DNA of 64,000 bases from Gemmatimonadota bacterium (lineage in GTDB: Bacteria; Gemmatimonadota; Gemmatimonadetes; Gemmatimonadales; Gemmatimonadaceae): NCBI GenBank assembly GCA_028287235.1, contig JAQBQB010000020.1, positions 186,001 through 250,000 of the forward strand, written 5' to 3'. The position numbers and the translations under genes were made by a program. Positions 1-64,000 of the stretch are shown piece by piece. The notes beneath the pieces are model-generated. The model searched no databases and had not been told where the DNA came from. It saw nothing but the letters and a program-made list of their open reading frames with translations. Positions within the stretch are counted from its first letter, which is position 1. Each line of letters opens with the position of its first letter.

Positions 1-455
1 CGATCGCACGGGTCGAGCAGCTTCACGACGACTTTCTTTTCGACGCCGCTCGCGACTTCGGCGAGGGTCAGCGGCACGTTGAGCTTGAGGTCGGCGCCGG
101 CACGCGGGCCATTGCTCGCCCCGCCCCCGCGCTGGCCGAACAGCTCATCGAGCCCGCCGAATCCGCCGAAGTCGCGCATGAAGATGCCGAGCGCTTCGGA
201 GAGATCGACGTGATGGAATCCGGCACCACCGCCGCCGCGCAAACCCGCCTCGCCGTAACGGTCGTACGCGGCGCGCTTCTGCGGATCGCGCAAGACGTCG
301 TACGCCTCGCTGATCTCCTTGAACCGCTCCTCGGCTTCCTTCGCGCCGTTGTTGCGGTCGGGATGGTTTTCCATCGCCAACTTGCGATATGACTTCTTGA
401 TCTCCTCGTCGGTCGCCGTGCGCTCGACGCTGAGTACCGCGTAAAAATCCGCCAT
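1..455 (-). CDS. dnaJ: DnaJ co-chaperone (partial, C-terminus outside window)
   Basis: Hsp40 co-chaperone that stimulates DnaK ATPase and delivers unfolded clients. About 151 residues are present, starting with [20 protein letters not shown]. The J domain is complete, with the HPD motif at residues 31-33, followed by a Gly/Phe-rich segment ([22 protein letters not shown]) and the start of the C-terminal domain. The last visible residues (LLDPCD) look like entry to the CxxCxGxG zinc region, so this is probably a type I DnaJ. The start codon lies 10 bp after the hrcA stop, so the two are almost certainly cotranscribed. No grpE or dnaK lies between them. Confidence 0.95.
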
Positions 456-465
456 GATTTCCTGA

Positions 466-1515
466 TCAGTCCAGCAGGTCGCTCAAGAGCTGCGATGTGT
501 GGCCCACGAGCGAGATGACTTTTTCGTACGACATGCGCGTCGGCCCGATGACGCCGATCACGCCCGTCAGCGACCCCACGTGATACTCGGCCGTGACGAC
601 GGTGAAATCCTCGAGACGGGGATCGTCGTGCTCCGAGCCGATCGTGATCGAGATGCCCGGCGCGTGGATGCGGCGCCGAATCGTCTCACCGAGCGCCTGC
701 GGTGTTTCCGTGAGCGCCAATAACCGCCTCAATCGATCGGCTCCCGAGAACTCCGGCTGCTCCGCCAACACCGACGCCGCGCCGAGCACCACCTGGCCGT
801 CCGACATCGGCATCGCCGCGTCGAACAACTGCTCCCCTTCCTGCAGAAAGATATTGAGGAGTCCAGAGGCACTCTGATCGGTGCCCGCGTCGCGCAACCG
901 CGCGGGAAGCGAGCTGCGGATCTGCGCCAGCGACAGGCCGCCCAGCCGCTCGTTGAGCACGGCGGTGACGCCGGTGATCGCGATGTCGGCGATCTCACCC
1001 GGCATCTCGACGAACACCGTACGCATGACGCCGCCGTCGAGCGTGAGCACCATGAGCAAACGCTCACTGCTCACGCGCACGAGCTCCAAGCGCCGTAGCA
1101 CCGACAGGTCCAGGCGTGGACCAAGCGCGACGCCCAGCTCCTGCGTCAGCACGCCAAGCGTCTGCGCAGCGCGGCGAAGAATGGTCTCAATGGGCGACGA
1201 GCTGCCGTTATTGGTGATCTCCTCCGTGAGGCGATCGGTCTCGACGGCCTTGAGCGGCGGAAGGCTGAGCAGCGAATCGACGTAGGCGCGATAAGCCTTG
1301 TTGGTCGGCACGCGCCCCGCCGACGTGTGCGGATGGAGGAGGAATCCTTTCTCCTCGAGATCGCTCATCGTGTTGCGGATCGTGGCCGGCGACACGCCGA
1401 GCCCGAACCGCCGGGAGAGCGTCCGCGATCCGGCAGGCTCGGCAGTTTCGACGTAGCTGCGAATCACCGCCTCGAGAACGCGGCGTTCGCGACTGCTGAG
1501 CTCTTCAGATGCCAT
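466..1515 (-). CDS. hrcA: Heat-inducible transcription repressor HrcA
   Basis: Repressor of class I heat-shock genes, normally binding the CIRCE inverted repeat with help from GroEL. The 349 residues match the usual family length. The N-terminal winged helix (about residues 1-75) contains [20 protein letters not shown] and the [20 protein letters not shown] segment typical of HrcA; a GAF-like domain follows. It starts 10 bp after the hemW stop and is followed 10 bp later by dnaJ. A promoter-like pair of boxes overlaps the 3' end of hemW and would give hrcA-dnaJ its own transcript with almost no leader. I saw no CIRCE sequence upstream, so autoregulation is not shown here. Confidence 0.96.
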
Positions 1516-1522
1516 AACTCCA

Positions 1523-1552
1523 AAGCTAGTAATGACTTCGGACGAGTGTCAA
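1523..1552 (-). promoter_or_regulatory. Putative hrcA-dnaJ promoter (leaderless layout)
   Basis: On the minus strand TTGACA (1552-1547) is followed after 18 bp by TAGCTT (1528-1523). The ATG of hrcA begins only 7 nt further on, so the transcript would start at or next to the start codon. The boxes lie inside the last codons of hemW; the hemW stop TAG is the first three bases of the -10 box. Confidence 0.45.
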
Positions 1553-2647
1553 GTCGGCGGCGATGGCGTCCAGCCGCAACCAGCCCAGGGGCGTCAGAAC
1601 GAGACGATTTCCGTCCGTGAGCGTCGCCCAACCGGCGTTCACCCACGGTTGAACCCGAGCGATTTCCGCGCCGCGCAGCACGAGGCCGCCGGTCGTGCGA
1701 AGCCCGAGATAGACCTCTTCGGCTGCTTTGTTCTCGGGCGTGAGCTCCTCCCGCTGTTCGATCGGATCCTGTGCGGCGTCCGCATGGCGCATCCAGTCGA
1801 CGTATGCCGATCGATTCCAACGCCGCGCCGCGCCGTCGAACTCGTGTGCCGACGGACCCAGTCCGGCGTACGGCGCCCCCGACCAGTAGCTGGAATTGTG
1901 GCGCGCATGCAATCCGGGGAGACCAAAGTTCGACACTTCGTAGTGATCGAAGCCGGCGGACGTCAGCGCGTCGTGCGCGTGCAGAAATTCCGTCTCGTAG
2001 CGTTCATCCGGCGACTCGATCACGTCGCCGCGCGCCTCAGAGCGTCCGAGCGGCGTGTGCGGCTCGATCGTGAGCCCATACAACGACAGATGCGACGGTC
2101 CGAGCTCGAGCGCGCGGGCAACGTCTGTCGTCCACGAGCGCTCGAGCTTTTCCGGAAGCGAGAAGATGAGATCGAGCGAGAAATTGTCGATCCCGCCACG
2201 ACGCGCGGTGTCGACCGCGCGCGCGGTCATGCCGGCGTCGTGTGTTCGGTGCATCCACTCGAGCACGCGATCGTCGAACGACTGCGCGCCGATCGACAGC
2301 CGGTTGACGCCGGCGTCGCGCCACGCCGCCACCGACTCGGCATTCACGTCGTCGGGGTTGGCTTCGAGCGTGACTTCGGCGCCATCGGCGAGCGTGATTC
2401 GCTCGCGAATCGCCGTAAGCATTCGCGCGACACCTTCTCCGCCGAGCCGAGATGGTGTGCCCCCGCCGAAGTAGAGCGTGTCGGCGGTCCACCCGTCTCG
2501 ATTTGGAAAGCGCAAATCGATCTCGCGCGCCAACGCGTCGACATACTCGCTCGACGGCACGACTCGGCGCACCGCGATGGAAAAATCGCAGTAGGTACAG
2601 CGCCGGGCGCAGAATGGAACGTGAACGTAGACGTGGCGTGGGAGCAC
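1526..2647 (-). CDS. hemW: HemW-type radical SAM protein (heme chaperone, formerly HemN-like)
   Basis: Radical SAM protein of the HemW family, a heme-binding relative of coproporphyrinogen dehydrogenase thought to insert heme into proteins. From the chosen GTG the protein is about 373 aa and begins MLPRHVYVHVPF, with the cluster motif CARRCTYC at C13, C17 and C20. GGGTPS and RLSIGAQSF are typical family blocks. ARHNSSYW contains HNxxYW, the motif that separates HemW (heme binding) from true HemN. The reading frame stays open to 2698, but the extra N-terminal residues do not resemble the family. A TATATT box sits 5 nt before the GTG. Downstream it abuts hrcA. Confidence 0.92.
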   Translation of the reverse strand: MLPRHVYVHVPFCARRCTYCDFSIAVRRVVPSSEYVDALAREIDLRFPNRDGWTADTLYFGGGTPSRLGGEGVARMLTAIRERITLADGAEVTLEANPDDVNAESVAAWRDAGVNRLSIGAQSFDDRVLEWMHRTHDAGMTARAVDTARRGGIDNFSLDLIFSLPEKLERSWTTDVARALELGPSHLSLYGLTIEPHTPLGRSEARGDVIESPDERYETEFLHAHDALTSAGFDHYEVSNFGLPGLHARHNSSYWSGAPYAGLGPSAHEFDGAARRWNRSAYVDWMRHADAAQDPIEQREELTPENKAAEEVYLGLRTTGGLVLRGAEIARVQPWVNAGWATLTDGNRLVLTPLGWLRLDAIAADLTLVRSHY

Positions 2648-2741
2648 TTTGAAATATAGGAGTGAACGCGGTCGGGAACCGCCCTGCATTGTTTTCACGT
2701 GCGGTTGCCTTTCCTTGTTCTTTCTTGACGGACCAAGCGGA

Positions 2742-3800
2742 TCATCGCCGCCGAATCTCTCCCGTTAGCGCACACTCCACGATGCCACGCAGCTCCAGCC
2801 CGGTGACCGCCGTGAGACACTGCGACACGGGCAACGCGGTCCGCGCACACAGCTGGTCGAGCGATGCGGCGCCCTGGTCGAGCGCGTCCCAGATGCGCTG
2901 CTCCGATTGATCATCGATGACGGGGCGAGACCGAACCGGTGCCTGCAATCCAACCAGAAAGAGCGCGTCGGCCACCGAGGTGATGGCGTGCGCGCCGTCG
3001 CGGATCAACTCGTTCGTCCCTTCACTCTGCGGGGAGTCGATCGGACCCGGCACTGCCGCAACGTCGCGTCCAAGATCGAGCGCGCACCTCGACGTGATGA
3101 GCGCACCGCTCTTCACCGGTGCTTCGACGACGATCGTCAGTGACGCGAGACCCGCGATGATGCGGTTGCGGCGCGGGAACGACCCCGCGTCCGATTTCGC
3201 GCCCGGCGGAAGCTCGGACAACACCAGTCCGCGCGCCGAGATCTCGCGGTGCAGCGCGGCGTGCGCCCGCGGATAGACCAGGTCGGCGCCGGTGCCGAGG
3301 ACTGCGACGGTACGGCCCGACGCCTCCAATGCTACGGTGTGCGCGATGGCGTCGATGCCGAGCGCCATGCCGCTGACGATGCAGGCTCCGCCCCGGGCGA
3401 GCGCGCCGACCAGCGCGCGCGTGATCCGTTGGCCATACGCCGTCGCGCGCCGGGTTCCCACGACCGCCACCACCGGCGACACCAGCGTTCCCCAGTCGCC
3501 GCGCGACCATAACACCGCCGGCGGGTCGTGCAGCTCTCGTAGGGCCGCCGGGTAGCCCTCGTCGACGTTCGTGGTCAACGCGAGCCCACACGAGACGCCG
3601 CGCGCGAGTAGCTCGTCGGCCCGCGCGTACGCATCGCGCACCACCTTGGGCGAGAACCCCTCACCCAACGCCCGCGAGGCGGTACAAAAACGCTCAATCA
3701 GTTGTCGATGCGTCACGCTGCCGACGTCGGCGACGAGCGTGAGCGCGAGGGCCGCGCGCCGTTCGTCAGGGAAGCGAGACGGTATCGTCGCGGCGGACAA
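2742..3800 (-). CDS. dprA: DNA processing protein DprA
   Basis: DprA/Smf protein, which loads RecA onto incoming single-stranded DNA in natural transformation. The Rossmann-like core is clear: VVGTRRATAYGQR, CIVSGMALGIDAIAH, VLGTGADLVYPRAH, SFPRRNRIIAGL and KSGALITSRCALDLGR, followed by a C-terminal winged-helix region (about residues 285-350). The likely TTG start overlaps the 3' end of obg by 35 bp, so the exact start is uncertain; the expected segment ERRAALALTL begins about 13 residues in. Only comB-like and pilT genes elsewhere in the window recall competence machinery, and neither is adjacent. Confidence 0.94.
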   Translation of the reverse strand: MSAATIPSRFPDERRAALALTLVADVGSVTHRQLIERFCTASRALGEGFSPKVVRDAYARADELLARGVSCGLALTTNVDEGYPAALRELHDPPAVLWSRGDWGTLVSPVVAVVGTRRATAYGQRITRALVGALARGGACIVSGMALGIDAIAHTVALEASGRTVAVLGTGADLVYPRAHAALHREISARGLVLSELPPGAKSDAGSFPRRNRIIAGLASLTIVVEAPVKSGALITSRCALDLGRDVAAVPGPIDSPQSEGTNELIRDGAHAITSVADALFLVGLQAPVRSRPVIDDQSEQRIWDALDQGAASLDQLCARTALPVSQCLTAVTGLELRGIVECALTGEIRRR

Positions 3801-4794
3801 CTTCCTTCTTCAGATCGAGGACGCGCGACCACCACGAGGCGAGCAACGGCTCGAGACCCACGCGCGCGGCGGCGCTGATGGCGAAGATGCCGAAGGCATC
3901 GGGCGCATCGATCGGGGGCGCGGGCTCGTTGGCGAACAGGTCCATCTTCGTGAACACGACGCAATGCGGCTTCTGCGCGAGCTCCGGGGAATACGATTCG
4001 ATCTCGCGCCGAAGCTGGTCGTACTCCTCCTGCCAATCCATGGCGTCGATCGGAATCAGGAACGCCAGCACGCGCGTGCGCTCGATGTGGCGCAGAAAGA
4101 GCAACCCGAGCCCGCGCCCCTCGTGCGCGCCCTCGATGATGCCCGGCAGATCGGCGACGACGAACGTTCGCCCGTCGGTCAGCTGCACTACGCCGAGGTT
4201 GGGGCTGAGCGTGGTGAACGGATAGTCGCCGATCTTGGGGCGGGCCGCCGAGATCACCGAGAGCAGCGTGGACTTCCCGGCGTTTGGCTGACCCACGAGG
4301 CCGACGTCGGCGATCAACTTGAGCTCGAGCTCGAGCGTGCGCGCTTCGCCGTCTTCGCCGGGCTGGTACTCGCGCGGCGACTGGTGCGTCGCGGTGACGA
4401 AGTGCGAGTTGCCCTTTCCCCCGCGGCCGCCCTTGGCCACGACGAGCCGGTCGCCATTCTCGAGGATTTCGCCGAGCAGCTCCGACGTCGAAAGATCTTT
4501 GACGACGGTGCCGACCGGCACGGGCATGATCACGTCCTTGCCCGACTTGCCGCTCTTGTTGACGCCCGAGCCGTGATCGCCCGCCGGCGCCGTCCAGGTG
4601 TCGCGGTAGGTGTAGTCGAGCAGCGTGGCCAGGTTGCTGTCGCCCACGAGGATGATGTCGCCTCCCCGACCGCCGTCGCCGCCGTCGGGACCGCCCAACG
4701 GAACGAACTTCTCGCGCCGGAACGACGCGATGCCCGACCCGCCGTCTCCCGCTTTGACGTTTACGACTACTCGATCGATGAACATTCCCGTCAC
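3766..4794 (-). CDS. obgE: GTPase ObgE/CgtA
   Basis: Essential ribosome-associated Obg GTPase. The glycine-rich Obg fold spans about residues 1-158 (VNVKAGDGGSG, GGPDGGDGGRGGD). The G domain follows with G1 GQPNAGKST (168-176), G3 DLPGI (215-219) and G4 TKMD (282-285). At 342 residues it ends after the G domain and lacks the OCT extension found in some Gram-positives. A second ATG three codons in (MFIDRVVVNV) fits the family equally well. The start overlaps the stop of the upstream AhpD-like gene by 4 bp, implying translational coupling. Confidence 0.97.
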   Translation of the reverse strand: MTGMFIDRVVVNVKAGDGGSGIASFRREKFVPLGGPDGGDGGRGGDIILVGDSNLATLLDYTYRDTWTAPAGDHGSGVNKSGKSGKDVIMPVPVGTVVKDLSTSELLGEILENGDRLVVAKGGRGGKGNSHFVTATHQSPREYQPGEDGEARTLELELKLIADVGLVGQPNAGKSTLLSVISAARPKIGDYPFTTLSPNLGVVQLTDGRTFVVADLPGIIEGAHEGRGLGLLFLRHIERTRVLAFLIPIDAMDWQEEYDQLRREIESYSPELAQKPHCVVFTKMDLFANEPAPPIDAPDAFGIFAISAAARVGLEPLLASWWSRVLDLKKEVVRRDDTVSLP

Positions 4795-5447
4795 TTACCT
4801 CGAACGCGCGCCCAGAGCAGGCGCAGTGATTGTGCGCGATCGCCGGCCAACAGGCCGGCGATCGTTTCGACCGCGTCGTCGATCGCCGCGGGTGCGACGC
4901 CGACGTTTCGCGCGCCATGCAGATGCGAATGCAGTTGCCGGTCCTGTCCTGCCGCCGCGCACGCCGCAACGATGCAGAGCTCGCGACGGGGCAGATCGAG
5001 CCCCGGACGCGACAACACCTTCCCGTACCCTTCCGTGATCATCCACTCGTCCAACGCCGGATGCAGCGCGCGAATGTTCTCGCGCAGCCGCCCGTACATC
5101 GGGCCGTAGACCGCCGCGCATGTCTCCTGCCCCTCCGACCGCCAGGTCACGACATCGTACGATATCCCGCGCAGCTCCGGCTCGGGTTGCACGCGGCGCC
5201 ACTCGCGCATCGCATTCAACGCCCTTGGAAAACCGGCGAAGAGGTAGCTCTGCAGGATCAGCTCCTCCACCCATCCCGCTGGAATATGGCCCGCGGAGTC
5301 GACGATTGCGTCGCGAATCTCAATTTCGCTCCCCGCGGTGACCACCGCGGAGAGACGAATGAGCGCCCGCGTCGCGTCGTCGAGCTCGTGTAACATGGGC
5401 GGACTCGAGTCCGGAACCGTCATCGATCCACCGTCCGGCGTACCCAA
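4791..5447 (-). CDS. Carboxymuconolactone decarboxylase / AhpD-like protein
   Basis: All-helical AhpD-like fold of about 218 aa; a later ATG at residue 9 is a possible start. The C-terminal part (about 150-205: ELCIVAACAAAGQDRQLHSH, LHGARNVGVAPAAIDDAVE) matches the CMD helix pair. The canonical CxxC redox pair is absent; the two cysteines are five residues apart in CIVAAC, so peroxidase activity is doubtful. The N-terminal half (SAGHIPAGWVEELILQSYLF, GFPRALNAM) looks like a second, degenerate CMD repeat. The 4-bp overlap with obg makes it part of that operon; its role there is unknown. Confidence 0.75.
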   Translation of the reverse strand: MGTPDGGSMTVPDSSPPMLHELDDATRALIRLSAVVTAGSEIEIRDAIVDSAGHIPAGWVEELILQSYLFAGFPRALNAMREWRRVQPEPELRGISYDVVTWRSEGQETCAAVYGPMYGRLRENIRALHPALDEWMITEGYGKVLSRPGLDLPRRELCIVAACAAAGQDRQLHSHLHGARNVGVAPAAIDDAVETIAGLLAGDRAQSLRLLWARVRGK

Positions 5448-5469
5448 CGGTTGCGGTCTCGCCTGCGGG

Positions 5470-6459
5470 TCAGGAGAGCAGCCGGATTTCGCCGACGACT
5501 TCGCCGCGCGTGTTGCGCACGGGGCGGCGAAGAAACTCCTCGAGCCGTGGCGGAAGTACGGCCGGAAGCGCGTCGAAGATCTGGAGGATGCGAAGCACCG
5601 CCGGGAACTGCGCCCGCTGCGCGCCGTCGTCGACCTTCACGGAGAAGCCCATCCCCTGCTCCGGTACGCAAAACGAATGCACGCCCTCGGCACCGATCTT
5701 GGCGATCACGCCACCCTTCGTCTCCTCGATGAGCACGGAGTCGAACCGGTCGGTTCCGCCCACGAGGAAGGGACGCGTCGCCATGGCGTGCACGATTCGG
5801 GACGGAAGGCTGTCGCCGTCGCGCACCGCGCGGGCGAGCCGCGACCACGCGCGCGCCATGTTCTCCAAGGGCAGCGAGAACGCGACGACACCGCACCCGT
5901 CGACCGCCTGGCCTACCTGTGCTTCTTCGAGCCCAGACCACTTGGCCACCGCCTGTAAGCAGCAGCGCTGCACGGGATGATCGCGCCGTTCATAGCCGTA
6001 GGTGTGCCAGCCCGCGGTGTGAGCGCGCGCCAACATCGCCGCGTGCTTGCCCGAGCAGTTGTTGTGCAGCCGGCTCAGGCGGGCGCCGGACTCACGCAGC
6101 ATTTTCATCCCCCGCGACGAGAGCGGATCGTGCGGGCCGCAGGCCAGGTCGCCCTCCTCGAGGCCGATGTCGTTCAACATGCGCTCGGCCAGCGCGACGT
6201 GTTCCGGCTCTCCGCCGTGCGACGCGCAGGACAGCGCCAGCTCGTTATCGCCCCAACGGAGTTGGTCGAAGCCGCCCGACTCGAGGAGCGGCATCACCTG
6301 GAAGGGCTTGCCGCACGAGCGCCACGAGCTGACGAGGGTCGCGTCGTGAGCGCTGGCCACGAGTGTGTCGTCGGGGCCCACGACGGCGGCGTGCACGCGA
6401 TGCCGTGATTCGATGTCCGCGCCCCGAGTAGCGACGACGTCAAGCTCGAGCGATTTCAT
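5470..6459 (-). CDS. Class 3 (Rhizobium etli-type) L-asparaginase
   Basis: Member of the Asparaginase_II family (PF06089), unrelated to the E. coli enzymes and serine-beta-lactamase-like in fold. Motifs fall at the family's catalytic numbering: SCGK at 48-51 (S48/K51), CSGKH at 135-139 (C135, K138) and DGCGV with C189, the Ser-Lys pair and zinc-site cysteines described for R. etli ReAV. Length 329 aa. Predicted cytoplasmic with no signal peptide, releasing aspartate and ammonia from asparagine. It is followed 22 bp later by the AhpD-like gene. A second, unrelated asparaginase lies at 18.3-19.3 kb. Confidence 0.9.
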   Translation of the reverse strand: MKSLELDVVATRGADIESRHRVHAAVVGPDDTLVASAHDATLVSSWRSCGKPFQVMPLLESGGFDQLRWGDNELALSCASHGGEPEHVALAERMLNDIGLEEGDLACGPHDPLSSRGMKMLRESGARLSRLHNNCSGKHAAMLARAHTAGWHTYGYERRDHPVQRCCLQAVAKWSGLEEAQVGQAVDGCGVVAFSLPLENMARAWSRLARAVRDGDSLPSRIVHAMATRPFLVGGTDRFDSVLIEETKGGVIAKIGAEGVHSFCVPEQGMGFSVKVDDGAQRAQFPAVLRILQIFDALPAVLPPRLEEFLRRPVRNTRGEVVGEIRLLS

Positions 6460-6570
6460 CAGGTGGGTGTCCGTCCGCGAAAGGCCGAAGCGAGCGAGCC
6501 AGACCTGGCGGCGCTCCGAGCCGATGCTCGAAACTTAATCGCGAGCGGACCGCGGAATGGTAGTCCCGCC

Positions 6571-7479
6571 TCAGGCGGCCGGCGCTTCGGCAATCGGTGC
6601 GGTACGCGCCGCACGCGCCGCGACGGAGATTCCCGCGAGGATGAGTGCGCCGCCCACGAAGGTCGCCGCACCGGGGACTTCACGAATTCCCGGGAGGAAA
6701 GCCGCGAGCAGCGTCGCTCCCACGGGCTCGCCCAGCAGCGTGAGGTTGACGACGTACGCGGGCAGATACTTCAGCGCCCAATTGAGTCCCGTGTGTCCGA
6801 ACAGCATCGGTCCGATCGCCAGCGCGAGGAAGATCGCGAGCTCTCGCGGCGGTTGTCCGAGCACGGGGGCGTGTACGATCGCCGCGAACAGCAAGAGCAC
6901 CACGAAGCAGGTGCCGTAGACCAGCGCGACGTAGGGCCAGATGTCGAGCGTCGACCGCAGCCGGCGGCCGGCGACGAAGTAGCACGCCGCCGTCACGGCA
7001 CCCACTAGCGCGAGCCCGTCGCCGAGCAGCGCCCGGCTCGACGTGGCGCCGGCGTTGGCGGCGATGTCGGGAAGCGCGACGACGACCGCACCGCCCATCG
7101 CGATCGCGATGCCCGTCCATTGGCGCCGCGTCGGCGGCTCGTGCAGCCATCCCGCCGACAGGAGCGCGACGATGGCCGGCTGCATGTTCACCAGCACGAC
7201 CGACGCCGAAACGGTAGTGAGGCCGACCGACGAGTTCCACGTCCAGAAATGGACGGCGAGCATGGCCCCCGCTCCCACGGCGACGAGGGTGGCCGAGCGA
7301 TCGAGTCGCTTCCACTGCCGCCACGTACCGGTCGTGACGAGCGCGATCGCGATGATCACCAGAGAAAAACCGAGACGCCAGATCGCGATCGTGAGCGGAT
7401 GCGCGTGCGACAATCGCACCAGCGGCCCGGCAAACGAAATTCCGATCAGCGCCAGGCAGAGGACGAGCGAGGCAGGCAT
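6571..7479 (-). CDS. EamA/DMT-superfamily transporter
   Basis: Ten hydrophobic segments in two homologous halves, the standard drug/metabolite transporter layout, in 302 aa. The first half carries FWTWNSSVGLTTVSASVVLV and the second GHTGLNWALKYLPAYVVNLT and LLGEPVGATLLAAF, equivalent EamA positions. Substrate cannot be read from the sequence. The ATG lies 8 nt after a -10-like TACACT with TTGACG 17 bp further upstream, suggesting its own leaderless transcript. No gene overlaps it and no clear SD precedes it. Confidence 0.88.
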   Translation of the reverse strand: MPASLVLCLALIGISFAGPLVRLSHAHPLTIAIWRLGFSLVIIAIALVTTGTWRQWKRLDRSATLVAVGAGAMLAVHFWTWNSSVGLTTVSASVVLVNMQPAIVALLSAGWLHEPPTRRQWTGIAIAMGGAVVVALPDIAANAGATSSRALLGDGLALVGAVTAACYFVAGRRLRSTLDIWPYVALVYGTCFVVLLLFAAIVHAPVLGQPPRELAIFLALAIGPMLFGHTGLNWALKYLPAYVVNLTLLGEPVGATLLAAFLPGIREVPGAATFVGGALILAGISVAARAARTAPIAEAPAA

Positions 7480-7487
7480 GGCGCGGG

Positions 7488-7516
7488 AGTGTACGGTCGC
7501 GCGCCAGACCCGTCAA
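7488..7516 (-). promoter_or_regulatory. Putative promoter of the EamA transporter gene (leaderless layout)
   Basis: Minus strand TTGACG (7516-7511), 17 bp, TACACT (7493-7488), then 8 nt to the ATG. It lies in the 55-bp gap after mlaD and has the same geometry as the hrcA and heptose kinase promoters. Confidence 0.45.
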
Positions 7517-7534
7517 TGCATCGTCAACACGTCA

Positions 7535-8521
7535 TCATTTACAATTCAGCACGCACACCACGCCCTTCAGGTATTTGTGCGGATCCTTGCGGACGTCGTC
7601 GAGAATCGCGTTGAGGTCCGTGGTCAGCTTGTTGAGCTGATCGTACAGCGTGGGATCGTTGAGCAGCCGCGCGGCGATGCCCTTGCCGCTCGACAGCGCC
7701 TTCATGAGCGAGTCGCCGGCGACCGCCATGTTCACGATGTGCGTGTAGAGCGTGTCGTCGCGCAGCAGCTTGCCGATCGTGCCGTTCTTGTCGTTGAGGG
7801 CAACGACGAGCGAATCCGCCGACGTCACGACCGACACGAAGCGGTTGTACAGCGTGGGGTCGTCGAGGATCTTGGCGAACGAGCCATTCGGATTCTCGAA
7901 ACGCGCCATCATCGAGTTGGCGCGCCCGATAGTGCCGACGAACTGATCGTAGAGCGCGCGGTTCGTCATGAGCTGGCCGATCGTGCCTTCGCCGCGCACG
8001 ATGCCCCCGGTCAGCGTCTTCATGTCGTGGGTGAGCGCCACCATGTCGTTGACTGCACCGGCAGCCTGAGCCAGCACCGCCTCGTAGTCGAGCGACGGCG
8101 CGACGGCGATCGTATCGCCGTCCTTGAGCGATGGGTACTGCGGCGTGCCGATCGAGATGTCGATCACCTTGTCGCCGAGCAGCCCGAGCGTCCGCACCTT
8201 GGCCTTGGAGTTCCGGCGCACCTGCACCTGCAGCGCCTGATCCACCGCCATGCGCACCCGCAGGTTGCGCGTGGTGTCGTTGTCGATCGGCAGGAACTCG
8301 ATCGACTTGATCGAGCCCGCGAACTGGCCGGCGACGAACACCGTGCCGCCGGCGCGCAGGCCAGCGGCGTCGGGCAGGAACGCGATGAGCTCGTACCGCT
8401 TCGAGAAGAGGTTCGCCGCCTGCCCCAGCTTGTAGATCGCGACCCCGAGCACCCCTAGCGCGGCGAGGATCATGAGGCCGACCTTGAGCTGGTCCCACGT
8501 AATGAACGACGAGCGTTTCAT
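7535..8521 (-). CDS. mlaD: MlaD-type MCE lipid-transport protein with four 34-aa C-terminal repeats
   Basis: Periplasmic MCE subunit of the Mla ABC system, which carries phospholipid between outer and inner membranes. One N-terminal membrane anchor (about residues 12-32) is followed by a single MCE domain (about 40-125, including LRAGGTVFVAGQFAGSIKSI and LGLLGDKVIDISIG). After a helical linker come four exact 34-residue repeats (179-212, 213-246, 247-280, 281-314), each opening with a variant of GTIGKLLRDDTLY. At 328 aa it is much longer than E. coli MlaD (about 180 aa); the repeat tail is the difference. The start is 2 bp after the mlaF stop. Confidence 0.92.
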   Translation of the reverse strand: MKRSSFITWDQLKVGLMILAALGVLGVAIYKLGQAANLFSKRYELIAFLPDAAGLRAGGTVFVAGQFAGSIKSIEFLPIDNDTTRNLRVRMAVDQALQVQVRRNSKAKVRTLGLLGDKVIDISIGTPQYPSLKDGDTIAVAPSLDYEAVLAQAAGAVNDMVALTHDMKTLTGGIVRGEGTIGQLMTNRALYDQFVGTIGRANSMMARFENPNGSFAKILDDPTLYNRFVSVVTSADSLVVALNDKNGTIGKLLRDDTLYTHIVNMAVAGDSLMKALSSGKGIAARLLNDPTLYDQLNKLTTDLNAILDDVRKDPHKYLKGVVCVLNCK

Positions 8522-8523
8522 GG

Positions 8524-9471
8524 TTAGAGCCCGCCCAGGAAGTCTTGAATGTATTTGTCTTCGCTCGCCGTCATCTCTTCGGGCGTTCCGAAAAATGAGA
8601 TGCGGCGCTCGTGGAGCAGCGCCACCTTGCTGGCCATTCGGAAGGCCGATCGAATGTCGTGCGACACCACGACGCTCGTCACGCCGAGCTCACGTTGCAG
8701 CTTCATGATCAAACGGGTGATGGTGCCGGTGGTCAACGGATCGAGACCGGACGTCGGCTCGTCGTAGAGCATGATCTGCGGATTGTTCGCCATGCCCCGC
8801 GCGATGCCCACCCGCTTCCTCATGCCGCCCGACAGCTCCGCCGGCATCTGATCCATGACCCGGTCGGGCTCGAGGTCCACGAACTGGAGCTTCTCGCGCA
8901 CGCGTCCGGCGATCTCGTCCTCGCTCATCTGCGTGTGCTCGCGCAGCGGGTAGGCGATGTTCTCGAACACCGACATCGAGTCGAACAGCGCCGCGCCCTG
9001 GAAGACCATCCCCATCTTCTGCCGCACCTTCAACGCTTCCTCGAACGACAGGTTCGTGATGTCGTCGCCGTCGATCAACACTTTGCCGGCGTCCGGAACG
9101 AGGAGCCGAAGGATCAGCTTGAGCGCCGTCGACTTTCCCGTGCCCGACTCGCCGACGAGGACCACCGTTTCGCCTTCGTTTGCCGCGAGCGTGATGTGCT
9201 CGAGAATCGGATTCTCGAACGCGAGCGACACGTCTTCCATCTGCACCACCGGCGGCGCGTCGGGACCGCGCGTGCGCGGTGCATCGCCCGGCGTCGTCGG
9301 CGGCTCGTCGCCCTCGAGCTCGGAACGAATCGCCTGGCGCACCGACGCCGTCTTCCTTCCCTCCGCCGCCGGCAAGTCGGTACGGCGGTCACCTTCGCGG
9401 CGATCGGGGTCCGCCGGTGGTGCCGCCGGTGTCCCCGGCGTGGGCGGTTTCGTAGGCGGGCGATCAGCCAT
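8524..9471 (-). CDS. mlaF: MlaF-type ABC transporter ATPase
   Basis: Cytoplasmic ATPase of the Mla lipid importer. Walker A GESGTGKST, signature LSGGMRKRVGIARGMA, Walker B IMLYDEPTSGLDP and the switch-region histidine in VVVSHD are intact. About 77 residues precede the normal MlaF start (near MEDVSLAFENP); they are rich in Pro, Arg, Asp and Glu and probably disordered. The frame overlaps the end of mlaE by 8 bp, which supports the long form, although an internal start at the MEDVS methionine cannot be excluded. Order mlaE-mlaF-mlaD, one operon. Confidence 0.94.
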   Translation of the reverse strand: MADRPPTKPPTPGTPAAPPADPDRREGDRRTDLPAAEGRKTASVRQAIRSELEGDEPPTTPGDAPRTRGPDAPPVVQMEDVSLAFENPILEHITLAANEGETVVLVGESGTGKSTALKLILRLLVPDAGKVLIDGDDITNLSFEEALKVRQKMGMVFQGAALFDSMSVFENIAYPLREHTQMSEDEIAGRVREKLQFVDLEPDRVMDQMPAELSGGMRKRVGIARGMANNPQIMLYDEPTSGLDPLTTGTITRLIMKLQRELGVTSVVVSHDIRSAFRMASKVALLHERRISFFGTPEEMTASEDKYIQDFLGGL

Positions 9472-10351
9472 ACGACAGGACCGACAGCAGCAGCTGCGTG
9501 ATGAAGTAATCGATCACCAGGATCAGGATGCTCGACGTCACGACCGTCTTGGTCGTCGCCTGGCCAACGCCCTCGGTGCCACCGGTGGTACCCAGGCCGA
9601 AGTAGCACGCCGTGATCGAGATGAGTCCTCCGAAGACGAACGGCTTCGTGATGCCCTGGATGAAATCGTTCGGCACGTAGCGAAAGACGAATCCGTCGTT
9701 GGCGATCTGATCCCACACCGTGCGCCAGTACTGCGACGCCGGGAGCCCCACCACGAGCGACGCGATGATGTTGCCGCCGATGATCCCAACGAAATCGTTG
9801 ATGATCGTCAGTACCGGCAACATGATCAGCGCCGCGAGCACGCGCGGCGTGACGAGCTTCTTGATCGGATCGGTGCCCAGCGTGTTGAGCGCGTCGATCT
9901 GCTCCGTGACGCGCATCGAGCCAAGCTGCGCCGCGATTCCCGACCCGACGCGGCCGGCAACCATCAGTCCCGCGAGCACCGGACCGAGCTCGCGAATCAT
10001 CGACGCCGAGACGAGGTTGCCGATGTACATCGTCGCGCCGAACGTCTTGAGCTGGACCGACGACTGCAACGCCAGCACCATGCCGGTGAACAGCCCGGTC
10101 AACAGCACGATCCCGAGCGACTTCACGCCGATTTCATCCATCTGCTGGATGACATCCTGGGCGTAGAAAGGCCGCGCGAAGATGAACCGAAGTGATTTCC
10201 CCGCGAGCACAAAGTATTCCTGCAGCGTCAGGACCTTCGACTTCGCGGCGTCGTTGAGCCGAGTGAAGAAAGCGGGCAAGCGAGTACGGTCGGGGGCGGG
10301 AAAGGAACGGTCGAGTCCGTAAGGGGCAAACCCTGTGCCGGAGACAGCCAT
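9464..10351 (-). CDS. mlaE: MlaE-type ABC transporter permease
   Basis: Inner-membrane permease of the MlaE/YrbE family, 295 aa, with five to six hydrophobic segments. The family core is clear: LTGLFTGMVLALQSSVQL, RELGPVLAGLMVAGRVGSG, RVTEQIDALNTLGTDPIKKL and PRVLAALIMLPVL. The first 45 residues before the amphipathic interface helix are variable, so translation may begin at a later codon. It is the first gene of the mla operon and is divergent from the heptose kinase gene across 42 bp that also holds that gene's promoter. Confidence 0.94.
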   Translation of the reverse strand: MAVSGTGFAPYGLDRSFPAPDRTRLPAFFTRLNDAAKSKVLTLQEYFVLAGKSLRFIFARPFYAQDVIQQMDEIGVKSLGIVLLTGLFTGMVLALQSSVQLKTFGATMYIGNLVSASMIRELGPVLAGLMVAGRVGSGIAAQLGSMRVTEQIDALNTLGTDPIKKLVTPRVLAALIMLPVLTIINDFVGIIGGNIIASLVVGLPASQYWRTVWDQIANDGFVFRYVPNDFIQGITKPFVFGGLISITACYFGLGTTGGTEGVGQATTKTVVTSSILILVIDYFITQLLLSVLSYG

Positions 10352-10355
10352 TCGG

Positions 10356-10385
10356 TTGACCCTGGAACAAGGCCGCCGCTAGCTT
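10356..10385 (+). promoter_or_regulatory. Putative promoter of the heptose kinase gene (leaderless layout)
   Basis: TTGACC, 18 bp, TAGCTT, then 8 nt to the ATG. The -10 box is identical to that of hrcA and the spacing is the same. No SD sequence lies in the 8-nt gap. Confidence 0.45.
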
Positions 10386-10393
10386 GTGGCGCA

Positions 10394-11389
10394 ATGCCCC
10401 GCTCCCTGTCCCGCGACCGCCTGGTCTCGCTCCTACAAGCCGCCTCGCGGCGCCGGGTCGCCGTGGTGGGCGACGCCATGCTCGACGTCTACCTCCGCGG
10501 CGACGTCGAGCGAATCTCGCCCGAAGCCCCCGTCCCCGTGGTTCGGGTGCGCGACCGACGCTACGCCCTCGGCGGCGCCGGGAACGTCGCGCAGAACGTG
10601 CGGGCGGTGGGCGCGCATTGCGATCTCGTGGCCGCGATCGGAGACGACGCCGGCGGACGGCAGCTCTGCGCCATGCTCGAGGCGATGGACGCGGGCCTGG
10701 GCTCGCTGGTCACCGTCGACCGGCCCACGACGACCAAGACGCGAATCGTCGCCCGCTCGCAGCAAGTCGTCCGCGTGGACGAAGAGGACGACGAGGACCT
10801 CGACGGCGAGAGCGTCGAGCGGCTGCTGGCCGCCGTGACCGCCGCCATCGCCGAGGCCGACGCGCTGGTGCTCGAGGATTACAACAAGGGCGTCCTCGTG
10901 CCGCGCGTCATCGAGGCGGCCATGGCGGCGGCGGCGGCGCGAAAGATTCCGATCGTCGTCGACCCGAAATACCGCAACTTCTTTCTCTACCGCGGCGCGA
11001 CGATCTTCAAGCCGAACCGCCGCGAACTCGCCGAGGCGCTGGGGGCCGAGATCGAGCTGGATCACCCGGAAGCGCTGCCGGCGACGTTCAACCGCTTGGG
11101 TGTGGAGCACCTGCTTCTCACGCTTGGCGAGCGTGGCATGGTGCTCGTGTCGGCCGGGGGCCAGATCAAGCGCGTGCCCACGGTGGCGCGAGCGGTGTAC
11201 GACGTGGTCGGCGCGGGCGACACCGTGACGGCGTATCTCGCGTTGACGCTGGCGGCCGGGGGCTCGCCGTCGGAGGCCGCGGTCATCGCGAACTATGCGG
11301 CGGGTGTCGAAGTTGGTAAGCCGGGCGCCGCGACCGTGAGCCCCGACGAGGTACTCGACGCGTACGATGCGTTCGTATTAACTACGTAG
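10394..11389 (+). CDS. hldE1: D-glycero-beta-D-manno-heptose-7-phosphate kinase (RfaE/HldE kinase domain)
   Basis: PfkB-family sugar kinase that makes heptose 1,7-bisphosphate for LPS core heptose. GDAMLDVYLRGDVERISPEA and PVPVVRV are the RfaE substrate-site signature; GGAGNVAQNVRAVGA, VVDPKYRNFF, FKPNRRELAEALGAE and the anion-hole motif VVGAGDTV follow. At 331 aa it is the kinase domain alone; the cytidylyltransferase domain of E. coli HldE is absent and must be separate. GmhA, the preceding pathway step, is encoded at 20.0-20.6 kb. It is one of only three protein genes on the plus strand. Two tRNA genes follow. Confidence 0.9.
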   Translation: MPRSLSRDRLVSLLQAASRRRVAVVGDAMLDVYLRGDVERISPEAPVPVVRVRDRRYALGGAGNVAQNVRAVGAHCDLVAAIGDDAGGRQLCAMLEAMDAGLGSLVTVDRPTTTKTRIVARSQQVVRVDEEDDEDLDGESVERLLAAVTAAIAEADALVLEDYNKGVLVPRVIEAAMAAAAARKIPIVVDPKYRNFFLYRGATIFKPNRRELAEALGAEIELDHPEALPATFNRLGVEHLLLTLGERGMVLVSAGGQIKRVPTVARAVYDVVGAGDTVTAYLALTLAAGGSPSEAAVIANYAAGVEVGKPGAATVSPDEVLDAYDAFVLTT

Positions 11390-11409
11390 CAGCCGGTGGA
11401 GCAGAGGAC

Positions 11410-11483
11410 GGTCCTGTAGCTTAGTTGGTTAAAGCAGCGAACTCATAATTCGACGATCGCAGGTTCAAGTCCTGCCAGGACCA
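11410..11483 (+). tRNA. tRNA with CAT anticodon (tRNA-Ile2 candidate, otherwise elongator Met)
   Basis: A full cloverleaf folds: 7-bp acceptor GGTCCTG/CAGGACC, 4-bp D stem GCTT/AAGC, anticodon loop CTCATAA, 5-bp T stem GCAGG/CCTGC with loop TTCAAGT, discriminator A, no encoded CCA. The top anticodon-stem pair is G-A, leaving four canonical pairs. The T arm and the GCGA-type anticodon stem recall bacterial tRNA-Ile2, where C34 becomes lysidine and reads AUA. An elongator tRNA-Met cannot be excluded; an initiator is unlikely because the acceptor is fully paired at position 1 and the anticodon stem lacks the three G-C pairs. Confidence 0.93.
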
Positions 11484-11569
11484 CTGAAGGCGAGCGCGCA
11501 GGATAATTGGGCGCGGGATGAGAAGGGGAACTACCCACAGGGGTGCGTTCCCTATATTTTTCGGGACTT

Positions 11570-11643
11570 GGTCGCGTAGCTCAGCTGGTTAGAGCGCTGC
11601 TTTCACACAGCAGAGGTCCACGGTTCGAGTCCGTGCGTGACCA
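11570..11643 (+). tRNA. tRNA-Val (CAC anticodon)
   Basis: Standard cloverleaf: acceptor GGTCGCG/CGTGACC (one G-T pair), D stem GCTC/GAGC, anticodon stem CTGCT/AGCAG with loop TTCACAC, T stem CACGG/CCGTG, discriminator A, no encoded CCA. Anticodon CAC reads GUG. An AT-rich TATATTTTT lies about 12-17 nt upstream in an otherwise GC-rich gap and may be the -10 box, but no good -35 was seen. A strong terminator follows 23 bp downstream. Confidence 0.96.
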
Positions 11644-11666
11644 TTGGGAATGGTTTTGTTAAGAAA

Positions 11667-11697
11667 GGGCCGGCGCTAATGCGCCGGCCCTTTTTTT
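11667..11697 (+). terminator. Rho-independent terminator after tRNA-Val
   Basis: Perfect 10-bp stem GGGCCGGCGC / GCGCCGGCCC with a TAAT loop, followed by seven T. It ends the plus-strand tRNA transcription unit. Confidence 0.95.
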
Positions 11698-11700
11698 CAT

Positions 11701-11768
11701 GTCATCCAGTGTTGTCTGTCATCGAGTGCTGGTTGTCATCCAGTGCTGGTTGTCATCCAGTGCTGGTT
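11701..11768. repeat. Four tandem 17-bp repeats
   Basis: Exactly periodic units of gtcatccagtgctggtt at 11701, 11718, 11735 and 11752. Units 3 and 4 are identical, unit 2 has one change and unit 1 several. The next element also begins with gtcatcc, so the array runs into it in phase. No coding function. Confidence 0.95.
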
Positions 11769-11843
11769 GTCATCCTGAGCGAAGCGAAGGATCGTTCTCC
11801 ACGCATGGCGATCCTTCGGTCGCTCCGCTCCCTCAGGATGACA
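11768..11843. repeat. Imperfect inverted repeat (gtcatcctgagcgaagcg family)
   Basis: The left arm (11768-11794, tgtcatcctgagcgaagcga and on) is complementary to the right arm (11809-11843, ending ctcaggatgaca), with a 14-nt loop and an asymmetric bulge in the right arm. This looks like the short mobile palindrome often seen between genes in GC-rich genomes, but no transposase is nearby. Confidence 0.85.
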
Positions 11844-11924
11844 AGATCCGCTCCCTCAGGATGACAACATCCGCGCCTTCAGGATGACAACATCCGCTCC
11901 CTCAGGATGATAACATCGGGGCCG
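11833..11924. repeat. Four tandem 23-bp repeats running into the hflX stop codon
   Basis: Units start at 11833, 11856, 11879 and 11902, based on tcaggatgacaacatccgct plus three more bases. They appear to be expansions of the right arm of the adjacent palindrome. The fourth unit encodes, on the minus strand, the final residues and TGA stop of hflX. Confidence 0.93.
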
Positions 11925-13170
11925 CCTTGCCATTGCTCACCTCGGCCCCCGATCGCCTGAGGCGGCCGGCGAGCGCCTCGTCGACGCGCGCCTCCACGAA
12001 CAGCATGTCCCCGTCCATGTGCTGCTCGATCACCTCACCGTCGCGGTGAATCTCGGCGAGCATCTTTCCATCGGCCGGCGACATGCGGATGTGGGCGATC
12101 GGCCGCCGCACCCGCAGCGCCGACAGCAGCGCGCGTTTGAGCGGCTCGAGCCCGCCCTCGGTGCGCGTGGAGACGAAGATCGAGTTCGGCACCAGCGCGC
12201 CGATGCGCTCCTGCAGCGCGAGCAGCTGGTCGTGGCTCAAGAGATCGATCTTGTTGAAGACGAGCAGCTTGGGGCGGTCGTTCACCTCCAGCTCGTCGAG
12301 CACCTGCTCCACGACGATCCGCTGCTCCTCCCACGTGGGCGCGCTGGCGTCGACGACGTGCAGCAGCAGGTCGGCGTCGCGCGTCTCCTCGAGCGTGGCG
12401 CGGAACGACGCCACCAGATGGTGCGGCAGCTTCCGGATGAAGCCGACCGTGTCGGTCAGCAGCACGTGCGAGTTGTCGCCCAGGTCCACGTCGCGCGTGA
12501 GCGGATCGAGCGTGGCGAAGAGTCGATCTTCCACGAACACGTCCTGCCCCGACAGCACGCGCAAGATCGACGACTTGCCGGCGTTGGTGTAGCCGACGAT
12601 CGACCCCTTGAATTCCGATTGGCGCGACTGGCGCTGGACGATGCGGCCGCGCTGGACGTCGACGAGCCGCTCGCGCAGCACCTTGATGCGGTGATTGATC
12701 AGCCGGCGGTCGGTCTCGAGCTGTGTTTCGCCCGGACCACGTACGCCGATGCCGCCGCGAAACTTCTCGAGGTGGGACCACATGCGGGTGAGGCGCGGCA
12801 GCATGTACTCGAGCTGCGCGAGCTCCACCTGCATCTTCGCTTCGGCCGAGCGGGCGCGCGTCGCGAAGATGTCGAGGATGAGCTCGGCGCGGTCCATGAC
12901 GCGCGTGCCGATGGCATCCTCGATGTTCTTGCCCTGGCTGGGCGAGAGCTCGTCGTCGAAGATGACGAGCGACGCCTGGAGCTCCTGCACTTTCGCGCCG
13001 AGCTCCGCGAGCTTGCCCTTCCCGAGATACGTGCCGGGGTGCGGCCGCTCGATCTGCTGGGTCATCTCGCCCACGACGACCGCGCCGGCGGTATCCGCGA
13101 GCTCGGCGAGCTCGCGAAGATGGTCGTCCATCACCCGGCGCGCGCCGGGGCGCTTGAGCGGCACGCCCAC
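11902..13170 (-). CDS. hflX: Ribosome-splitting GTPase HflX
   Basis: GTPase that splits stalled ribosomes. The HflX N-terminal domain (VGEMTQQIERPHPGTYLGKG, VIFDDELSPSQGKNIE, RVMDRAELILDIFATRA) is followed by the glycine-rich linker GIGVRGPGETQLETDRR and a G domain with GYTNAGKSS, DTVGFI and NKIDL. The first standard start codon is GTG at 13170, but homology seems to continue upstream in frame (VERALLVGVPLKR). A strong SD (AAAGAGG) sits 8 nt before an in-frame ATA at 13221, so the real protein may be 17 residues longer. The last residues (PMLSS) and the stop come from an intergenic repeat. Confidence 0.95.
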   Translation of the reverse strand: MGVPLKRPGARRVMDDHLRELAELADTAGAVVVGEMTQQIERPHPGTYLGKGKLAELGAKVQELQASLVIFDDELSPSQGKNIEDAIGTRVMDRAELILDIFATRARSAEAKMQVELAQLEYMLPRLTRMWSHLEKFRGGIGVRGPGETQLETDRRLINHRIKVLRERLVDVQRGRIVQRQSRQSEFKGSIVGYTNAGKSSILRVLSGQDVFVEDRLFATLDPLTRDVDLGDNSHVLLTDTVGFIRKLPHHLVASFRATLEETRDADLLLHVVDASAPTWEEQRIVVEQVLDELEVNDRPKLLVFNKIDLLSHDQLLALQERIGALVPNSIFVSTRTEGGLEPLKRALLSALRVRRPIAHIRMSPADGKMLAEIHRDGEVIEQHMDGDMLFVEARVDEALAGRLRRSGAEVSNGKAAPMLSS

Positions 13171-13245
13171 GAGAAGCGCCCGCTCGACCGGCGCAACGAT
13201 GTCTATCGAATCGCGGCTTATGTGAGAATCCTCTTTATAAGACTA

Positions 13246-13716
13246 TTAACGCGCCATACCGGTGGCCGTGAAGCGGCCCATCGACGAATAGGGCACCGTG
13301 AAGTTACCCACGGGCGTTCCCACCGTCACGTCGCCCAGGACGTGATAGTTCACCGCGCCCGTGTTGAGAATGCTCCGCCCCGCCGCGCCCAGCCCGGCAT
13401 AGCTGAAGTTCACCGGAATCGTGACCGTCGCCGAATCGTTGTCCTGCACCGTGAACCGGCTGTCGTACGTCCCCGTGGCGACGGTCAGGCTGTCGCCGGC
13501 CATGTTCACCCGATAGGTCAGACGCGTGGCGTCGAGCCGGTAGTGATTCGGGTTGTAGACGCTCAGCTTGACGTCCAGCGTTCCGCCCGTGAGTCCCACG
13601 CCGCGCACCGCGACGTCCTTCAGGTTCACCACAGGATTCTGGAACGCAGCCTTCCCAAGCGCGGAACACCCGGCGATCGCCGCCGAGGCCGCCACCACCA
13701 GTGCGAGTTTCCTCAT
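13246..13716 (-). CDS. LEA type 2 (water-stress/hypersensitive-response domain) lipoprotein
   Basis: From the ATG preceded by GGGAGG the protein is 156 aa and begins with a lipoprotein signal (MRKLALVVAASAAIAGCSAL, predicted lipidated Cys17). The mature part is a single LEA2/WHy beta-sandwich: FQNPVVNLKDVAVRGVG, LDVKLSVYNPNHYRLDATRL and VTIPVNFSYAGLG are typical strands. Such lipoproteins are envelope proteins of unknown biochemical role. The frame continues upstream as arginine-rich sequence that is only a shadow of rarA. It lies between rarA and hflX. Confidence 0.85.
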   Translation of the reverse strand: MRKLALVVAASAAIAGCSALGKAAFQNPVVNLKDVAVRGVGLTGGTLDVKLSVYNPNHYRLDATRLTYRVNMAGDSLTVATGTYDSRFTVQDNDSATVTIPVNFSYAGLGAAGRSILNTGAVNYHVLGDVTVGTPVGNFTVPYSSMGRFTATGMAR

Positions 13717-13756
13717 TGTCCTCCCTCCCGTGTAGTTCCCCAAGTAGCCCCCACGT

Positions 13757-15124
13757 TCACTCTGAGTTCTCACTCGCCTTCCGGCGAAGCTCTTCCCACC
13801 ACGCCAACCGCTTCGCGATCTCCTTCTCGAAGCCGAACGGCCCCGGCTCGTAGAAGCGCGAGCCCCGCAGGCTCTCCGGCAGGTACTCTTGCGGGATATA
13901 TGCCTCAGCGGCGTCGTGCGCGTATTGATACCCCGTGCCATAGCCCAGTTCCTTCATCAGCCCGGTAGGGGCGTTTCGGATGTGCAGCGGAACCCCCTCC
14001 GCCGGATGCGACCGCGCCGCCTCCATCGCGGCGCCCAGCGCCGCCTTGGAGCTGTTCGACTTGGGCGCCGTCGCGAGGTACACGACCATTTGCGCGAGCG
14101 GCAGATAGCCCTCCGGCGGTCCAAGCATGTGGAACGCCTCGCGCGCCGCGACCGCCAGCTTGAGCGCCTCGGGATCGGCGAGGCCGATGTCCTCCGCGGC
14201 CATGGCGAGCGATCGGCGGAAGATCGTCATCGGGTCGGCACCGCCCTCGAGCATGCGCGCCATCCAGTACAACGCGCCCTGCGGATCGCTGCCGCGCAGG
14301 CTCTTGTGAAAGGCGCTGAGCATGTTGTACGTCTCTTCGCCGCCCTTGTCGTAGCGGGCGAAGCGAAGCTGCAGCGCGTCGCGCGCCGCTTCCACCGTGA
14401 TGCTACCGCCGCGGCCGACGTGCTCCGCCGCCGCCTCGAGCACCGTGAGCGCGCGGCGCGCGTCGCCATCGGCCTCGGTGGAGAGCAGCGTCAGCGCGTC
14501 GTCGTCGATCGTCAGCTTCCAGTCGCCGAGTCCGCGCTCAGTGTCGGACAAGGCGCGCGTGATCACACCGCGCAGATCATCGGGCGTGAGCGCCTGCAGC
14601 ACGAACACGCGCACGCGCGACAGCAGCGCGCCGTTGATCTCGAACGAGGGATTTTCCGTCGTCGCGCCGATCAGCGTGATCGTTCCCGCCTCGACGTGCG
14701 GGAGAAAGGCGTCCTGCTGCGCCTTGTTGAACCGGTGGATCTCGTCGGCGAACAGAATCGTTCCCCGCCCCATCCGCCGCCGACCGTCCGCCTCGGCGAC
14801 GATCTCGCGCACGCGCGGCACGCCCTCGGTGACCGCGGAGAACGGAACGAACTCGCGGTCGGTGTACTGCGCGATCACCCGCGCGATCGTCGTCTTGCCG
14901 GTGCCCGGCGGTCCCCAGAAGACCATCGAGCTGACCGTGCCCTTCTCGATCGCGTCGCGCAGCGGCTTCCCCGGCGCGAGCAGATGGCGTTGGCCCACGA
15001 CCTCGTCGAGCGTGCGCGGACGCATGCGCGCGGCCAGCGGCTGCGGCAACGTGCGCTCGAAGAGCGAGGCGGTGCCCCGCTCGCTCGTCGACTCGTCCTC
15101 GCCCCGCTTTTTTCGCTCGGCCAT
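13757..15124 (-). CDS. rarA: Replication-associated recombination protein RarA/MgsA (AAA+ ATPase)
   Basis: AAA+ ATPase related to clamp loaders and acting at stalled forks. Of 455 residues, Walker A GPPGTGKTT is at 71-79, Walker B ILFADEIHRFNKAQQDAF follows, sensor 1 is IGATTENPSFEI, and the C-terminal MgsA tetramerisation part carries GSDPQGALYWMARMLEGGAD, EDIGLADPEAL and HIRNAPTGLMKELGYG. The ATG at 15124 has GGAGG 11 nt upstream; the 20 residues further upstream do not fit the family. Confidence 0.96.
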   Translation of the reverse strand: MAERKKRGEDESTSERGTASLFERTLPQPLAARMRPRTLDEVVGQRHLLAPGKPLRDAIEKGTVSSMVFWGPPGTGKTTIARVIAQYTDREFVPFSAVTEGVPRVREIVAEADGRRRMGRGTILFADEIHRFNKAQQDAFLPHVEAGTITLIGATTENPSFEINGALLSRVRVFVLQALTPDDLRGVITRALSDTERGLGDWKLTIDDDALTLLSTEADGDARRALTVLEAAAEHVGRGGSITVEAARDALQLRFARYDKGGEETYNMLSAFHKSLRGSDPQGALYWMARMLEGGADPMTIFRRSLAMAAEDIGLADPEALKLAVAAREAFHMLGPPEGYLPLAQMVVYLATAPKSNSSKAALGAAMEAARSHPAEGVPLHIRNAPTGLMKELGYGTGYQYAHDAAEAYIPQEYLPESLRGSRFYEPGPFGFEKEIAKRLAWWEELRRKASENSE

Positions 15125-15143
15125 CGGCAGACGGTTCCTCCGA

Positions 15144-15860
15144 CTACAGCGCGACGAGACTCCGCGCGGTGAAATACAACGCACATCCAGCCACGAAGCT
15201 CAGCGGCATGCGCCACCCGGCGCGATCCTGAAACTCCGGCACGAGGTTCGACGCGCCCACGTACAACGTGACGCCCGCCGACACCGCGAGCCCGTAGGTA
15301 TGGAGCAGCGTCCAGTGATTCGTCACCAGCACACCGACGATCGTCGTTGCGCCCAACGCGGCCGCGGCGAGGATCGCTCTGCCTCGGCCGGCGCCCGCCG
15401 CGAGAAAGAGACTGGAGATTGCCAACCCCTCGGGAAATTTATGCAGGAGCACGGCGAAGAAGACGAGACCGCCCAATCCCGTGCTCACCCGAAAGCCGCT
15501 CGCGATGGCGACACCGTCGACGAACGTGTGCATCAGCAGGCCGACGAGCGCCGAGAGACTCACCAACTCCGAGACGGAGTGCGTCTCCTCACCGAAGTGA
15601 AAATGCTGGCCGATCGTATGCTGGGTCAGATGCACGGTCACGTACGCCGCCAGCACGATCGCCGGCGCGATGGGACCGGCGACCGCGATCGAATCCGGAA
15701 ACAGATCGACCAGCGCGACGGAGATCAGGAAGCCCGCCGCGAACGAGAGTATCGCGTCCAGCGCGCGCACGCTCCACTTCGTGCGCGTGGCGACCGCGAC
15801 AGCTCCGAGCACGTTCGCGGCCGCAGCCGCCACGCCGTACAGCAGCGGCGACGGCGTCAC
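15144..15860 (-). CDS. ZIP family metal transporter
   Basis: Eight hydrophobic segments in 238 aa. The metal-binding signatures of ZIP transporters are present: HTFVDGVAIASGF in TM4 and LHKFPEGLAISSLF in TM5. A short histidine-containing loop (HLTQHTIGQHFHFGEETH) lies before them. Likely imports zinc or another divalent metal across the inner membrane. The start overlaps the end of the upstream unknown gene by 4 bp, so the two are cotranscribed. Confidence 0.93.
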   Translation of the reverse strand: MTPSPLLYGVAAAAANVLGAVAVATRTKWSVRALDAILSFAAGFLISVALVDLFPDSIAVAGPIAPAIVLAAYVTVHLTQHTIGQHFHFGEETHSVSELVSLSALVGLLMHTFVDGVAIASGFRVSTGLGGLVFFAVLLHKFPEGLAISSLFLAAGAGRGRAILAAAALGATTIVGVLVTNHWTLLHTYGLAVSAGVTLYVGASNLVPEFQDRAGWRMPLSFVAGCALYFTARSLVAL

Positions 15861-16384
15861 GCCGGCTTCAGTCCCAACCGCTCCGCCGCCGCCGTGACCG
15901 CGTTCACGAGATCGGGAGCCGCCGGAAAGTGCTGGCGGTTCGTCTTCCAGCTCTTCGTGCGCAACCGCGATTGCTCCTCAAGTCCCTTGCCCTCGAGCAG
16001 ATACAGCCAGCGGTCGGTGCGCGCGTAGATGAAGAGCTCGAGATACGGGTTGAGCGCGAGCTGGTCTTCGCCGGTGTACACCGAGATCTCCACGCCGCCG
16101 TAACGCGCGATGAGAATCTTGAGCCGCGCGAGCGCTTCCCGGACGTCGGGGAGCGGCGCGGCATCGCCCTTCCAGGAACGGCCGCTCCGCAGGTCGTCGA
16201 TCACGATGTCGATGGCCGGCGGCAGCTGCTCCGTGAGTGTGTAGAACAGGTCGACCACGCGCTCGGCGTTCGCGACGACGTGCGCGGTATAGAGATCCTC
16301 CTCCTGCGCGAAGGTGAAGCCGTCGGCACTGACACGAAATCGACGCCAGATCGACGCCTCGGGTTGTCGCCCTCGAAAGAACAT
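15857..16384 (-). CDS. Uncharacterised protein between cca and ZIP transporter
   Basis: Not recognised. A 175-aa soluble protein without signal peptide or membrane segment. Visible blocks include FTFAQEEDLYTAHVVANAER, LPPAIDIVIDDLRSGRSW, VREALARLKILIARYGGVEI, YLELFIYARTDRWLYLLEGK and a basic C-terminus. The alternation of charged helices and beta-like segments suggests one globular alpha/beta domain. It begins immediately after the cca stop and overlaps the ZIP gene by 4 bp, so it is probably translated with both. Confidence 0.8.
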   Translation of the reverse strand: MFFRGRQPEASIWRRFRVSADGFTFAQEEDLYTAHVVANAERVVDLFYTLTEQLPPAIDIVIDDLRSGRSWKGDAAPLPDVREALARLKILIARYGGVEISVYTGEDQLALNPYLELFIYARTDRWLYLLEGKGLEEQSRLRTKSWKTNRQHFPAAPDLVNAVTAAAERLGLKPA

Positions 16385-17716
16385 TTACGCTCCGCTCCCG
16401 TCTGCGTTACCCGCACTCGCTGCGCCCTGCAGTCGCATCGCCTCTTGCAACAGCCAGTCCGTGGCGTTTCGACCGGGATCGTCGATCACGGCCGTGAGCA
16501 GCGCCTGGAGAATCTTACCGAGGCCCGGGCCGGGCGGTATGCCGGCCCGACGCAAATCGTCGCCGTCCACGGCGAGCGAGCCGAGATCGATGATGTCGCG
16601 GAAGGCACTGCGCTGCATGCGACGGTAGACGGCGCGGACCGCGGACAACTCCGGGGCGGGCTCTCCCTGCGCCCTGGCGGCTTGCCAGATCGCCGACGCG
16701 AGCCGCATGAACGCTCCCACCTGCAGCCGGCCAATTGCCGCGACCCAGCGGCGTACGACGGCGTCCGTGGGCGGCGGCGCCGCTGTCAGCGCCGCGGCCA
16801 TCTCGTCGCCGAGCGCCCTCCAACGATCGATCAGCGCGACGACGGTCTGAATCTCCTGGCGTGAGCCGCGGAGCGCAGTGAGGACTGCGCCCGCCTCCTG
16901 GGCGCCGAGACGCGCCAGCATGCCGGCGTAGCGAAGCGTCCGGCGCGCCGGACGATGGCGCAGGCCGGGCACGCCGAGGTAGTCGGGCACACTGAGGGCC
17001 GCGCGAGGCAGGCCGTGGAGCTTCGGGATCAGCGTCTGAAACGCACCGCTCGACTGCCACAGCGCGAGCGCCGTGCTCGGACGGCGCACCTGCTCCATCG
17101 TTTTGTCGAGCTCCTGCTTCACACGCTCGGGCGACAATCGTCCCAGGAACGCCGCGCTCGAGGCAATGGCGTCGTAGGTCGGCGGGTCGATGGCGAATCC
17201 GAACCGGGAGGCGAACCGGATCGCGCGCAGTGCCCGCAAGCGATCCTCGCGCATCCGCGCCTCCGGATCGCCCACGGCGCGTACGACTTTGCGCACGAGA
17301 TCGTCCTGTCCGCCGAACGGATCGCGGAGCTCGACGAGCCGCGGCGAATAGGCGATGGCGTTGATCGTGAAATCGCGTCGCGCCAGGTCGTCCTCGAGCG
17401 AGACGCCGAACTCCACCTCGGCGTGGCGGCCGTCCGTCTTTACGTCGCGGCGGAACGTCGTGACTTCGTGCATCACACCGTCGCGGTCGAGCACACCCAC
17501 GGTGCCGAACTCCACGCCCACGGGGATCGTGCGGCGCGCACCGAACAGCTCGCGCACTTGCACCGGTGTGGCCGACGTCGCCAAGTCCCAGTCGAGATGC
17601 TCGTGGCCGAGCAGCGCGTCGCGCACCGCACCGCCGACACACCACGCCTCGAAACCGGACTCTTCCAGCCGGTCGGCGATCTCGAGTACGGCAGTAGGCG
17701 GATGAAGTCGGTTCAT
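16385..17716 (-). CDS. cca: CCA tRNA nucleotidyltransferase / poly(A) polymerase family protein
   Basis: Class II nucleotidyltransferase, 443 aa. The head has CVGGAVRDALLGHEHLDWDL (GGxVRD plus the DxD catalytic pair), and ERRFTINA-type RRDFTINAIAYSPR; the neck has RALRAIRFASRFGFAIDPPT and the ERVKQEL motif. Because neither tRNA in this window encodes its 3' CCA, CCA addition is the natural role; a poly(A) polymerase activity cannot be excluded. The ATG at 17716 is preferred to the arginine-rich extension upstream. Confidence 0.92.
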   Translation of the reverse strand: MNRLHPPTAVLEIADRLEESGFEAWCVGGAVRDALLGHEHLDWDLATSATPVQVRELFGARRTIPVGVEFGTVGVLDRDGVMHEVTTFRRDVKTDGRHAEVEFGVSLEDDLARRDFTINAIAYSPRLVELRDPFGGQDDLVRKVVRAVGDPEARMREDRLRALRAIRFASRFGFAIDPPTYDAIASSAAFLGRLSPERVKQELDKTMEQVRRPSTALALWQSSGAFQTLIPKLHGLPRAALSVPDYLGVPGLRHRPARRTLRYAGMLARLGAQEAGAVLTALRGSRQEIQTVVALIDRWRALGDEMAAALTAAPPPTDAVVRRWVAAIGRLQVGAFMRLASAIWQAARAQGEPAPELSAVRAVYRRMQRSAFRDIIDLGSLAVDGDDLRRAGIPPGPGLGKILQALLTAVIDDPGRNATDWLLQEAMRLQGAASAGNADGSGA

Positions 17717-17872
17717 GAGGCGAGCACGAGTGGAAAGATCGTTGCGGTTGGAGAATAGCCGCGTCAAACGCATGCGTGAAGATGGCTAGCCACTACAACT
17801 TGCCTCCTCACTCGGCGATATTTGCAAACAGCGGTTTATCGTCGATCGTGCATCCAAACTCATGGGTATCGC

Positions 17873-18301
17873 GTGACCGAACTCGAGCAAATCCTCGCCA
17901 AGTCGAGCGCCGCAGAACCCTTCAAGAATGCGGTCCGCGGCTACTCATCCCATCGCGGGACGGAGCACATCCGCGTCGAGGGGCACGCTCCGTCGGTCAA
18001 GGTAAAGCGCCTGCTTGCCCACGTGCTCTCCGCTGAGTCGGACCTGCCCATCGAGCGCATCTCGCTGCGTGGCCGCTCCGGCTGCTCCGACTTCGTCGGC
18101 GTGGTCCATCTCCATACGGCGAGCGAAACCCACGTCTACGAGTTCGTGTGGGATTGCCGTTGGCGCGCCGAACAGGAAGGTTGGACGGATTGCTTCGGCT
18201 TTCCCGACCAGATCCGCGCCGCACGCGAGTACGACTGGCGCTGCTTCGAGCGTTGGACGCCGGTCGACTCGGACGAGATGAGTCTACAGACTCTCGAGTA
18301 G
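17873..18301 (+). CDS. Uncharacterised protein, plus strand
   Basis: Not recognised. About 142 aa from a GTG (VTELEQILAKSSAAEPFKNA); the frame is open to a TTG 51 bp earlier. No signal or membrane segment. Tryptophan, cysteine and charged residues cluster in the C-terminal half (YEFVWDCRWRAEQEGWTDCF, REYDWRCFERWTPV), suggesting a small compact domain. Codon use resembles its neighbours and the plus-strand frame is long, so I consider it real. It is divergent from cca, and its end overlaps the convergent asparaginase gene by 18 bp. Confidence 0.72.
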   Translation: MTELEQILAKSSAAEPFKNAVRGYSSHRGTEHIRVEGHAPSVKVKRLLAHVLSAESDLPIERISLRGRSGCSDFVGVVHLHTASETHVYEFVWDCRWRAEQEGWTDCFGFPDQIRAAREYDWRCFERWTPVDSDEMSLQTLE

Positions 18302-19255
18302 TTCTCGCACTTCGGCCACGCCGAGTCCAGCGCCGAGGGCGAGAATGACGTCGATGCGCGCCTGCTGCGGGCGCAGCGGACCCGCGAAGATCGCTCCGAG
18401 CTCAGCCAGTCGCCGACCTCCTCCCGGATAGCCGTACGTGCAGCCGACGCGTCCGCGGAGCGCGCGCGACGTGATCACGACCGGCTTGTCGTCCCGAATC
18501 CACCGCTCGATGCCGCCGACCATCGCCGGCGGAACGTTGCCGCGTCCCATCGCCGCGATGACTACCGCGCGGCCCGTTTCGCGCGACGCATCGAGCAGCC
18601 GCGAATCGGCGCCGGCGAAGGCGTAGACGATGTCGACCGGTTCGGCGGGCGCAGTCGGCGCAAGAATCGCCGGCGGCGCGGGCAGCGCGCGGCGAAAGAT
18701 CACGCGTCCGTCGTCGACGACTCCCAACGGACCGAGCCCGGGGCTCTCGAACGCGTCGAGCGCATGGGTATGCGCCTTGGTGACGTCGACAGCGGCGAAC
18801 ACACGGTCGGACATGACGACGAGCACACCGGCGCCGCGCGCCATGGGGCTCGCCGCGACGCGAACCGCCGCGGCGAGATTTCCCGGCCCATCCCAGCCAA
18901 GGTCGCTGGACGTGCGCATCGCTCCCGTGACGACAACGGGCTTCTCGTCTTGCACCGAGCGCGCGATGAGATAAGCGGTCTCCTCGAGCGCGTCGGTTCC
19001 ATGGGTGACGACCACTCCGTCGACCTCGGGACGCCCGAGATGGTGCACGATCCGGTTGCGCAGCGTCCACATCCGCTCGACCGTCATGTGCGGACCGGGA
19101 TGCGCGCCCCAATCATCGATCTCTAATTTCGCGATCTGGTCGATGCCCGGCGCCAGCGCGAGAATGTCCTTGCCGCTCAGCGAGGGGATCGCCCCCCCCG
19201 CCGCGGCGTCGTGGCGCATCGAGATCGTACCACCGGTGAATAAGAGAACGATCAT
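18284..19255 (-). CDS. ansA: Type I/II (bacterial) L-asparaginase
   Basis: Classical Asparaginase-family amidohydrolase, 323 aa. The first active-site block is at the N-terminus (LLFTGGTISM), the second is VVTHGTDALEETAYL; VTGAMRTSSDLGWDGPGNL is the usual third block. No signal peptide, so cytoplasmic like AnsA. The ATG overlaps the SDR stop (ATGA), placing it last in the [33 protein letters not shown] chain. The frame continues upstream into the SDR gene in a different reading frame; that extension is not real. Unrelated in sequence to the class 3 asparaginase at 5.5-6.5 kb. Confidence 0.93.
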   Translation of the reverse strand: MIVLLFTGGTISMRHDAAAGGAIPSLSGKDILALAPGIDQIAKLEIDDWGAHPGPHMTVERMWTLRNRIVHHLGRPEVDGVVVTHGTDALEETAYLIARSVQDEKPVVVTGAMRTSSDLGWDGPGNLAAAVRVAASPMARGAGVLVVMSDRVFAAVDVTKAHTHALDAFESPGLGPLGVVDDGRVIFRRALPAPPAILAPTAPAEPVDIVYAFAGADSRLLDASRETGRAVVIAAMGRGNVPPAMVGGIERWIRDDKPVVITSRALRGRVGCTYGYPGGGRRLAELGAIFAGPLRPQQARIDVILALGAGLGVAEVRELLESL

Positions 19256-20010
19256 CCGCAGAGCACGCTGCCACCGTTGACGTTCACGATTTCGCCGGTG
19301 ATGTGCCGGGCGAGCTCGGAGCAGAGGAACACGATTGGGCCGGCGATGTCGCGCGGCGCGGCGATGCGCCCCACGGGAATATTCGCCGAAATGCGGTCGC
19401 GTCCCCCGCCCGCGAACGGCTCGGCGCACATCTCGGTGTCCACCCACCCCGGCGCGACGCTGTTCACCGTGATGCCGCGGCCGCCCAACTCCGGCGCCAG
19501 CGACTTCACGAACGAGATCATCGCGCCTTTCGAGGCCGCGTAATCGGCGTGGTTCGCCTCGCCGCGCTGGCCGGCCGTGCTTGCGACGAGCACGATGCGG
19601 CCGCCGTCGGACATGGCGCGGATGAACGCGCGCGTCGTGAAGAACACCGAATCGACGTTCTCGGCCATCGTGCGGCGCCACTGCTGATCCGTCATCTCGT
19701 GGACGGGCGCGTCCTGCGACGGCCAGATGCCGGCGTTGCCGACGAAGAAGTCGAGCCCGCCCAGCTCCTCGGAAGCGCGCGCGACCAGCTCGTCGGCGCC
19801 CTCCTTGGTCGAGATGTCGCTGGCGTGCGCCATTGCCTTCACACCGTGCTTGTCGCGGAGCGTCGCGACGAGCGCGTCGGCGTCGGCCTTGCGGCTCTTG
19901 TAGCCGATCGCGACGTGCACGCCGTGCTCGGCGAATAGTTGCGCGGTCGCCGCGCCGATGCCGCGCGATCCACCGGTGATCAACGCGCGCTTTCCACGTA
20001 AGTCGTTCAT
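19252..20010 (-). CDS. Short-chain dehydrogenase/reductase, FabG-like
   Basis: Classical SDR, 252 aa. NAD(P)-binding TGGSRGIG at the N-terminus, NAGIW after beta 4, catalytic Ser in LVASTAGQRG, and YAASKG with the YxxxK pair; the C-terminus has the usual ARHITGEIVNVNGGSVLCG. Resembles 3-oxoacyl-ACP reductase and glucose/sugar dehydrogenases; the substrate is not determinable. It shares 4-bp overlaps with both gmhA and the asparaginase, so the operon context suggests sugar or envelope metabolism, but this is weak. Confidence 0.92.
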   Translation of the reverse strand: MNDLRGKRALITGGSRGIGAATAQLFAEHGVHVAIGYKSRKADADALVATLRDKHGVKAMAHASDISTKEGADELVARASEELGGLDFFVGNAGIWPSQDAPVHEMTDQQWRRTMAENVDSVFFTTRAFIRAMSDGGRIVLVASTAGQRGEANHADYAASKGAMISFVKSLAPELGGRGITVNSVAPGWVDTEMCAEPFAGGGRDRISANIPVGRIAAPRDIAGPIVFLCSELARHITGEIVNVNGGSVLCG

Positions 20011-20582
20011 AGGCTGCGCTCCACGATGTCGCAGATGATGTGTTCGATGCAGAGATGAAGTTCCTGCGCGCGGTCGGTGCGCGAGGTGGGAATGATGACC
20101 GAATGATCCGCAAGCGCGCGCAACGGACCGCCGTCGCGCGCACTGAACGCCAGCACGCGCACGGTCTTTGCGCGCGCCGCCTCCGCTGCCTTGAGTACGT
20201 TCGGCGAGTTGCCGCTCGTCGAGTGGATGATCAACAGGTCGCCCGGCTTTGCGAGCGCCTCGACCTGGCGCGCGAAGATCAGATCGAACCCCAGATCGTT
20301 GCCGGTGGCGGTGATCAGCGACGTGTCGGTCGTGAGCGCGATCGCCGGATAGGCGCGCCGGTTGCGCATGTACCGAACGACGTACTCCGTCGCCAGGTGC
20401 TGCGCATCGGCGGCACTGCCGCCGTTGCCGCAGAAGAACAATGTGCCGCCGACCGACACGGTCTCCTGGACCATCGCCAGCGCGCGCTCGAGATCGGGAC
20501 CGAGCTGCTCGGCCACCCGCGTCGCAAGGTCGGCGAGCTCGCGTAAACTCGACACGAACTGTTCACCCACGTTGGTTCCCAC
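20007..20582 (-). CDS. gmhA: Sedoheptulose 7-phosphate isomerase GmhA (SIS domain)
   Basis: First enzyme of ADP-heptose synthesis, converting sedoheptulose 7-phosphate to manno-heptose 7-phosphate. Single SIS domain of 191 aa with FFCGNGGSAADAQHLATEYV (phosphate loop and catalytic Glu), LTTDTSLITATGND, IIHSTSGNSPNVL and the C-terminal QELHLCIEHIICDIVE helix carrying the conserved Glu and His residues. The next kinase step is encoded at 10.4-11.4 kb. DiaA-type SIS proteins are similar but usually lack the full QELHLxxEH helix. Confidence 0.9.
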   Translation of the reverse strand: MGTNVGEQFVSSLRELADLATRVAEQLGPDLERALAMVQETVSVGGTLFFCGNGGSAADAQHLATEYVVRYMRNRRAYPAIALTTDTSLITATGNDLGFDLIFARQVEALAKPGDLLIIHSTSGNSPNVLKAAEAARAKTVRVLAFSARDGGPLRALADHSVIIPTSRTDRAQELHLCIEHIICDIVERSL

Positions 20583-20606
20583 GATACGAACGCTCCAGTC
20601 TCGAGG

Positions 20607-21362
20607 TCAGGGGCGGCTCAGCACGAGCGCGCGCAGCCGTTGAAACATGCCGCGCCGAACGGCGATGCGCGGCACGGGAAGCACATCCTCGTTCGCCAGC
20701 AGCCGGCGCGCGTTTTCCGACACGAGCAGCTCGACGACGTCGGCCGGCGCGATCTCGGCCAGCCATCCGCGCGCGAACGACAGCGATCGCCTGTCGACGT
20801 GGGTGTCGCTCGCGAACAGGTCCACCAGCCCGTGGGCCAACATCGCCTCGGCAAGCGTGCTCAATCGCTGCGACCCGAATATCGACGGGACGTCCATCTG
20901 AATGACCGCGCCGGCGGCTCGCCACGCGGCAATCTCGGCCAGCGGGCAATCGCGATACCGCTCGGGGTGCGCCACGACCGGCACCACACCGCTGGCACGA
21001 ATACGCGCCAGCTCGTCGCGGGCCGCGACGGGCACGCTGCGCGCCGCGAACTCCACGAGCGCCGCGCGCGATCCGCCGAGGGTGAGCCGCGAGTCGGTGA
21101 GATCGGCGCCGGGCACGTCGAGCATGATCTCCCAGCCGAGCTGAAGGCGCGGCGACGCGGGCGCCGCCGCGATCAACTCCGCGAAAACTTCGCGATATCG
21201 ATCGTGCGGCGCGGTCGCGGCTTGAGAGGCCTTGAGATGCGGTGTGCAGACGACCACCTCGACGCCGCTCGCAGCGAACTGCTCGAGGATCGGAAGGGAC
21301 GCCGCGATCGACGGCGAGCCGTCATCGACGCCCGGAAGGAGATGCGTGTGGATGTCGATCAT
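20607..21362 (-). CDS. CpsB/YwqE-like PHP-family tyrosine-protein phosphatase
   Basis: Metal-dependent phosphatase of the PHP fold, 251 aa. The start MIDIHTHLLPGVDDG is the family hallmark; VVVCTPHLKAS, GWEIMLD, VPVVAHPERY and LFASDTHVDRR supply the remaining metal ligands. Family members dephosphorylate tyrosine kinases controlling capsule and exopolysaccharide export, yet no such kinase or polysaccharide cluster is in view. The ATG shares a base with the stop of the small upstream gene (TAATG). Confidence 0.88.
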   Translation of the reverse strand: MIDIHTHLLPGVDDGSPSIAASLPILEQFAASGVEVVVCTPHLKASQAATAPHDRYREVFAELIAAAPASPRLQLGWEIMLDVPGADLTDSRLTLGGSRAALVEFAARSVPVAARDELARIRASGVVPVVAHPERYRDCPLAEIAAWRAAGAVIQMDVPSIFGSQRLSTLAEAMLAHGLVDLFASDTHVDRRSLSFARGWLAEIAPADVVELLVSENARRLLANEDVLPVPRIAVRRGMFQRLRALVLSRP

Positions 21363-21673
21363 TACCGCGCGGCGGCGGCGAGGCGCGCCATGGCATCGTT
21401 CGCGCGGCGGACCAGCATCTCCGGCTCCGTCGCCGCGGCCTCGAAGGCGTACGTGACGAGCGCATCGACGGTGAGAAGATCCAGGGCCGAATCGCGGCCG
21501 GCCGACGGGCGCGAGAGCAGATCGCGGAGAAGCTCGTCTGCCGCGTCGATGCAGCATGCGCACGCCTCGGACTCGCTTCGGCCCGCGCGGTCGCCCATGG
21601 CCTGCTCGATGCGCGCGGCGAGACGCGGCGGCGGCTCGGGTGACCGGGCGCGCAGCCAGCGGCGCACGGTCAC
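21362..21673 (-). CDS. Small uncharacterised protein between alaS and PHP phosphatase
   Basis: Not recognised. 103 aa, helical and alanine-rich, with a CACC cluster in the middle (SEACACCIDAADELLRDLLS) and a C-terminal helix ending in RANDAMARLAAAAR. No signal peptide or membrane span. It overlaps alaS by 4 bp and the PHP gene by one base, an arrangement unlikely by chance, which is the main reason to accept it. Two close cysteine pairs could bind metal, but with only three cysteines this is speculative. Confidence 0.7.
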   Translation of the reverse strand: MTVRRWLRARSPEPPPRLAARIEQAMGDRAGRSESEACACCIDAADELLRDLLSRPSAGRDSALDLLTVDALVTYAFEAAATEPEMLVRRANDAMARLAAAAR

Positions 21674-24459
21674 GCGCCTTCGCCGAGCGCGCTGCGCACG
21701 AGCTCGGGCGCGCGCGCAAGCGCGTCGTTGAAGCGCGCCGCGTCGGGAATTCCGGCTTGGGCCATGTGCGGCTTGCCGCCTCCCTTCCCGCCCGCCGCCG
21801 CCGCCAGATCCTTGATCAACGTGCCCGCGCTCACGCCGCGATCGCGCAGGTCGTCGGTCACGACGACCAGCAGCGTGTTCTTGCCGTCGTCGAAGCTCGC
21901 CGCCAGCACGCCCACGCCGCTGCCGAGCTTCTCGCGGATCGCGTCGCCGAGCGCCTGAAGCTCCTTGACGTCGCCGGCCTTGACGACGCTGGCGATGAGA
22001 CGGCTGCCGTTCGCGCCGACCGCCGCGGCGCCCTGCAAGAGCGACTGCAACTGGTCACCGCCGCCGCGCATCGCCTCGTCGAGCCGGCGCTCGAGCACGC
22101 GGCGCTCTTCGATCAGTCCGGCGACGCGCTTCTCCACACCGTCCATCGGCGCCTTCACGAGTTCCGCGATCTTGTGCAGCGTGCGCTCCTCGCCGTGCAG
22201 CATCTCGTACGCGCCCGGGCCGGTGACGGCCTCGATGCGCCGCACACCCGCCGCCACACCCGTCTCGTTGACGATCTTGAACAGCCCGATGAACGCGGTG
22301 TTCTTGACGTGCGTGCCGCCGCAGAGCTCCATCGAGAAGTCGGGAATCGACACGACGCGCACCACGTCGCCGTACTTCTCGCCGAAGAGGGCCATCGCAC
22401 CGGAGGCGCGCGCTTCCTGATACGGCATCTCCCTGAACGTCACCGGCGCCGCGCGCCAGATCTCGCGATTGACCATCGCCTCGATCTCGGCGAGCCGCTC
22501 GGGGTTCACAGGACCGTGATGAGTAAAGTCGAATCGCAGCCGTTCGGGGGTGACGAGCGAGCCCGCCTGGTGCACGCTCTCGCCCAGCACCTGGCGCAAC
22601 GCCGCCTGCAGGAGGTGCGTCGCCGTGTGATTGCGCTCGGTGTCGAGCCGGCGGCCGCCGGGAACGCGCGCCGTGGCGCGCCCGAAGTGGAAGCTCCCGG
22701 TGAGCGTGCCGATTGCCGCGGGCCGTCCCTCGACCTTTCGCACGTCGGTCACGTCCACACGCCAGCCGTCGCCGACGATCTCGCCGTGGTCGGAGATCTG
22801 TCCGCCGGACTCCGCGTAGAACGGCGACTCCTGCAAGAGTACCGCGACCCGACCGTCGGCCAAGTGCTTCACCGCCGTCACGGCGGTCTCGGTCTCGACG
22901 ACGTCGTAGCCCACGAACGACTCGTTCCCCGCCGCCTCTGCGGACCGCTCCCAACCCGACGTGTCGTCGAGCGACTCGGCCGACACGCCGAGCTTCCGGG
23001 ACTTCCGCTCGTCCTGCGAGCGCTTGCGCTGCGCGTCGAGCGACGCCTCGAAGCCCGCGATGTCCACGACGTAGCCGCGCTCGCGCGCCATGAGCTCCGT
23101 CAGATCGATCGGGAATCCGAAAGTGTCGTACAGACGGAACGCATCCTCTCCGCTGATCGTACCGCGGATGTCGGTGCTGCCGTCGGCCGTCTGCAGCGGC
23201 GCGAGCTGCTCGAAGCGCGCGAGGCCGCCTTCGATCGTGTCGAGGAAGCTCTGCTCCTCGACGCGCGTCGTGTTGAGAATGTGCTGCGCGCGCCCGCGGA
23301 GCTCGGGGTAGACGTCGCCCATCGTGTCGATGACCACCTGCACGATTGATACGAGCGTCGGCTCCTTGCGGCCGAGCAGCCAAGCATGCCGAACGCCCCG
23401 GCGGAGGATGCGGCGCAATACGTAGCCGCGACCTTCGTTCGAGGGGAACACGCCGTCGGCGAGCAGAAACGCGACCGCGCGCGCATGGTCGGCGAGCACG
23501 CGGAAGGACGCCGGGTCGACCGGATTTTGCACGACGCCCGACTCGCCCTTGGGGCCGCGGATCTTCACGCCGGTGCGGAATTCCGAGCTTTCACGACCCC
23601 AATACGGGATGCCAACCGCCTGCTCGACCGCTTCGAGCAACGGCGCGAACAGGTCGGCGTGATAGTTCGTCGTCACGCCCTGCATGAACGCCGCGATGCG
23701 CTCGAGCCCCGCGCCCGTGTCGACCGACGGCTTGGGAAGCGGCACCATCGTGCCGTCCGCCTGCCGGTCGTACTGCATGAACACGAGGTTCCAGAACTCG
23801 AGGAACCGGCCGGCTTCCGAGCCCTCGACGAACGCGTCGAACGAGAATTCCTTGCGATCGATCTCGGTCCACTCGCCCGTGGCGCCGTCGGGGAAACGCC
23901 AGTCCTTCGCGGCGTGCGCGAGGTCGATGAAGATCTCCGAGCACGGACCGCACGGACCGGTGTCGGCCATCTGCCAGAAGTTGTCCTTGTCGCCCAGCGA
24001 ATAGATGCGCGAATCCGGCAGGCCGGCGATCTCGCGCCACAGTCCGCGCGCTTCGTCGTCGGTGTGATGCACCGTGACGCGCAGCAACTTCGGATCGACG
24101 TTCAGCTCCTCGGTGATGAACTCCCACGCGAAGCGTATCGCATCGCGCTTGAAGTAGTCGCCGAAGGAGAAGTTCCCGAGCATCTCGAAGAACGTGTGAT
24201 GCCTGGCCGTGTGGCCGACCTGCTCGAGATCGTTGTGTTTCCCGCCGGCGCGCACGCACTTCTGCGACGTCGTGGCGCGTCGGCGCCCCTCCGGCGGATC
24301 CTCATGTCCGAGGAACACTTTCTTGAACTGCACCATACCGGCGTTGGTGAACAGCAGCGTCGGATCGTCGCCCGGCACGAGCGACGAGCTCGGACGGATG
24401 GCGTGGTCGTTCTTCGCGAAGTAGTTCAGGAAGCGGGAGCGAATCTCGGAGGCGAGCAT
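21670..24459 (-). CDS. alaS: Alanyl-tRNA synthetase
   Basis: Charges tRNA-Ala. 929 aa from the ATG that gives MLASEIRSRFLNYFAKNDH. Catalytic core motifs: RPSSSLVPGDDPTLLFTNAG, FFEMLGNFSFGDYFK, TGPCGPCSEIF and GAGLERIAAF. The editing domain has HTATHLLQ (about 610) and MELCGGTHV (about 713), the zinc ligands; a coiled coil and the DHHA1-like C-domain follow (GGKGGGKPHMAQAG). A TATATT lies 6 nt before the ATG and may be a -10 box, without an obvious -35. Longer N-terminal extensions of the frame overlap recX and are not real. Confidence 0.97.
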   Translation of the reverse strand: MLASEIRSRFLNYFAKNDHAIRPSSSLVPGDDPTLLFTNAGMVQFKKVFLGHEDPPEGRRRATTSQKCVRAGGKHNDLEQVGHTARHHTFFEMLGNFSFGDYFKRDAIRFAWEFITEELNVDPKLLRVTVHHTDDEARGLWREIAGLPDSRIYSLGDKDNFWQMADTGPCGPCSEIFIDLAHAAKDWRFPDGATGEWTEIDRKEFSFDAFVEGSEAGRFLEFWNLVFMQYDRQADGTMVPLPKPSVDTGAGLERIAAFMQGVTTNYHADLFAPLLEAVEQAVGIPYWGRESSEFRTGVKIRGPKGESGVVQNPVDPASFRVLADHARAVAFLLADGVFPSNEGRGYVLRRILRRGVRHAWLLGRKEPTLVSIVQVVIDTMGDVYPELRGRAQHILNTTRVEEQSFLDTIEGGLARFEQLAPLQTADGSTDIRGTISGEDAFRLYDTFGFPIDLTELMARERGYVVDIAGFEASLDAQRKRSQDERKSRKLGVSAESLDDTSGWERSAEAAGNESFVGYDVVETETAVTAVKHLADGRVAVLLQESPFYAESGGQISDHGEIVGDGWRVDVTDVRKVEGRPAAIGTLTGSFHFGRATARVPGGRRLDTERNHTATHLLQAALRQVLGESVHQAGSLVTPERLRFDFTHHGPVNPERLAEIEAMVNREIWRAAPVTFREMPYQEARASGAMALFGEKYGDVVRVVSIPDFSMELCGGTHVKNTAFIGLFKIVNETGVAAGVRRIEAVTGPGAYEMLHGEERTLHKIAELVKAPMDGVEKRVAGLIEERRVLERRLDEAMRGGGDQLQSLLQGAAAVGANGSRLIASVVKAGDVKELQALGDAIREKLGSGVGVLAASFDDGKNTLLVVVTDDLRDRGVSAGTLIKDLAAAAGGKGGGKPHMAQAGIPDAARFNDALARAPELVRSALGEGA

Positions 24460-24517
24460 GCTCGGAATATACGGCGAGGTGGCGATCCGAGGGAGCCGCG
24501 CACGCGCCCGAAGGATG

Positions 24518-25210
24518 TCATCCCGAGGAGCGCGGCGACGAGGGATCGTCGCCAATGTCGTCGCCTGTATCGTCGCCCGCCACGAGCACGAGGCGCAGGA
24601 CGCGCGAGATGTCGGCGCTGTCGTAGCCGCGGCGCGCGAGGAACGAATAGAGCCGCCGCTTCCGGGTCGGTGCGTCGACCGAGGACAGCGATCGCAGCTT
24701 CTTGCGCGCCACGCGCTCGATCGACGCCGCTTCGTCGACGCCCTCTTCGACGAACACCTCTTCGATCGCCTCGTTCGATACCTCGCGGGCGACTCCGCGC
24801 TTGGACAGCTCCTGCTGCACGCGGCGCCGCGACAGGCCGCCGCCCACCGCCTTGGATCGCGTGTACTGGCGGGCGAAGCTCGCGTCGTCGAGAAAGCCGG
24901 CGTGCTCGAGACGCACGATGGCCGCATCGACGCGGTCGGCAGGCTCGCCCTTGCGCACGAGGACGCGCCGCAGATCGGCCGACGCGCGGCCGCGCGCGGC
25001 GAGCATGTTCAGTGCGCGATCGTAGGTCTCGAGAATGCCGGCTTCCCGCTCGATCTCGAGCGAGGTCCGTTCATCGAGCGTGACGCCGGTGCCCAGGTGC
25101 AGCCGCTCGATCGCTTCGATCGAGAGCGTGGCCACTTCCTGCCCGTCGACCTCGAGGGAGAAGCGGCCCGGCTTGCGCGGGCTCGGAGTGATTGCGGTGA
25201 TCAGTGGCAT
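24518..25210 (-). CDS. recX: RecA regulatory protein RecX
   Basis: RecX caps and inhibits RecA filaments. 230 aa, three-helix repeats: LNMLAARGRASADLRRVLVR, AAIVRLEHAGFLDDASFARQ, SRRRVQQELSKRGVAREVS and YSFLARRGYDSADISRVLR. An N-terminal beta region of about 50 residues (RFSLEVDGQEVATLSI) precedes the helices, as in longer RecX forms. The last residues are acidic. It follows recA with 148 bp between, a gap occupied by a long hairpin that may set the RecX:RecA ratio. Confidence 0.93.
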   Translation of the reverse strand: MPLITAITPSPRKPGRFSLEVDGQEVATLSIEAIERLHLGTGVTLDERTSLEIEREAGILETYDRALNMLAARGRASADLRRVLVRKGEPADRVDAAIVRLEHAGFLDDASFARQYTRSKAVGGGLSRRRVQQELSKRGVAREVSNEAIEEVFVEEGVDEAASIERVARKKLRSLSSVDAPTRKRRLYSFLARRGYDSADISRVLRLVLVAGDDTGDDIGDDPSSPRSSG

Positions 25211-25246
25211 GAAGAGGCCCCGTTAGGCTGGGGGGAGGAAAGGAAA

Positions 25247-25318
25247 AGCCGGGGAGCCGCAGCCTGTTCCGAAGGGAGTTTCCGGGTCCCATCGTCCTAG
25301 GACTACTTCTCCCCGGCT
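25247..25318 (-). terminator. Long-stem hairpin between recA and recX (terminator or attenuator)
   Basis: A perfect 10-bp stem AGCCGGGGAG/CTCCCCGGCT encloses about 52 nt that can fold further (GTCCTAGGAC palindrome; GGGA/TCCC pair). On the minus strand it is followed by TTTCCTTTCCT, a weak pyrimidine tail. It begins 40 bp after the recA stop. Partial termination is inferred, not shown. Confidence 0.5.
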
Positions 25319-25358
25319 CAATCCTGTCTGCCGGTGTGAAGGGTTCGTGCGACGGCGA

Positions 25359-26414
25359 CTACTCTTCTTCCGCCTCCGCCACCTCGACCTCGTTGACCAC
25401 GTCACGCGGTCCGACGCCGAGCAACACCTTCACCTTCTCTTCCACTTCGGCCATGAGCGCCGGGCTGTCCTTGAGATACATCTTCGCGTTCTCACGACCC
25501 TGCCCGATCTTCTGGCCGTTGTAGCTGTACCACGCGCCCGACTTGTCGATGATGCCCGCTTCGGCCGCGATGTCGAGCACGAGGCTCGCGTGGCTGATGC
25601 CCTCCGCGTACATGATGTCGAACTCGGCCTGCTTGAACGGCGCGGCCACCTTGTTCTTCACCACCTTCACGCGGACGTGCGAGCCCACCACGTCTTCCTT
25701 GTCCTTCACCGGGCCAATGCGACGAATGTCGAGCCGCACCGACGCGTAGAACTTGAGTGCCTTACCACCGGTCGTCGTCTCGGGGTTGCCGAACATGACG
25801 CCGATCTTTTCCCGCAGCTGATTGATGAACACCACCGACGTCTTCGACCGGGCGATGGCACCCGTCAGCTTGCGCAGCGCCTGGCTCATGAGCCGCGCCT
25901 GCAGACCGACGTGCGAATCACCCATGTCCCCTTCGATTTCCGCCTTCGGCACGAGCGCCGCGACGGAGTCGATGACGACGACATCTACAGCACCGGAACG
26001 CACCAGGATCTCGCAAATCTCGAGCGCCTGCTCTCCCGTGTCCGGCTGCGAGATCAGCAGCGCCTCGACGTCGACGCCCAGCTTTCTCGCGTAATCCGTG
26101 TCCAACGCATGCTCCGCGTCGATGTACGCCGCGACGCCGCCGTTCTTCTGCGCGTTCGCGACGACATGCAAGCAGAGCGTCGTCTTGCCGCTCGACTCCG
26201 GTCCGTAAATCTCGGTGACACGACCGCGGGGAATGCCGCCCACACCGATCGCCGCATCGAGATTGATCGCACCGGTCGAAATCGACTCGATCCGCACCTT
26301 CTGATCCGCGCCCAGCCGCATGATCGAGCCTTTGCCGCAGTTCTTCTCGATCTGGGCGATGGCCAGACTCAATGCTTTCTTCTTGCTCTCTTCTTGAAAT
26401 GTCGACACAGCCAT
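25359..26414 (-). CDS. recA: Recombinase RecA
   Basis: Central homologous-recombination and SOS protein, 351 aa. Walker [10 protein letters not shown] at 71-79; [20 protein letters not shown] contains Walker B; loop L1/L2 blocks [19 protein letters not shown] and [20 protein letters not shown]; the C-terminus is acidic (VEVAEAEEE), as usual. The start [16 protein letters not shown] is preceded by GAGAGG about 11 nt upstream. No convincing LexA operator was seen in the 112 bp before it. Confidence 0.98.
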
Positions 26415-26526
26415 GTTCTTCACATCCTCTCGGTTAGTCGTAGTCCGCTCTGGCCATGCAGCGTAATCGTACCGGAAAACGGAGCGATTCGATACCCGAA
26501 TAAAATACGAAGATCGCGTTTCGGAT

Positions 26527-26901
26527 TCAAGCCGATCGTGAAACCGAGAAGGCATTTGGTACGTGCCGCACCCGGACCCGGTCTCCCTCGACCAGAATCC
26601 CCACGACATCGAAGCGATACGACTCGCTCGGCCGGCCGTGCCGGTCGATCCAAACGGAGGCGGAGCGCACTAACTCCTTCTGCTTGCTCCAGTTAACCGC
26701 TTCCACCGGATCGCCGAACCGCTGACCTCGCCTCGCCTTCACCTCGACGAACGCGACAGTACCTTCCCGCTCCATGACCAGATCGATATCGCGATGCCCG
26801 CTCCGGAAACGGCGTTGGACGACGCGCCATCCCTGCCGCCGGAGCCAGCGCTCCGCGATCCGCTCCCCCAACTCACCAAACGCCTGCCTGGCCGCTGACA
26901 T
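26527..26901 (-). CDS. yraN: UPF0102 (YraN) family endonuclease-like protein
   Basis: 124-aa restriction-endonuclease-fold protein. [31 protein letters not shown] and [11 protein letters not shown] carry the D-ExK pattern typical of the YraN family, whose function is unsettled. It lies upstream of recA. A TACTGT six nt before the ATG could be a -10 box. Its start is at the edge of the 421-bp non-coding gap that holds the large palindrome. Confidence 0.92.
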
Positions 26902-26983
26902 TGGAACACAGTATTTCGGCGCGCGCGGAGAGTGGCACCGAAGCGATTCGTGAAGGAGCGTTCGAGCGCGGCGGGCCGTTCTG

Positions 26984-27269
26984 CCGGGAGGATTCCGTCA
27001 TGTTGTTCGCGGATTTCGCGGAAATTGCGCGGAAACTGCCGGATCGTTCCTCGTGGCGCGAAGGGTCCAATCCCAACGAGCCCGGACGATCATTTTTTCT
27101 TTAGAACAGACGCTCAGGAAGCTTCGAGTGGCATCCTGAGCGGCTGTTCTCAAAGAAAATTTCGTCCGGGCTCGTTGCGCACGGAATCCTCAATGCCCAC
27201 GGAGCGATCCGGCAGTTTCCGCGGCCGTTTCCGCGAAATCCGCGAACAACATGACGGAGTCTTCCTCGT
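26984..27269. repeat. Large palindromic element, copy 1
   Basis: About 286 bp that fold end to end on themselves. Outer arms (about 26984-27050 and 27200-27269) are almost perfectly complementary over CATGACGGA, GTTCGCGGATTTCGCGGAAA and GCCGGATCG. The inner stem runs AACGAGCCCGGACGA (27075-27089) with its exact complement at 27162-27176, then AGAACAGACGCTCAGGA (27103-27119) against TCCTGAGCGGCTGTTCT (27134-27150), with a loop of about 14 nt. No protein frame fits. It fills the gap between two co-directional minus-strand genes and is related to the element at 51.1-51.4 kb. Confidence 0.92.
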
Positions 27270-27322
27270 AGAGCGGCGAGTCGCGCCGCAAGGCACAGAC
27301 GGGCAGGCCGATCGGCCAGTCG

Positions 27323-28090
27323 CTACCGGCTGATCCGCGTCAACGCGCTCACGAGTTGGGCGCCGCCAAGGGTCGGTACGTCGAGCGCGCTGCGAACCAC
27401 GATGGGATCGCTTTTCGTCACCCAGTAGAGACCGCGCGCGGGATCCGCGTGCACAGCGACGACCCAACAGTCGAACGTTCCCGCCGGAACGCGCACCCGG
27501 TCCTCGCCGATTACGGCGATGCGCGTCGGCAGCACGGCGTTGCTTCCGAGCGATACCGAGAGCGTGGTCGTCGAATCTTCCCACGCGGTGTGCAGCGGAT
27601 CGAGGCGCAGCACGGTCTCGAGCATCGCGCCGCTGATCAGCGACCCGCTCGGGACGTTGATGATCATCGACCGGCGCCCGACGGGAGACGAGACACCGCC
27701 GAACGCGGTGTCGGCGCGAAACTCGGCGGCCACGCGCGCGTCGCCCTGCGTGGCGCTCCAGTGGATCGGCCGCAGCGATGCGAGATCGGCGAACAACGAA
27801 TCGACCGCGTTGACGCCGTTGCCCGAGCGCGTCTCGAGCAGCAGCCACACGGGCGAACCGGCGTACATCGCCTGCGACACGGTCACCGTGCGCGTGCCGA
27901 CGATCGTCGTGCTGTTGTTGCGCTCGAGCGTGGTCTGATACTCGAACTGACCCGGCCGAAGTGCAGCGACGTCGAGGTGCGAGCGGCGCGCGAGTGAATC
28001 ACCCGCGGGCAATTGCGCGCCGAGTGCGCCGGCGACTGCGCCAGCGACGGCGGCGAGCAGCGCGGCGACGAGACTACGTGCGTGGGCCAC
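27323..28090 (-). CDS. Exported protein, possibly DUF3108-like
   Basis: 255 aa with an N-terminal signal peptide (LVAALLAAVAGAVAGALGAQ) and otherwise beta-rich sequence: FEYQTTLERNNSTTIVGTRT, YAGSPVWLLLETRSGNGVNA, LRPIHWSATQGDARVAAEFR, RIAVIGEDRVRVPAGTFDCW and KSDPIVVRSALDVPT. The pattern of paired strands ending in a VPAGTFDCW block recalls DUF3108/LolA-like envelope proteins, but this is a tentative match. The start overlaps the ftsK stop by 17 bp, so it is translated with ftsK. Confidence 0.7.
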   Translation of the reverse strand: MAHARSLVAALLAAVAGAVAGALGAQLPAGDSLARRSHLDVAALRPGQFEYQTTLERNNSTTIVGTRTVTVSQAMYAGSPVWLLLETRSGNGVNAVDSLFADLASLRPIHWSATQGDARVAAEFRADTAFGGVSSPVGRRSMIINVPSGSLISGAMLETVLRLDPLHTAWEDSTTTLSVSLGSNAVLPTRIAVIGEDRVRVPAGTFDCWVVAVHADPARGLYWVTKSDPIVVRSALDVPTLGGAQLVSALTRISR

Positions 28091-30452
28091 AGATATGGTC
28101 GAGTTGGTCGAGACCCACGAGCACGTCGCGCGGCTTGGAGCCGTCCGGCGGTCCGAGCACTCCCGCGGCGTGCAGCTGGTCGATGATGCGCGCGGCGCGG
28201 CCGTAGCCCACTTTCAGCCGGCGCTGCAAGAGTGACGTGGAGCCCTGCTGGTTCTGCACGACGATTTCGGCGGCGTCGCGGAACAGCTTGTCGCGATCGC
28301 CCGCCTCTTCGGCTTCCCCCTCGCTCTGGCCGGCCTCCGCCTCCTTCAGGCGCACCGTTTCCAGAATGTCGGGCTCGGCGTCGTACGATTCGTCGAGCGT
28401 GATGCCCTGTGCGGCGAACTTGGCGCGCTTCGCTTCGCGACCCTTCTCATACCAGCCCATGAGGCTTTCCGTCTCTTCGCTCGACAGGTAAGCCCCCTGC
28501 AAGCGCGACGGCTCGGACTTGCCCGGCGGAATGAACAGCATGTCGCCGTTGCCCAGGAGCATTTCGGCGCCCGCGCCGTCGATGATCGTGCGGCTGTCGA
28601 TCTGCGACGCCACGCGGAACGCGATACGGCTCGGAAAGTTCGCCTTGATGAGACCCGTGATGACGTTCACGCTCGGACGCTGCGTGGCGAGAATGAGGTG
28701 GATGCCGATGGCGCGCGCCTTCTGCGCGAGCATGGCGATCGGCGTCTCGACCTCGTTCTGCACCGTCATCATGAGGTCCGCCATCTCGTCGATCACGACG
28801 ACGATGTACGGGAGAATGGCGCCCTTGTAGGTGGTATCCTCGATCCCCACGCCCGGCGTCTTCGGCACCTTGAGCGGCGCGTTGTCCTGCACGCGCTTGT
28901 TGAAATCCTGAATGTTGCGGCAGCCGTTGGCGGCGAGCAGCTCGTACCGCTCCTGCATCTCCATCACGGCCCACTTGAGCACCGACGCGGCGTCGCGGTT
29001 GTCGGTGATGACCTTGTGGCGCAGATGCGGCAGCGTGTTGTACACCGACAGCTCGACCATTTTCGGATCGACCATCAGGAAGCGCAGCGTCCGCGGCGTG
29101 TGGCGGTAGACGAGGCTGGTGATGATCGTGTTCACGCACACCGACTTTCCCGAGCCCGTGGCGCCGGCGATGAGCAGGTGCGGCATCTTCGCGAGATCCG
29201 CGATCACCGGCTTGCCCTCGAGATCCTTCCCCAGCGCAATGGGCAGCGCGGCGCGCGCGCTCTTGAAGTCGTTCGCCTCGACCAATTCACGAAATGATAC
29301 CATTTCGGAGATCGGGTTCGGGACTTCCACGCCCACTGCGCCCCGGCCGGGAATCGGCGCGACGATTCTGATCGACGCCGCGCGCATGGCGAGCGCGAGA
29401 TCGTTCGAGAGATTCGCGAATTGGCGCACCTTTACCCCGGGCGCCGGTTCGATCTCGAACTGCGACACCACCGGGCCGGTCGTTCGGCCAACCAATTCCC
29501 CGTCCACACGGAAGGTGCGCAGCGCGTCCATGAGCTTCACGCCCATGGCGTCGAGCTCGCGCTTGCTCAGATCCTGATTGTGCGCCGGGATTTCCGCCAA
29601 CAGCTTGGTGGACGGCAATTCGTCGCCGGTGACGTCGGTATTCGCCGTCGCTTCGATGGCGGCGACGATCTCGGCATCGTGCGCGGCCGAGACTTCGGCC
29701 TTGGACTTTTTCTTTCGCTTTTTCGCGTCGGCTGTTTCCGTCGCATCGACGATCTCACCGAGCGCCACGTCGCCGTCGTCCATGAGGTGCGGGTCCATGG
29801 CGGGCATCTCGTCGGGCGACGGCTCGAGCGCCAGCGCGAGATTGCGGTCGGCCGAGTCGTCGTCGGCCTTGGGCTCGCGCTTGCGGCGGCGCTTGGGCGC
29901 GTCGACGTCGGCGGGCGCATCGGCAACGACGGTGACCACTGGCGCCCGCCGTCCAATGATTGCACGCACCGGATTCCAGGAGAGCGTCGCGGCCATCAGC
30001 ACCGACGCGGCCAGCGCCACGACGACCCACGCGCCGAACGTGCCGAACCATCCTTGCCACCACCAGCCGATCAGACCGCCCCAGATACCCGCGCCGGCGC
30101 TCGGAAGCCCCGGCGGCGGCGGTGCGAGCGTGAGGGCGAGCGCCACGGGCAGCAACAGCACCATGCCCGCGAAAAAGATCATCCACGATCGGTCGGTGGT
30201 CGACTCGAGCCGTCCGAACAGGCGCAGCGCGTGCACCGCGGGCACCAGCGGGATGAGCACCGCCGCAGGCCAACCGAAGATTTGCACCAGCGGCCGCGCC
30301 AGGAAGTTGCCGAATGCGCCGACGCTCGCCTCCACGCTCACGCCCGCGCGCCACTGCGCCAACCCGAGGGTGACGAAGGCGCCGGCGAGGAAGATGGCAA
30401 ACAACAACAGCGCGATTCCGAGGATCTCGCGCTTGAGGGAGGCACTGCCCAC
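28074..30452 (-). CDS. ftsK: DNA translocase FtsK/SpoIIIE
   Basis: Septal DNA pump that clears chromosome termini. N-terminal membrane domain with four hydrophobic segments (ILGIALLLFAIFLAGAFVTL and others up to about 210), a charged linker (KKRKKKSKAEVSA), the alpha/beta motor with Walker A GATGSGKS near residue 430 and VVVIDEMADLMM as Walker B, and a C-terminal gamma winged helix (LLQRRLKVGYGRAARIIDQL). About 792 aa from a GTG placed 5 bp after the comB stop; the frame continues 29 codons upstream inside comB, but the GTG with GGGAG upstream fits better. Confidence 0.95.
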   Translation of the reverse strand: MGSASLKREILGIALLLFAIFLAGAFVTLGLAQWRAGVSVEASVGAFGNFLARPLVQIFGWPAAVLIPLVPAVHALRLFGRLESTTDRSWMIFFAGMVLLLPVALALTLAPPPPGLPSAGAGIWGGLIGWWWQGWFGTFGAWVVVALAASVLMAATLSWNPVRAIIGRRAPVVTVVADAPADVDAPKRRRKREPKADDDSADRNLALALEPSPDEMPAMDPHLMDDGDVALGEIVDATETADAKKRKKKSKAEVSAAHDAEIVAAIEATANTDVTGDELPSTKLLAEIPAHNQDLSKRELDAMGVKLMDALRTFRVDGELVGRTTGPVVSQFEIEPAPGVKVRQFANLSNDLALAMRAASIRIVAPIPGRGAVGVEVPNPISEMVSFRELVEANDFKSARAALPIALGKDLEGKPVIADLAKMPHLLIAGATGSGKSVCVNTIITSLVYRHTPRTLRFLMVDPKMVELSVYNTLPHLRHKVITDNRDAASVLKWAVMEMQERYELLAANGCRNIQDFNKRVQDNAPLKVPKTPGVGIEDTTYKGAILPYIVVVIDEMADLMMTVQNEVETPIAMLAQKARAIGIHLILATQRPSVNVITGLIKANFPSRIAFRVASQIDSRTIIDGAGAEMLLGNGDMLFIPPGKSEPSRLQGAYLSSEETESLMGWYEKGREAKRAKFAAQGITLDESYDAEPDILETVRLKEAEAGQSEGEAEEAGDRDKLFRDAAEIVVQNQQGSTSLLQRRLKVGYGRAARIIDQLHAAGVLGPPDGSKPRDVLVGLDQLDHICGPRT

Positions 30453-30456
30453 GGGG

Positions 30457-31203
30457 TTACCGCTCCCGGTCTGGTCCGAGCTTGGTGATCTGTCGATCCT
30501 GGTAGAGCGGGATGACTGGATAGGAGTCAACGGCGGCACAGGCAGTCAGGTCCTCGCCGAAGCCTGCGTCGCGCAACGCACGGCCGTGCTCCGACGCCTC
30601 GAAGAGTCGAACGATCTGGTCGCCGTATTTGCGGTCGATCAGCGAACAGGCCTGCGCGGCGTCGTTCAGCTCGATCCCCGCCAACCGCTTCACGACGTTG
30701 GAGACGTAGCGGCCCGCGCACCCGGCGTCCTCGAGGGCGAACTGCTTGTCGCGCCCCGCGCACACCACGGTGATGTCGGCGCCACCGCGCAGCGCGGCAC
30801 GCAGCATCGCCAGCACCGCCGTGTAATTGACGTACGAGGCAATGACCACGTCACGGGCGCCCTGCGTGTTCGCGATCGCCGGCGTGCCGTTCGTCGTCGT
30901 GATCAGCACGGTCTTCCCTTCCACCACCTCGCGCGTGAACTCCCGTGGCGAGTTGCCGAGGTCGAACCCGGGGATCGGGAGCATCTTGCGCTCGCCGGCG
31001 AGGAGGACGTCGGACCGCTCGAGGGTCTTGGCGCGCGTCACGGCATCGTCAGGACTCTCGAGCGGAATGACCGCCCGGGCGCCATTGGCCAGCGCCGCCG
31101 CGATCGACGTCGACGCCCGCAACACGTCGATCACCGCCACCACGCGGCCCTGCACCTCGGACGGCGTCAGCGCCGCTCCACCGAACACCACGTCGATTCG
31201 CAC
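30457..31203 (-). CDS. comB: 2-phosphosulfolactate phosphatase family protein (ComB)
   Basis: 248-aa member of the ComB family, Mg-dependent acid phosphatase of the archaeal coenzyme M pathway; bacterial members are common and their role is mostly unknown. Family blocks: VVAVIDVLRASTSIAAALAN, LLAGERKMLPIPGFDLGNSP, KTVLITTTNGTPAIANTQGA and CAGRDKQFALEDAGCAGRYV. It starts directly after the accC stop and is followed by ftsK. This is not the competence protein ComB of Bacillus. Confidence 0.9.
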   Translation of the reverse strand: MRIDVVFGGAALTPSEVQGRVVAVIDVLRASTSIAAALANGARAVIPLESPDDAVTRAKTLERSDVLLAGERKMLPIPGFDLGNSPREFTREVVEGKTVLITTTNGTPAIANTQGARDVVIASYVNYTAVLAMLRAALRGGADITVVCAGRDKQFALEDAGCAGRYVSNVVKRLAGIELNDAAQACSLIDRKYGDQIVRLFEASEHGRALRDAGFGEDLTACAAVDSYPVIPLYQDRQITKLGPDRER

Positions 31204-32559
31204 CTACACCGGCTCCTTCATCAGTTCGGTTTCGCGCTCGAGGAACTTCGTGTCCACCTCACCGGCGATGAACCGCGGATTCTGCATCACGCGCGCGAGA
31301 AACGGAATGGTCGTCGTCACGCCTTCGATGATGAATCCGTCGAGCGCCACGTGCATGCGCGCGATGGCCTCGGCGCGGTCTCGTCCCTGGCAGATGAGCT
31401 TGGCCAGGAGCGAGTCGTAGTACGGCGGTACCGTGTAGCCGTCGTAGACGTGCGTGTCGAGGCGCACGCCCGGGCCGCCCGGCGGATGGAACGCTAGGAT
31501 CTTTCCCGGCGACGGCTGGAAGTTGCGCGCCGGATCTTCGGCGTTGACGCGCACCTCGATGACGTGCCCGCGCAACGGCGGCAATTCCAGAATACTCAAC
31601 GGCTCGCCGGCGGCAACGCGGATCTGCTCCTTCACGAGGTCCACGCCGGTGAGCATCTCCGTGACCGGATGCTCCACCTGAATGCGCGTGTTCATCTCCA
31701 TGAAGTAGTACGACCCATCCTCGTCGAGCAGCATCTCGATCGTTCCGGCGCCGACGTAGTCGATCGCCTTCGCTCCGGCGACGGCGTCGTTCCCCATGCG
31801 CAAGCGCAGGTCCGGCGTCATCGCCGGGCTGGGCGCTTCCTCGATCAGCTTCTGGTGACGCCGCTGCACCGAGCAGTCGCGCTCACCCAGGTGGATCACG
31901 TGGCCGAACTTGTCGCCGAGGATCTGGAACTCGATGTGGCGTGGCCGCGCGAGATATTTCTCGACGTAGACCTCGCCGTTGCCGAACGCCGACAGCGCCT
32001 CGGATCGCGCGAGCTGAAACGAGCGCGCGAAATCGTCGACGTCCTTCGCCACGCGCATGCCCTTGCCGCCACCGCCGGCCGCCGCCTTGATGATCACGGG
32101 AAAGCCGATCTGCTTGGCGAACTCCAGCGCTTCGTCGACGTCGTCGACTCCGCCGGGCGTTCCCGGCACGACCGGCACGCCCACGGCGGTCATGGCCTTT
32201 CGCGCCGCGGCCTTGTCGCCCATGACGCGGATCTGGTCGCCCGTGGGCCCGATGAACGCGATGTTCGACGCGACGCAGATGTCGGCGAACTCCGCATTCT
32301 CGGCGAGAAAGCCGTAGCCGGGATGAATGGCGTCGGCGCCGGTGATCTCGGCGGCGGCGATGATGCGCGGAATGTTGAGATACGACTCGCGCGCCGGCGC
32401 GGGGCCGATGCACACGTCGTCGTCGGCGAAGCGCACGTGCAGCGACTCGCGATCTGCCTCGGAATATACGGCCACCGTCTGGACGCCGAGCTCGCGGCAG
32501 GCGCGAATGACGCGCAGCGCGATCTCTCCCCGGTTGGCGATTAAGACTTTATTGAACAT
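31204..32559 (-). CDS. accC: Biotin carboxylase, acetyl-CoA carboxylase subunit AccC
   Basis: ATP-dependent carboxylation of the biotin carrier, first half-reaction of fatty-acid synthesis. ATP-grasp enzyme, 451 aa: [64 protein letters not shown] and [15 protein letters not shown]. It follows pilT after 9 bp and abuts comB. The biotin carrier accB lies on the far side of pilT, so the usual accB-accC pair is interrupted by a pilus gene. Confidence 0.97.
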
Positions 32560-32568
32560 CGGAAGACA

Positions 32569-33756
32569 TTAGGTCGATTCAGACTCGAATGCCGACCACG
32601 AGTTGTCGCTCGTGCCGGCCACCCCTTGCACCCGCAGCGCGAACTCGGCCGGGCTCGTGGCGTAGAACACGGCGCTCTCGTAGGAGATCACGCCGCGCGA
32701 ATAATGTTGCATGAGCGACTGGTCGAAGCTCTGCATGCCGTACTGGACCGTGCCCTCGCGGATCAGGTCCGGAATGTTGAGCATCTTCTCCATGTCCCGG
32801 ATGTTGTCGCGGACCGCGGCGGTGTTGATCAGCACCTCGGCCGCCGGAATGCGCCCCGCCTTGTCGGAGCGCGGGACGAGCCGGAGCGAAACGACGGCCT
32901 GCAGCGCGCTGGCGAGCGAGAAGCGAACCTCGGCCTGCTGGTGCGGCGGATAGAACGACAGCACGCGGTTGATCGTCTGCGTGGCGTCGGTCGTGTGGAG
33001 CGTCGAGAACACGAGGTGGCCGGTGTCGGCCGCCTTCAGCGCGGTGTCGAGCGTTTCGAGATCTCGAATTTCGCCGATCAGGATGACGTCGGGGTCCTGA
33101 CGCAGCACGCGGCGCAACGCCTGCCCGAAGGTCGACGTGTCCGTGCCGACTTCGCGCTGGTTGATGTGGCAGTTGATGTCGCGGTGCAGGAACTCGATCG
33201 GATCTTCGATCGTGATGACGTTGGCGCGGCGCTTCTCGTTGATGTGCTGGATCATCGCCGCGAGCGCCGTCGATTTGCCCGAGCCGGTCACGCCCGTCAC
33301 GAGCACGAGACCGCGCGGCTTCATCGCGATCTCCTCGAGCACCGTGGGCAGATGCAGCTCGGAGAGCGTGCGCGCCTGGTACGGAATGGCGCGCATCGCG
33401 TAACAGAGCGAGCCGCGCTGCTGGTAGACGTTCACCCGGAAGCGGCCGATCCCCGGCACGCCGATGGCGAAGTCGCACTCCTTCTCGTCCGCGAACTGCT
33501 TCACTTGCCGCGGCGTCATCAGCTGCTCGGCGAGCGTCTTCAAATCTTCCGGACGGAGCGGCGGCTGCTCGAGCGACTCGAGCTCGCCGTCCACGCGAAT
33601 TGTCGGCGGCCGGCCCACCTTGAGATGCAGGTCGGAGCCGTTCCGCCGGATCATCTCCTGCAGGACGAGCTTGAAGTTGATCCCCCCAGCCCCAGCGGCC
33701 GGAGCGCTGGAAGCTGGCGCGACAGACTCGCCGGCCGCCTGCGTGGGGTTAGCCAT
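32569..33756 (-). CDS. pilT: Type IV pilus retraction ATPase PilT
   Basis: Hexameric ATPase that depolymerises type IV pili. 395 aa: a Pro/Ala-rich N-terminal tail of about 28 residues, the PAS-like N-domain (LVLQEMIRRNGSDLHLKVGR), Walker A TGVTGSGKSTAL, the His box and QREVGTDTSTFGQALRRVLR, Walker B PDVILIGEIRDLETL and the late block IREGTVQYGMQSFDQSLM. The C-terminal AIRAG motif is not obvious. No other pilus gene is in the window. It overlaps accB by 8 bp and precedes accC by 9 bp. Confidence 0.95.
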   Translation of the reverse strand: MANPTQAAGESVAPASSAPAAGAGGINFKLVLQEMIRRNGSDLHLKVGRPPTIRVDGELESLEQPPLRPEDLKTLAEQLMTPRQVKQFADEKECDFAIGVPGIGRFRVNVYQQRGSLCYAMRAIPYQARTLSELHLPTVLEEIAMKPRGLVLVTGVTGSGKSTALAAMIQHINEKRRANVITIEDPIEFLHRDINCHINQREVGTDTSTFGQALRRVLRQDPDVILIGEIRDLETLDTALKAADTGHLVFSTLHTTDATQTINRVLSFYPPHQQAEVRFSLASALQAVVSLRLVPRSDKAGRIPAAEVLINTAAVRDNIRDMEKMLNIPDLIREGTVQYGMQSFDQSLMQHYSRGVISYESAVFYATSPAEFALRVQGVAGTSDNSWSAFESEST

Positions 33757-34255
33757 TCGGGTCGATCTTGAACAGCACCTGGCCGTATTCGACCGGTTGC
33801 GAGTCCTGGACGAGAATCTCGCGGACGACCCCCGAGTACTCGGACTCGATCTCGTTCATGATCTTCATCGCCTCGATGATGCAGACGATCTGGCCCTTGG
33901 CCACGCGATCCCCCACGGCGACGTACGCTTTGGCGCCCGGCTCGGGCGACTTGTAGTACGTGCCGACCATCGGCGACTTGACCTCGAGGCCGGTGCTCTT
34001 CGGCGGCTCCGCGGCCGGTGCGACATCGCCGTCGCCGAGCGCAGCGATTCCCTGCGCGGGCGAGAGTCTCGGCGCGGGCGCCGCGGGCGCCATGGCGGGC
34101 ATGGCCATGGGCGCCGCCATCTGCACGGCGCCGCGCTGCTGCGGACTCTTGGAGATGCGAATCTTCATCCCCTTGTCCGACGTTATCTCGACCGAGTCGA
34201 CGGTTGATTCGTCGATCATCTCGATCAGCTTCTTCACATATCGTAGGTCGATCAT
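33749..34255 (-). CDS. accB: Biotin carboxyl carrier protein AccB
   Basis: Acetyl-CoA carboxylase carrier, 168 aa. N-terminal helix and strand (YVKKLIEMIDESTVDSVEIT), an Ala/Pro/Met linker (about 40-85), then the biotinyl domain with SPMVGTYYKSPEPGAKAYVA and the biotin site EAMKIMNE, Lys131. The order accB-pilT-accC is unusual; accBC normally form a pair. It starts 38 bp after the M24 peptidase stop. Confidence 0.96.
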   Translation of the reverse strand: MIDLRYVKKLIEMIDESTVDSVEITSDKGMKIRISKSPQQRGAVQMAAPMAMPAMAPAAPAPRLSPAQGIAALGDGDVAPAAEPPKSTGLEVKSPMVGTYYKSPEPGAKAYVAVGDRVAKGQIVCIIEAMKIMNEIESEYSGVVREILVQDSQPVEYGQVLFKIDPNG

Positions 34256-34293
34256 AGGCCTCTAAAGAGTCGCACCGAAGCGTCGCATCCGCT

Positions 34294-35391
34294 TCAACCG
34301 AGCTCGATGAGCTCGCGTGGAAAGCTCGTGAGGATGGTCGGGCCGTCCGGACCGAGAAACACGTCGTCCTCGATTCGAACCCCACCCCACCCCGGTCGAT
34401 AGATTCCCGGCTCGATTGTCACTACAGCGCCTTCGGCCAGCGTGCCTTCGGCCGTACGTGCCAGCCGAGGGGCTTCATGCACCTCCAATCCGAGACCGTG
34501 GCCCAGACTGTGGCCAAACAGGTCTCCGTACCCGCGCTGCTCAATGTAGTCGCGCGCGATGGCGTCGGCATCCCGCCCGGTCATTCCGGCACGAACCCCG
34601 TGCGCGGCATTCTCGTTCGCCACGCGCACGACCTCGTACACCTCGCGCTGCTCCGGAGCCGCGTGGCCCACGACGAAGGTGCGCGTGACGTCGGAGCAAT
34701 AGCCCTTCGTCTCCGCCCCAAAATCGAGGAGGAGAAAATCGCCGTCCTCGATCTGCCGCGCGGACGAGTGTGCGTGCGGCAATGCCGACCGCGGACCCGA
34801 CGCGACGATCGACGCGAACGGAAAGCCTTCACTCCCCGCGTCGCGCAGCGATTTCTCGAGCACGCCGGCGACCTCGAGCTCCGACATCCCGACGCGCACC
34901 TGCGGAATGGTGCGCTCCAGCGCCTGCGTCGCGATGCCGTTCGCCGCCTGGATCAGCGCCAGCTCACCCGCATCCTTTCGTTCGCGCAGCGTCTCGACGA
35001 GATCCACCGTGGGACGCCACTGCCAGCGCGCGCCCGCCTCGAGCAGCCGCTGAAAGTCGCGATGCAGGATGTGGCCGGACTCGAAGCCCACGACCTCGAG
35101 ATACGTGAACGGCGCGAGCTGCTGCCACAGACCGGCCCACAAACTTTGCGGCTCGATGCTGATGCGCGCGAAATCCCCCACCTCTTCCGTGATCTGGGTT
35201 TGATACCGGAAGTCGGTGATGAGCACGAGGTCGCGCGTGCTCACGAAGAGCAGCGCGCTCGAGCCGGAGAAGCCCGTGAGATAGCGGATGTTCGGGAGGC
35301 TCGTGATGAGCAGCCCGTCAACGTGCGCGGCCGTGAGGCCGTCGATGAGCGCCGTGAGGCGCCGGGCACGCGAGTCAGCCACGAGCGGCAA
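34294..35391 (-). CDS. pepP: M24 family aminopeptidase P / Xaa-Pro peptidase
   Basis: Creatinase-like N-domain (about 1-125) and pita-bread metallopeptidase domain, 365 aa. Metal ligands: LLDFGAETKGYCSDVTRTF (two Asp), GHSLGHGLGLEVHE (His), VVTIEPGIY (Glu) and VRIEDDVFL (Glu). Removes N-terminal residues before proline in small peptides. The frame starts 17 bp inside the end of aroQ, so a slightly later start is possible. Confidence 0.94.
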   Translation of the reverse strand: MPLVADSRARRLTALIDGLTAAHVDGLLITSLPNIRYLTGFSGSSALLFVSTRDLVLITDFRYQTQITEEVGDFARISIEPQSLWAGLWQQLAPFTYLEVVGFESGHILHRDFQRLLEAGARWQWRPTVDLVETLRERKDAGELALIQAANGIATQALERTIPQVRVGMSELEVAGVLEKSLRDAGSEGFPFASIVASGPRSALPHAHSSARQIEDGDFLLLDFGAETKGYCSDVTRTFVVGHAAPEQREVYEVVRVANENAAHGVRAGMTGRDADAIARDYIEQRGYGDLFGHSLGHGLGLEVHEAPRLARTAEGTLAEGAVVTIEPGIYRPGWGGVRIEDDVFLGPDGPTILTSFPRELIELG

Positions 35392-35815
35392 TCTTGCGTG
35401 CCAGGCCCCGCAGGGCGAGCTCGTACCCGTACGCGCCCATGCCGAGGACGACGCCCACCGCCGCCGGTGCGAGCATCGAGTGCCGCCGCTCCGGCTCGCG
35501 CGCGTACACGTTGGTCACGTGCACCTCGACGAACGGCACCGCGATGGCGACGAGCGCGTCGCGAATCGCGAGACTCGTGTGCGTGTAGGCGCCGGCATTG
35601 ATCACCACGCCGTCGATCTTGCCGCGCAGCGAGTGAATCGCGTCGATGAGCTCCCCTTCACCGTTGTGCTGCGCGAATTGCAGCTTGGCGCCCAGCTCCT
35701 TGCCGACCGCGCGTAGCGAGCGCTCGACGTCGGCGAGCGACTCGTGGCCGTACAGCGCAGGCTCGCGCGTCCCGAGGAGATTCAGGTTCGGTCCGTTGAG
35801 GACGGCGATTTTCAC
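35375..35815 (-). CDS. aroQ: 3-dehydroquinate dehydratase, type II
   Basis: Third shikimate-pathway enzyme, 146 aa dodecameric type II fold. LNGPNLNLLGTREPALYG (catalytic Arg and Tyr), QHNGEGELIDAIHSL, VINAGAYTHTSLAIRDAL and FVEVHVTNVYAREPERRHS are all intact. It overlaps the upstream TPR gene by 4 bp and the downstream peptidase by 17 bp. Confidence 0.97.
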   Translation of the reverse strand: MKIAVLNGPNLNLLGTREPALYGHESLADVERSLRAVGKELGAKLQFAQHNGEGELIDAIHSLRGKIDGVVINAGAYTHTSLAIRDALVAIAVPFVEVHVTNVYAREPERRHSMLAPAAVGVVLGMGAYGYELALRGLARKIAARG

Positions 35816-37761
35816 GTCTTCTTCAGTCCGTTGAGCCAGGCGTTGAATTGCGCGATGTCGTCGGTCACTTCGGTCGGCGCTCCACTCCCTTCGCTCGTCG
35901 CGCTCGGCGCACCCTCCGCCATCTCCTCGGCGAAGAACTGATCGAACGAGAAGCCGTCGCCATCGGCGCGCGGCGGCGAGTTGCCCTTGAACACATGGTC
36001 GAGCTGCAACTCGCTCGACGCGCGGTGCGCCGGCATGCCCTGAAGCGGAGCAGTGTCCGGGCCTTCCGGCGCGAACGCCTCCTGCAGCGTGTTCGCCGCG
36101 CTCGCGTCGGACGACGAAGGAGCGCTGGCGTCGGCACCGGTGAACAGCGCGTCGATGGATCCGCGCACCGTCTCGTCGGCGGGCGCATAGCGCTGCGGCT
36201 CGGAGGCCGCCGAAGGCTCCGACGCCTCCGACGCTGGCGGAGCGTCTGGCGCCGCCGCAAATGCTCCTTCGTCCTCGAACGCCGGCATGTAATCGGCCTC
36301 GGGTACCGCATCGACGGCCAGCGGAGTGCGGCGCGACGCGAGGCCCAGCAGAAATTCGCGAATCGTCGGGCCGCCGTACACCGGCGCGGGCGCGGCGCCT
36401 TCATCGGCAGCGGGCGCCGCGTTGGCGTAGACACGGTCTTCCACCGCGCGAAGGCGCTCCTCCAATCCGGCATCGCCCGGCCGCTGCTCGACGAGCTGGC
36501 GATAGATGTCGAGCGCCGCGTCGAGGTGGCCCTGGCTCAGATACAGCTCCGCCATCGTCTCGGTCACGAACGCCGGAACGTCGGCGGTGGCAGAGGCGAT
36601 CGCGTCCGGCTCGAACGACTCGAGGCCGTCGATGAACGGCGCGTCGCTCGATACGGTCGGCGCATCCGACGACGAATCCGCGCTCACCAGCCCGAGATTG
36701 ATGTCGGTTGCCGACTCGATCAGCGGCTCGAATGCTGGCTCGATGGATGGCTCGAACGCTGGCTCGACCGCCAGCTCGATGCTGGGCTCTCCAGAGCTGC
36801 CCGCGATGGCGAACGGGTCGGCCTCGAACGGACCGTCTTCGTTGCCCAGCTCGAAACCGGCCTCCTCCAGGAGCGGAGACTTCGCTTCAGGTGCAGGCGC
36901 GGACTCGTCGTACGAATCGGTCGTCGGGATACGGAACGCGTCGGCGATCGACAACTCTTCGAATCGCTCTTCGACCCCTTGGTCCAGCAGGTCGCTCGAT
37001 TCGCTCTCGGGAGCGGCCGACGGAGCGACGGACGACAACGGGACGCCGCCAAGATTGAAATCCTCGAGGCTGAGAAAATCCTGACCGTCGCCCGCTTTCG
37101 TCTCGGATGCGGCATGCGCCGGCGGCGGCGGTTCTACCGGTGGCGCTGGATCGAATGGCGTCGCGGCCCGGAGGTCGGTGTCGTCCTCCGATTTCTCGAC
37201 CACGAAGCCGCCCTCAGAGGCGTCCGATGAACCCCGCGCGGCTGACGCTTCTTGTGCGGCGGGCGCCGGAGTTTCGGCGCGCGGAATCGCCGGCATGCTG
37301 AGCGGCGTCGCTTCGCTCGGCTTGTTTGGTTTGTTGATCGTTGGCGCGGCCGACGGCTCAGGCGCCGCGAGCAAGGAGATCATGAGCTGCGCGATCTCCT
37401 CGTTGCGCGGGTCGGCCTCGAGCACGCGCTGGTACCAGACGCGCGCGGCGTTCGAGTCCCCGCTCAGGCGCGCGATGTCGCCCAGATGGCGGAGGGCGAT
37501 GAGGTTCTCAGGGTCGAGCGACAGCGCCGTCTCGAACACGACCTGCGCTTCCTCCTGCCGGCCCATCTCGAACAGCGTTTGGCCGTACACGATATGACCG
37601 CTCATGTGCCCCGGCTGCTGGGGCAGATATTCCTGACAAATGAAGACGGCCTGCTCGAGATCACCCGCCTTGCGGTACTCGTTCGCCAGAGGCGCGAAGT
37701 ACCGTCGGGGGTTCTCGTCGAACTTCTTGCGGAGCTCGTCGATTCGGGGGGAACTGGCCAT
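35812..37761 (-). CDS. Large TPR-repeat protein, first gene of the aroQ-acc operon
   Basis: 649-aa soluble protein without signal peptide. TPR helices occupy about residues 15-125 (REAGDLEQ-like RKAGDLEQAVFICQEYLPQQ, MGRQEEAQVVFETALSLDPE, GDSNAARVWYQRVLEADPRN). A long acidic, Ala/Pro/Ser-rich low-complexity stretch follows, with one more TPR near 420-450 (ATVTMAEL-type TETMAELYLSQGHLDAALDI) and a disordered C-terminus. Scaffold role likely; partner unknown. A good -35/-10 pair lies about 60 bp upstream. The second TPR protein at 41.4-44.1 kb has the same design. Confidence 0.85.
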   Translation of the reverse strand: MASSPRIDELRKKFDENPRRYFAPLANEYRKAGDLEQAVFICQEYLPQQPGHMSGHIVYGQTLFEMGRQEEAQVVFETALSLDPENLIALRHLGDIARLSGDSNAARVWYQRVLEADPRNEEIAQLMISLLAAPEPSAAPTINKPNKPSEATPLSMPAIPRAETPAPAAQEASAARGSSDASEGGFVVEKSEDDTDLRAATPFDPAPPVEPPPPAHAASETKAGDGQDFLSLEDFNLGGVPLSSVAPSAAPESESSDLLDQGVEERFEELSIADAFRIPTTDSYDESAPAPEAKSPLLEEAGFELGNEDGPFEADPFAIAGSSGEPSIELAVEPAFEPSIEPAFEPLIESATDINLGLVSADSSSDAPTVSSDAPFIDGLESFEPDAIASATADVPAFVTETMAELYLSQGHLDAALDIYRQLVEQRPGDAGLEERLRAVEDRVYANAAPAADEGAAPAPVYGGPTIREFLLGLASRRTPLAVDAVPEADYMPAFEDEGAFAAAPDAPPASEASEPSAASEPQRYAPADETVRGSIDALFTGADASAPSSSDASAANTLQEAFAPEGPDTAPLQGMPAHRASSELQLDHVFKGNSPPRADGDGFSFDQFFAEEMAEGAPSATSEGSGAPTEVTDDIAQFNAWLNGLKKT

Positions 37762-37821
37762 GGAATGCCCTCGAGGCGGACACGCGACGGAGGGCCGAAG
37801 CCCGGGACCGGACGAATGCGG

Positions 37822-37851
37822 ATAATACACACCGCGGACGGACCGAGTCAA
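37822..37851 (-). promoter_or_regulatory. Putative promoter of the TPR-aroQ-pepP-accB operon
   Basis: Minus strand TTGACT (37851-37846), 18 bp, TATTAT (37827-37822), near consensus on both boxes. A leader of about 55 nt would precede the ATG. It lies in the 195-bp divergent gap shared with ppiD. Confidence 0.6.
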
Positions 37852-37870
37852 TCAGAAGTTACACCCTCAC

Positions 37871-37900
37871 TTGATTTTAGCCCCTCTTCGCCTCTAACAT
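37871..37900 (+). promoter_or_regulatory. Putative ppiD promoter
   Basis: TTGATT, 18 bp, TAACAT, about 56 bp before the chosen GTG. It does not overlap the divergent TPR promoter; the two -35 boxes are 20 bp apart, back to back. Confidence 0.4.
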
Positions 37901-37956
37901 TCACAGCTTGGTTCGAGAGTTTTTTCCTTCCCTCACGCGCTCTGGAGTTACGTCCC

Positions 37957-39786
37957 GTGCTGCAACAGATGCGGGGCCTGGCGAAATACATCTGGGTGCT
38001 TGTCGCCTTTGTATTCGTCGGTGGCTTCCTCCTGTATGAAACGTCGGGTTTGATGGGCCGTACCCCGGTCACGACCACGACGCCGGTGGCTGTTGTCAAC
38101 GGCCACGACATCCTCTACTCGCAATTCCAGGCTCGCGTCCAGAACGAGGTGCAGTCCGAGCAGCAGCGGTCGGGACAGACGCTCTCGCAGGACGACACCC
38201 GCCGGATCGAGAACAGCGTTTTCGACCAGATGGTGTCGGACGTGCTGCTGCAGGACGAGTATCGCCGCCGCGGCATCGTCGTGACCGACGACGAAGTCCG
38301 CGAGTTTGCGCGCTACGCGCCGCCCTCGTGGATCACGGGCGCTCCTGAGCTGCAGACCGAAGGGCGGTTCGACCCGGACAAGTACGCCCGCCTGCTCGCC
38401 AGCCCGCAGGCGCGCCAGGGTGGTCTGCTCGTGTCGCTGGAGAACTACTACAGAACCGAGATCCCGCGCGAGAAGCTGTTCGACCAGATCGGGTCGGGCG
38501 TCTACGTGTCGGATTCCGAGCTCTGGCGTGCCTGGCGCGACCAGCACGACAGCGCGCAGGTGAGCTACGTCTCGTTCGTCCCCACGCCCGATCCTGCAGC
38601 CGCCAAGGCAATTTCCGACGCGGACCTCCATGCCTACTTCGACCAGCACAAATCGGAGTTCCAGGGCCCGGGGCGCGCGGTGTTGTCTGTCGTGACGATC
38701 CCGCGCACGGTCACCGCGGCCGATTCCGCCGCGGCGCGCGCGAAGGTCGTCGCCCTGCGCGAGGAAATCGTGAAGGGCGCGAAGTTCGAGGACGTCGCCA
38801 AGCGCGAGTCCGCGGACACCGTCTCCGGCCGCAACGGCGGCGACCTCGGCAAGGGTGGCAAAGGCCGCTTCGTGCCGGATTTCGAGAAGGCCGCCTACGC
38901 GCTCGGCAAGGGCGAGCTCTCCCAGCCGGTGCTGACGCCGTTCGGCTACCATCTCATCAAGGTCGACGAGAAGAAGGGCGACACGCTGTCGCTGCGCCAC
39001 ATTCTCGTGCGCATTCAGGCGAGCGATTCGTCGACCACGCGCATCGACAAGGAAGCGGACGTGCTGTCGCGTAGCGCGGGCTCGAGCGATCAGGGAAAGA
39101 AGCTCGACACCGCCGCGCAGAAGCTCGGCCTCAAGATCTCGCGGGCGCAGGCGTTCGAAGGCCAGCCGGCGACCATGGACGGCAAGCCGATCCCCAGCGC
39201 GAGCGCGTGGGCGTTCGGCGGCGCCAAGCCGGGAGAGACCAGCGAGCTGTTCGACGACGAGAACGGCTACTATCTCGTGCGTCTCGACTCGCTCCACGAA
39301 GGCGGCGAGCCGAAGTTCGAGAACGTGAAGGAAGAGATCCGCGGACGGGTGGCGGCCTCGCGTCAGCTCGACAAGCTCCTGCCCGACGCCCAGAAGCTGG
39401 CCTCGGCCGCCGCGACGAGCACGCTCGAAGCCGCGGCGCAGCAGGCCGGCAAGAAGGTGGAGCAGACGCCCATGTTCAGTCGCTCGTCGATCGTCCCGGG
39501 GCTCGGCCAGTTCAACGAAGCCGTTGGCGCCGCATTCGCGTTGCCGACGGGTGCCGTGAGCGCGCCGGTCAAGACCAACGACGGCGTGTACGTGCTTCGC
39601 GTCGATAAGCGCGTGTTGGCCGACAGCGCGGCGTGGGTGGCGCAGAAGCCGGCGCAGAAGGCCACGCGCTTGCAGCAGCTGCGCCAGCAGAAGATCCAGA
39701 TGTTCTTGCAGGACATGCGCAAGGCGGCCAAGGTCGACGACCGCCGTAAGAAGATCAACGCGGCTACGCGGCGGGCCGACGTATAG
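37957..39786 (+). CDS. ppiD: PpiD/SurA-type periplasmic peptidyl-prolyl isomerase
   Basis: Membrane-anchored periplasmic folding factor. 609 aa from a GTG with GGAG nine nt upstream. One N-terminal transmembrane helix (YIWVLVAFVFVGGFLL), a SurA_N-like chaperone domain (VNGHDILYSQFQARVQ, VTDDEVREFARYAPPSW), a parvulin domain from about residue 240 (VVALREEIVKGAKFEDVAKR, GGDLGKGGKGRFVPDF, TPFGYHLIKVDEK), and a second degenerate parvulin-like half (LRHILVRI to about 480). The frame is open far upstream over the TPR gene, but that part is not protein-like. Convergent with tatA. Confidence 0.92.
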   Translation: MLQQMRGLAKYIWVLVAFVFVGGFLLYETSGLMGRTPVTTTTPVAVVNGHDILYSQFQARVQNEVQSEQQRSGQTLSQDDTRRIENSVFDQMVSDVLLQDEYRRRGIVVTDDEVREFARYAPPSWITGAPELQTEGRFDPDKYARLLASPQARQGGLLVSLENYYRTEIPREKLFDQIGSGVYVSDSELWRAWRDQHDSAQVSYVSFVPTPDPAAAKAISDADLHAYFDQHKSEFQGPGRAVLSVVTIPRTVTAADSAAARAKVVALREEIVKGAKFEDVAKRESADTVSGRNGGDLGKGGKGRFVPDFEKAAYALGKGELSQPVLTPFGYHLIKVDEKKGDTLSLRHILVRIQASDSSTTRIDKEADVLSRSAGSSDQGKKLDTAAQKLGLKISRAQAFEGQPATMDGKPIPSASAWAFGGAKPGETSELFDDENGYYLVRLDSLHEGGEPKFENVKEEIRGRVAASRQLDKLLPDAQKLASAAATSTLEAAAQQAGKKVEQTPMFSRSSIVPGLGQFNEAVGAAFALPTGAVSAPVKTNDGVYVLRVDKRVLADSAAWVAQKPAQKATRLQQLRQQKIQMFLQDMRKAAKVDDRRKKINAATRRADV

Positions 39787-39890
39787 CGTTGGGCGTTGGG
39801 CGTGGGGCGTTGAAAAGCGAAGGGCGGATCCCAAGGGTCCGCCCTTCGCTTTACTCATGATTGTTTTCTCACGCCCCACGCCCCACGCTA
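39784..39890. repeat. Heptad-repeat palindrome bounded by the ppiD and tatA stop codons
   Basis: Left arm 39784-39810 reads TAGCGTTGGGCGTTGGGCGT and on, in 7-bp steps (GCGTTGG, GCGTTGG, GCGTGGG, GCGTTGA). The right arm 39871-39890 is its complement, one heptad shorter. The first TAG is the ppiD stop and the last bases are the tatA stop (TAG on the minus strand). The centre holds a strong hairpin annotated separately. Confidence 0.88.
39814..39852. terminator. Bidirectional terminator between ppiD and tatA
   Basis: 18-bp stem AAAGCGAAGGGCGGATCC against GGGTCCGCCCTTCGCTTT (one G-T type mismatch) with a 3-nt loop. T runs flank both sides weakly. It serves two convergent genes. Confidence 0.85.
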
Positions 39891-40151
39891 GATGAGGCGC
39901 TTCGGCTCCGGACGGACCTGCTCGTCGTCCACGCGCACCGGACGTGTTTCGCCCGCCGGCAGGCCGGCGTCACGAACCGAGTCGCGGATCGGATCGCGGA
40001 CGTCGCGGTCGATCTCGTTGATGTTCTTCTTGAACTCGCGAATTCCCTTGCCGATCGATGCGCCGATTTCAGGAACGCGCCGGGCGCCGAAGAGCACCAG
40101 CACGATCACGAGGATGACCATCAACTCGGTGAAGCCCAGATTGGCGAACAT
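39888..40151 (-). CDS. tatA: Sec-independent translocase subunit TatA
   Basis: 87 aa: short N-terminus, one transmembrane helix (ELMVILVIVLVLFGARRVPE) with the FG hinge, an amphipathic helix (IGASIGKGIREFKKNINEID) and a charged tail. Forms the Tat pore for folded proteins. tatC is 14 kb away in the Tol-Pal/lptD run. It is the last gene after the polyprenyl synthase and a DUF4321-type gene. Confidence 0.95.
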   Translation of the reverse strand: MFANLGFTELMVILVIVLVLFGARRVPEIGASIGKGIREFKKNINEIDRDVRDPIRDSVRDAGLPAGETRPVRVDDEQVRPEPKRLI

Positions 40152-40162
40152 ATATTCCTCTC

Positions 40163-40444
40163 CTAAAAGAGCGAACGAGCGATAAGGTAGGCGACCAGCA
40201 CACCAACAAGACTAAGCAAAGACACGTCGAGCGCGACCGGTCCTAAAGAGAACTTGATCAGCACCAGGTCGATATTCAACGGACCGAGCGTAGGTGTGAC
40301 GCCGGCCGTGAGAAATTGTTTGGCCGCGCCGGCCGGAAACAGGATGCGCGCCGCTTGCTGCATGGCGCCGCCCACGATGAAACCGAGGCCCAGGACCAAG
40401 GCGTGAAACCCCGGCCGGTGCTTGGATGATCCGCGCGGCGCCAT
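40163..40444 (-). CDS. Small membrane protein, DUF4321-like
   Basis: 93 aa with two hydrophobic segments: FHALVLGLGFIVGGAMQQAA near the N-terminus and VALDVSLLSLVGVLVAYLIA at the C-terminus, separated by PTLGPLNIDLVLIKFSLGP. The layout (VLGLxxGG helix, LGPLxxDL motif, C-terminal helix) fits the DUF4321 family. Function unknown. Start and polyprenyl synthase stop share one base (TGATG). Confidence 0.7.
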   Translation of the reverse strand: MAPRGSSKHRPGFHALVLGLGFIVGGAMQQAARILFPAGAAKQFLTAGVTPTLGPLNIDLVLIKFSLGPVALDVSLLSLVGVLVAYLIARSLF

Positions 40445-41451
40445 CAGGACCGCCGATCCATCACGTAAGCGATCGAGTCCGTGAGCGCGGCGCGTGCCGG
40501 GCTCTCCGGAAGGACGCGCAAGGCCTGTTCCGCGTCATGGGCAAACTGCTCACCCCGCCGGCGCGAGTACTCGATGCCGCCTGCGTCCGAGACGATGCCG
40601 ATCACGTCGGCCAGCAACTCGTCGTCCGGCGCTTCGGTGGCAAACAGCTCGTCGATCCGCGTCCGGCCCGCCGCGGACACTCGCGGCAGCGCGGCGATCA
40701 ACGGCAATGAGACCTTGTGTTCGCGCAGGTCGAGTCCGCCGGGTTTTCCGGTCACCGATTGGTCCTCTGTGTAGTCGAGAATGTCGTCCGCGATCTGGAA
40801 CGCCATGCCGAGGCGGTCCCCGAAGTGGGCCAACGGCTCGCGGAATTGGGCTGCCCCGCACAACGCGCCGCTCTCGCATGCGCCGGACATCAGCGACGCG
40901 GTCTTGGCGCGGATCAGATGATAATAATCGTCCTCGCTGAAATTGAGCGCATCCACGGCGCTCAATTGCCGCATCTCGCCGATCGTGAGCTCGTTGGCCA
41001 CGTCGGCCACGATCTTCATGATCTCGAGGTCGCCCATCCGCACGAGCGCCATCAGCGCGCGCGTGTAGAGGAAGTCTCCCATGATGACGGAGACTTGATG
41101 GCTGAACAGCGAGTTGACGGTCGGCAGCCCGCGCCGCAACACCGAGTGGTCGACGGAGTCGTCGTGGACGAGCGTCGCCAGGTGCATGAGCTCCACCGAC
41201 GCCGCGAGGGTGATCGCGCGGGCCTCCGGCTGTCCGGCGGCGGCGCTCGAAAGCAGCGCCAGCGTGGGGCGAAACATCTTGCCGCGCATCTGCAGCAGAT
41301 GCCCGCTCACCTCACGGATAAGCGGGAGGTCGTCGGTGGCGATGCGCTGCATCTCCACGACGACCTCCTCGAGCCGGTCGTTCACGGGCGCCTGGATCTC
41401 CCGCAACGCGTTTGTGGCCGGCGTGCGCGCACGAGCGGTGACGCCGCTCAT
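40444..41451 (-). CDS. Polyprenyl (octaprenyl/heptaprenyl-type) diphosphate synthase
   Basis: Trans-prenyltransferase, 335 aa, extending FPP with IPP to make the quinone side chain or a long prenyl diphosphate. First aspartate-rich motif in LVHDDSVDHS with the following RRG, second in QIADDILDYTED; GKMFRPTLALLSS and EMRQL...FSEDDYYHLIRAKTA also fit. Chain length depends on residues before the first DDxxD (VELMHLAT, small Ala upstream), compatible with C35-C50. IspB/HepT-like. The start overlaps the TPR gene by 4 bp. Confidence 0.94.
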   Translation of the reverse strand: MSGVTARARTPATNALREIQAPVNDRLEEVVVEMQRIATDDLPLIREVSGHLLQMRGKMFRPTLALLSSAAAGQPEARAITLAASVELMHLATLVHDDSVDHSVLRRGLPTVNSLFSHQVSVIMGDFLYTRALMALVRMGDLEIMKIVADVANELTIGEMRQLSAVDALNFSEDDYYHLIRAKTASLMSGACESGALCGAAQFREPLAHFGDRLGMAFQIADDILDYTEDQSVTGKPGGLDLREHKVSLPLIAALPRVSAAGRTRIDELFATEAPDDELLADVIGIVSDAGGIEYSRRRGEQFAHDAEQALRVLPESPARAALTDSIAYVMDRRS

Positions 41452-44084
41452 CGCGCTGCCCCGCCCCGTTCGGCGCCTCGTTCGACTTCGTTGAGACGAT
41501 CCGCGATGTCGCGGAACTGAATATCGAGCACGAATACCCGTTGATAGAAGCCGAGCGCATCGTCGGCGAGCCCCTGAGCTTCGGCCGAGAGGCCGAGCAG
41601 GTAGAGCACGCCGACGAGCTGCTCTTCGTTGGCGCGCTCGCTCAGCGCGCGCGACAAGATGGATGACGCGAGCTTGTACTGGCCCTTGTCGAGAAAGCAC
41701 TGGCCGAGCGCCTCGTAGGTCGGCACCCGGTTCGTCGGGCTGCCGAGGGCCTTTTGGAATTGGGAGATCGCCTCGTCGAGCAGGCCCATCTCCTTGTAGG
41801 CGATCGCCAGGTCGTAATGACTCTGGTAGTCCTCCGCGTCGACGTTCTCCGCGACGCCCTGCTTGAACTTGCGGAGCATGTCGGCAAAGTCTGCTTCTTC
41901 GTCGCCGCTCGGTTCCTGCTCGGCGACGACCATGCGCGTGTCTTTCGGCGCTTCATCGTCGCGCAGCCAGTCGCCGAGGTTCACGAACGTCTCGGCGGCC
42001 CGCGCCGGAGCGGGCGTGTCGACAACCTGCTGAACCGTCGTGGTGCGGCGGTTGGATGCCCCCGATGCACGACCCGCCTGCGGCGCAGGCTCGGGCGGCG
42101 GCAACGGCTCCGCGATGATCGCTTCCAGCGCCGAGCGGGCGCGGAGCTCGTCGGGCGCGAGGTCGATCACGCGTTGGTAGACGGTGCGCGCCTTGTCGGC
42201 CTGGTCGGACCGGAGCAGCGCGTCGGCGAGCGACAGATACGCCTCGATCAACCGCCCGCGGTCGTTGGTGCGGAAGGCGTACTCCACGCGCTTCTGATGG
42301 TGCTTGACCAGCTCCGGCTCGAGCCGCGCGATCTCTTCCGCCAGCGCCGACGCGAGCTCGAGATCGCCACCGTGCTCCGCGCCGGCCATCGCAGTTTCTA
42401 GTTCTCTAATCCCCGCCTCACGCTCGCCCGCGTCGAGCATCGCCTCGGCGAGCTCGCGGCGGAGCGGCCAGTTCCCCGGCTCGCCTTCGACGCTCGCCTT
42501 GAGAATCTCCATCGACTGCACGGCGACCATCGTCGAGCGGCGCGCGATCGACGGCGTCGGCATCGTGATCGGCTCGTCGTCGTCGATCGTGAGGCTTTCG
42601 GCGTTGAGATCGAGGAGCTCGACCTCGGGCGCGCGAGGCGTGTCGGCCGACGTACGGCCGGCGTTCTCAACGCCGGCGAAGTCTCCGAAATCGCCGATCA
42701 GCTCGAACTCGCCGGTGGCGGAAATTTCCTCGAGCGACTGCGACACGCTCGGACGCGGCGCCGGCGTGCGCGCCGGCGGCACGTCGAGGTCCATCAACGG
42801 CAGCCCGTCCAACGCCGTGGGCGACGCGTTCGGAGTCGGACGCGCCGGCGGCACCGGCGGTGGGGTCGCTGGCGTCGTGAGCGTCGATAGATCGAAATCG
42901 ATCGACGCCGTGCTCGCGACGGGCGTCGGCTCGGCGGGCGGCACGATGAGCTCGAGGTCGCCGCTCACGGGCCTGAGTGACTCGTCGTTCTCGTCGCGCG
43001 CCGCGTGCGTCGGCGCCGACGAGCGATGCATCGGCGTCGGCTCCGCCGAGCCCAGTGATGTGGGCTCGATGTCGAGCAGCGAGCTGCTGGGCGTCGAACG
43101 TATCAGGTCGTCGTCGGCGAGCCGAGTCGACTCGAGACCGAGCAGCGATTCCGAGGGAGTCTTGTCGAGGTTGATGACGTCGTCGCCGACGCGCGTGATG
43201 TCCTCGAGCTGCCCGCCGGGCATCGGGATGGGTGCCGCAGGCGTCTGAATGATGCGGAGGTCGTCGCTCGCGGCGACCTGCGGAGTCGCAAGGGTTGTCG
43301 ACGCTGCTACCGGTGCCGGTGCTGCGGCGGGGGCTGGTGCTGGTGCTGGTGGCGGACGCACCACAGGCGCAGCCGGCAGCTCCGGCGTATACCTCGGCGT
43401 GGGTGTGTCGAGGTCGAGGAACACCAGGTCGGCGGTGGTGCTCTTGAACGTGCCCGTCCCCGTGCGCGGCTCGGCGCTCGGATCGATCGCGCGCATGCGT
43501 TCGACGGTAGCCACCGCGTCGCTCGAACGGCCCTCGCTCTCGTACCGCTCGTAGAGCGTCTGCAGCTGGTCGACGGCCTCGCTCCTGCGATCGGCCTTCA
43601 TGAGCTGATCGGCGAGCATGAGGCGGATCTCGTGCTGATCGGGAACGAGGTCCGCGAACTCCTTCAGCGCGCGAAACGCTTCGTCGACCTTGCCGGCCTT
43701 CTGCATCCGATCGGCGTACTCGAGGAAGTTCGCCTTCGCGTCATTCTTGAAGCCCTTCTGCGCGCTGATCTTTCCGAGCTTGTAGTAGACTGACGCGCGC
43801 CCCGGCGAATGGCGGAGGATCTTGTTGCAGAGGGCGATCGCGTTGTTGAAGAAGCCCGTATCGGCGTAGCGGTCGACGGCCTGCTCGTAGTAGTCGACGG
43901 CGTCGGCAACGTTGCCCTGACGAAGCATCAGGTCGCCGACGCGGTTGAACAGGGCGACGTCGAGCTCGTCAGGGTGCTGGTCGAACGATTCGAGAAGCTT
44001 GACGTAGACCGCCAACGCCTTGTCGAACTGCTTTTTCTGTTCGAGCTCGGCGGCCTGCTTCTTCAGCTTTGCGACGTTGGACAT
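41448..44084 (-). CDS. Large TPR-repeat protein with proline-rich centre
   Basis: 878 aa, no signal peptide. The N-terminal TPR array covers about 1-205 (LEQKKQFDKALAVYVKLLES, RQGNVADAVDYYEQAVDRYA, GFKNDAKANFLEYADRMQKA). About 220-490 is disordered, rich in Pro, Thr, Ala, Ser. A second TPR array runs from about 520 to the end (REAGIRELETAMAGAEHGGD, YKEMGLLDEAISQFQKALGS, LADDALGFYQRVFVLDIQFR). Scaffold of unknown partner; same plan as the TPR protein at 35.8-37.8 kb. Translationally coupled to the prenyl synthase. Confidence 0.88.
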   Translation of the reverse strand: MSNVAKLKKQAAELEQKKQFDKALAVYVKLLESFDQHPDELDVALFNRVGDLMLRQGNVADAVDYYEQAVDRYADTGFFNNAIALCNKILRHSPGRASVYYKLGKISAQKGFKNDAKANFLEYADRMQKAGKVDEAFRALKEFADLVPDQHEIRLMLADQLMKADRRSEAVDQLQTLYERYESEGRSSDAVATVERMRAIDPSAEPRTGTGTFKSTTADLVFLDLDTPTPRYTPELPAAPVVRPPPAPAPAPAAAPAPVAASTTLATPQVAASDDLRIIQTPAAPIPMPGGQLEDITRVGDDVINLDKTPSESLLGLESTRLADDDLIRSTPSSSLLDIEPTSLGSAEPTPMHRSSAPTHAARDENDESLRPVSGDLELIVPPAEPTPVASTASIDFDLSTLTTPATPPPVPPARPTPNASPTALDGLPLMDLDVPPARTPAPRPSVSQSLEEISATGEFELIGDFGDFAGVENAGRTSADTPRAPEVELLDLNAESLTIDDDEPITMPTPSIARRSTMVAVQSMEILKASVEGEPGNWPLRRELAEAMLDAGEREAGIRELETAMAGAEHGGDLELASALAEEIARLEPELVKHHQKRVEYAFRTNDRGRLIEAYLSLADALLRSDQADKARTVYQRVIDLAPDELRARSALEAIIAEPLPPPEPAPQAGRASGASNRRTTTVQQVVDTPAPARAAETFVNLGDWLRDDEAPKDTRMVVAEQEPSGDEEADFADMLRKFKQGVAENVDAEDYQSHYDLAIAYKEMGLLDEAISQFQKALGSPTNRVPTYEALGQCFLDKGQYKLASSILSRALSERANEEQLVGVLYLLGLSAEAQGLADDALGFYQRVFVLDIQFRDIADRLNEVERGAERGGAAR

Positions 44085-44146
44085 CAGCGCCTGATGGAAT
44101 CCCGACGAGGCAAAAGGCCCCGGCGGGTCCAGGGAAAGTGAGAGGG

Positions 44147-45439
44147 TTAAGTTACTCCTAAGTCACTAGGGTGACAAGGTTTGCCCCGTACGTAAGTGGC
44201 CACGCAGCGGTTGTCGCCGTACCAGTATGGCAGCTCGCGGATGTCGTGCACGTCGAAGAGCGCGAAATCCGCCGAATAGCCCGGCGCGATCTGCCCGACG
44301 TGCCCGGCCAGCGCGAGTGCGGCCGCGCCATTCACCGTCGCCGCGATCACCGCCTCGGCGACGCTCAGCCGTAGCTGGCTGACGCCGAGCGTGAGGATGA
44401 GGGGAAAGTTCGTCGTCGGCGACGTGCCCGGATTAAAGTCCGTCGCGAGCGCCACCGCCACGCCCGCCTCGATGAACTTTCGCGCCGGCGCCTGCTTCGA
44501 TTTGCCGAGAAACAGCATCGTACCCGGAAGCAGCGTGGCGACGGTCGCGCCGTGTCCCAAGGCGGCGATACCCGCGTCCGACACCGCGGCGAGGTGATCG
44601 GCCGACGTTGCGCCGAGCGACGCGGCGAGCTCCGCGCCGCCGGCGGACGTCAGCTCGTCGGCGTGCAGCTTGAGCAGCATGCCGGCCTCGCGCGCCGCGG
44701 TGAGAATGGCGCGGCTCTCGTCCACCGTGTAGACGCCCGTCTCGCAAAACACGTCGGCGAAACGCGCGAGCTTGCCCGCGGCGACCGCGGGAATCATCTC
44801 GTGGATCAGCAGATCCACATACCGTTGGCGGTCGGCGGCGCTGCCGCGATGCTCGAGCGGAATCTCGTGCGCGCCGAGGAACGTGGGCACGATGCGCATG
44901 GGAAGCGCGCGCGCGAGACGGGCGATGACGCGCAACGTCTTGAGCTCGTCGTCGAGCGTGAGCCCGTAGCCCGATTTCACCTCGATGGTCGTCGTGCCAA
45001 ACGACGCGAGCCGGCGCAGCCGCGCATGGGCCAGCTCGAAGAGCGTGTCCTCCGACTGCGCGCGCAGGTCGCGCACCGACGAATGAATGCCGCCGCCGCG
45101 CCGCGCGATCTCCATGTAGTCGAGACCGGCCGCGCGCATCTCCTGCTCTTCGTAACGCGGGCGACCGAAGATGCCGTGGGTGTGCGAATCGACCAAGCCC
45201 GGCATGAGCACGCGCTGGCCGCAATCGATCTCGCGCGCGCCGGCGAACCGCTCGCGCAGCACCGGAAGCGCATCGACCGCATCGACGCGCTCGCCCACCA
45301 CCGCGACGGCGACGTTCGTGCGCACGACCATATCGTTCATGTCGCGACCGCGCCGCGCCTCACCCGCTCCCTCGCACGTCACGACCTGCGCCGCGTTGAC
45401 GAACAGCAGCGGCTGGTCGGCTCGGTCCACCGACGTCAT
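44147..45439 (-). CDS. hutI: Imidazolonepropionase
   Basis: Third step of histidine degradation, giving formiminoglutamate. Amidohydrolase, 430 aa: VDSHTHGIFGRPRYEEQEMR (HxH metal site), VKSGYGLTLDDELKTLRVI, FLGAHEIP, LKLHADELTSAGGAELAASL and LATDFNPGTSPTTNFPLI. It overlaps the radical SAM gene by 4 bp. No hutG or hutF follows, so the fate of formiminoglutamate is not encoded here. The promoter of the next TPR gene overlaps its stop. Confidence 0.96.
   Translation of the reverse strand: MTSVDRADQPLLFVNAAQVVTCEGAGEARRGRDMNDMVVRTNVAVAVVGERVDAVDALPVLRERFAGAREIDCGQRVLMPGLVDSHTHGIFGRPRYEEQEMRAAGLDYMEIARRGGGIHSSVRDLRAQSEDTLFELAHARLRRLASFGTTTIEVKSGYGLTLDDELKTLRVIARLARALPMRIVPTFLGAHEIPLEHRGSAADRQRYVDLLIHEMIPAVAAGKLARFADVFCETGVYTVDESRAILTAAREAGMLLKLHADELTSAGGAELAASLGATSADHLAAVSDAGIAALGHGATVATLLPGTMLFLGKSKQAPARKFIEAGVAVALATDFNPGTSPTTNFPLILTLGVSQLRLSVAEAVIAATVNGAAALALAGHVGQIAPGYSADFALFDVHDIRELPYWYGDNRCVATYVRGKPCHPSDLGVT
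44149..44177 (-). promoter_or_regulatory. Putative promoter of the second TPR gene
   Basis: Minus strand TTGTCA (44177-44172), 17 bp, TAACTT (44154-44149), at the end of hutI. A leader of about 58 nt would follow. A small GTCAC-4-GTGAC palindrome overlaps the -35 region. Confidence 0.35.
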
Positions 45440-46407
45440 GCCATCACGTCCCGCACGCGCGACAGTCGCAGCGGCGCCTGGGCTTCACCGCGGCACGCAT
45501 AGTAGCACGCGTTGCAGTTCACGGGTTCATACTTCTTGAAATCGCGCCAGTGGAAATCGGTGGGGAAATCGGGACAGCGCTTCACGTGACCGGCGGGATC
45601 GATGTGGATCGTGCGAATCCCGGACTGACAGGGCTCGGTCAGCTCGCCGCGCACGTAGCGGGGAATCTGTTCGAGGTAGTAGTCGGAGTTGGTGATCACA
45701 CCTCGCCGCCGGCGCTTGAACTCGAGCAGCCGCCGAACGACGTCGTCGAGCTCGGCGAGCTCACCACTGCCGACGAGGTAGTCGCGGTTGCCGTTCTTCG
45801 CGTCGGTGTAGACGCTGAAGTTGACACCGACGCCCAACTCCGCGGCGTGATGCACGATCGGCAGGATCTGGTCGAGGTTGTCGTTCTTGATGACGGTATT
45901 GAACCGGATGTTGTCGATGCCGCGGGCACGCATCGCCGGAATGGCGGCGAGAATCTTCGCGCTCAAGCCCGGAAGACCGCGTGCCGCGTCGTGCCGCTCG
46001 TCGAGATAGTCGAGCGAGATGTTGAACTGATGGATGCCCGCGTCCCACAGCGACTGCGCGCGCTCGGGCGTCAGCATGGCCCCGTGCGTGATGAGCGTGA
46101 CGTACTTGAGGCGGATCGCGCGATCGACTTCGGCGACGACGTCCTCGAGATCGCGCCGCAGCGTCGGCTCGCCGCCGGTGAAGGTGACGAGCATGGGATT
46201 GAAGAAGCGCGCCGCGTCGGCGTAGCTCTTCAGCTCCGTGGCGCGCGCCGACGGATCGGTTTTCCAGTAGTCACAGAATCCGCACGCGGCGTTGCAGCGC
46301 AGCGTGACCTCGAAGTGCACGAGGACCGGCGACCGGCGCCCGGTGAGCCAGGCGTACTTGGCCAGGAAGAGCGCGACGTGCCAGGGGCGGAAACGGGCGG
46401 ACAACAC
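45436..46407 (-). CDS. Radical SAM protein embedded in the hut operon
   Basis: 323 aa, probable GTG start. Cluster motif CNAACGFC (C38, C42, C45), then VTFTGGEPTLRRDLEDVVAE, the MoaA/NifB/PqqE-type barrel (ISLDYLDERHDAARGLPGL, FNTVIKNDNLDQILPIVHHA) and a cysteine-rich end: CQSGIRTIHIDPAGHVKRC followed by CNACYYAC, five cysteines that could hold an auxiliary SPASM-like cluster. Substrate unknown. It sits between hutU and hutI with a 4-bp overlap to hutI, so it belongs to the histidine operon; no such step is part of the known pathway. It is preceded by a heptad palindrome. Confidence 0.88.
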   Translation of the reverse strand: MLSARFRPWHVALFLAKYAWLTGRRSPVLVHFEVTLRCNAACGFCDYWKTDPSARATELKSYADAARFFNPMLVTFTGGEPTLRRDLEDVVAEVDRAIRLKYVTLITHGAMLTPERAQSLWDAGIHQFNISLDYLDERHDAARGLPGLSAKILAAIPAMRARGIDNIRFNTVIKNDNLDQILPIVHHAAELGVGVNFSVYTDAKNGNRDYLVGSGELAELDDVVRRLLEFKRRRRGVITNSDYYLEQIPRYVRGELTEPCQSGIRTIHIDPAGHVKRCPDFPTDFHWRDFKKYEPVNCNACYYACRGEAQAPLRLSRVRDVMA

Positions 46408-46416
46408 GGCAAGAAG

Positions 46417-46555
46417 TAGGGTTTAGGGTGTAGGGTTTAGGGAAGGTACGCGGCGCGCCTGCGGCGCGCCGCGTTGTTTTGGGATGCCGGCAGATCTTTC
46501 TCATCACGTCGCGCCAACGGCGCGACGTACCTCCCCTGGCCCTAGACCCCAGCCC

Positions 46556-46564
<9 letters not shown>
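46417..46564. repeat. Heptad palindrome with telomere-like G-rich arm
   Basis: Left arm TAGGGTTTAGGGTGTAGGGT and on (46417-46450) and right arm 46526-46564 are imperfect complements, both with 7-bp period. Between them lie two perfect 9-bp hairpins: CGGCGCGCC-tgc-GGCGCGCCG (46451-46471) and CGTCGCGCC-aac-GGCGCGACG (46507-46527). Four GGG runs spaced by 4 nt fit a G-quadruplex on the plus strand. The final codons and TAG stop of hutU lie in the right arm. Confidence 0.88.
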
Positions 46565-48252
<1,688 letters not shown>

Positions 48253-48256
<4 letters not shown>

Positions 48257-49773
48257 GCGCTGCCCATCGGTGGAGAGATCTCGTCGTTCGCGATGGCGAG
48301 CGCCAGGCGCTCGATGTCGCCCGACAGCACGCGGTCGCGTCCGAGCGGCGCCACGATCTTGCGTACCGCCGCATGCGCGCGCATCACCCCGCGTCCCGGC
48401 TTGAGCGGCGCGCGATAGTCGATGCCCTGCGCGCCGCACATCAGCTCGATGGCCAATACGTAGCGCACGTTGCGCACGACGCGGCGCAGCTTCCACGCCG
48501 CGGCCATCGCCATGGGCACGACGTCTTCTTTGCTGCCGTCGGTGGGAATCGTGTCGACGCTCGCCGGGTGCGACAACACCTTGCACTCGCTGGCGAGCGA
48601 CGCCGCGGTCACCTGCGCCATCATGAACCCGGAGTTGACGCCGGCTTCGGGGCTCAGGAACGGTGGCAGGCCTTCGTTCAGATCCGGGTGCACGAGCCGG
48701 TCGATGCGCCGCTCGGAGATCGTGGCGAGGTTGGTGAGCGCGATGGCCATGAAGTCGAGCACCATCGCCACCGACTGCCCGTGAAAGTTGCCACCGCTGA
48801 GTAGATCGCCCGTATCGAACACCAGCGGGTTGTCGGTGGCTGCGTTGAGCTCGCGGCCGATGACGCCCGCGGCGAAATCGAGCGCGTCGAGCACCGGACC
48901 GTGCACCTGCGGCATGCAGCGCAGCGCGTATGCGTCCTGCACGCGGTTGTCGTCGGTGCGATGCGACTCGCGAATCTCGCTGTCGGCGAGCAGCTCCCGC
49001 AGAAATGCCGCCGACGCTGCCTGACCCAGCTGGCCGCGCACGTCCTGAATCCGCGAATCGAAGGCGACGGGCGTGCCGCGCAACGCCTCGAGCGACATCG
49101 CGCCGGCGATGTGTGCGGTGCGCCAGAGACGATGCGCGTCGACGAGCGCCAGCGCGCCGATCGCCGTATGCGCCTGCGTCCCGTTGATCAACGTGAGGCC
49201 TTCCTTCGAGGCCAACGTGATCGGCTCGAGGCCGGCGGCGAGCAGCATGTCCGCCGCCGGGCCGAACTGGTCGCCGCGCGAGAGAATGCCTTCGCCGATC
49301 AACGACAGCGCGAGATGCGCGAGCGGCGCGAGATCGCCGCTCGCCCCGACGCTTCCCTGTTCGGGAATCGGCGGATACAGCCCGGCGTTGAGCATCGCGA
49401 TCAGCAGCTCGGCCAGGTCGGGACGTGCGCCCGAATATCCCTTCGAGATGACGTTCGCGCGCAGCAACATCATGGCGCGAACCTCGCGCTCCGGCAGCAG
49501 GTCGCCGACACCGGCGGCGTGGCTGCGCACGAGGTTCACCTGCAGCTCGGCGAGCCGCTCCGGCGGAATGGCGATTTCCGAGAGCTTCCCGAAGCCCGTC
49601 GTTACGCCGTATGCCACCGCGCGCCTGTTCACGAGCTCTTCGACCACGGCGCGGGTGACCTGGACCCGCGCCTTGGCGGCAACTGAGAGGACTACCCGAG
49701 CGCGGTCGCGCGCTACAGCGGTAACCTGCTCCAACGTGAGCGAATTTCCGTCGATGACGACTTCATTTTGCAT
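48253..49773 (-). CDS. hutH: Histidine ammonia-lyase
   Basis: First enzyme of histidine degradation, forming urocanate. 506 aa. The autocatalytic MIO cofactor triad Ala-Ser-Gly is at 144-146 in [46 protein letters not shown] and [10 protein letters not shown] are conserved blocks. The ATG at 49773 fits the family start ([13 protein letters not shown]). Promoter-like boxes end 7 nt before it, so the hut transcript may be leaderless. Confidence 0.97.
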
Positions 49774-49780
49774 CCGCGGA

Positions 49781-49809
49781 AAGCTCGACCGGCCCCTCTC
49801 ACAATTCAA
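49781..49809 (-). promoter_or_regulatory. Putative hut operon promoter (leaderless layout)
   Basis: Minus strand TTGAAT (49809-49804), 17 bp, GAGCTT (49786-49781), then 7 nt to the hutH ATG. The -10 differs by one base from the TAGCTT found before hrcA and the heptose kinase gene. It is the weakest of the four leaderless candidates. Confidence 0.3.
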
Positions 49810-49834
49810 GGTGTCCTATGCATCCGCGACCCGC

Positions 49835-50947
49835 TCATGACATCGGTGCCCGCGAGAGCTCGGCGTTTCCGGGCGCATTCTGATACGCCCAATCGAACAC
49901 CACGTAGTCGGCGGTGCGAAACGCCACCCGCAACGCCGCGAAGTGCACGCCATCGGCCTTTACGATACGGAAGACGTAGGCATAGCCGGCCAGCGCTTCG
50001 ATCGTGACGCCGCCGAACCCGGTCGAGGGTGCGCGGTCGACCGACGTCAGCTCGGTGACGGGCTGCGCCGAATACAATGTCATCGTCACGGCACTGCGTG
50101 CCGGCGCGAACCAAAGCGAGCCGTCGGCATGCCGCTCGACGGTAAAGTCGAGATCCGTGCGCGTCGGGCTGCCGACGACGCCGAGCTTGCGGCTCGTCTC
50201 ATCGAGGAAGAGGAAGCCCGAGCTGTCGCGCTTCGCGGCTGACGCGTATACGAACGCATTGCGTCCGTCGGCGCGCGGCGTGTCGAGGCGGGAGGCGGCC
50301 CACGGGCTCTCGTGCCCGTCGCGCGTGATGGCGCTCACCGTGAAGCAGCGCGACACGCCGTTCGTGAGATTGCCGACGAGAAATGCGTCGGAGACGGTCG
50401 ACCCCTCCACCACCCAGTTGGCCGTGCACACGCCGCGCGTGCCGTCGTACGAGGTGGAGTAGACCAGATAGTGATCGAACGTGCCGTGCGCGACGTCGAC
50501 CGCATTGCTTTGCCAGGTGAGGTGCACCGCGGCATTCAGCGAAATGGAGGTGAGGCCGAGCGGCGCCGGGAGACGCGGACCGAGGTCGATGGTGACGACG
50601 GCGGATTGCGCGATCTCGTTGCCGTTCCCGTCGCGCGTGCTCACGTAGTATTGCGCCTCGGGAATTCCGGCGTCGTGGAACGTTGGGGACGTGGTCGTCG
50701 CACGCAGCTGCCAGCCCGCCGAGGCCGCGCCGCGGCCATAGACGTTGAAGGAGTTGGCGCGTCCGCTTGGCGGAACGTCCCACATGAGCAGCACGCCGGC
50801 CGGCGCGTTTGGATCGCCGCTCGGGATCAGCTCGTACGTGACGTTCGCGGGGGCGTCAGGATTGGTGTTCGGGGAGGTCAGGCTGTCACACGCGGCCAGC
50901 GGTGGAAGTACCACCAGCATCACCAGCATCGAACGCATCAGTCGCAT
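49835..50947 (-). CDS. Lipoprotein with fibronectin type III-like domains
   Basis: 370 aa with a lipoprotein signal (MLVMLVVLPPLAAC; the predicted lipidated Cys is followed by Asp-Ser). Two fibronectin III-like beta domains follow: about 35-125 (GVLLMWDVPPSGRANSFNVY, AQYYVSTRDGNGNEIAQSAV) and about 130-235 (LNAAVHLTWQSNAVDVAHGT, FDHYLVYSTSYDGTRGVC, TVSAITRDGHESPWA). The C-terminal part is also beta-rich, ending in AALRVAFRTADYVVFDWAYQ. Surface or periplasmic role unknown. It is the first gene downstream of the second large palindrome. Confidence 0.82.
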   Translation of the reverse strand: MRLMRSMLVMLVVLPPLAACDSLTSPNTNPDAPANVTYELIPSGDPNAPAGVLLMWDVPPSGRANSFNVYGRGAASAGWQLRATTTSPTFHDAGIPEAQYYVSTRDGNGNEIAQSAVVTIDLGPRLPAPLGLTSISLNAAVHLTWQSNAVDVAHGTFDHYLVYSTSYDGTRGVCTANWVVEGSTVSDAFLVGNLTNGVSRCFTVSAITRDGHESPWAASRLDTPRADGRNAFVYASAAKRDSSGFLFLDETSRKLGVVGSPTRTDLDFTVERHADGSLWFAPARSAVTMTLYSAQPVTELTSVDRAPSTGFGGVTIEALAGYAYVFRIVKADGVHFAALRVAFRTADYVVFDWAYQNAPGNAELSRAPMS

Positions 50948-51137
50948 ACATCGCTCCGGGTGGGGAACGCATTAGCGCGATTGCATCCGATGGGCCGAAA
51001 TTTGGCTGGCGATAAATCGTTGCGGGACTTGGGGTTGTATTTTGGAGCTCGTGCGGGCCGTCCTCGGGACAGGACGATCAGGTGCGGCCGAATGGCGACG
51101 CGTGCTGAAGATCCGCGCGCCTCGTAGGCTGCGCGAT

Positions 51138-51411
51138 CGGGACGACTCCGTCATTCTCGCGCGGATAACGCGGAAACTGCCGCTGAAAGTGCCGGATCGT
51201 TCGTAATCGAACGAGAGTTCCATTCGCAACGAGCCCGGATGAACCTTTCTTGAGGTGCAGACGCTCGGGACGCCACGAGCAACATCCCGAGCGGCCGTTC
51301 CAAAGAAGCTCGTCCGAGCTCGTTGCGCGAAAATCTTTCGGCTCTCACGGAGCGATCCGGCCCTTTCCGCATCATCCGCGTCATCCGCGCGAAATCGACG
51401 GAATCGTCCCG
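51138..51411. repeat. Large palindromic element, copy 2
   Basis: About 274 bp, self-complementary end to end. Outer arms: TCGGGACGACTCCGTC near the left end matches the right end GACGGAATCGTCCCGG, continuing through CGCGCGGATAACGCGG and its counterpart. Inner stem AACGAGCCCGG with CCGAGCTCGTT, then GCAGACGCTCGGGA with TCCCGAGCGGCCGT. Same layout and orientation as copy 1. It sits in the 502-bp gap downstream of lptD; the 190 bp between it and the lipoprotein gene show no feature except a possible upstream region for that gene. Confidence 0.9.
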
Positions 51412-51449
51412 GCCTTGTGGCGAGCGATGCACAAATCCGAAGAATCGTC

Positions 51450-54440
51450 CTACCGGAAAACCCCAGACCCCGACCGCGCCGTCGCTCTGTTGTAATCGAA
51501 CTTCAGATCGGGCTCCGCCTTCAGCGCGATCGTGAAGTTGAACGCGAAGTTGCCGTTCGGCGATTGTGTGAAGCCGAAGATGGCGCGCCAGTCGTGCAAC
51601 TCGCGCTGCAGGGAGACGATGTGGCTGGCAAACTCGTGCCGCTCGAAGTCGTACGTCGTCTGCCACGCCGCCGTCCACTTCGGCGTGAGATTGAAGTTCA
51701 CATTGCCGTTGAGCGACGTCGTCGCCGGAATGCTGTACGCCGGACCGCCGGCCGTTCCGGACGTGACCGGCGTGTCGGTCGTGGGCTGGGCGCGCTGCTG
51801 GGCGAGACAGGCGTCGAGCAGAAAGGTGTTCGTTCCGGCCACGGCCTGGCATCGCGCGCGCGGGTCGAAGCTGATCACGTTGGAGCCGGTCGGCTGCCGC
51901 GGGCTCGAGCGACTGAACGTGAACGACGCGCGCCACCCCTGGGTCGTGGGGAGGATGAACCGGTCGCCCGAGCGCGCGGCACCCGCAACCGGCTGCGCCG
52001 CGAGCGCCGCCGCCTGGGGATCGTCGGCGCGAGGGCGAACATGATCGGCATCCGGTGTGGGCGCGACCTGCGCCTCCGGAACGGCCTTTCCGAACAGGCG
52101 GGCGAACACCGTGAGCGGATTCTGGTCGCGTCCCACGCTGAACGACGCGGAGATGTTCGTGAGGACGGGCGCGAACTTCGCCGTGTCGCTCAACGTGCTT
52201 CCCTGGAACAGCGAATAGCTGCTCGAAAAGTCGAAGCCCGGCAACAGATCCGAGCTCAGCTGATAGCCCCACGATTCCGACGTGAGCCCGGCGTACTTGG
52301 AGTGGCCGCCCTTCGAGCGCGCCTCGTGAGCGCGCTCGAAGTCGTAGCCGACCGACGACATGCCGATGCTCAGCAACCGAACGGTCTGCGAGCGGTCGGC
52401 CGCCGTGGCGCTCGTGTCGGTGGTGCGTTGGCGAACCTTCGCCTCGAAGTTCTGCGTCAAGCCGAGGTTGATCGCATTCTGCGCCAATCCCGTCGCGTAA
52501 TTCTGCGTGCGGCCCAGTGCGGCCAGGTACGCGTCGCTGAGGTGCGCGGCGGGCGCGTAGGTATATCCAATCGACGGCGTGATCGAATGCCGTATGCGCG
52601 TGAAGGGACCGAAGCCCGGGAAAAACCCGAACAGCGTCGGCGACGCGGACAATCCAGTGGTGATGCGCTTCGACTGGTGCACGTACTGGCCGTTGGTGCG
52701 TTCGGTCGCCACCCAGAACGGACCCGGGTCGACGTTCTGCAAACTCACGCTCGGCGTCAAGTTGAACCGGTTGCGAGCGAACGGCGGCAGCGTGAAGTCC
52801 GGCGTCCAATCGACGTACGTGTAATACGTCGCCGCGAACACGCGCGTGTCGGTGACCGCGCCGGTGCGCACGTCGTAGATCTGGAATTGCTGCGGAAAGT
52901 TGTTGCGCTGCTGCGACACGCGGAACGAGTTCTTGAGATCGTACCCGAAGATCTGCAGCGGCGTGTCGAAGCTCAGCGACGATTGCGCCGAGTTCCGGTT
53001 CGTGGTGGGCGTGCTGTCGATGCGACTCGTGATGGAATCGACCTTGTAGGCGTACGCCCCGAGTCCGGGCTGGTCCATTCCCAGCACCTCGCTCTTCGAG
53101 AAGCTCAGATTCGGAGTCCACGTGAGCCACTTGCCCACGCTGATCGCCGTCGAAGTCAGCGACAGCGTGGGGAACGTGCGATCGAGCTGCGTTCGTCCGG
53201 GATACTGCTTCTGCGTCGCACCGAGCGAGAAGGACGCCGGTCCGAGCTTCGTCTGATACGTGGCCTGCGACGAGATCGTCGCGAGCGCCGAATACGGATT
53301 GAAGGTGTTCTGCCGCTGGAGCGTGGTGCTCGTGACGTAGTTGAAGCTGGTGTTGATGTGGCTGTCGTGCGAGAAGTCCTGCTGGTGCGACCAGCTCACC
53401 GCCGTGTTGGTCTGTCCGTCGCGCTGCGCGGTGTACGTCGTGCCGATGCGGCCGCCGAGGAAACGGTCGAGCCACTTGTAGTCCCAATCCGCGTTGTACT
53501 TGAGCCACCCCGGATCGTTGAACTGGCCGTTGTTCGTTCCCGCGCCGCTGCGCCAGTCGAGCCAGGTGCTCACGTTCATGTAGTCGTTCAGCGCCCAGTA
53601 GTACCCGAGATGCTCGATGTTGCGGTGATACGCTGGGCTGTTGCGAATGATGTCCCCAACGCCGAACTGCGGCGGAATGATGCCGCTGTGGCGCCCTGGT
53701 CGCTGGTCGCTGAAGATGAACGGCAGCCACATCACCGGAACGTCCTTGATGTAAAGGATGGCCGGACGCGACACGAGCGTGTTCCCAGTGCGCTTCGCTT
53801 CTCGGAACTCGAAGTGGTAGTCGGGAATGGAATCGTCGCACGTCGTCATCGACCCGCCGCGGACGTACGCCGTTGCCGACTTTCCGTTCGCGCTGTCGAC
53901 GTCGACGCGAGCAAGCGCGACGTCGATGTACCACGTCTCACCGTTGTTGACGGGCAATCGGGCGTTCGAGATTCGGGCCGAACGCTCGGCGAGGTTGTAT
54001 TCCACGCGCCCCCCACCCTTCCGGCCGACGATGTCCGCCTGTCCGTTCCCGAGCTTGAGCACGTAGTTGCCGCCCGTCGTCACGCGGCGGGTGGCTTCGT
54101 TGTAATAGATGCCGCTGTCGCTCACCACGAGCTGCGTGTCGCGCTCCACGGCGACGCGCCGTCGCTTGGCGGCGAGCAGATCGATGGCGTGGGTCTGGGC
54201 GTTGAAGAACGCGGTATCACCCTGGTAGCGTGTCACCGAATAGCCCTGTTTCGCCATCAGGGCCTGCATCACCGAGTCGGGCGGCGCCCATTTGACCTGC
54301 GTCGAGTCCTTCGTCGTGTCGCGTGGCGCGGGCTGCACGGTTGGACGCGCACCCGGGAAGCGCGGGATCTGCGCCCGCGCGGGCGCGGCGGCGGCAGCGG
54401 CCGCGGCGATCAGCGCTCCTGCTACGAGCCATCGCTTCAC
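51450..54440 (-). CDS. lptD: LPS-assembly protein LptD-like outer membrane protein
   Basis: 996 aa: signal peptide (MKRWLVAGALIAAAAAAAAP), an OstA/LptA-like N-domain (FFNAQTHAIDLLAAKRRRVA, VSDSGIYYNEATRRVTTGGN, CDDSIPDYHFEFREAKRTGN), then the LptD block PAILYIKDVPVMWLPFIFSD followed by RPGRHSGIIPPQFGVGD, and a long beta-barrel (alternating strands to the C-terminus). Inserts LPS in the outer leaflet with LptE. Larger than E. coli LptD (784 aa). The ATG overlaps tatC by 4 bp; no lptE is adjacent. The stop is at the edge of the gap with palindrome copy 2. Confidence 0.9.
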   Translation of the reverse strand: MKRWLVAGALIAAAAAAAAPARAQIPRFPGARPTVQPAPRDTTKDSTQVKWAPPDSVMQALMAKQGYSVTRYQGDTAFFNAQTHAIDLLAAKRRRVAVERDTQLVVSDSGIYYNEATRRVTTGGNYVLKLGNGQADIVGRKGGGRVEYNLAERSARISNARLPVNNGETWYIDVALARVDVDSANGKSATAYVRGGSMTTCDDSIPDYHFEFREAKRTGNTLVSRPAILYIKDVPVMWLPFIFSDQRPGRHSGIIPPQFGVGDIIRNSPAYHRNIEHLGYYWALNDYMNVSTWLDWRSGAGTNNGQFNDPGWLKYNADWDYKWLDRFLGGRIGTTYTAQRDGQTNTAVSWSHQQDFSHDSHINTSFNYVTSTTLQRQNTFNPYSALATISSQATYQTKLGPASFSLGATQKQYPGRTQLDRTFPTLSLTSTAISVGKWLTWTPNLSFSKSEVLGMDQPGLGAYAYKVDSITSRIDSTPTTNRNSAQSSLSFDTPLQIFGYDLKNSFRVSQQRNNFPQQFQIYDVRTGAVTDTRVFAATYYTYVDWTPDFTLPPFARNRFNLTPSVSLQNVDPGPFWVATERTNGQYVHQSKRITTGLSASPTLFGFFPGFGPFTRIRHSITPSIGYTYAPAAHLSDAYLAALGRTQNYATGLAQNAINLGLTQNFEAKVRQRTTDTSATAADRSQTVRLLSIGMSSVGYDFERAHEARSKGGHSKYAGLTSESWGYQLSSDLLPGFDFSSSYSLFQGSTLSDTAKFAPVLTNISASFSVGRDQNPLTVFARLFGKAVPEAQVAPTPDADHVRPRADDPQAAALAAQPVAGAARSGDRFILPTTQGWRASFTFSRSSPRQPTGSNVISFDPRARCQAVAGTNTFLLDACLAQQRAQPTTDTPVTSGTAGGPAYSIPATTSLNGNVNFNLTPKWTAAWQTTYDFERHEFASHIVSLQRELHDWRAIFGFTQSPNGNFAFNFTIALKAEPDLKFDYNRATARSGSGVFR

Positions 54441-55231
54441 GCCGAGGGCCCTCCGCCGAAGTCTTTCGCGTCCTGAATGGCGCGCCGGCGCTCCTTGCGC
54501 CGGTAGATCACAATCGCGCCGAGGACGCTGATCTCATAGAGGGCATAGAGCGGCACGGCGAGCCAGATGGTGGTCCACACCATGTCGCCCGGCGTGAGGA
54601 ATGCACCGATGATGACGATCACCACGATCGCATGGCGCCGGTACTTCGACAGGAATTTCGGCGTGACGATGCCGAGCGCCGCGAGGGCGAGTACGATGAT
54701 GGGCAGCTCGAAGCTCACGGCGAACGTGAGCACCATCGCGAACAGAAACGAGAAGTACTCTTCGGCGGTGATCAGCGGAACGAGCGACGGCCCGGCAAAG
54801 CTGAACAGCCAGGGCAGCGCGAGCGGCACGACAATGAAATACGCGAGCGCCGCGCCGCTGACGAACAGCACGGTGCCGGAGAACAGAACGCCAATGGCGA
54901 TCCGCCGCTCGTGGATGTGCAGCGCCGGCGACAAGAACGCCCACACCTGATACAGAATCACCGGCGCGGCCAGCACGAACCCGAGGGTCGTGGCGGCGTT
55001 CAGGATGACGGTGAAACCTTCGTTCGGGTGCGTGTAGACGAGCTTGTGCTCGGGGATGAGCGGCAGAATGGGCGCCGCGAGAATTCCCACCACGTCCCAA
55101 TGCAGCGCGACAGCGAAGCCGATACCGACGGTGATGAGCAACGAGCCGAGCGCATAGATGATTCGCCAACGCAGCTCCTCGAGGTGATCGAGGAACGGCA
55201 TCTCTCCGGACTCAGTCTTCGGTATCGGCAT
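54437..55231 (-). CDS. tatC: Sec-independent translocase subunit TatC
   Basis: 264 aa, six transmembrane segments. Twin-arginine receptor signature MPFLDHLEELRWRIIYALGS at residues 13-32 (the LDHLEELR motif) and PNEGFTVILNAATTLGFVLA, YQVWAFLSPALHIHER and SFELPIIVLALAALGIVTPK. Separated from tatA by 14 kb. It lies 18 bp after cpoB and overlaps lptD by 4 bp. Confidence 0.96.
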   Translation of the reverse strand: MPIPKTESGEMPFLDHLEELRWRIIYALGSLLITVGIGFAVALHWDVVGILAAPILPLIPEHKLVYTHPNEGFTVILNAATTLGFVLAAPVILYQVWAFLSPALHIHERRIAIGVLFSGTVLFVSGAALAYFIVVPLALPWLFSFAGPSLVPLITAEEYFSFLFAMVLTFAVSFELPIIVLALAALGIVTPKFLSKYRRHAIVVIVIIGAFLTPGDMVWTTIWLAVPLYALYEISVLGAIVIYRRKERRRAIQDAKDFGGGPSA

Positions 55232-55249
55232 TACAGCTTTGGCGCTCCC

Positions 55250-56065
55250 CTATCGTCCGTTCAGCAGGTCGCTCGCGAGTTGGGCAGCGTCCGAACCCGG
55301 GAAATCCCGGATGACACGATTGAGGACGATACGCGCCTCGCTCTTCTTGTTCGCCTCCCACAACGTCTTTCCATGCAGGTACAGCGCCGTGCCTGCTTCC
55401 GGGCTCTTGGGATACCGGTTCGCCAGAAGCTGATATACCGAGTCAGCGGCCGCCGCGTTCCCTTCTCCTTTGTACGTCTCGCCCACGCGAAGCTGCGCGA
55501 GCGGTGCGCGGTCGAAATCGGGGTACGACGACAGCAACTGGTCGAACCCCGCCCGAGCCGTGCGATAGTTTCCGTTCTTGAGCTGCTCGATCGCCGTGGT
55601 GAACAAGGTGGCCGGTCCCGGCGTCCCCGGTGGGGGACGACGGGTGGTGTCGGTCGGCGCGGCACTGGGCGGCGCCGACGCCGGATTCGAGATGCCCTGC
55701 TCCCGCAGCGCCTCCAACTGCGCGCGGGTGTCCTGCACGTTGCGCGTCGTCTGGCCGAGCAACGCCTGGAACTGAATCATCTGGCGGCCCATCGCATCGA
55801 GCTCGCCATTCACGGTAGCCTGAAACACGGAAAAATTCCGCGACAGCACACGCAAAGAATCGTTCATCCGATCGATCGACGCCGAGAGCTGCGCGATCTG
55901 ATTCCGTCGCGCGTCGTCGGCACGCATGATCGATGTGTCACCCACGGCGACCTGCGCGCGGGTGGCGCGCAGCTCGTCCTGGATGAGGCGAATGTCACTC
56001 TTGGACGCGAGACACCCCGCGCTTGCGAGCAACAGCACCGGTGCGACCGACGTCCAGCGTCTCAT
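55250..56065 (-). CDS. cpoB: Tol-Pal associated protein CpoB/YbgF, as a lipoprotein
   Basis: 271 aa. Lipobox LASAGC (predicted lipidated Cys18), an N-terminal coiled coil (about 25-125: IRLIQDELRATRAQVAV, NQIAQLSASIDRMNDSLRVL), a Pro/Thr linker and C-terminal TPR repeats (FTTAIEQLKNGNYRTARAGF, YPDFDRAPLAQLRVGETYKG, YPKSPEAGTALYLHGKTLWE). E. coli CpoB is periplasmic with a cleaved signal; here lipidation is predicted. Overlaps pal by 4 bp. Confidence 0.9.
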   Translation of the reverse strand: MRRWTSVAPVLLLASAGCLASKSDIRLIQDELRATRAQVAVGDTSIMRADDARRNQIAQLSASIDRMNDSLRVLSRNFSVFQATVNGELDAMGRQMIQFQALLGQTTRNVQDTRAQLEALREQGISNPASAPPSAAPTDTTRRPPPGTPGPATLFTTAIEQLKNGNYRTARAGFDQLLSSYPDFDRAPLAQLRVGETYKGEGNAAAADSVYQLLANRYPKSPEAGTALYLHGKTLWEANKKSEARIVLNRVIRDFPGSDAAQLASDLLNGR

Positions 56066-56685
56066 GGCCGGCGCAGCGTCTGGCCGCCCGCGGTGATCTC
56101 GAACTCGGCGCGCCGGTTCTGCGCCCACGCACTTTCATCGGCGCCCTGCGCCACCGGACGCTCCTCGCCGTAGCTGATCGTCTCGATGCGCGCGGCGGGA
56201 ATGCCGTGTTGAACGAGATAGGCTTTCGCGGCCGCGGCGCGCCGCTGCCCGAGCGCGAGGTTGTACTCGTCGGAGCCACGCTCGTCGGTGTGTCCGCCAA
56301 TCCGAATCGCGACGCCCGGGTTGGCCTGGAGAATCGGCACCTTGGCGTCGAGGATCGCCTTGTCGTCGGCGCGAAGATCCGACTGATCGAATTCGAAGTG
56401 CACGGTGGCGGTGAGCGCCGAGCGCAGGCTCGCCGCCGATGCCGCTCCGTTGTTCGCCGCGTTGGCGGCCGCAAGGCTGTCGGCGCGGCGGCGAGCCGCG
56501 GCGTCGGCGGCGGCCTGGCGGGCCGCGGCTTCCTGTGCAAGGCGTGCGCTGTCCGCATTCGGACCGGCCGGCTGGGCCGCCGGAACGGGCGCCGGTTGCG
56601 GAGCAGGCTTCTTGTGGCACGCGCCAATGGTTACCGCGGACAGCATGGCCGTTGTCAGCACAGCGATCCGTCGAGTACGCATCAT
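56062..56685 (-). CDS. pal: Peptidoglycan-associated lipoprotein Pal
   Basis: 207 aa, outer-membrane lipoprotein of Tol-Pal. Lipobox SAVTIGAC, an Ala/Gln/Arg-rich coiled-coil-like segment (about 45-85), and the OmpA domain with VHFEFDQSDLRADDKAIL, GVAIRIGGHTDERGSDEYN (peptidoglycan-binding Asp and Arg) and RRAAAAKAYLVQHGIPA, then NRRAEFEI. It lies 88 bp after tolB; that gap carries GCAGCAGCA-like short repeats. Confidence 0.95.
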   Translation of the reverse strand: MMRTRRIAVLTTAMLSAVTIGACHKKPAPQPAPVPAAQPAGPNADSARLAQEAAARQAAADAAARRRADSLAAANAANNGAASAASLRSALTATVHFEFDQSDLRADDKAILDAKVPILQANPGVAIRIGGHTDERGSDEYNLALGQRRAAAAKAYLVQHGIPAARIETISYGEERPVAQGADESAWAQNRRAEFEITAGGQTLRRP

Positions 56686-56773
56686 ATCAGAGTTCTCCCA
56701 CGATTTCTGGATGGAACTTCAGTGATTCAGCATGAACAGGTTCTTGCTGCTGCTTACAGCGTGTTGCTGCTTC

Positions 56774-58096
56774 TTACTGCTGGGCCGCCAGTCGCGGCGA
56801 CCATGACGCCAAACGCGAGCCGCCCGACTTCGTGAGCTGGCGAACGCGGTTGGACTCCGTGTCGAGCACCCAGAGCTGCCTCACTCCGGTGCGCGTCGAC
56901 GTGAATACGAGGTGCCGAGCATCCGGCGCCCACGACGGCTGCTCGTTCTCGCCCTCGCTCGTGAAGAGCTTGGGCGTCCCGCCGGCAGCTCGGATCGCGC
57001 GAATCTGGAAGCGATCCTTGATTCGCTCCTGATACGCGATCCACCGCCCGTCCGGAGCCCAGTCCGGATCGGACCGATAGTTCTTCTCGCTGTCCTCGTA
57101 GTTCGTGAGGACCTCGGCGTTCGTTCCATCGGCGTCCATAATATACAACTCAGGGCGCCCTAAGACGTTGCTCACGTAGACGATGCGACGCCCGTCGGGA
57201 CTGAGCGTGGGATTCGTGTTTTGTGCTCCACGGCCCGGCGTCAACCGGTGCGCCGCATCACCGCCTGACACACCGGTGATGTACAGATCGGCCTGGTCCT
57301 CGCCGCTGCGCGAGTAGACGAGCTGCGTCCCGTCGGGCGTGAACACTGGGGTGATGAAGATCGTGTTGCGCGACGGACCGCTCACCGTGCGCGACCGGCC
57401 GGTCGACAGATCGATCACGATCAACCGCGAATCCGTTCCGTACGTGGTGTACGCCAGCATCGTCCCGCTCGGATTCCACGATGGACTGACGCCATTCTCC
57501 TCCGTCGGCACCGTGATCTCGCTCGCTCCGTCGCTGTCGACCACGCGAATCGACTGGCCGCGCATGTACGCCACGCGCGTTGCCGCGATGCCCGCCTGTC
57601 CGGTGATCCACCGCTCGATCTCGTCTGACGTGCGGTGTACCGCCTGCCGCCAATCGCGGCTCAACCCTGTGGCGGGAAGCGCGAAATCATGGACGTTCAC
57701 GACTTGGGCCTTCGAGACGTCGTGCAGCGCAACGTGCAGCGCGTTTCCGACCGGCGTGATCTTCACGATCGCCGACGCGGCAAGGCGCGCGAAGATCGAG
57801 TAGTTCAATCCGCCCGCGGCGCCAGGCGAGTTGATCGCCGCAGGATCGGCACTGTCGACCGGGATGACGGTGAAGCGGTCGCTGAAGTCGAGATCGCGCT
57901 GGATGATCGCGCGTACCGAATCGCCGAACGCTCCGGGCACGGGGAGCACCGCGATTCCCACCTTGTCGCGCAACGGGTCGTAGGTGCCGCCGAGGAAGAT
58001 GCCGCGATAGGTCGTGTCCTGCGCGTGCGCCGCAACGGGCATTGCCGCGAGTACGCCGGCAGCAGCGAGTGACAACGCGCCGAGGAAACGGCTCAT
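56774..58096 (-). CDS. tolB: Tol-Pal protein TolB
   Basis: 440 aa periplasmic protein. Signal peptide (LSLAAAGVLAAMPVAAHAQ), N-terminal TolB_N domain (to about 150) and six WD40-like propeller blades, e.g. EENGVSPSWNPSGTMLAYTT, FTPDGTQLVYSRSGEDQADL, LSPDGRRIVYVSNVLGRPEL, DPDWAPDGRWIAYQERI and PSWAPDARHLVFTSTRTGVR. Links TolA and Pal. Overlaps the upstream tolA gene by 4 bp. Confidence 0.96.
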   Translation of the reverse strand: MSRFLGALSLAAAGVLAAMPVAAHAQDTTYRGIFLGGTYDPLRDKVGIAVLPVPGAFGDSVRAIIQRDLDFSDRFTVIPVDSADPAAINSPGAAGGLNYSIFARLAASAIVKITPVGNALHVALHDVSKAQVVNVHDFALPATGLSRDWRQAVHRTSDEIERWITGQAGIAATRVAYMRGQSIRVVDSDGASEITVPTEENGVSPSWNPSGTMLAYTTYGTDSRLIVIDLSTGRSRTVSGPSRNTIFITPVFTPDGTQLVYSRSGEDQADLYITGVSGGDAAHRLTPGRGAQNTNPTLSPDGRRIVYVSNVLGRPELYIMDADGTNAEVLTNYEDSEKNYRSDPDWAPDGRWIAYQERIKDRFQIRAIRAAGGTPKLFTSEGENEQPSWAPDARHLVFTSTRTGVRQLWVLDTESNRVRQLTKSGGSRLASWSPRLAAQQ

Positions 58097-58830
58097 CGAA
58101 CGATCGCGGGCGAAAAGCGGAACGTCACAGGCAGAATGTCCTCGGGAAATGCGGATGGCAGCGGCGTGAACGCCTTTGCGTTGGCGGCGGACTCGACTGC
58201 GCCGACCGCCCGTTGATCGAACGAGTAATTACCCGATGGGGTCACAATCTTTATGCTTTCGAGGTCGACCGTGCCGTCTCGACGGATCACGAAGCGCACC
58301 GTGGCCGACAGCGTGCCGGCCATGGGCCCGAACCGGCGAATGAGCTGCGACACGATGTTCGTCGTGTACGCCGGAAAGGGGAATTCGATTCCCGGCGTGT
58401 CGACGTTGGCGACGTCTGCGCCGCGGCCGCCCGTCTGTCCACCGCCAGCCGTTGGTGCAGGCGCGGCAGCCTTGGCCGGACCAGCGGGAACGGTTTTCGC
58501 CGTCGGCGTGGCGAGCTTCGGAGCCGGCTTGGTCTTCGCGGCGGGTGTCGTCGGCCGCGCGACAGTGGTCTTCGCCACTGCCGGTGTTGGCGCAGCGATG
58601 GGCGCGGGGGCCGGTGCGGCGGGCGTCACGGGAGGTGTTTGCGGCTGCGCCTGCACCACGCCAGCGGCGCGCTCGCCCGGAGGCGCGGCAAAGAGCTGTA
58701 CGCGGTACATCGGCGGCGCCGGAGGTTCGCGGGCAGGGCCCAACAGAAAAAACGCCCCGATCAACGCTCCATGAAAGAGCACCGACGCGGCAATTCCTCC
58801 GGTGAGCCTGGGCGCGATACCGGCTGACAC
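58093..58830 (-). CDS. TolA-position TonB-family protein
   Basis: 245 aa: one N-terminal membrane helix (IAASVLFHGALIGAFFLLG), an Ala/Pro/Thr/Lys-rich linker (about 55-130), and a C-terminal TonB domain (AYTTNIVSQLIRRFGPMAG, LSATVRFVIRRDGTVDLESI, DQRAVGAVESAANAKAFTPL). Position between tolR and tolB implies a TolA role, whereas the C-domain is TonB-like. Single TolQR-TonB systems of this kind can serve both functions. No separate tonB is in the window. Confidence 0.85.
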   Translation of the reverse strand: MSAGIAPRLTGGIAASVLFHGALIGAFFLLGPAREPPAPPMYRVQLFAAPPGERAAGVVQAQPQTPPVTPAAPAPAPIAAPTPAVAKTTVARPTTPAAKTKPAPKLATPTAKTVPAGPAKAAAPAPTAGGGQTGGRGADVANVDTPGIEFPFPAYTTNIVSQLIRRFGPMAGTLSATVRFVIRRDGTVDLESIKIVTPSGNYSFDQRAVGAVESAANAKAFTPLPSAFPEDILPVTFRFSPAIVR

Positions 58831-58831
58831 G

Positions 58832-59245
58832 CTATCGGATCTCCTCCGGTTCGGTGACGAGACCGACGTTGCTCACGCCGTCCGCCCGCATGATCGCCAG
58901 CAACTGCACGACCATTCCATAGTCGACGCCCTTGTCCGCCCTCAGATACACGCCGTTCCGCGTTCGGTTCGCCGAGATCGATTTGAAGACGAGACGAAAC
59001 TGCGGGAGCGTGTACTTCTCCCGGTCGATGAAGATCTCGCCGGCCTGATTCACGGTGATCGACAGTCCGTCCTTCGATTCGAGCGGCTTCGCGTCGGCCG
59101 CGGGAAGCGCGATGTCCACCCCGCCCTGCATCATGGGCGCGGTGATCATGAAGATGATGAGCAGCAGCAGCATCACGTCGATCAAACTGACGACGTTGAC
59201 GTCGGCGTTCAGCTCGAAGCGGTGCCTGCGGCGGCGGCGTGCCAT
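58832..59245 (-). CDS. tolR: TolR/ExbD family protein
   Basis: 137 aa. Cytoplasmic Arg-rich start (MARRRRRHRFELN), one transmembrane helix with the proton-relevant Asp23 in NVVSLIDVMLLLLIIFMITA, then the periplasmic ExbD/TolR domain (VDIALPAADAKPLESKDGLS, ITVNQAGEIFIDREKYTL, VYLRADKGVDYGMVVQLLAI). Asp23 matches the E. coli TolR position. Couples proton flow to Tol-Pal. Starts 1 bp after tolQ stops. Confidence 0.95.
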   Translation of the reverse strand: MARRRRRHRFELNADVNVVSLIDVMLLLLIIFMITAPMMQGGVDIALPAADAKPLESKDGLSITVNQAGEIFIDREKYTLPQFRLVFKSISANRTRNGVYLRADKGVDYGMVVQLLAIMRADGVSNVGLVTEPEEIR

Positions 59246-59246
59246 G

Positions 59247-59987
59247 TCAGATGCGTCCTTCGCGGACGAGCAGCGCGATCACCGCCGTGCTGAAGCTCTC
59301 CATGCGCCCGTCGAAGCGATTGAGCTTGTTGGCGAAGATGTTGTAGCCGAACGTCGCGGGAATCGCGACCATGAGCGCCGCGGCGGTCGCGATGAGCGCC
59401 TCGGCAACGCCGGGCGCCACGGCGGAGAGGTTGCCCGAGCCCTTCGACGCGATGCCGATGAACGCCTCGATGATGCCAAGCACGGTGCCGAGGAGACCGA
59501 TGAGTGGGCTGGCCGAGCCGACCGTCGCAAGCCACGGAAGAAAACGGCCAATGCGATCGCGCTCGTCCGATGCTTCGGAGTCGAGCAGCAGATGCAGCGT
59601 CTCGATCTGCGAGCCGCTCAACGTGGCCTGCGATGGTGCGTCGCCGGCCGATGGACCGGAACGTTCGCGCATCTGCTGATTGGCGACGCGCGCGTCGGAC
59701 ACGAAGTGCATGGCGCGGAGAAAGAGGCGCGGCAGCGCGCCAACGGGCGATCGCTTGGCGAGCGCACCCGCGTCGTCGAGCCGCGGCGAGCGCTCGAAGT
59801 CGTGCATGAACTTCTCGGCGTCGCGCATCGCTTTGCCAAGCGTGCGCCACACCACGAACATGACGGACCAGCTGAGCAGTGAGAGGCAGGCGAGGACCAC
59901 GAGCACGACTTTCGTCATCGTGGTGGCGTTCATGACGAGCTCGATCGGGCCCGAGGGAATCACGCCGCGCGACGCCTGCAGGAACAT
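59247..59987 (-). CDS. tolQ: TolQ/ExbB family proton channel protein
   Basis: 246 aa with three transmembrane helices: VVLVVLACLSLLSWSVMFVV, LATVGSASPLIGLLGTVLGI and APGVAEALIATAAALMVAIP. The block SASPLIGLLGTVLGIIEAF is the MotA/TolQ/ExbB signature. The likely start is the ATG giving MFLQASRG; a GTG five codons earlier is also in frame. It follows the epimerase gene after a gap of about 26 bp or less. Confidence 0.94.
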   Translation of the reverse strand: MFLQASRGVIPSGPIELVMNATTMTKVVLVVLACLSLLSWSVMFVVWRTLGKAMRDAEKFMHDFERSPRLDDAGALAKRSPVGALPRLFLRAMHFVSDARVANQQMRERSGPSAGDAPSQATLSGSQIETLHLLLDSEASDERDRIGRFLPWLATVGSASPLIGLLGTVLGIIEAFIGIASKGSGNLSAVAPGVAEALIATAAALMVAIPATFGYNIFANKLNRFDGRMESFSTAVIALLVREGRI

Positions 59988-60013
59988 GGGAGCGAGGTGC
60001 ACGATCGGAGAGG

Positions 60014-61003
60014 TCAGGTGCGGGAGAGTGCAGCAGTCGCCGCGCGCGCGGCAAACCAGGAGTAGGTCTCGGCGAGGCCATCGGACAGGCTGACGCGCGG
60101 TGCCCAACCGAGCACGCGGTGCGCCTGCTCGATCGCGAGGAAGGAATGGCGCTGCTCGCCGCGGCGCTCGGGTGCGAACTCGATCGCCAACGTGGCGCCG
60201 GCGTCCCCCGCGGCACGGAGCAGCGTGGCGGCCAACTCTCGCACCGACGTGCCGATTCCCGTGCCCACGTTGAACGCGCGCTCGTCGACGCGCGTTCCTT
60301 GCGGCGGTGCACCCGTTGCCGCGGCGAATACCGCCTCGGCGACGTCGGCGACGTGGACATAGTCGCGCGTCTGCTCGCCGTCGCCAAAGATGGTCAGCGG
60401 CTGGCCGGCGAGGATTCGTCCGCAAAAAATGGCGACGACGCCCGCTTCGCCGTGCGGATCCTGCCGCGGTCCGTAGACGTTGGCGAAGCGAACGCTGACG
60501 GTGTTCAACTCATGGATGCGCGCGTAGTACGCGAGGTAATACTCGGTCGCGAGCTTGGCGATGCCGTAGGGCGAGTCCGGCTCTTTCGCCGACGCTTCGG
60601 CGGTCGGCGGCGTACCCATGTCACCGTATACCGCGCCGCCCGTGGACGAGAAGACGATTCGGGGACGCGCGCCGCGCGCGTGGCGCCGCACGGATTCGAG
60701 CACCTGCAGCGTGCCGAGGATGTTGATGCTGGCGTCGAAGACCGGATCGGCGACGCTGTGGCGGACGTCCATCTGCGCGGCGAGATGCACGATCGCGTCG
60801 TACTCGCCGTCGGCGACGAGGCGGCCGGCTTCGGCGGAGCGCACGTCGGCGACGACCAGGCGCGCCGCGGCGGGAACGTTTTGGCGCTTTCCATTGGACA
60901 GGTCGTCGAGCACGTCGACGCTCCACTGGCGATCCAGAAAAAGATCGCAGACGTGCGAACCGATGAATCCCGCGCCTCCCGTGACGAGGACGCGCTTCGT
61001 CAT
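60014..61003 (-). CDS. NAD-dependent epimerase/dehydratase, UDP-glucose 4-epimerase-like
   Basis: Extended SDR, 329 aa. TGGAGFIGSHV, HLAAQMDVRHSVADP, catalytic Ser in VFSSTGGAVYGD and Tyr/Lys in YGIAKLATEYYL (YxxxK), NVYGPRQDPHGEAGVVAIF and FNVGTGIGTSVREL. Closest in style to GalE/WbpP-type sugar epimerases; the exact sugar is not readable. Likely supplies nucleotide sugar for LPS. It lies between hemA and tolQ with a 4-bp hemA overlap. Confidence 0.9.
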   Translation of the reverse strand: MTKRVLVTGGAGFIGSHVCDLFLDRQWSVDVLDDLSNGKRQNVPAAARLVVADVRSAEAGRLVADGEYDAIVHLAAQMDVRHSVADPVFDASINILGTLQVLESVRRHARGARPRIVFSSTGGAVYGDMGTPPTAEASAKEPDSPYGIAKLATEYYLAYYARIHELNTVSVRFANVYGPRQDPHGEAGVVAIFCGRILAGQPLTIFGDGEQTRDYVHVADVAEAVFAAATGAPPQGTRVDERAFNVGTGIGTSVRELAATLLRAAGDAGATLAIEFAPERRGEQRHSFLAIEQAHRVLGWAPRVSLSDGLAETYSWFAARAATAALSRT

Positions 61004-62307
61004 TCGGCGACTCGGGTCTTGGACGCGGCCGCGTCGTCGGCCGGCGGCTGCGGAGGTTGCGCCTGCTCGAGCCCGAAGAGATAGCGTGCCGTATCGACCA
61101 CGCCGAGCCCCCGGCCGTTGGCCGCCGCGGCACGCAGCCGCACCGTGGGCTCGTGTAAGAATTTGTTCATGAGCGTTCTTGAAAGTTCTTCCACCGCGGC
61201 GCGTTCGGCCGGCGGGAGATGCTGCAGGCGGCGCATCGTGTCGGCGAGCTCGCGGGCGCGCAGATCGTCCATGCGCGCGCGCATCTCGGTCAGCACCGGC
61301 ACGGCGACGAGTCCGGCCACCCAATCCCAGTACTTCCCCGACTCCGCGGCGATCAACTGCTCGGCGGTCGGCAGCTCGGCGCGCCGGCGCTCCAGGTTCG
61401 CCGAAACCACGGCCTGGAGATCGTCGAGGTTGTAGAGGAAGACGTTGCTCAGCTTCCCCACCGCGGGGTCGACGTCGCGCGGCATGGCGATGTCGAGAAT
61501 GCAAAGCGGACGGTCGCCGCGCGAATCGAGCGCCGGCTGCACGTGGTCGATCAGGACCACCGCATGCGGCGCCGAGGTCGAGCAGACGAGGACGTCCACG
61601 TCGGCGAGCGCCGTCCAACACTCGTCGTAGTGCATGGCCACGGCGCCATAGCGGCCGGCCACTTCCTTCGCGCGCTCGAAGGTCCGGTTCGCCACGATCG
61701 ACGTGCGCACTCCCTGGTCGCCGAGGCACTCGAGCGCGAGCTCCGCCATCTCCCCCGCCCCGAGCACCATGGCGCGCTTTCCGGCCAGCGAACCAAAAAT
61801 CTGCTTCGCGATCTGCACCGCCGCGGAGCTCACCGACGCGGCCCCGCGCGCCACCGATGTTTCGTTGCGGACACGACCCGCGACCGACAACGACGTCTGA
61901 AAGAGTCGGTTGAGCACCGGGCCCGAACGCGCGCGGCACTGCTCCCACGCGTCGCGGACCTGGCCGTGGATCTGCGCTTCGCCAAGCACCATGGAGTCGA
62001 GGCCGCTCGCGACGCGGAACAGATGCATGACCGCGTCGCGATCGCGGCGCACGTAACCGTAGCCCGACGCTTCGGTGCCAAGCCGGGTGGACAGCTCGCT
62101 CCACACGGCCGGCACGGCGTCAGTTTCCGACTCGACGAGATAGATCTCGGTGCGGTTGCAGGTCGACAACAACACCGCCTCGCGCGCACCGGATTCCGCG
62201 AGGAGCGCGTCGAGGGCGTCGGCGACTTCGGTGGCGCGATACGCGATGCGCTCCCGGATGTCGAGCGGCGCGCCGCGATGATTGATTCCGACGACGGTCA
62301 GCGCCAT
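61000..62307 (-). CDS. hemA: Glutamyl-tRNA reductase
   Basis: First committed step of C5 tetrapyrrole synthesis, 435 aa. Catalytic Cys50 in LLSTCNRTEIY, the substrate segment GLDSMVLGEAQIHGQVRDAW, NADPH domain VLGAGEMAELALECLG and the C-terminal dimerisation helix (LSRTLMNKFLHEPTVRLR). The ATG at 62307 gives MALTVVGINHRGAPLDIRER, as expected. It overlaps the siroheme gene by 10 bp and the epimerase by 4 bp. Confidence 0.97.
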   Translation of the reverse strand: MALTVVGINHRGAPLDIRERIAYRATEVADALDALLAESGAREAVLLSTCNRTEIYLVESETDAVPAVWSELSTRLGTEASGYGYVRRDRDAVMHLFRVASGLDSMVLGEAQIHGQVRDAWEQCRARSGPVLNRLFQTSLSVAGRVRNETSVARGAASVSSAAVQIAKQIFGSLAGKRAMVLGAGEMAELALECLGDQGVRTSIVANRTFERAKEVAGRYGAVAMHYDECWTALADVDVLVCSTSAPHAVVLIDHVQPALDSRGDRPLCILDIAMPRDVDPAVGKLSNVFLYNLDDLQAVVSANLERRRAELPTAEQLIAAESGKYWDWVAGLVAVPVLTEMRARMDDLRARELADTMRRLQHLPPAERAAVEELSRTLMNKFLHEPTVRLRAAAANGRGLGVVDTARYLFGLEQAQPPQPPADDAAASKTRVAE

Positions 62308-62909
62308 TCGCCGAGCCTCGCGTCGAAGGCACCCGACTCGACCTGCTCGCAGAAATCCGCGCCGACGAGTGCGGCGGCGGCGGCGGACCACCGCGTGCCG
62401 TCGCCGCCGGCGAGCAGCGTGCGGCGGAGCGTGGACAGCTCGCGCACCGCCGATGCGTAGCGCGCGTCGACGGTGCCGGCGATCGCGTCGCGGATGCGCA
62501 CCGCGGCGTTGGGAACGCGTCCCGTCGAGACCGCAACGACGACGTCGCCCGCGCGATGCACCGCGGGCGTGACGCAGTTCCCAAGCTCGGGGGCGCTGGC
62601 GACGTTGACCAACCGCCCGCCCGCCCGCGCGTCGGCGGCGACGGCGGCGTTGGTCTGCGCGTCGTCGGTCGCGGCGACGACCAACGTCGCGCTGCCGAGG
62701 TGCGAGGACGAATACCGGTCGCGCGTGACGCGGAGACCGGCGCGAGCTCCTTCGGCCGCCTGAAGCGCCTCGCTGATCGCCGGCGACACGACATGGACGC
62801 GAGCGCCCGCGTCGAGAAGCGCGAGCGCTTTCCGAGTCGCGACCTTGCCGCCGCCGACCACGATCGCGTCGATCGCTTCGCCGTCGAGCACGAGCGGATA
62901 CGCGCTCAC
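62298..62909 (-). CDS. Siroheme synthase N-terminal domain protein (precorrin-2 dehydrogenase, Met8/SirC-like)
   Basis: 203 aa from a GTG. NAD-binding IVVGGGKVATRKALALLDAG, VHVVSPAISEALQ, VVAATDDAQTNAAVAADARA and VNVASAPELGNCVTPAVHRA followed by STGR-type VAVSTGRVPNAAVRIRDAI match CysG N-terminal/SirC proteins, which oxidise precorrin-2 to sirohydrochlorin (some also insert iron). No methyltransferase domain is fused. The GTG overlaps the hemX stop by 4 bp. Confidence 0.9.
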   Translation of the reverse strand: MSAYPLVLDGEAIDAIVVGGGKVATRKALALLDAGARVHVVSPAISEALQAAEGARAGLRVTRDRYSSSHLGSATLVVAATDDAQTNAAVAADARAGGRLVNVASAPELGNCVTPAVHRAGDVVVAVSTGRVPNAAVRIRDAIAGTVDARYASAVRELSTLRRTLLAGGDGTRWSAAAAALVGADFCEQVESGAFDARLGEWR

Positions 62910-63712
62910 AGGAACTGCCCCGCTTTCGGTCCGGCGACGCGGAACGCTACGTAGAGCACCAGCACCGCGACGAAGGCGGCGCTCGAGTATTTGGCCGCGC
63001 GCTGCGCCTGCCATCCGCGCGTGACGCGCCCCACCGCCAGGCAGGTGACGGCCAGCCACGCGCCACAGCCCCAGACGAGCTGCGGAAGATTGAGCTCGTG
63101 GTACGCGAGCGAATAGGTGCCGGCGAGCACTACACCGAGCGTCAGCCCGAGCCACCCGGCGATCGCCGCGAGATGGTTCACCCGATCGAGCGTCGCGAGG
63201 GGCGGGAAAAACCGGAACAGAATACTGAAGTGGCGCGACTTGAGCTCGTGCCGTTGGACGAGATACATCGTGCCCGCCACCGCGGCCGTCGCGAACGACG
63301 CGATGCCGACGAAGCTGAGCGCGATGTGCGAGAAGAGCCAGATACCCCGCGCCCCGTCGGCGGACGGCCCCGGTGTGAGGCCGATGACGTTCGCGCAGAT
63401 CGTGGGAATTGCGGCCAGGGGCGCGGCGACGAGCGTGAGGCTCACGTCGCGCGCGAGGATCTCCACCACCAGGAGGGTGAACGCCAGCACGAGCCCCGCG
63501 AACGACAGTGAAGGGCCGAGTCCGGTGAGTGGAATCGCACTGGCTTGGAATCCGAAGGCCAGGAGGGCCACGGCGTGCGCGAAAATACCCAGCGCGAGCA
63601 CCCCGAGCACACCTGCAACCGGCGCGCGGACTGGACGCGCGAACGGCACCGCGGCGAGAGCCGCGGCGCCGAGGTAGCAGGAGATGGCGACGAAGTGGGC
63701 GATTGCGATCAT
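62906..63712 (-). CDS. hemX: HemX/CcsA-like cytochrome c assembly membrane protein
   Basis: 268 aa with about eight transmembrane helices. Belongs to the CcsA/HemX family: GIWLFSHIALSFVGIASFAT and YLVQRHELKSRHFSILFRFF, with DRVNHLAAIAGWLGLTLGVV, carry the conserved histidines, although the tryptophan-rich WWD motif of true CcsA is not evident, so HemX is preferred. Next to hemA it probably affects tetrapyrrole synthesis. First gene of the heme/Tol run, 33 bp after the partial gene. Confidence 0.85.
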   Translation of the reverse strand: MIAIAHFVAISCYLGAAALAAVPFARPVRAPVAGVLGVLALGIFAHAVALLAFGFQASAIPLTGLGPSLSFAGLVLAFTLLVVEILARDVSLTLVAAPLAAIPTICANVIGLTPGPSADGARGIWLFSHIALSFVGIASFATAAVAGTMYLVQRHELKSRHFSILFRFFPPLATLDRVNHLAAIAGWLGLTLGVVLAGTYSLAYHELNLPQLVWGCGAWLAVTCLAVGRVTRGWQAQRAAKYSSAAFVAVLVLYVAFRVAGPKAGQFL

Positions 63713-63745
63713 GTCAACCGCCCAAATCTACTGCGGGACCAGAGG

Positions 63746-64000
63746 TTACGGGATCTTTGCGGCAACCCGCGCGGCAGTGCCTTCCACGATTTTCGGCTGT
63801 TCCTGGGCGGTGATCACGACCGTGGCACCGTAGGGCGTCGCGCGAAGCACCTGCGCCCACGCGAGATGGAGCTCCGGAATAGCGAGGTCGCGTCCGTCGG
63901 TCGGACCCTGGCGCGGCTGAAACAGCTCGACTTGATCCCCCGGATTCGCTGCGCCTCTCGGAATGTCGACGACCAGGAAATCCTGGATGCTCGGCAGCAC
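63746..64000 (-). CDS. C-terminal fragment of an uncharacterised protein (N-terminus outside window)
   Basis: Eighty-four residues of a minus-strand gene that continues beyond the right edge; the first visible codon, GTG, is internal. The fragment is beta-rich: FLVVDIPRGAANPGDQVELF, AIPELHLAWAQVLRATPYGA, TVVITAQEQPKIVEGTAARV. The alternation of short strands with PGD and AWAQVLRATPYGATV segments recalls the C-terminus of large LysM-type exported proteins, but no domain can be named with confidence. Same strand as hemX, 33 bp upstream. Confidence 0.7.
   Translation of the reverse strand: MLPSIQDFLVVDIPRGAANPGDQVELFQPRQGPTDGRDLAIPELHLAWAQVLRATPYGATVVITAQEQPKIVEGTAARVAAKIP

Follow-up and report, generated by a model that had tools for sequence, protein, structure and literature searches.

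A Gemmatimonadaceae family of dispersed long palindromes at gene 3' ends, with a conserved tip on stems that turn over in sequence but stay paired

Introduction

The closest described systems are extragenic repeats that form stem-loops. REP and REPIN sequences, with their RAYT (TnpA-REP) transposases, are extragenic, dispersed and multicopy hairpin-forming palindromes, built as units of 20-40 nt or as inverted doublets of about 100 bp; in REPINs, the spacer varies and its pairing is nevertheless kept through compensatory changes (PMC3116915, PMC2817692, PMC3733652). ERIC, NEMIS, YPAL and other families are intergenic stem-loop repeats of 100-170 bp (PMC1590033, PMC2267715). Bacterial stem-loops generally prefer 3' ends and convergent gaps, with 20-30% of them found in the 8-12% of space lying between convergent genes and about 10% in divergent gaps (PMC1590033).

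Here, we analyzed a palindrome in a window of 64,000 nucleotides (positions 186,001 to 250,000 of contig JAQBQB010000020.1, assembly GCA_028287235.1) from a bacterium of the family Gemmatimonadaceae, whose genome is referred to as G000. Our results show that it belongs to a new Gemmatimonadaceae family of dispersed long palindromes at gene 3' ends, not described in the sources searched; the literature on Gemmatimonadetes palindromes, GTCATCC repeats and Gemmatimonas hairpins yielded nothing specific. Rather than a one-off oddity, the palindrome seems to be a structural repeat of gene ends that evolves fast. As in REP/REPIN systems, its relatives are extragenic, dispersed and multicopy, with about 32 intergenic copies in G000; however, each is a single palindrome of about 320 bp instead of a short unit or doublet, and it is the tip that is conserved and the base that varies, the reverse of a REPIN. 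The repeats of Petrillo 2006 and Cozzuto 2008 (PMC1590033, PMC2267715) likewise form intergenic families with a common stem-loop. Compared to ERIC, NEMIS and YPAL, the palindromes are twice as long, lean more strongly towards 3' ends (44-50% convergent, 3-6% divergent) and carry their conserved tip on stems that are replaced between species. The family behaves like a REP/ERIC-type stem-loop repeat, but it departs from defining REP/REPIN traits and shows no target duplication as expected of classical MITEs.

Results

The window palindrome folds into one long hairpin

Based on its arms, its fold and the genome search, the whole palindromic element spans positions 26966-27286 (321 bp, no strand assigned). 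A sequence-only reading had placed it at 26984-27269 (about 286 bp); the palindrome is real, whereas its extent proved slightly longer. With 233 bits it is the strongest palindrome of the window, followed at 104 bits by a second family copy (L044, 51122-51429, no strand assigned) behind the 3' end of a minus-strand LptD_2 gene, and shuffled sequence reached at most 43 bits. Folding of the 331-nt stretch 26960-27290 gave a single hairpin with a predicted energy of -250.4 kcal/mol, compared to -127.9 ± 5.6 kcal/mol for 100 dinucleotide shuffles (z = -21.8), of which 0/100 were equally stable.

Inverted arms at 26966-27024 and 27228-27286 are 85% complementary; further arms lie at 27028-27098 and 27153-27223, and the tip arms at 27094-27122 and 27131-27159. 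The perfect 15-bp inner stem noticed in the sequence-only reading, AACGAGCCCGGACGA, occupies 27075-27089 and pairs with 27162-27176. Each copy is built of three parts. A conserved apical hairpin of about 66 bp (TTTTCTTTGGAAC-nGACGCTCGGGA-nGC plus complement) is flanked by paired boxes (CGCAACGAGCCC / GGGCTCGTTGCG), and below these, degenerate CGCGGA-like units make up a long basal stem. In the window copy, the left arm of the basal stem (26966-27072) consists of a terminal GGCCGTTCTGCCGGGAGGATTCCGTC and degenerate CGCGGAnn-type repeats, followed by the left box CCAACGAGCCCGGACGA (27073-27089), which pairs with the right box TCGTCCGGGCTCGTTGCG (27162-27179); the right arm of the stem occupies 27180-27286. 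No strand was assigned to any of these parts. The conserved apical head lies at 27094-27159 (G000:C26:213094-213159) and scores 80.9 bits on the plus and 73.4 bits on the minus strand with the covariance model R2 described below.

The element sits, as the sequence-only reading held, in an intergenic gap, which measures 421 bp and separates two minus-strand genes. The gene for a DUF3108 exported protein (27323-28090) has its stop codon 36 nt from the element, and yraN (UPF0102; 26527-26901), the next gene downstream, starts 64 nt beyond it; recA follows past yraN and FtsK lies ahead of DUF3108. A 133-aa ORF runs mechanically across the element, where a composition-based gene caller made no call.

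About 32 copies with two main arm types in G000

Searching G000 with the element returned 63 matches of 70-80% identity; as both strands were matched, these correspond to about 32 places, most of them palindromic. Besides the multicopy nature of the palindrome, the sequence-only reading had overlooked that copies abut stop codons and that other long hairpins often stand at orthologous gene ends of related species. Type-A arms read GACTGGCCGCT..CGGGACGATTCCGTC, and type-B arms (GGCCACTAGGTCGGGACGATTGCCGGGG) occur in L040-L043; ends such as GACTGGCCGCT...CCGGGACGATTCCGTC are conserved within subfamilies. The sole A/B chimera, L028 (L028:1980-2285), unites one arm of each type; it is also the only G000 copy in a divergent gap and is a possible trace of two palindromes having undergone an inversion. 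Solo arm fragments were found close to L029 and L039, and the copies L050 and L051 lie inside unrelated arms.

Lack of SbcCD was rejected as a cause of palindrome tolerance, as G000 encodes an adjacent SbcC/SbcD-like pair (C2:109-113 kb), scoring below curated cut-offs.

Stem sequences turn over while pairing is retained

Stem pairing beyond the head was scored in 67 copies from 12 genomes. A copy's own arms paired with a mean score of 51.9; exchanging arms among copies of one genome lowered it to 30.1, and exchanging them across genomes to 5.8. Between genomes, stems beyond the tip and the GGGCTCGTTGCG box share no detectable sequence; the box is often retained beside the head, and the degenerate CGCGGA-like units farther out vary by genome, in G003 even from copy to copy. 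Copies in the relatives are mostly 200-400 bp long, and a few are nearly without pairing past the head (e.g. L241, L255, L266). These results show that base-pairing in the stems is conserved despite sequence turnover between genomes, and a conserved tip on stems that are rewritten yet paired is the distinctive trait of the family.

The proposal of a structured RNA made in the sequence-only reading agrees with pairing that outlasts the stem sequence, but finds no counterpart in a G-U excess. On the sense strand, 88 G-T mismatches stand against 85 A-C in the G000 arms, and 107 against 125 in 62 copies from 11 further genomes. The mismatches thus do not demonstrate selection at the RNA level, and pairing may be kept at the DNA level. 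An RNase III processing site, also proposed in the sequence-only reading, would make the element a transcribed and cleaved substrate of the NEMIS type.

Such symmetric mismatches are also what favors a purely mutational origin, in which template switching during replication copies one arm onto the other and pairing persists without selection. In line with this, a column-based permutation revealed a small within-copy pairing excess on the outer arms (0.919 vs 0.893, p = 0.0005), which may, however, stem from subfamily history. Arm identity in G000 barely differs within (0.784) and between copies (0.771), and each arm matches the arm of some other copy more closely, indicating that within-copy correction is weak and that arms were exchanged or diverged independently. 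As template switching would moreover leave the 3'-end position and the conserved head unexplained, we consider it a very improbable source of the family.

Copies lie directly behind stop codons

A gene caller based on codon usage, trained on a single 378-kb contig, placed 14 of the G000 copies in convergent, 17 in tandem and one in divergent gaps, whereas convergent gaps make up 10% and divergent gaps 36% of the intergenic length on that contig. Most of these copies start no more than about 45 nt from a stop codon; several convergent pairs have their gap occupied by the element from stop to stop. The distribution is similar in the 11 other genomes: of 62 copies, 31 are convergent, 24 tandem and 4 divergent, and 3 lie at contig edges. 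Their median distance to the nearest stop codon is 11 nt, and it is 50 nt or less in 46/55. Long palindromes of any sequence, sampled over about 1 Mb of G000 and two congeners, showed the same gene-end habit. The 3' placement can also come from purging of insertions into genes or promoters.

Intrinsic and hairpin-cluster terminators (PMC8355165) also stand directly behind stop codons, and between convergent genes they would act both ways. In contrast to intrinsic terminators (PMC8355165), the palindromes are far longer and their base has no U-run. A general role as intrinsic terminator was rejected, as a terminator-like stem precedes a T-run just ahead of the head in only 11/184 half-arms, and the window copy scored no higher than shuffles in the terminator test. 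A variant arm such as AATTCCCGGCCCAACGAGCCGGGAATTTTTTTC, found in L033, L039 and L046, makes a proper intrinsic terminator on its own, and in L027 and L034 a canonical intrinsic terminator just ahead of the element separates it from the stop codon. Searching Rfam gave no match at gathering level; the sub-threshold hits (35 bits or less vs a threshold of 100) were to hairpin models of animal miRNAs and were dismissed as chance matches to any hairpin. As the sequence-only reading had judged, the element matches neither a textbook terminator nor a tRNA, a REP or an IS end.

The conserved head is found in six genera of the Gemmatimonadaceae

BLAST with the element matched only its central part in congeners. 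The distribution is given for a covariance model of the 66-nt head (R2), whose structure was set by hand because RNAalifold's own head structure gave only 4 pairs. A search of related genomes by BLAST and covariance model had been suggested by the sequence-only reading, and it did recover relatives of the head: R2 matched 13/179 Gemmatimonadaceae genomes, comprising 6/6 of the genus plus five further genera, although some R2 training sequences are among the matches and their E-values are not independent. Across 298 genomes of the phylum, none matched outside the family Gemmatimonadaceae. Aligned to the family head, the heads of these congener relatives, like those of several hairpins from orthologous gene ends, do better than shuffled heads, and head pairs covary beyond controls (31 two-sided cells vs 21.0 ± 3.2 when shuffled and slid).

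When 85,000 genomes were scanned for exact occurrences of the box TCGTCCGGGCTCGTTGYG, matches outside the Gemmatimonadaceae were scattered and had no surrounding long hairpin, except for a weak one in L093. This locus, together with L095 and L113, belongs to the Planctomycetota MAG FK2.bin68, where three exact copies of the box CGCAACGAGCCCGGACGA occur without a long hairpin of the family type; they are possibly an unrelated repeat.

Other hairpins stand at some orthologous gene ends

In the DUF3108-yraN gap, the element is absent from four congeners, and G004 has an unrelated long hairpin there. G003 holds a GTCATCCC-type hairpin at the L049 site, and G004 shows no hairpin at the L044 site. 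Seven more sites were compared in G003, G004 and G005. Over these few comparisons, which partly rest on judgement by eye, some hairpin was seen in about 9/20 syntenic cases (by eye) and a palindrome of at least 60 bits in 6/20. Such palindromes occur in 4% of 3' gaps generally, a background that the orthologous ends clearly exceed; compared to G004 3' gaps of 80 bp or more, of which about 12% have one, they are modestly enriched. At the dnaB site, the hairpins of G000 and G004 have a common head and different arms, as would fit a hairpin that has long persisted there or a site that is targeted repeatedly. Many other orthologous gene ends lack a long hairpin, so the element is dispensable there.

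A head that inserts into, or recombines onto, pre-existing gene-end hairpins and borrows a different stem at each place would explain why head and box are retained although the stems vary from genome to genome and, within G003, from copy to copy. L050 and L051 in their unrelated arms, the type-A and type-B arms united in L028, and the presence of the GGGCTCGTTG box in GTCATCCC-type hairpins of G003 point the same way. On the other hand, head and stems spread jointly as a single unit in G000 and G004, and the orthologous sites gave no hairpin with matching stems that lacked the head, which makes this origin unlikely.

Hairpin repeats of the GTCATCC(C/T)GAGC type, mostly behind stops as well, were observed in G003 (L175, L179, L180, L187), G004 (L139, L140, L153) and G000 (L169, L170); two of the G003 copies hold the GGGCTCGTTG box of the studied family in their tip. 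G003 also contains palindromes of 386-479 bp (L178:5412-5890, L182:15240-15625) with arms of tandem CGAACGGCGCTGACTTCC-like units, resembling eukaryotic foldback elements.

Signs of mobility

With MITEs and foldback elements, the family shares its non-coding, multicopy and palindromic nature, its subfamilies and arms built of short direct repeats. The copies have conserved ends, candidates for the terminal inverted repeats of a MITE, and the search for a parent transposon, which covered Y1 transposases, found none. The RAYT/Y1 transposase (PF01797) is absent from G000, and a REP/RAYT origin was rejected on this ground; the single match among six congeners was found in G002 (L125, 46 bits). Target duplication was not seen either (mean repeat length 3.17 vs 3.06 ± 0.57 permuted), a null result that is weak as evidence since the ends are uncertain by about 10 nt and some anchors are misplaced. 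The suggestion of a non-autonomous mobile palindrome in the sequence-only reading was therefore right about a dispersed repeat, while neither target duplication nor a Y1/REP transposase of the genome came to its aid.

A purely selfish MITE- or REPIN-like palindrome would be moved by an unrecognised transposase and survive only behind stops, other insertions being harmful to the host. Dispersed copies with lineage-specific expansions are what it predicts, as are ends conserved in subfamilies, the solo arm fragments near L029 and L039, and the missing element in most congener gaps orthologous to the window site. Yet a transposase would be expected to preserve the ends, whereas it is the tip that is conserved across genera; replaced stems still pair, and in congeners the corresponding gene ends often bear other hairpins. 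Given also the results on target duplication and transposases, we regard a purely selfish element as possible but rather doubtful.

Discussion

The conserved things in this family are position, tip and pairing, and for this reason a two-way 3' boundary, either blocking read-through or protecting 3' ends, appears to be the most likely reading of its function, one in which our confidence is evenly balanced. Transcripts arriving from either side would fold into a very stable hairpin right behind the stop codon, and this hairpin could halt read-through or antisense transcription, or shield against 3' exonucleases. The spread of copies requires some route of mobility or conversion, and copies may spread inside a genome via an unrecognised transposase or via hairpin-mediated recombination between copies. 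The fuller account, in which 3'-end hairpins are kept vertically with position, tip and pairing conserved, their stems being rewritten and homogenised per genome (concerted evolution), and serve as two-way transcript boundaries, is put forward tentatively.

For annotators, the results mean that long gene-end palindromes in these genomes are a family and not assembly artefacts. The combination of near-perfect 300-bp palindromes and an SbcCD-like pair in one genome is useful for the study of palindrome stability. If the 3'-boundary reading is true, many genes of these bacteria would end in hairpins of 200-400 bp instead of short terminators, with the shape kept and the sequence swapped. How gene ends evolve, how hairpins are tolerated and how RNA 3' ends are processed would then become testable in a poorly studied phylum, whose termination has received little study.
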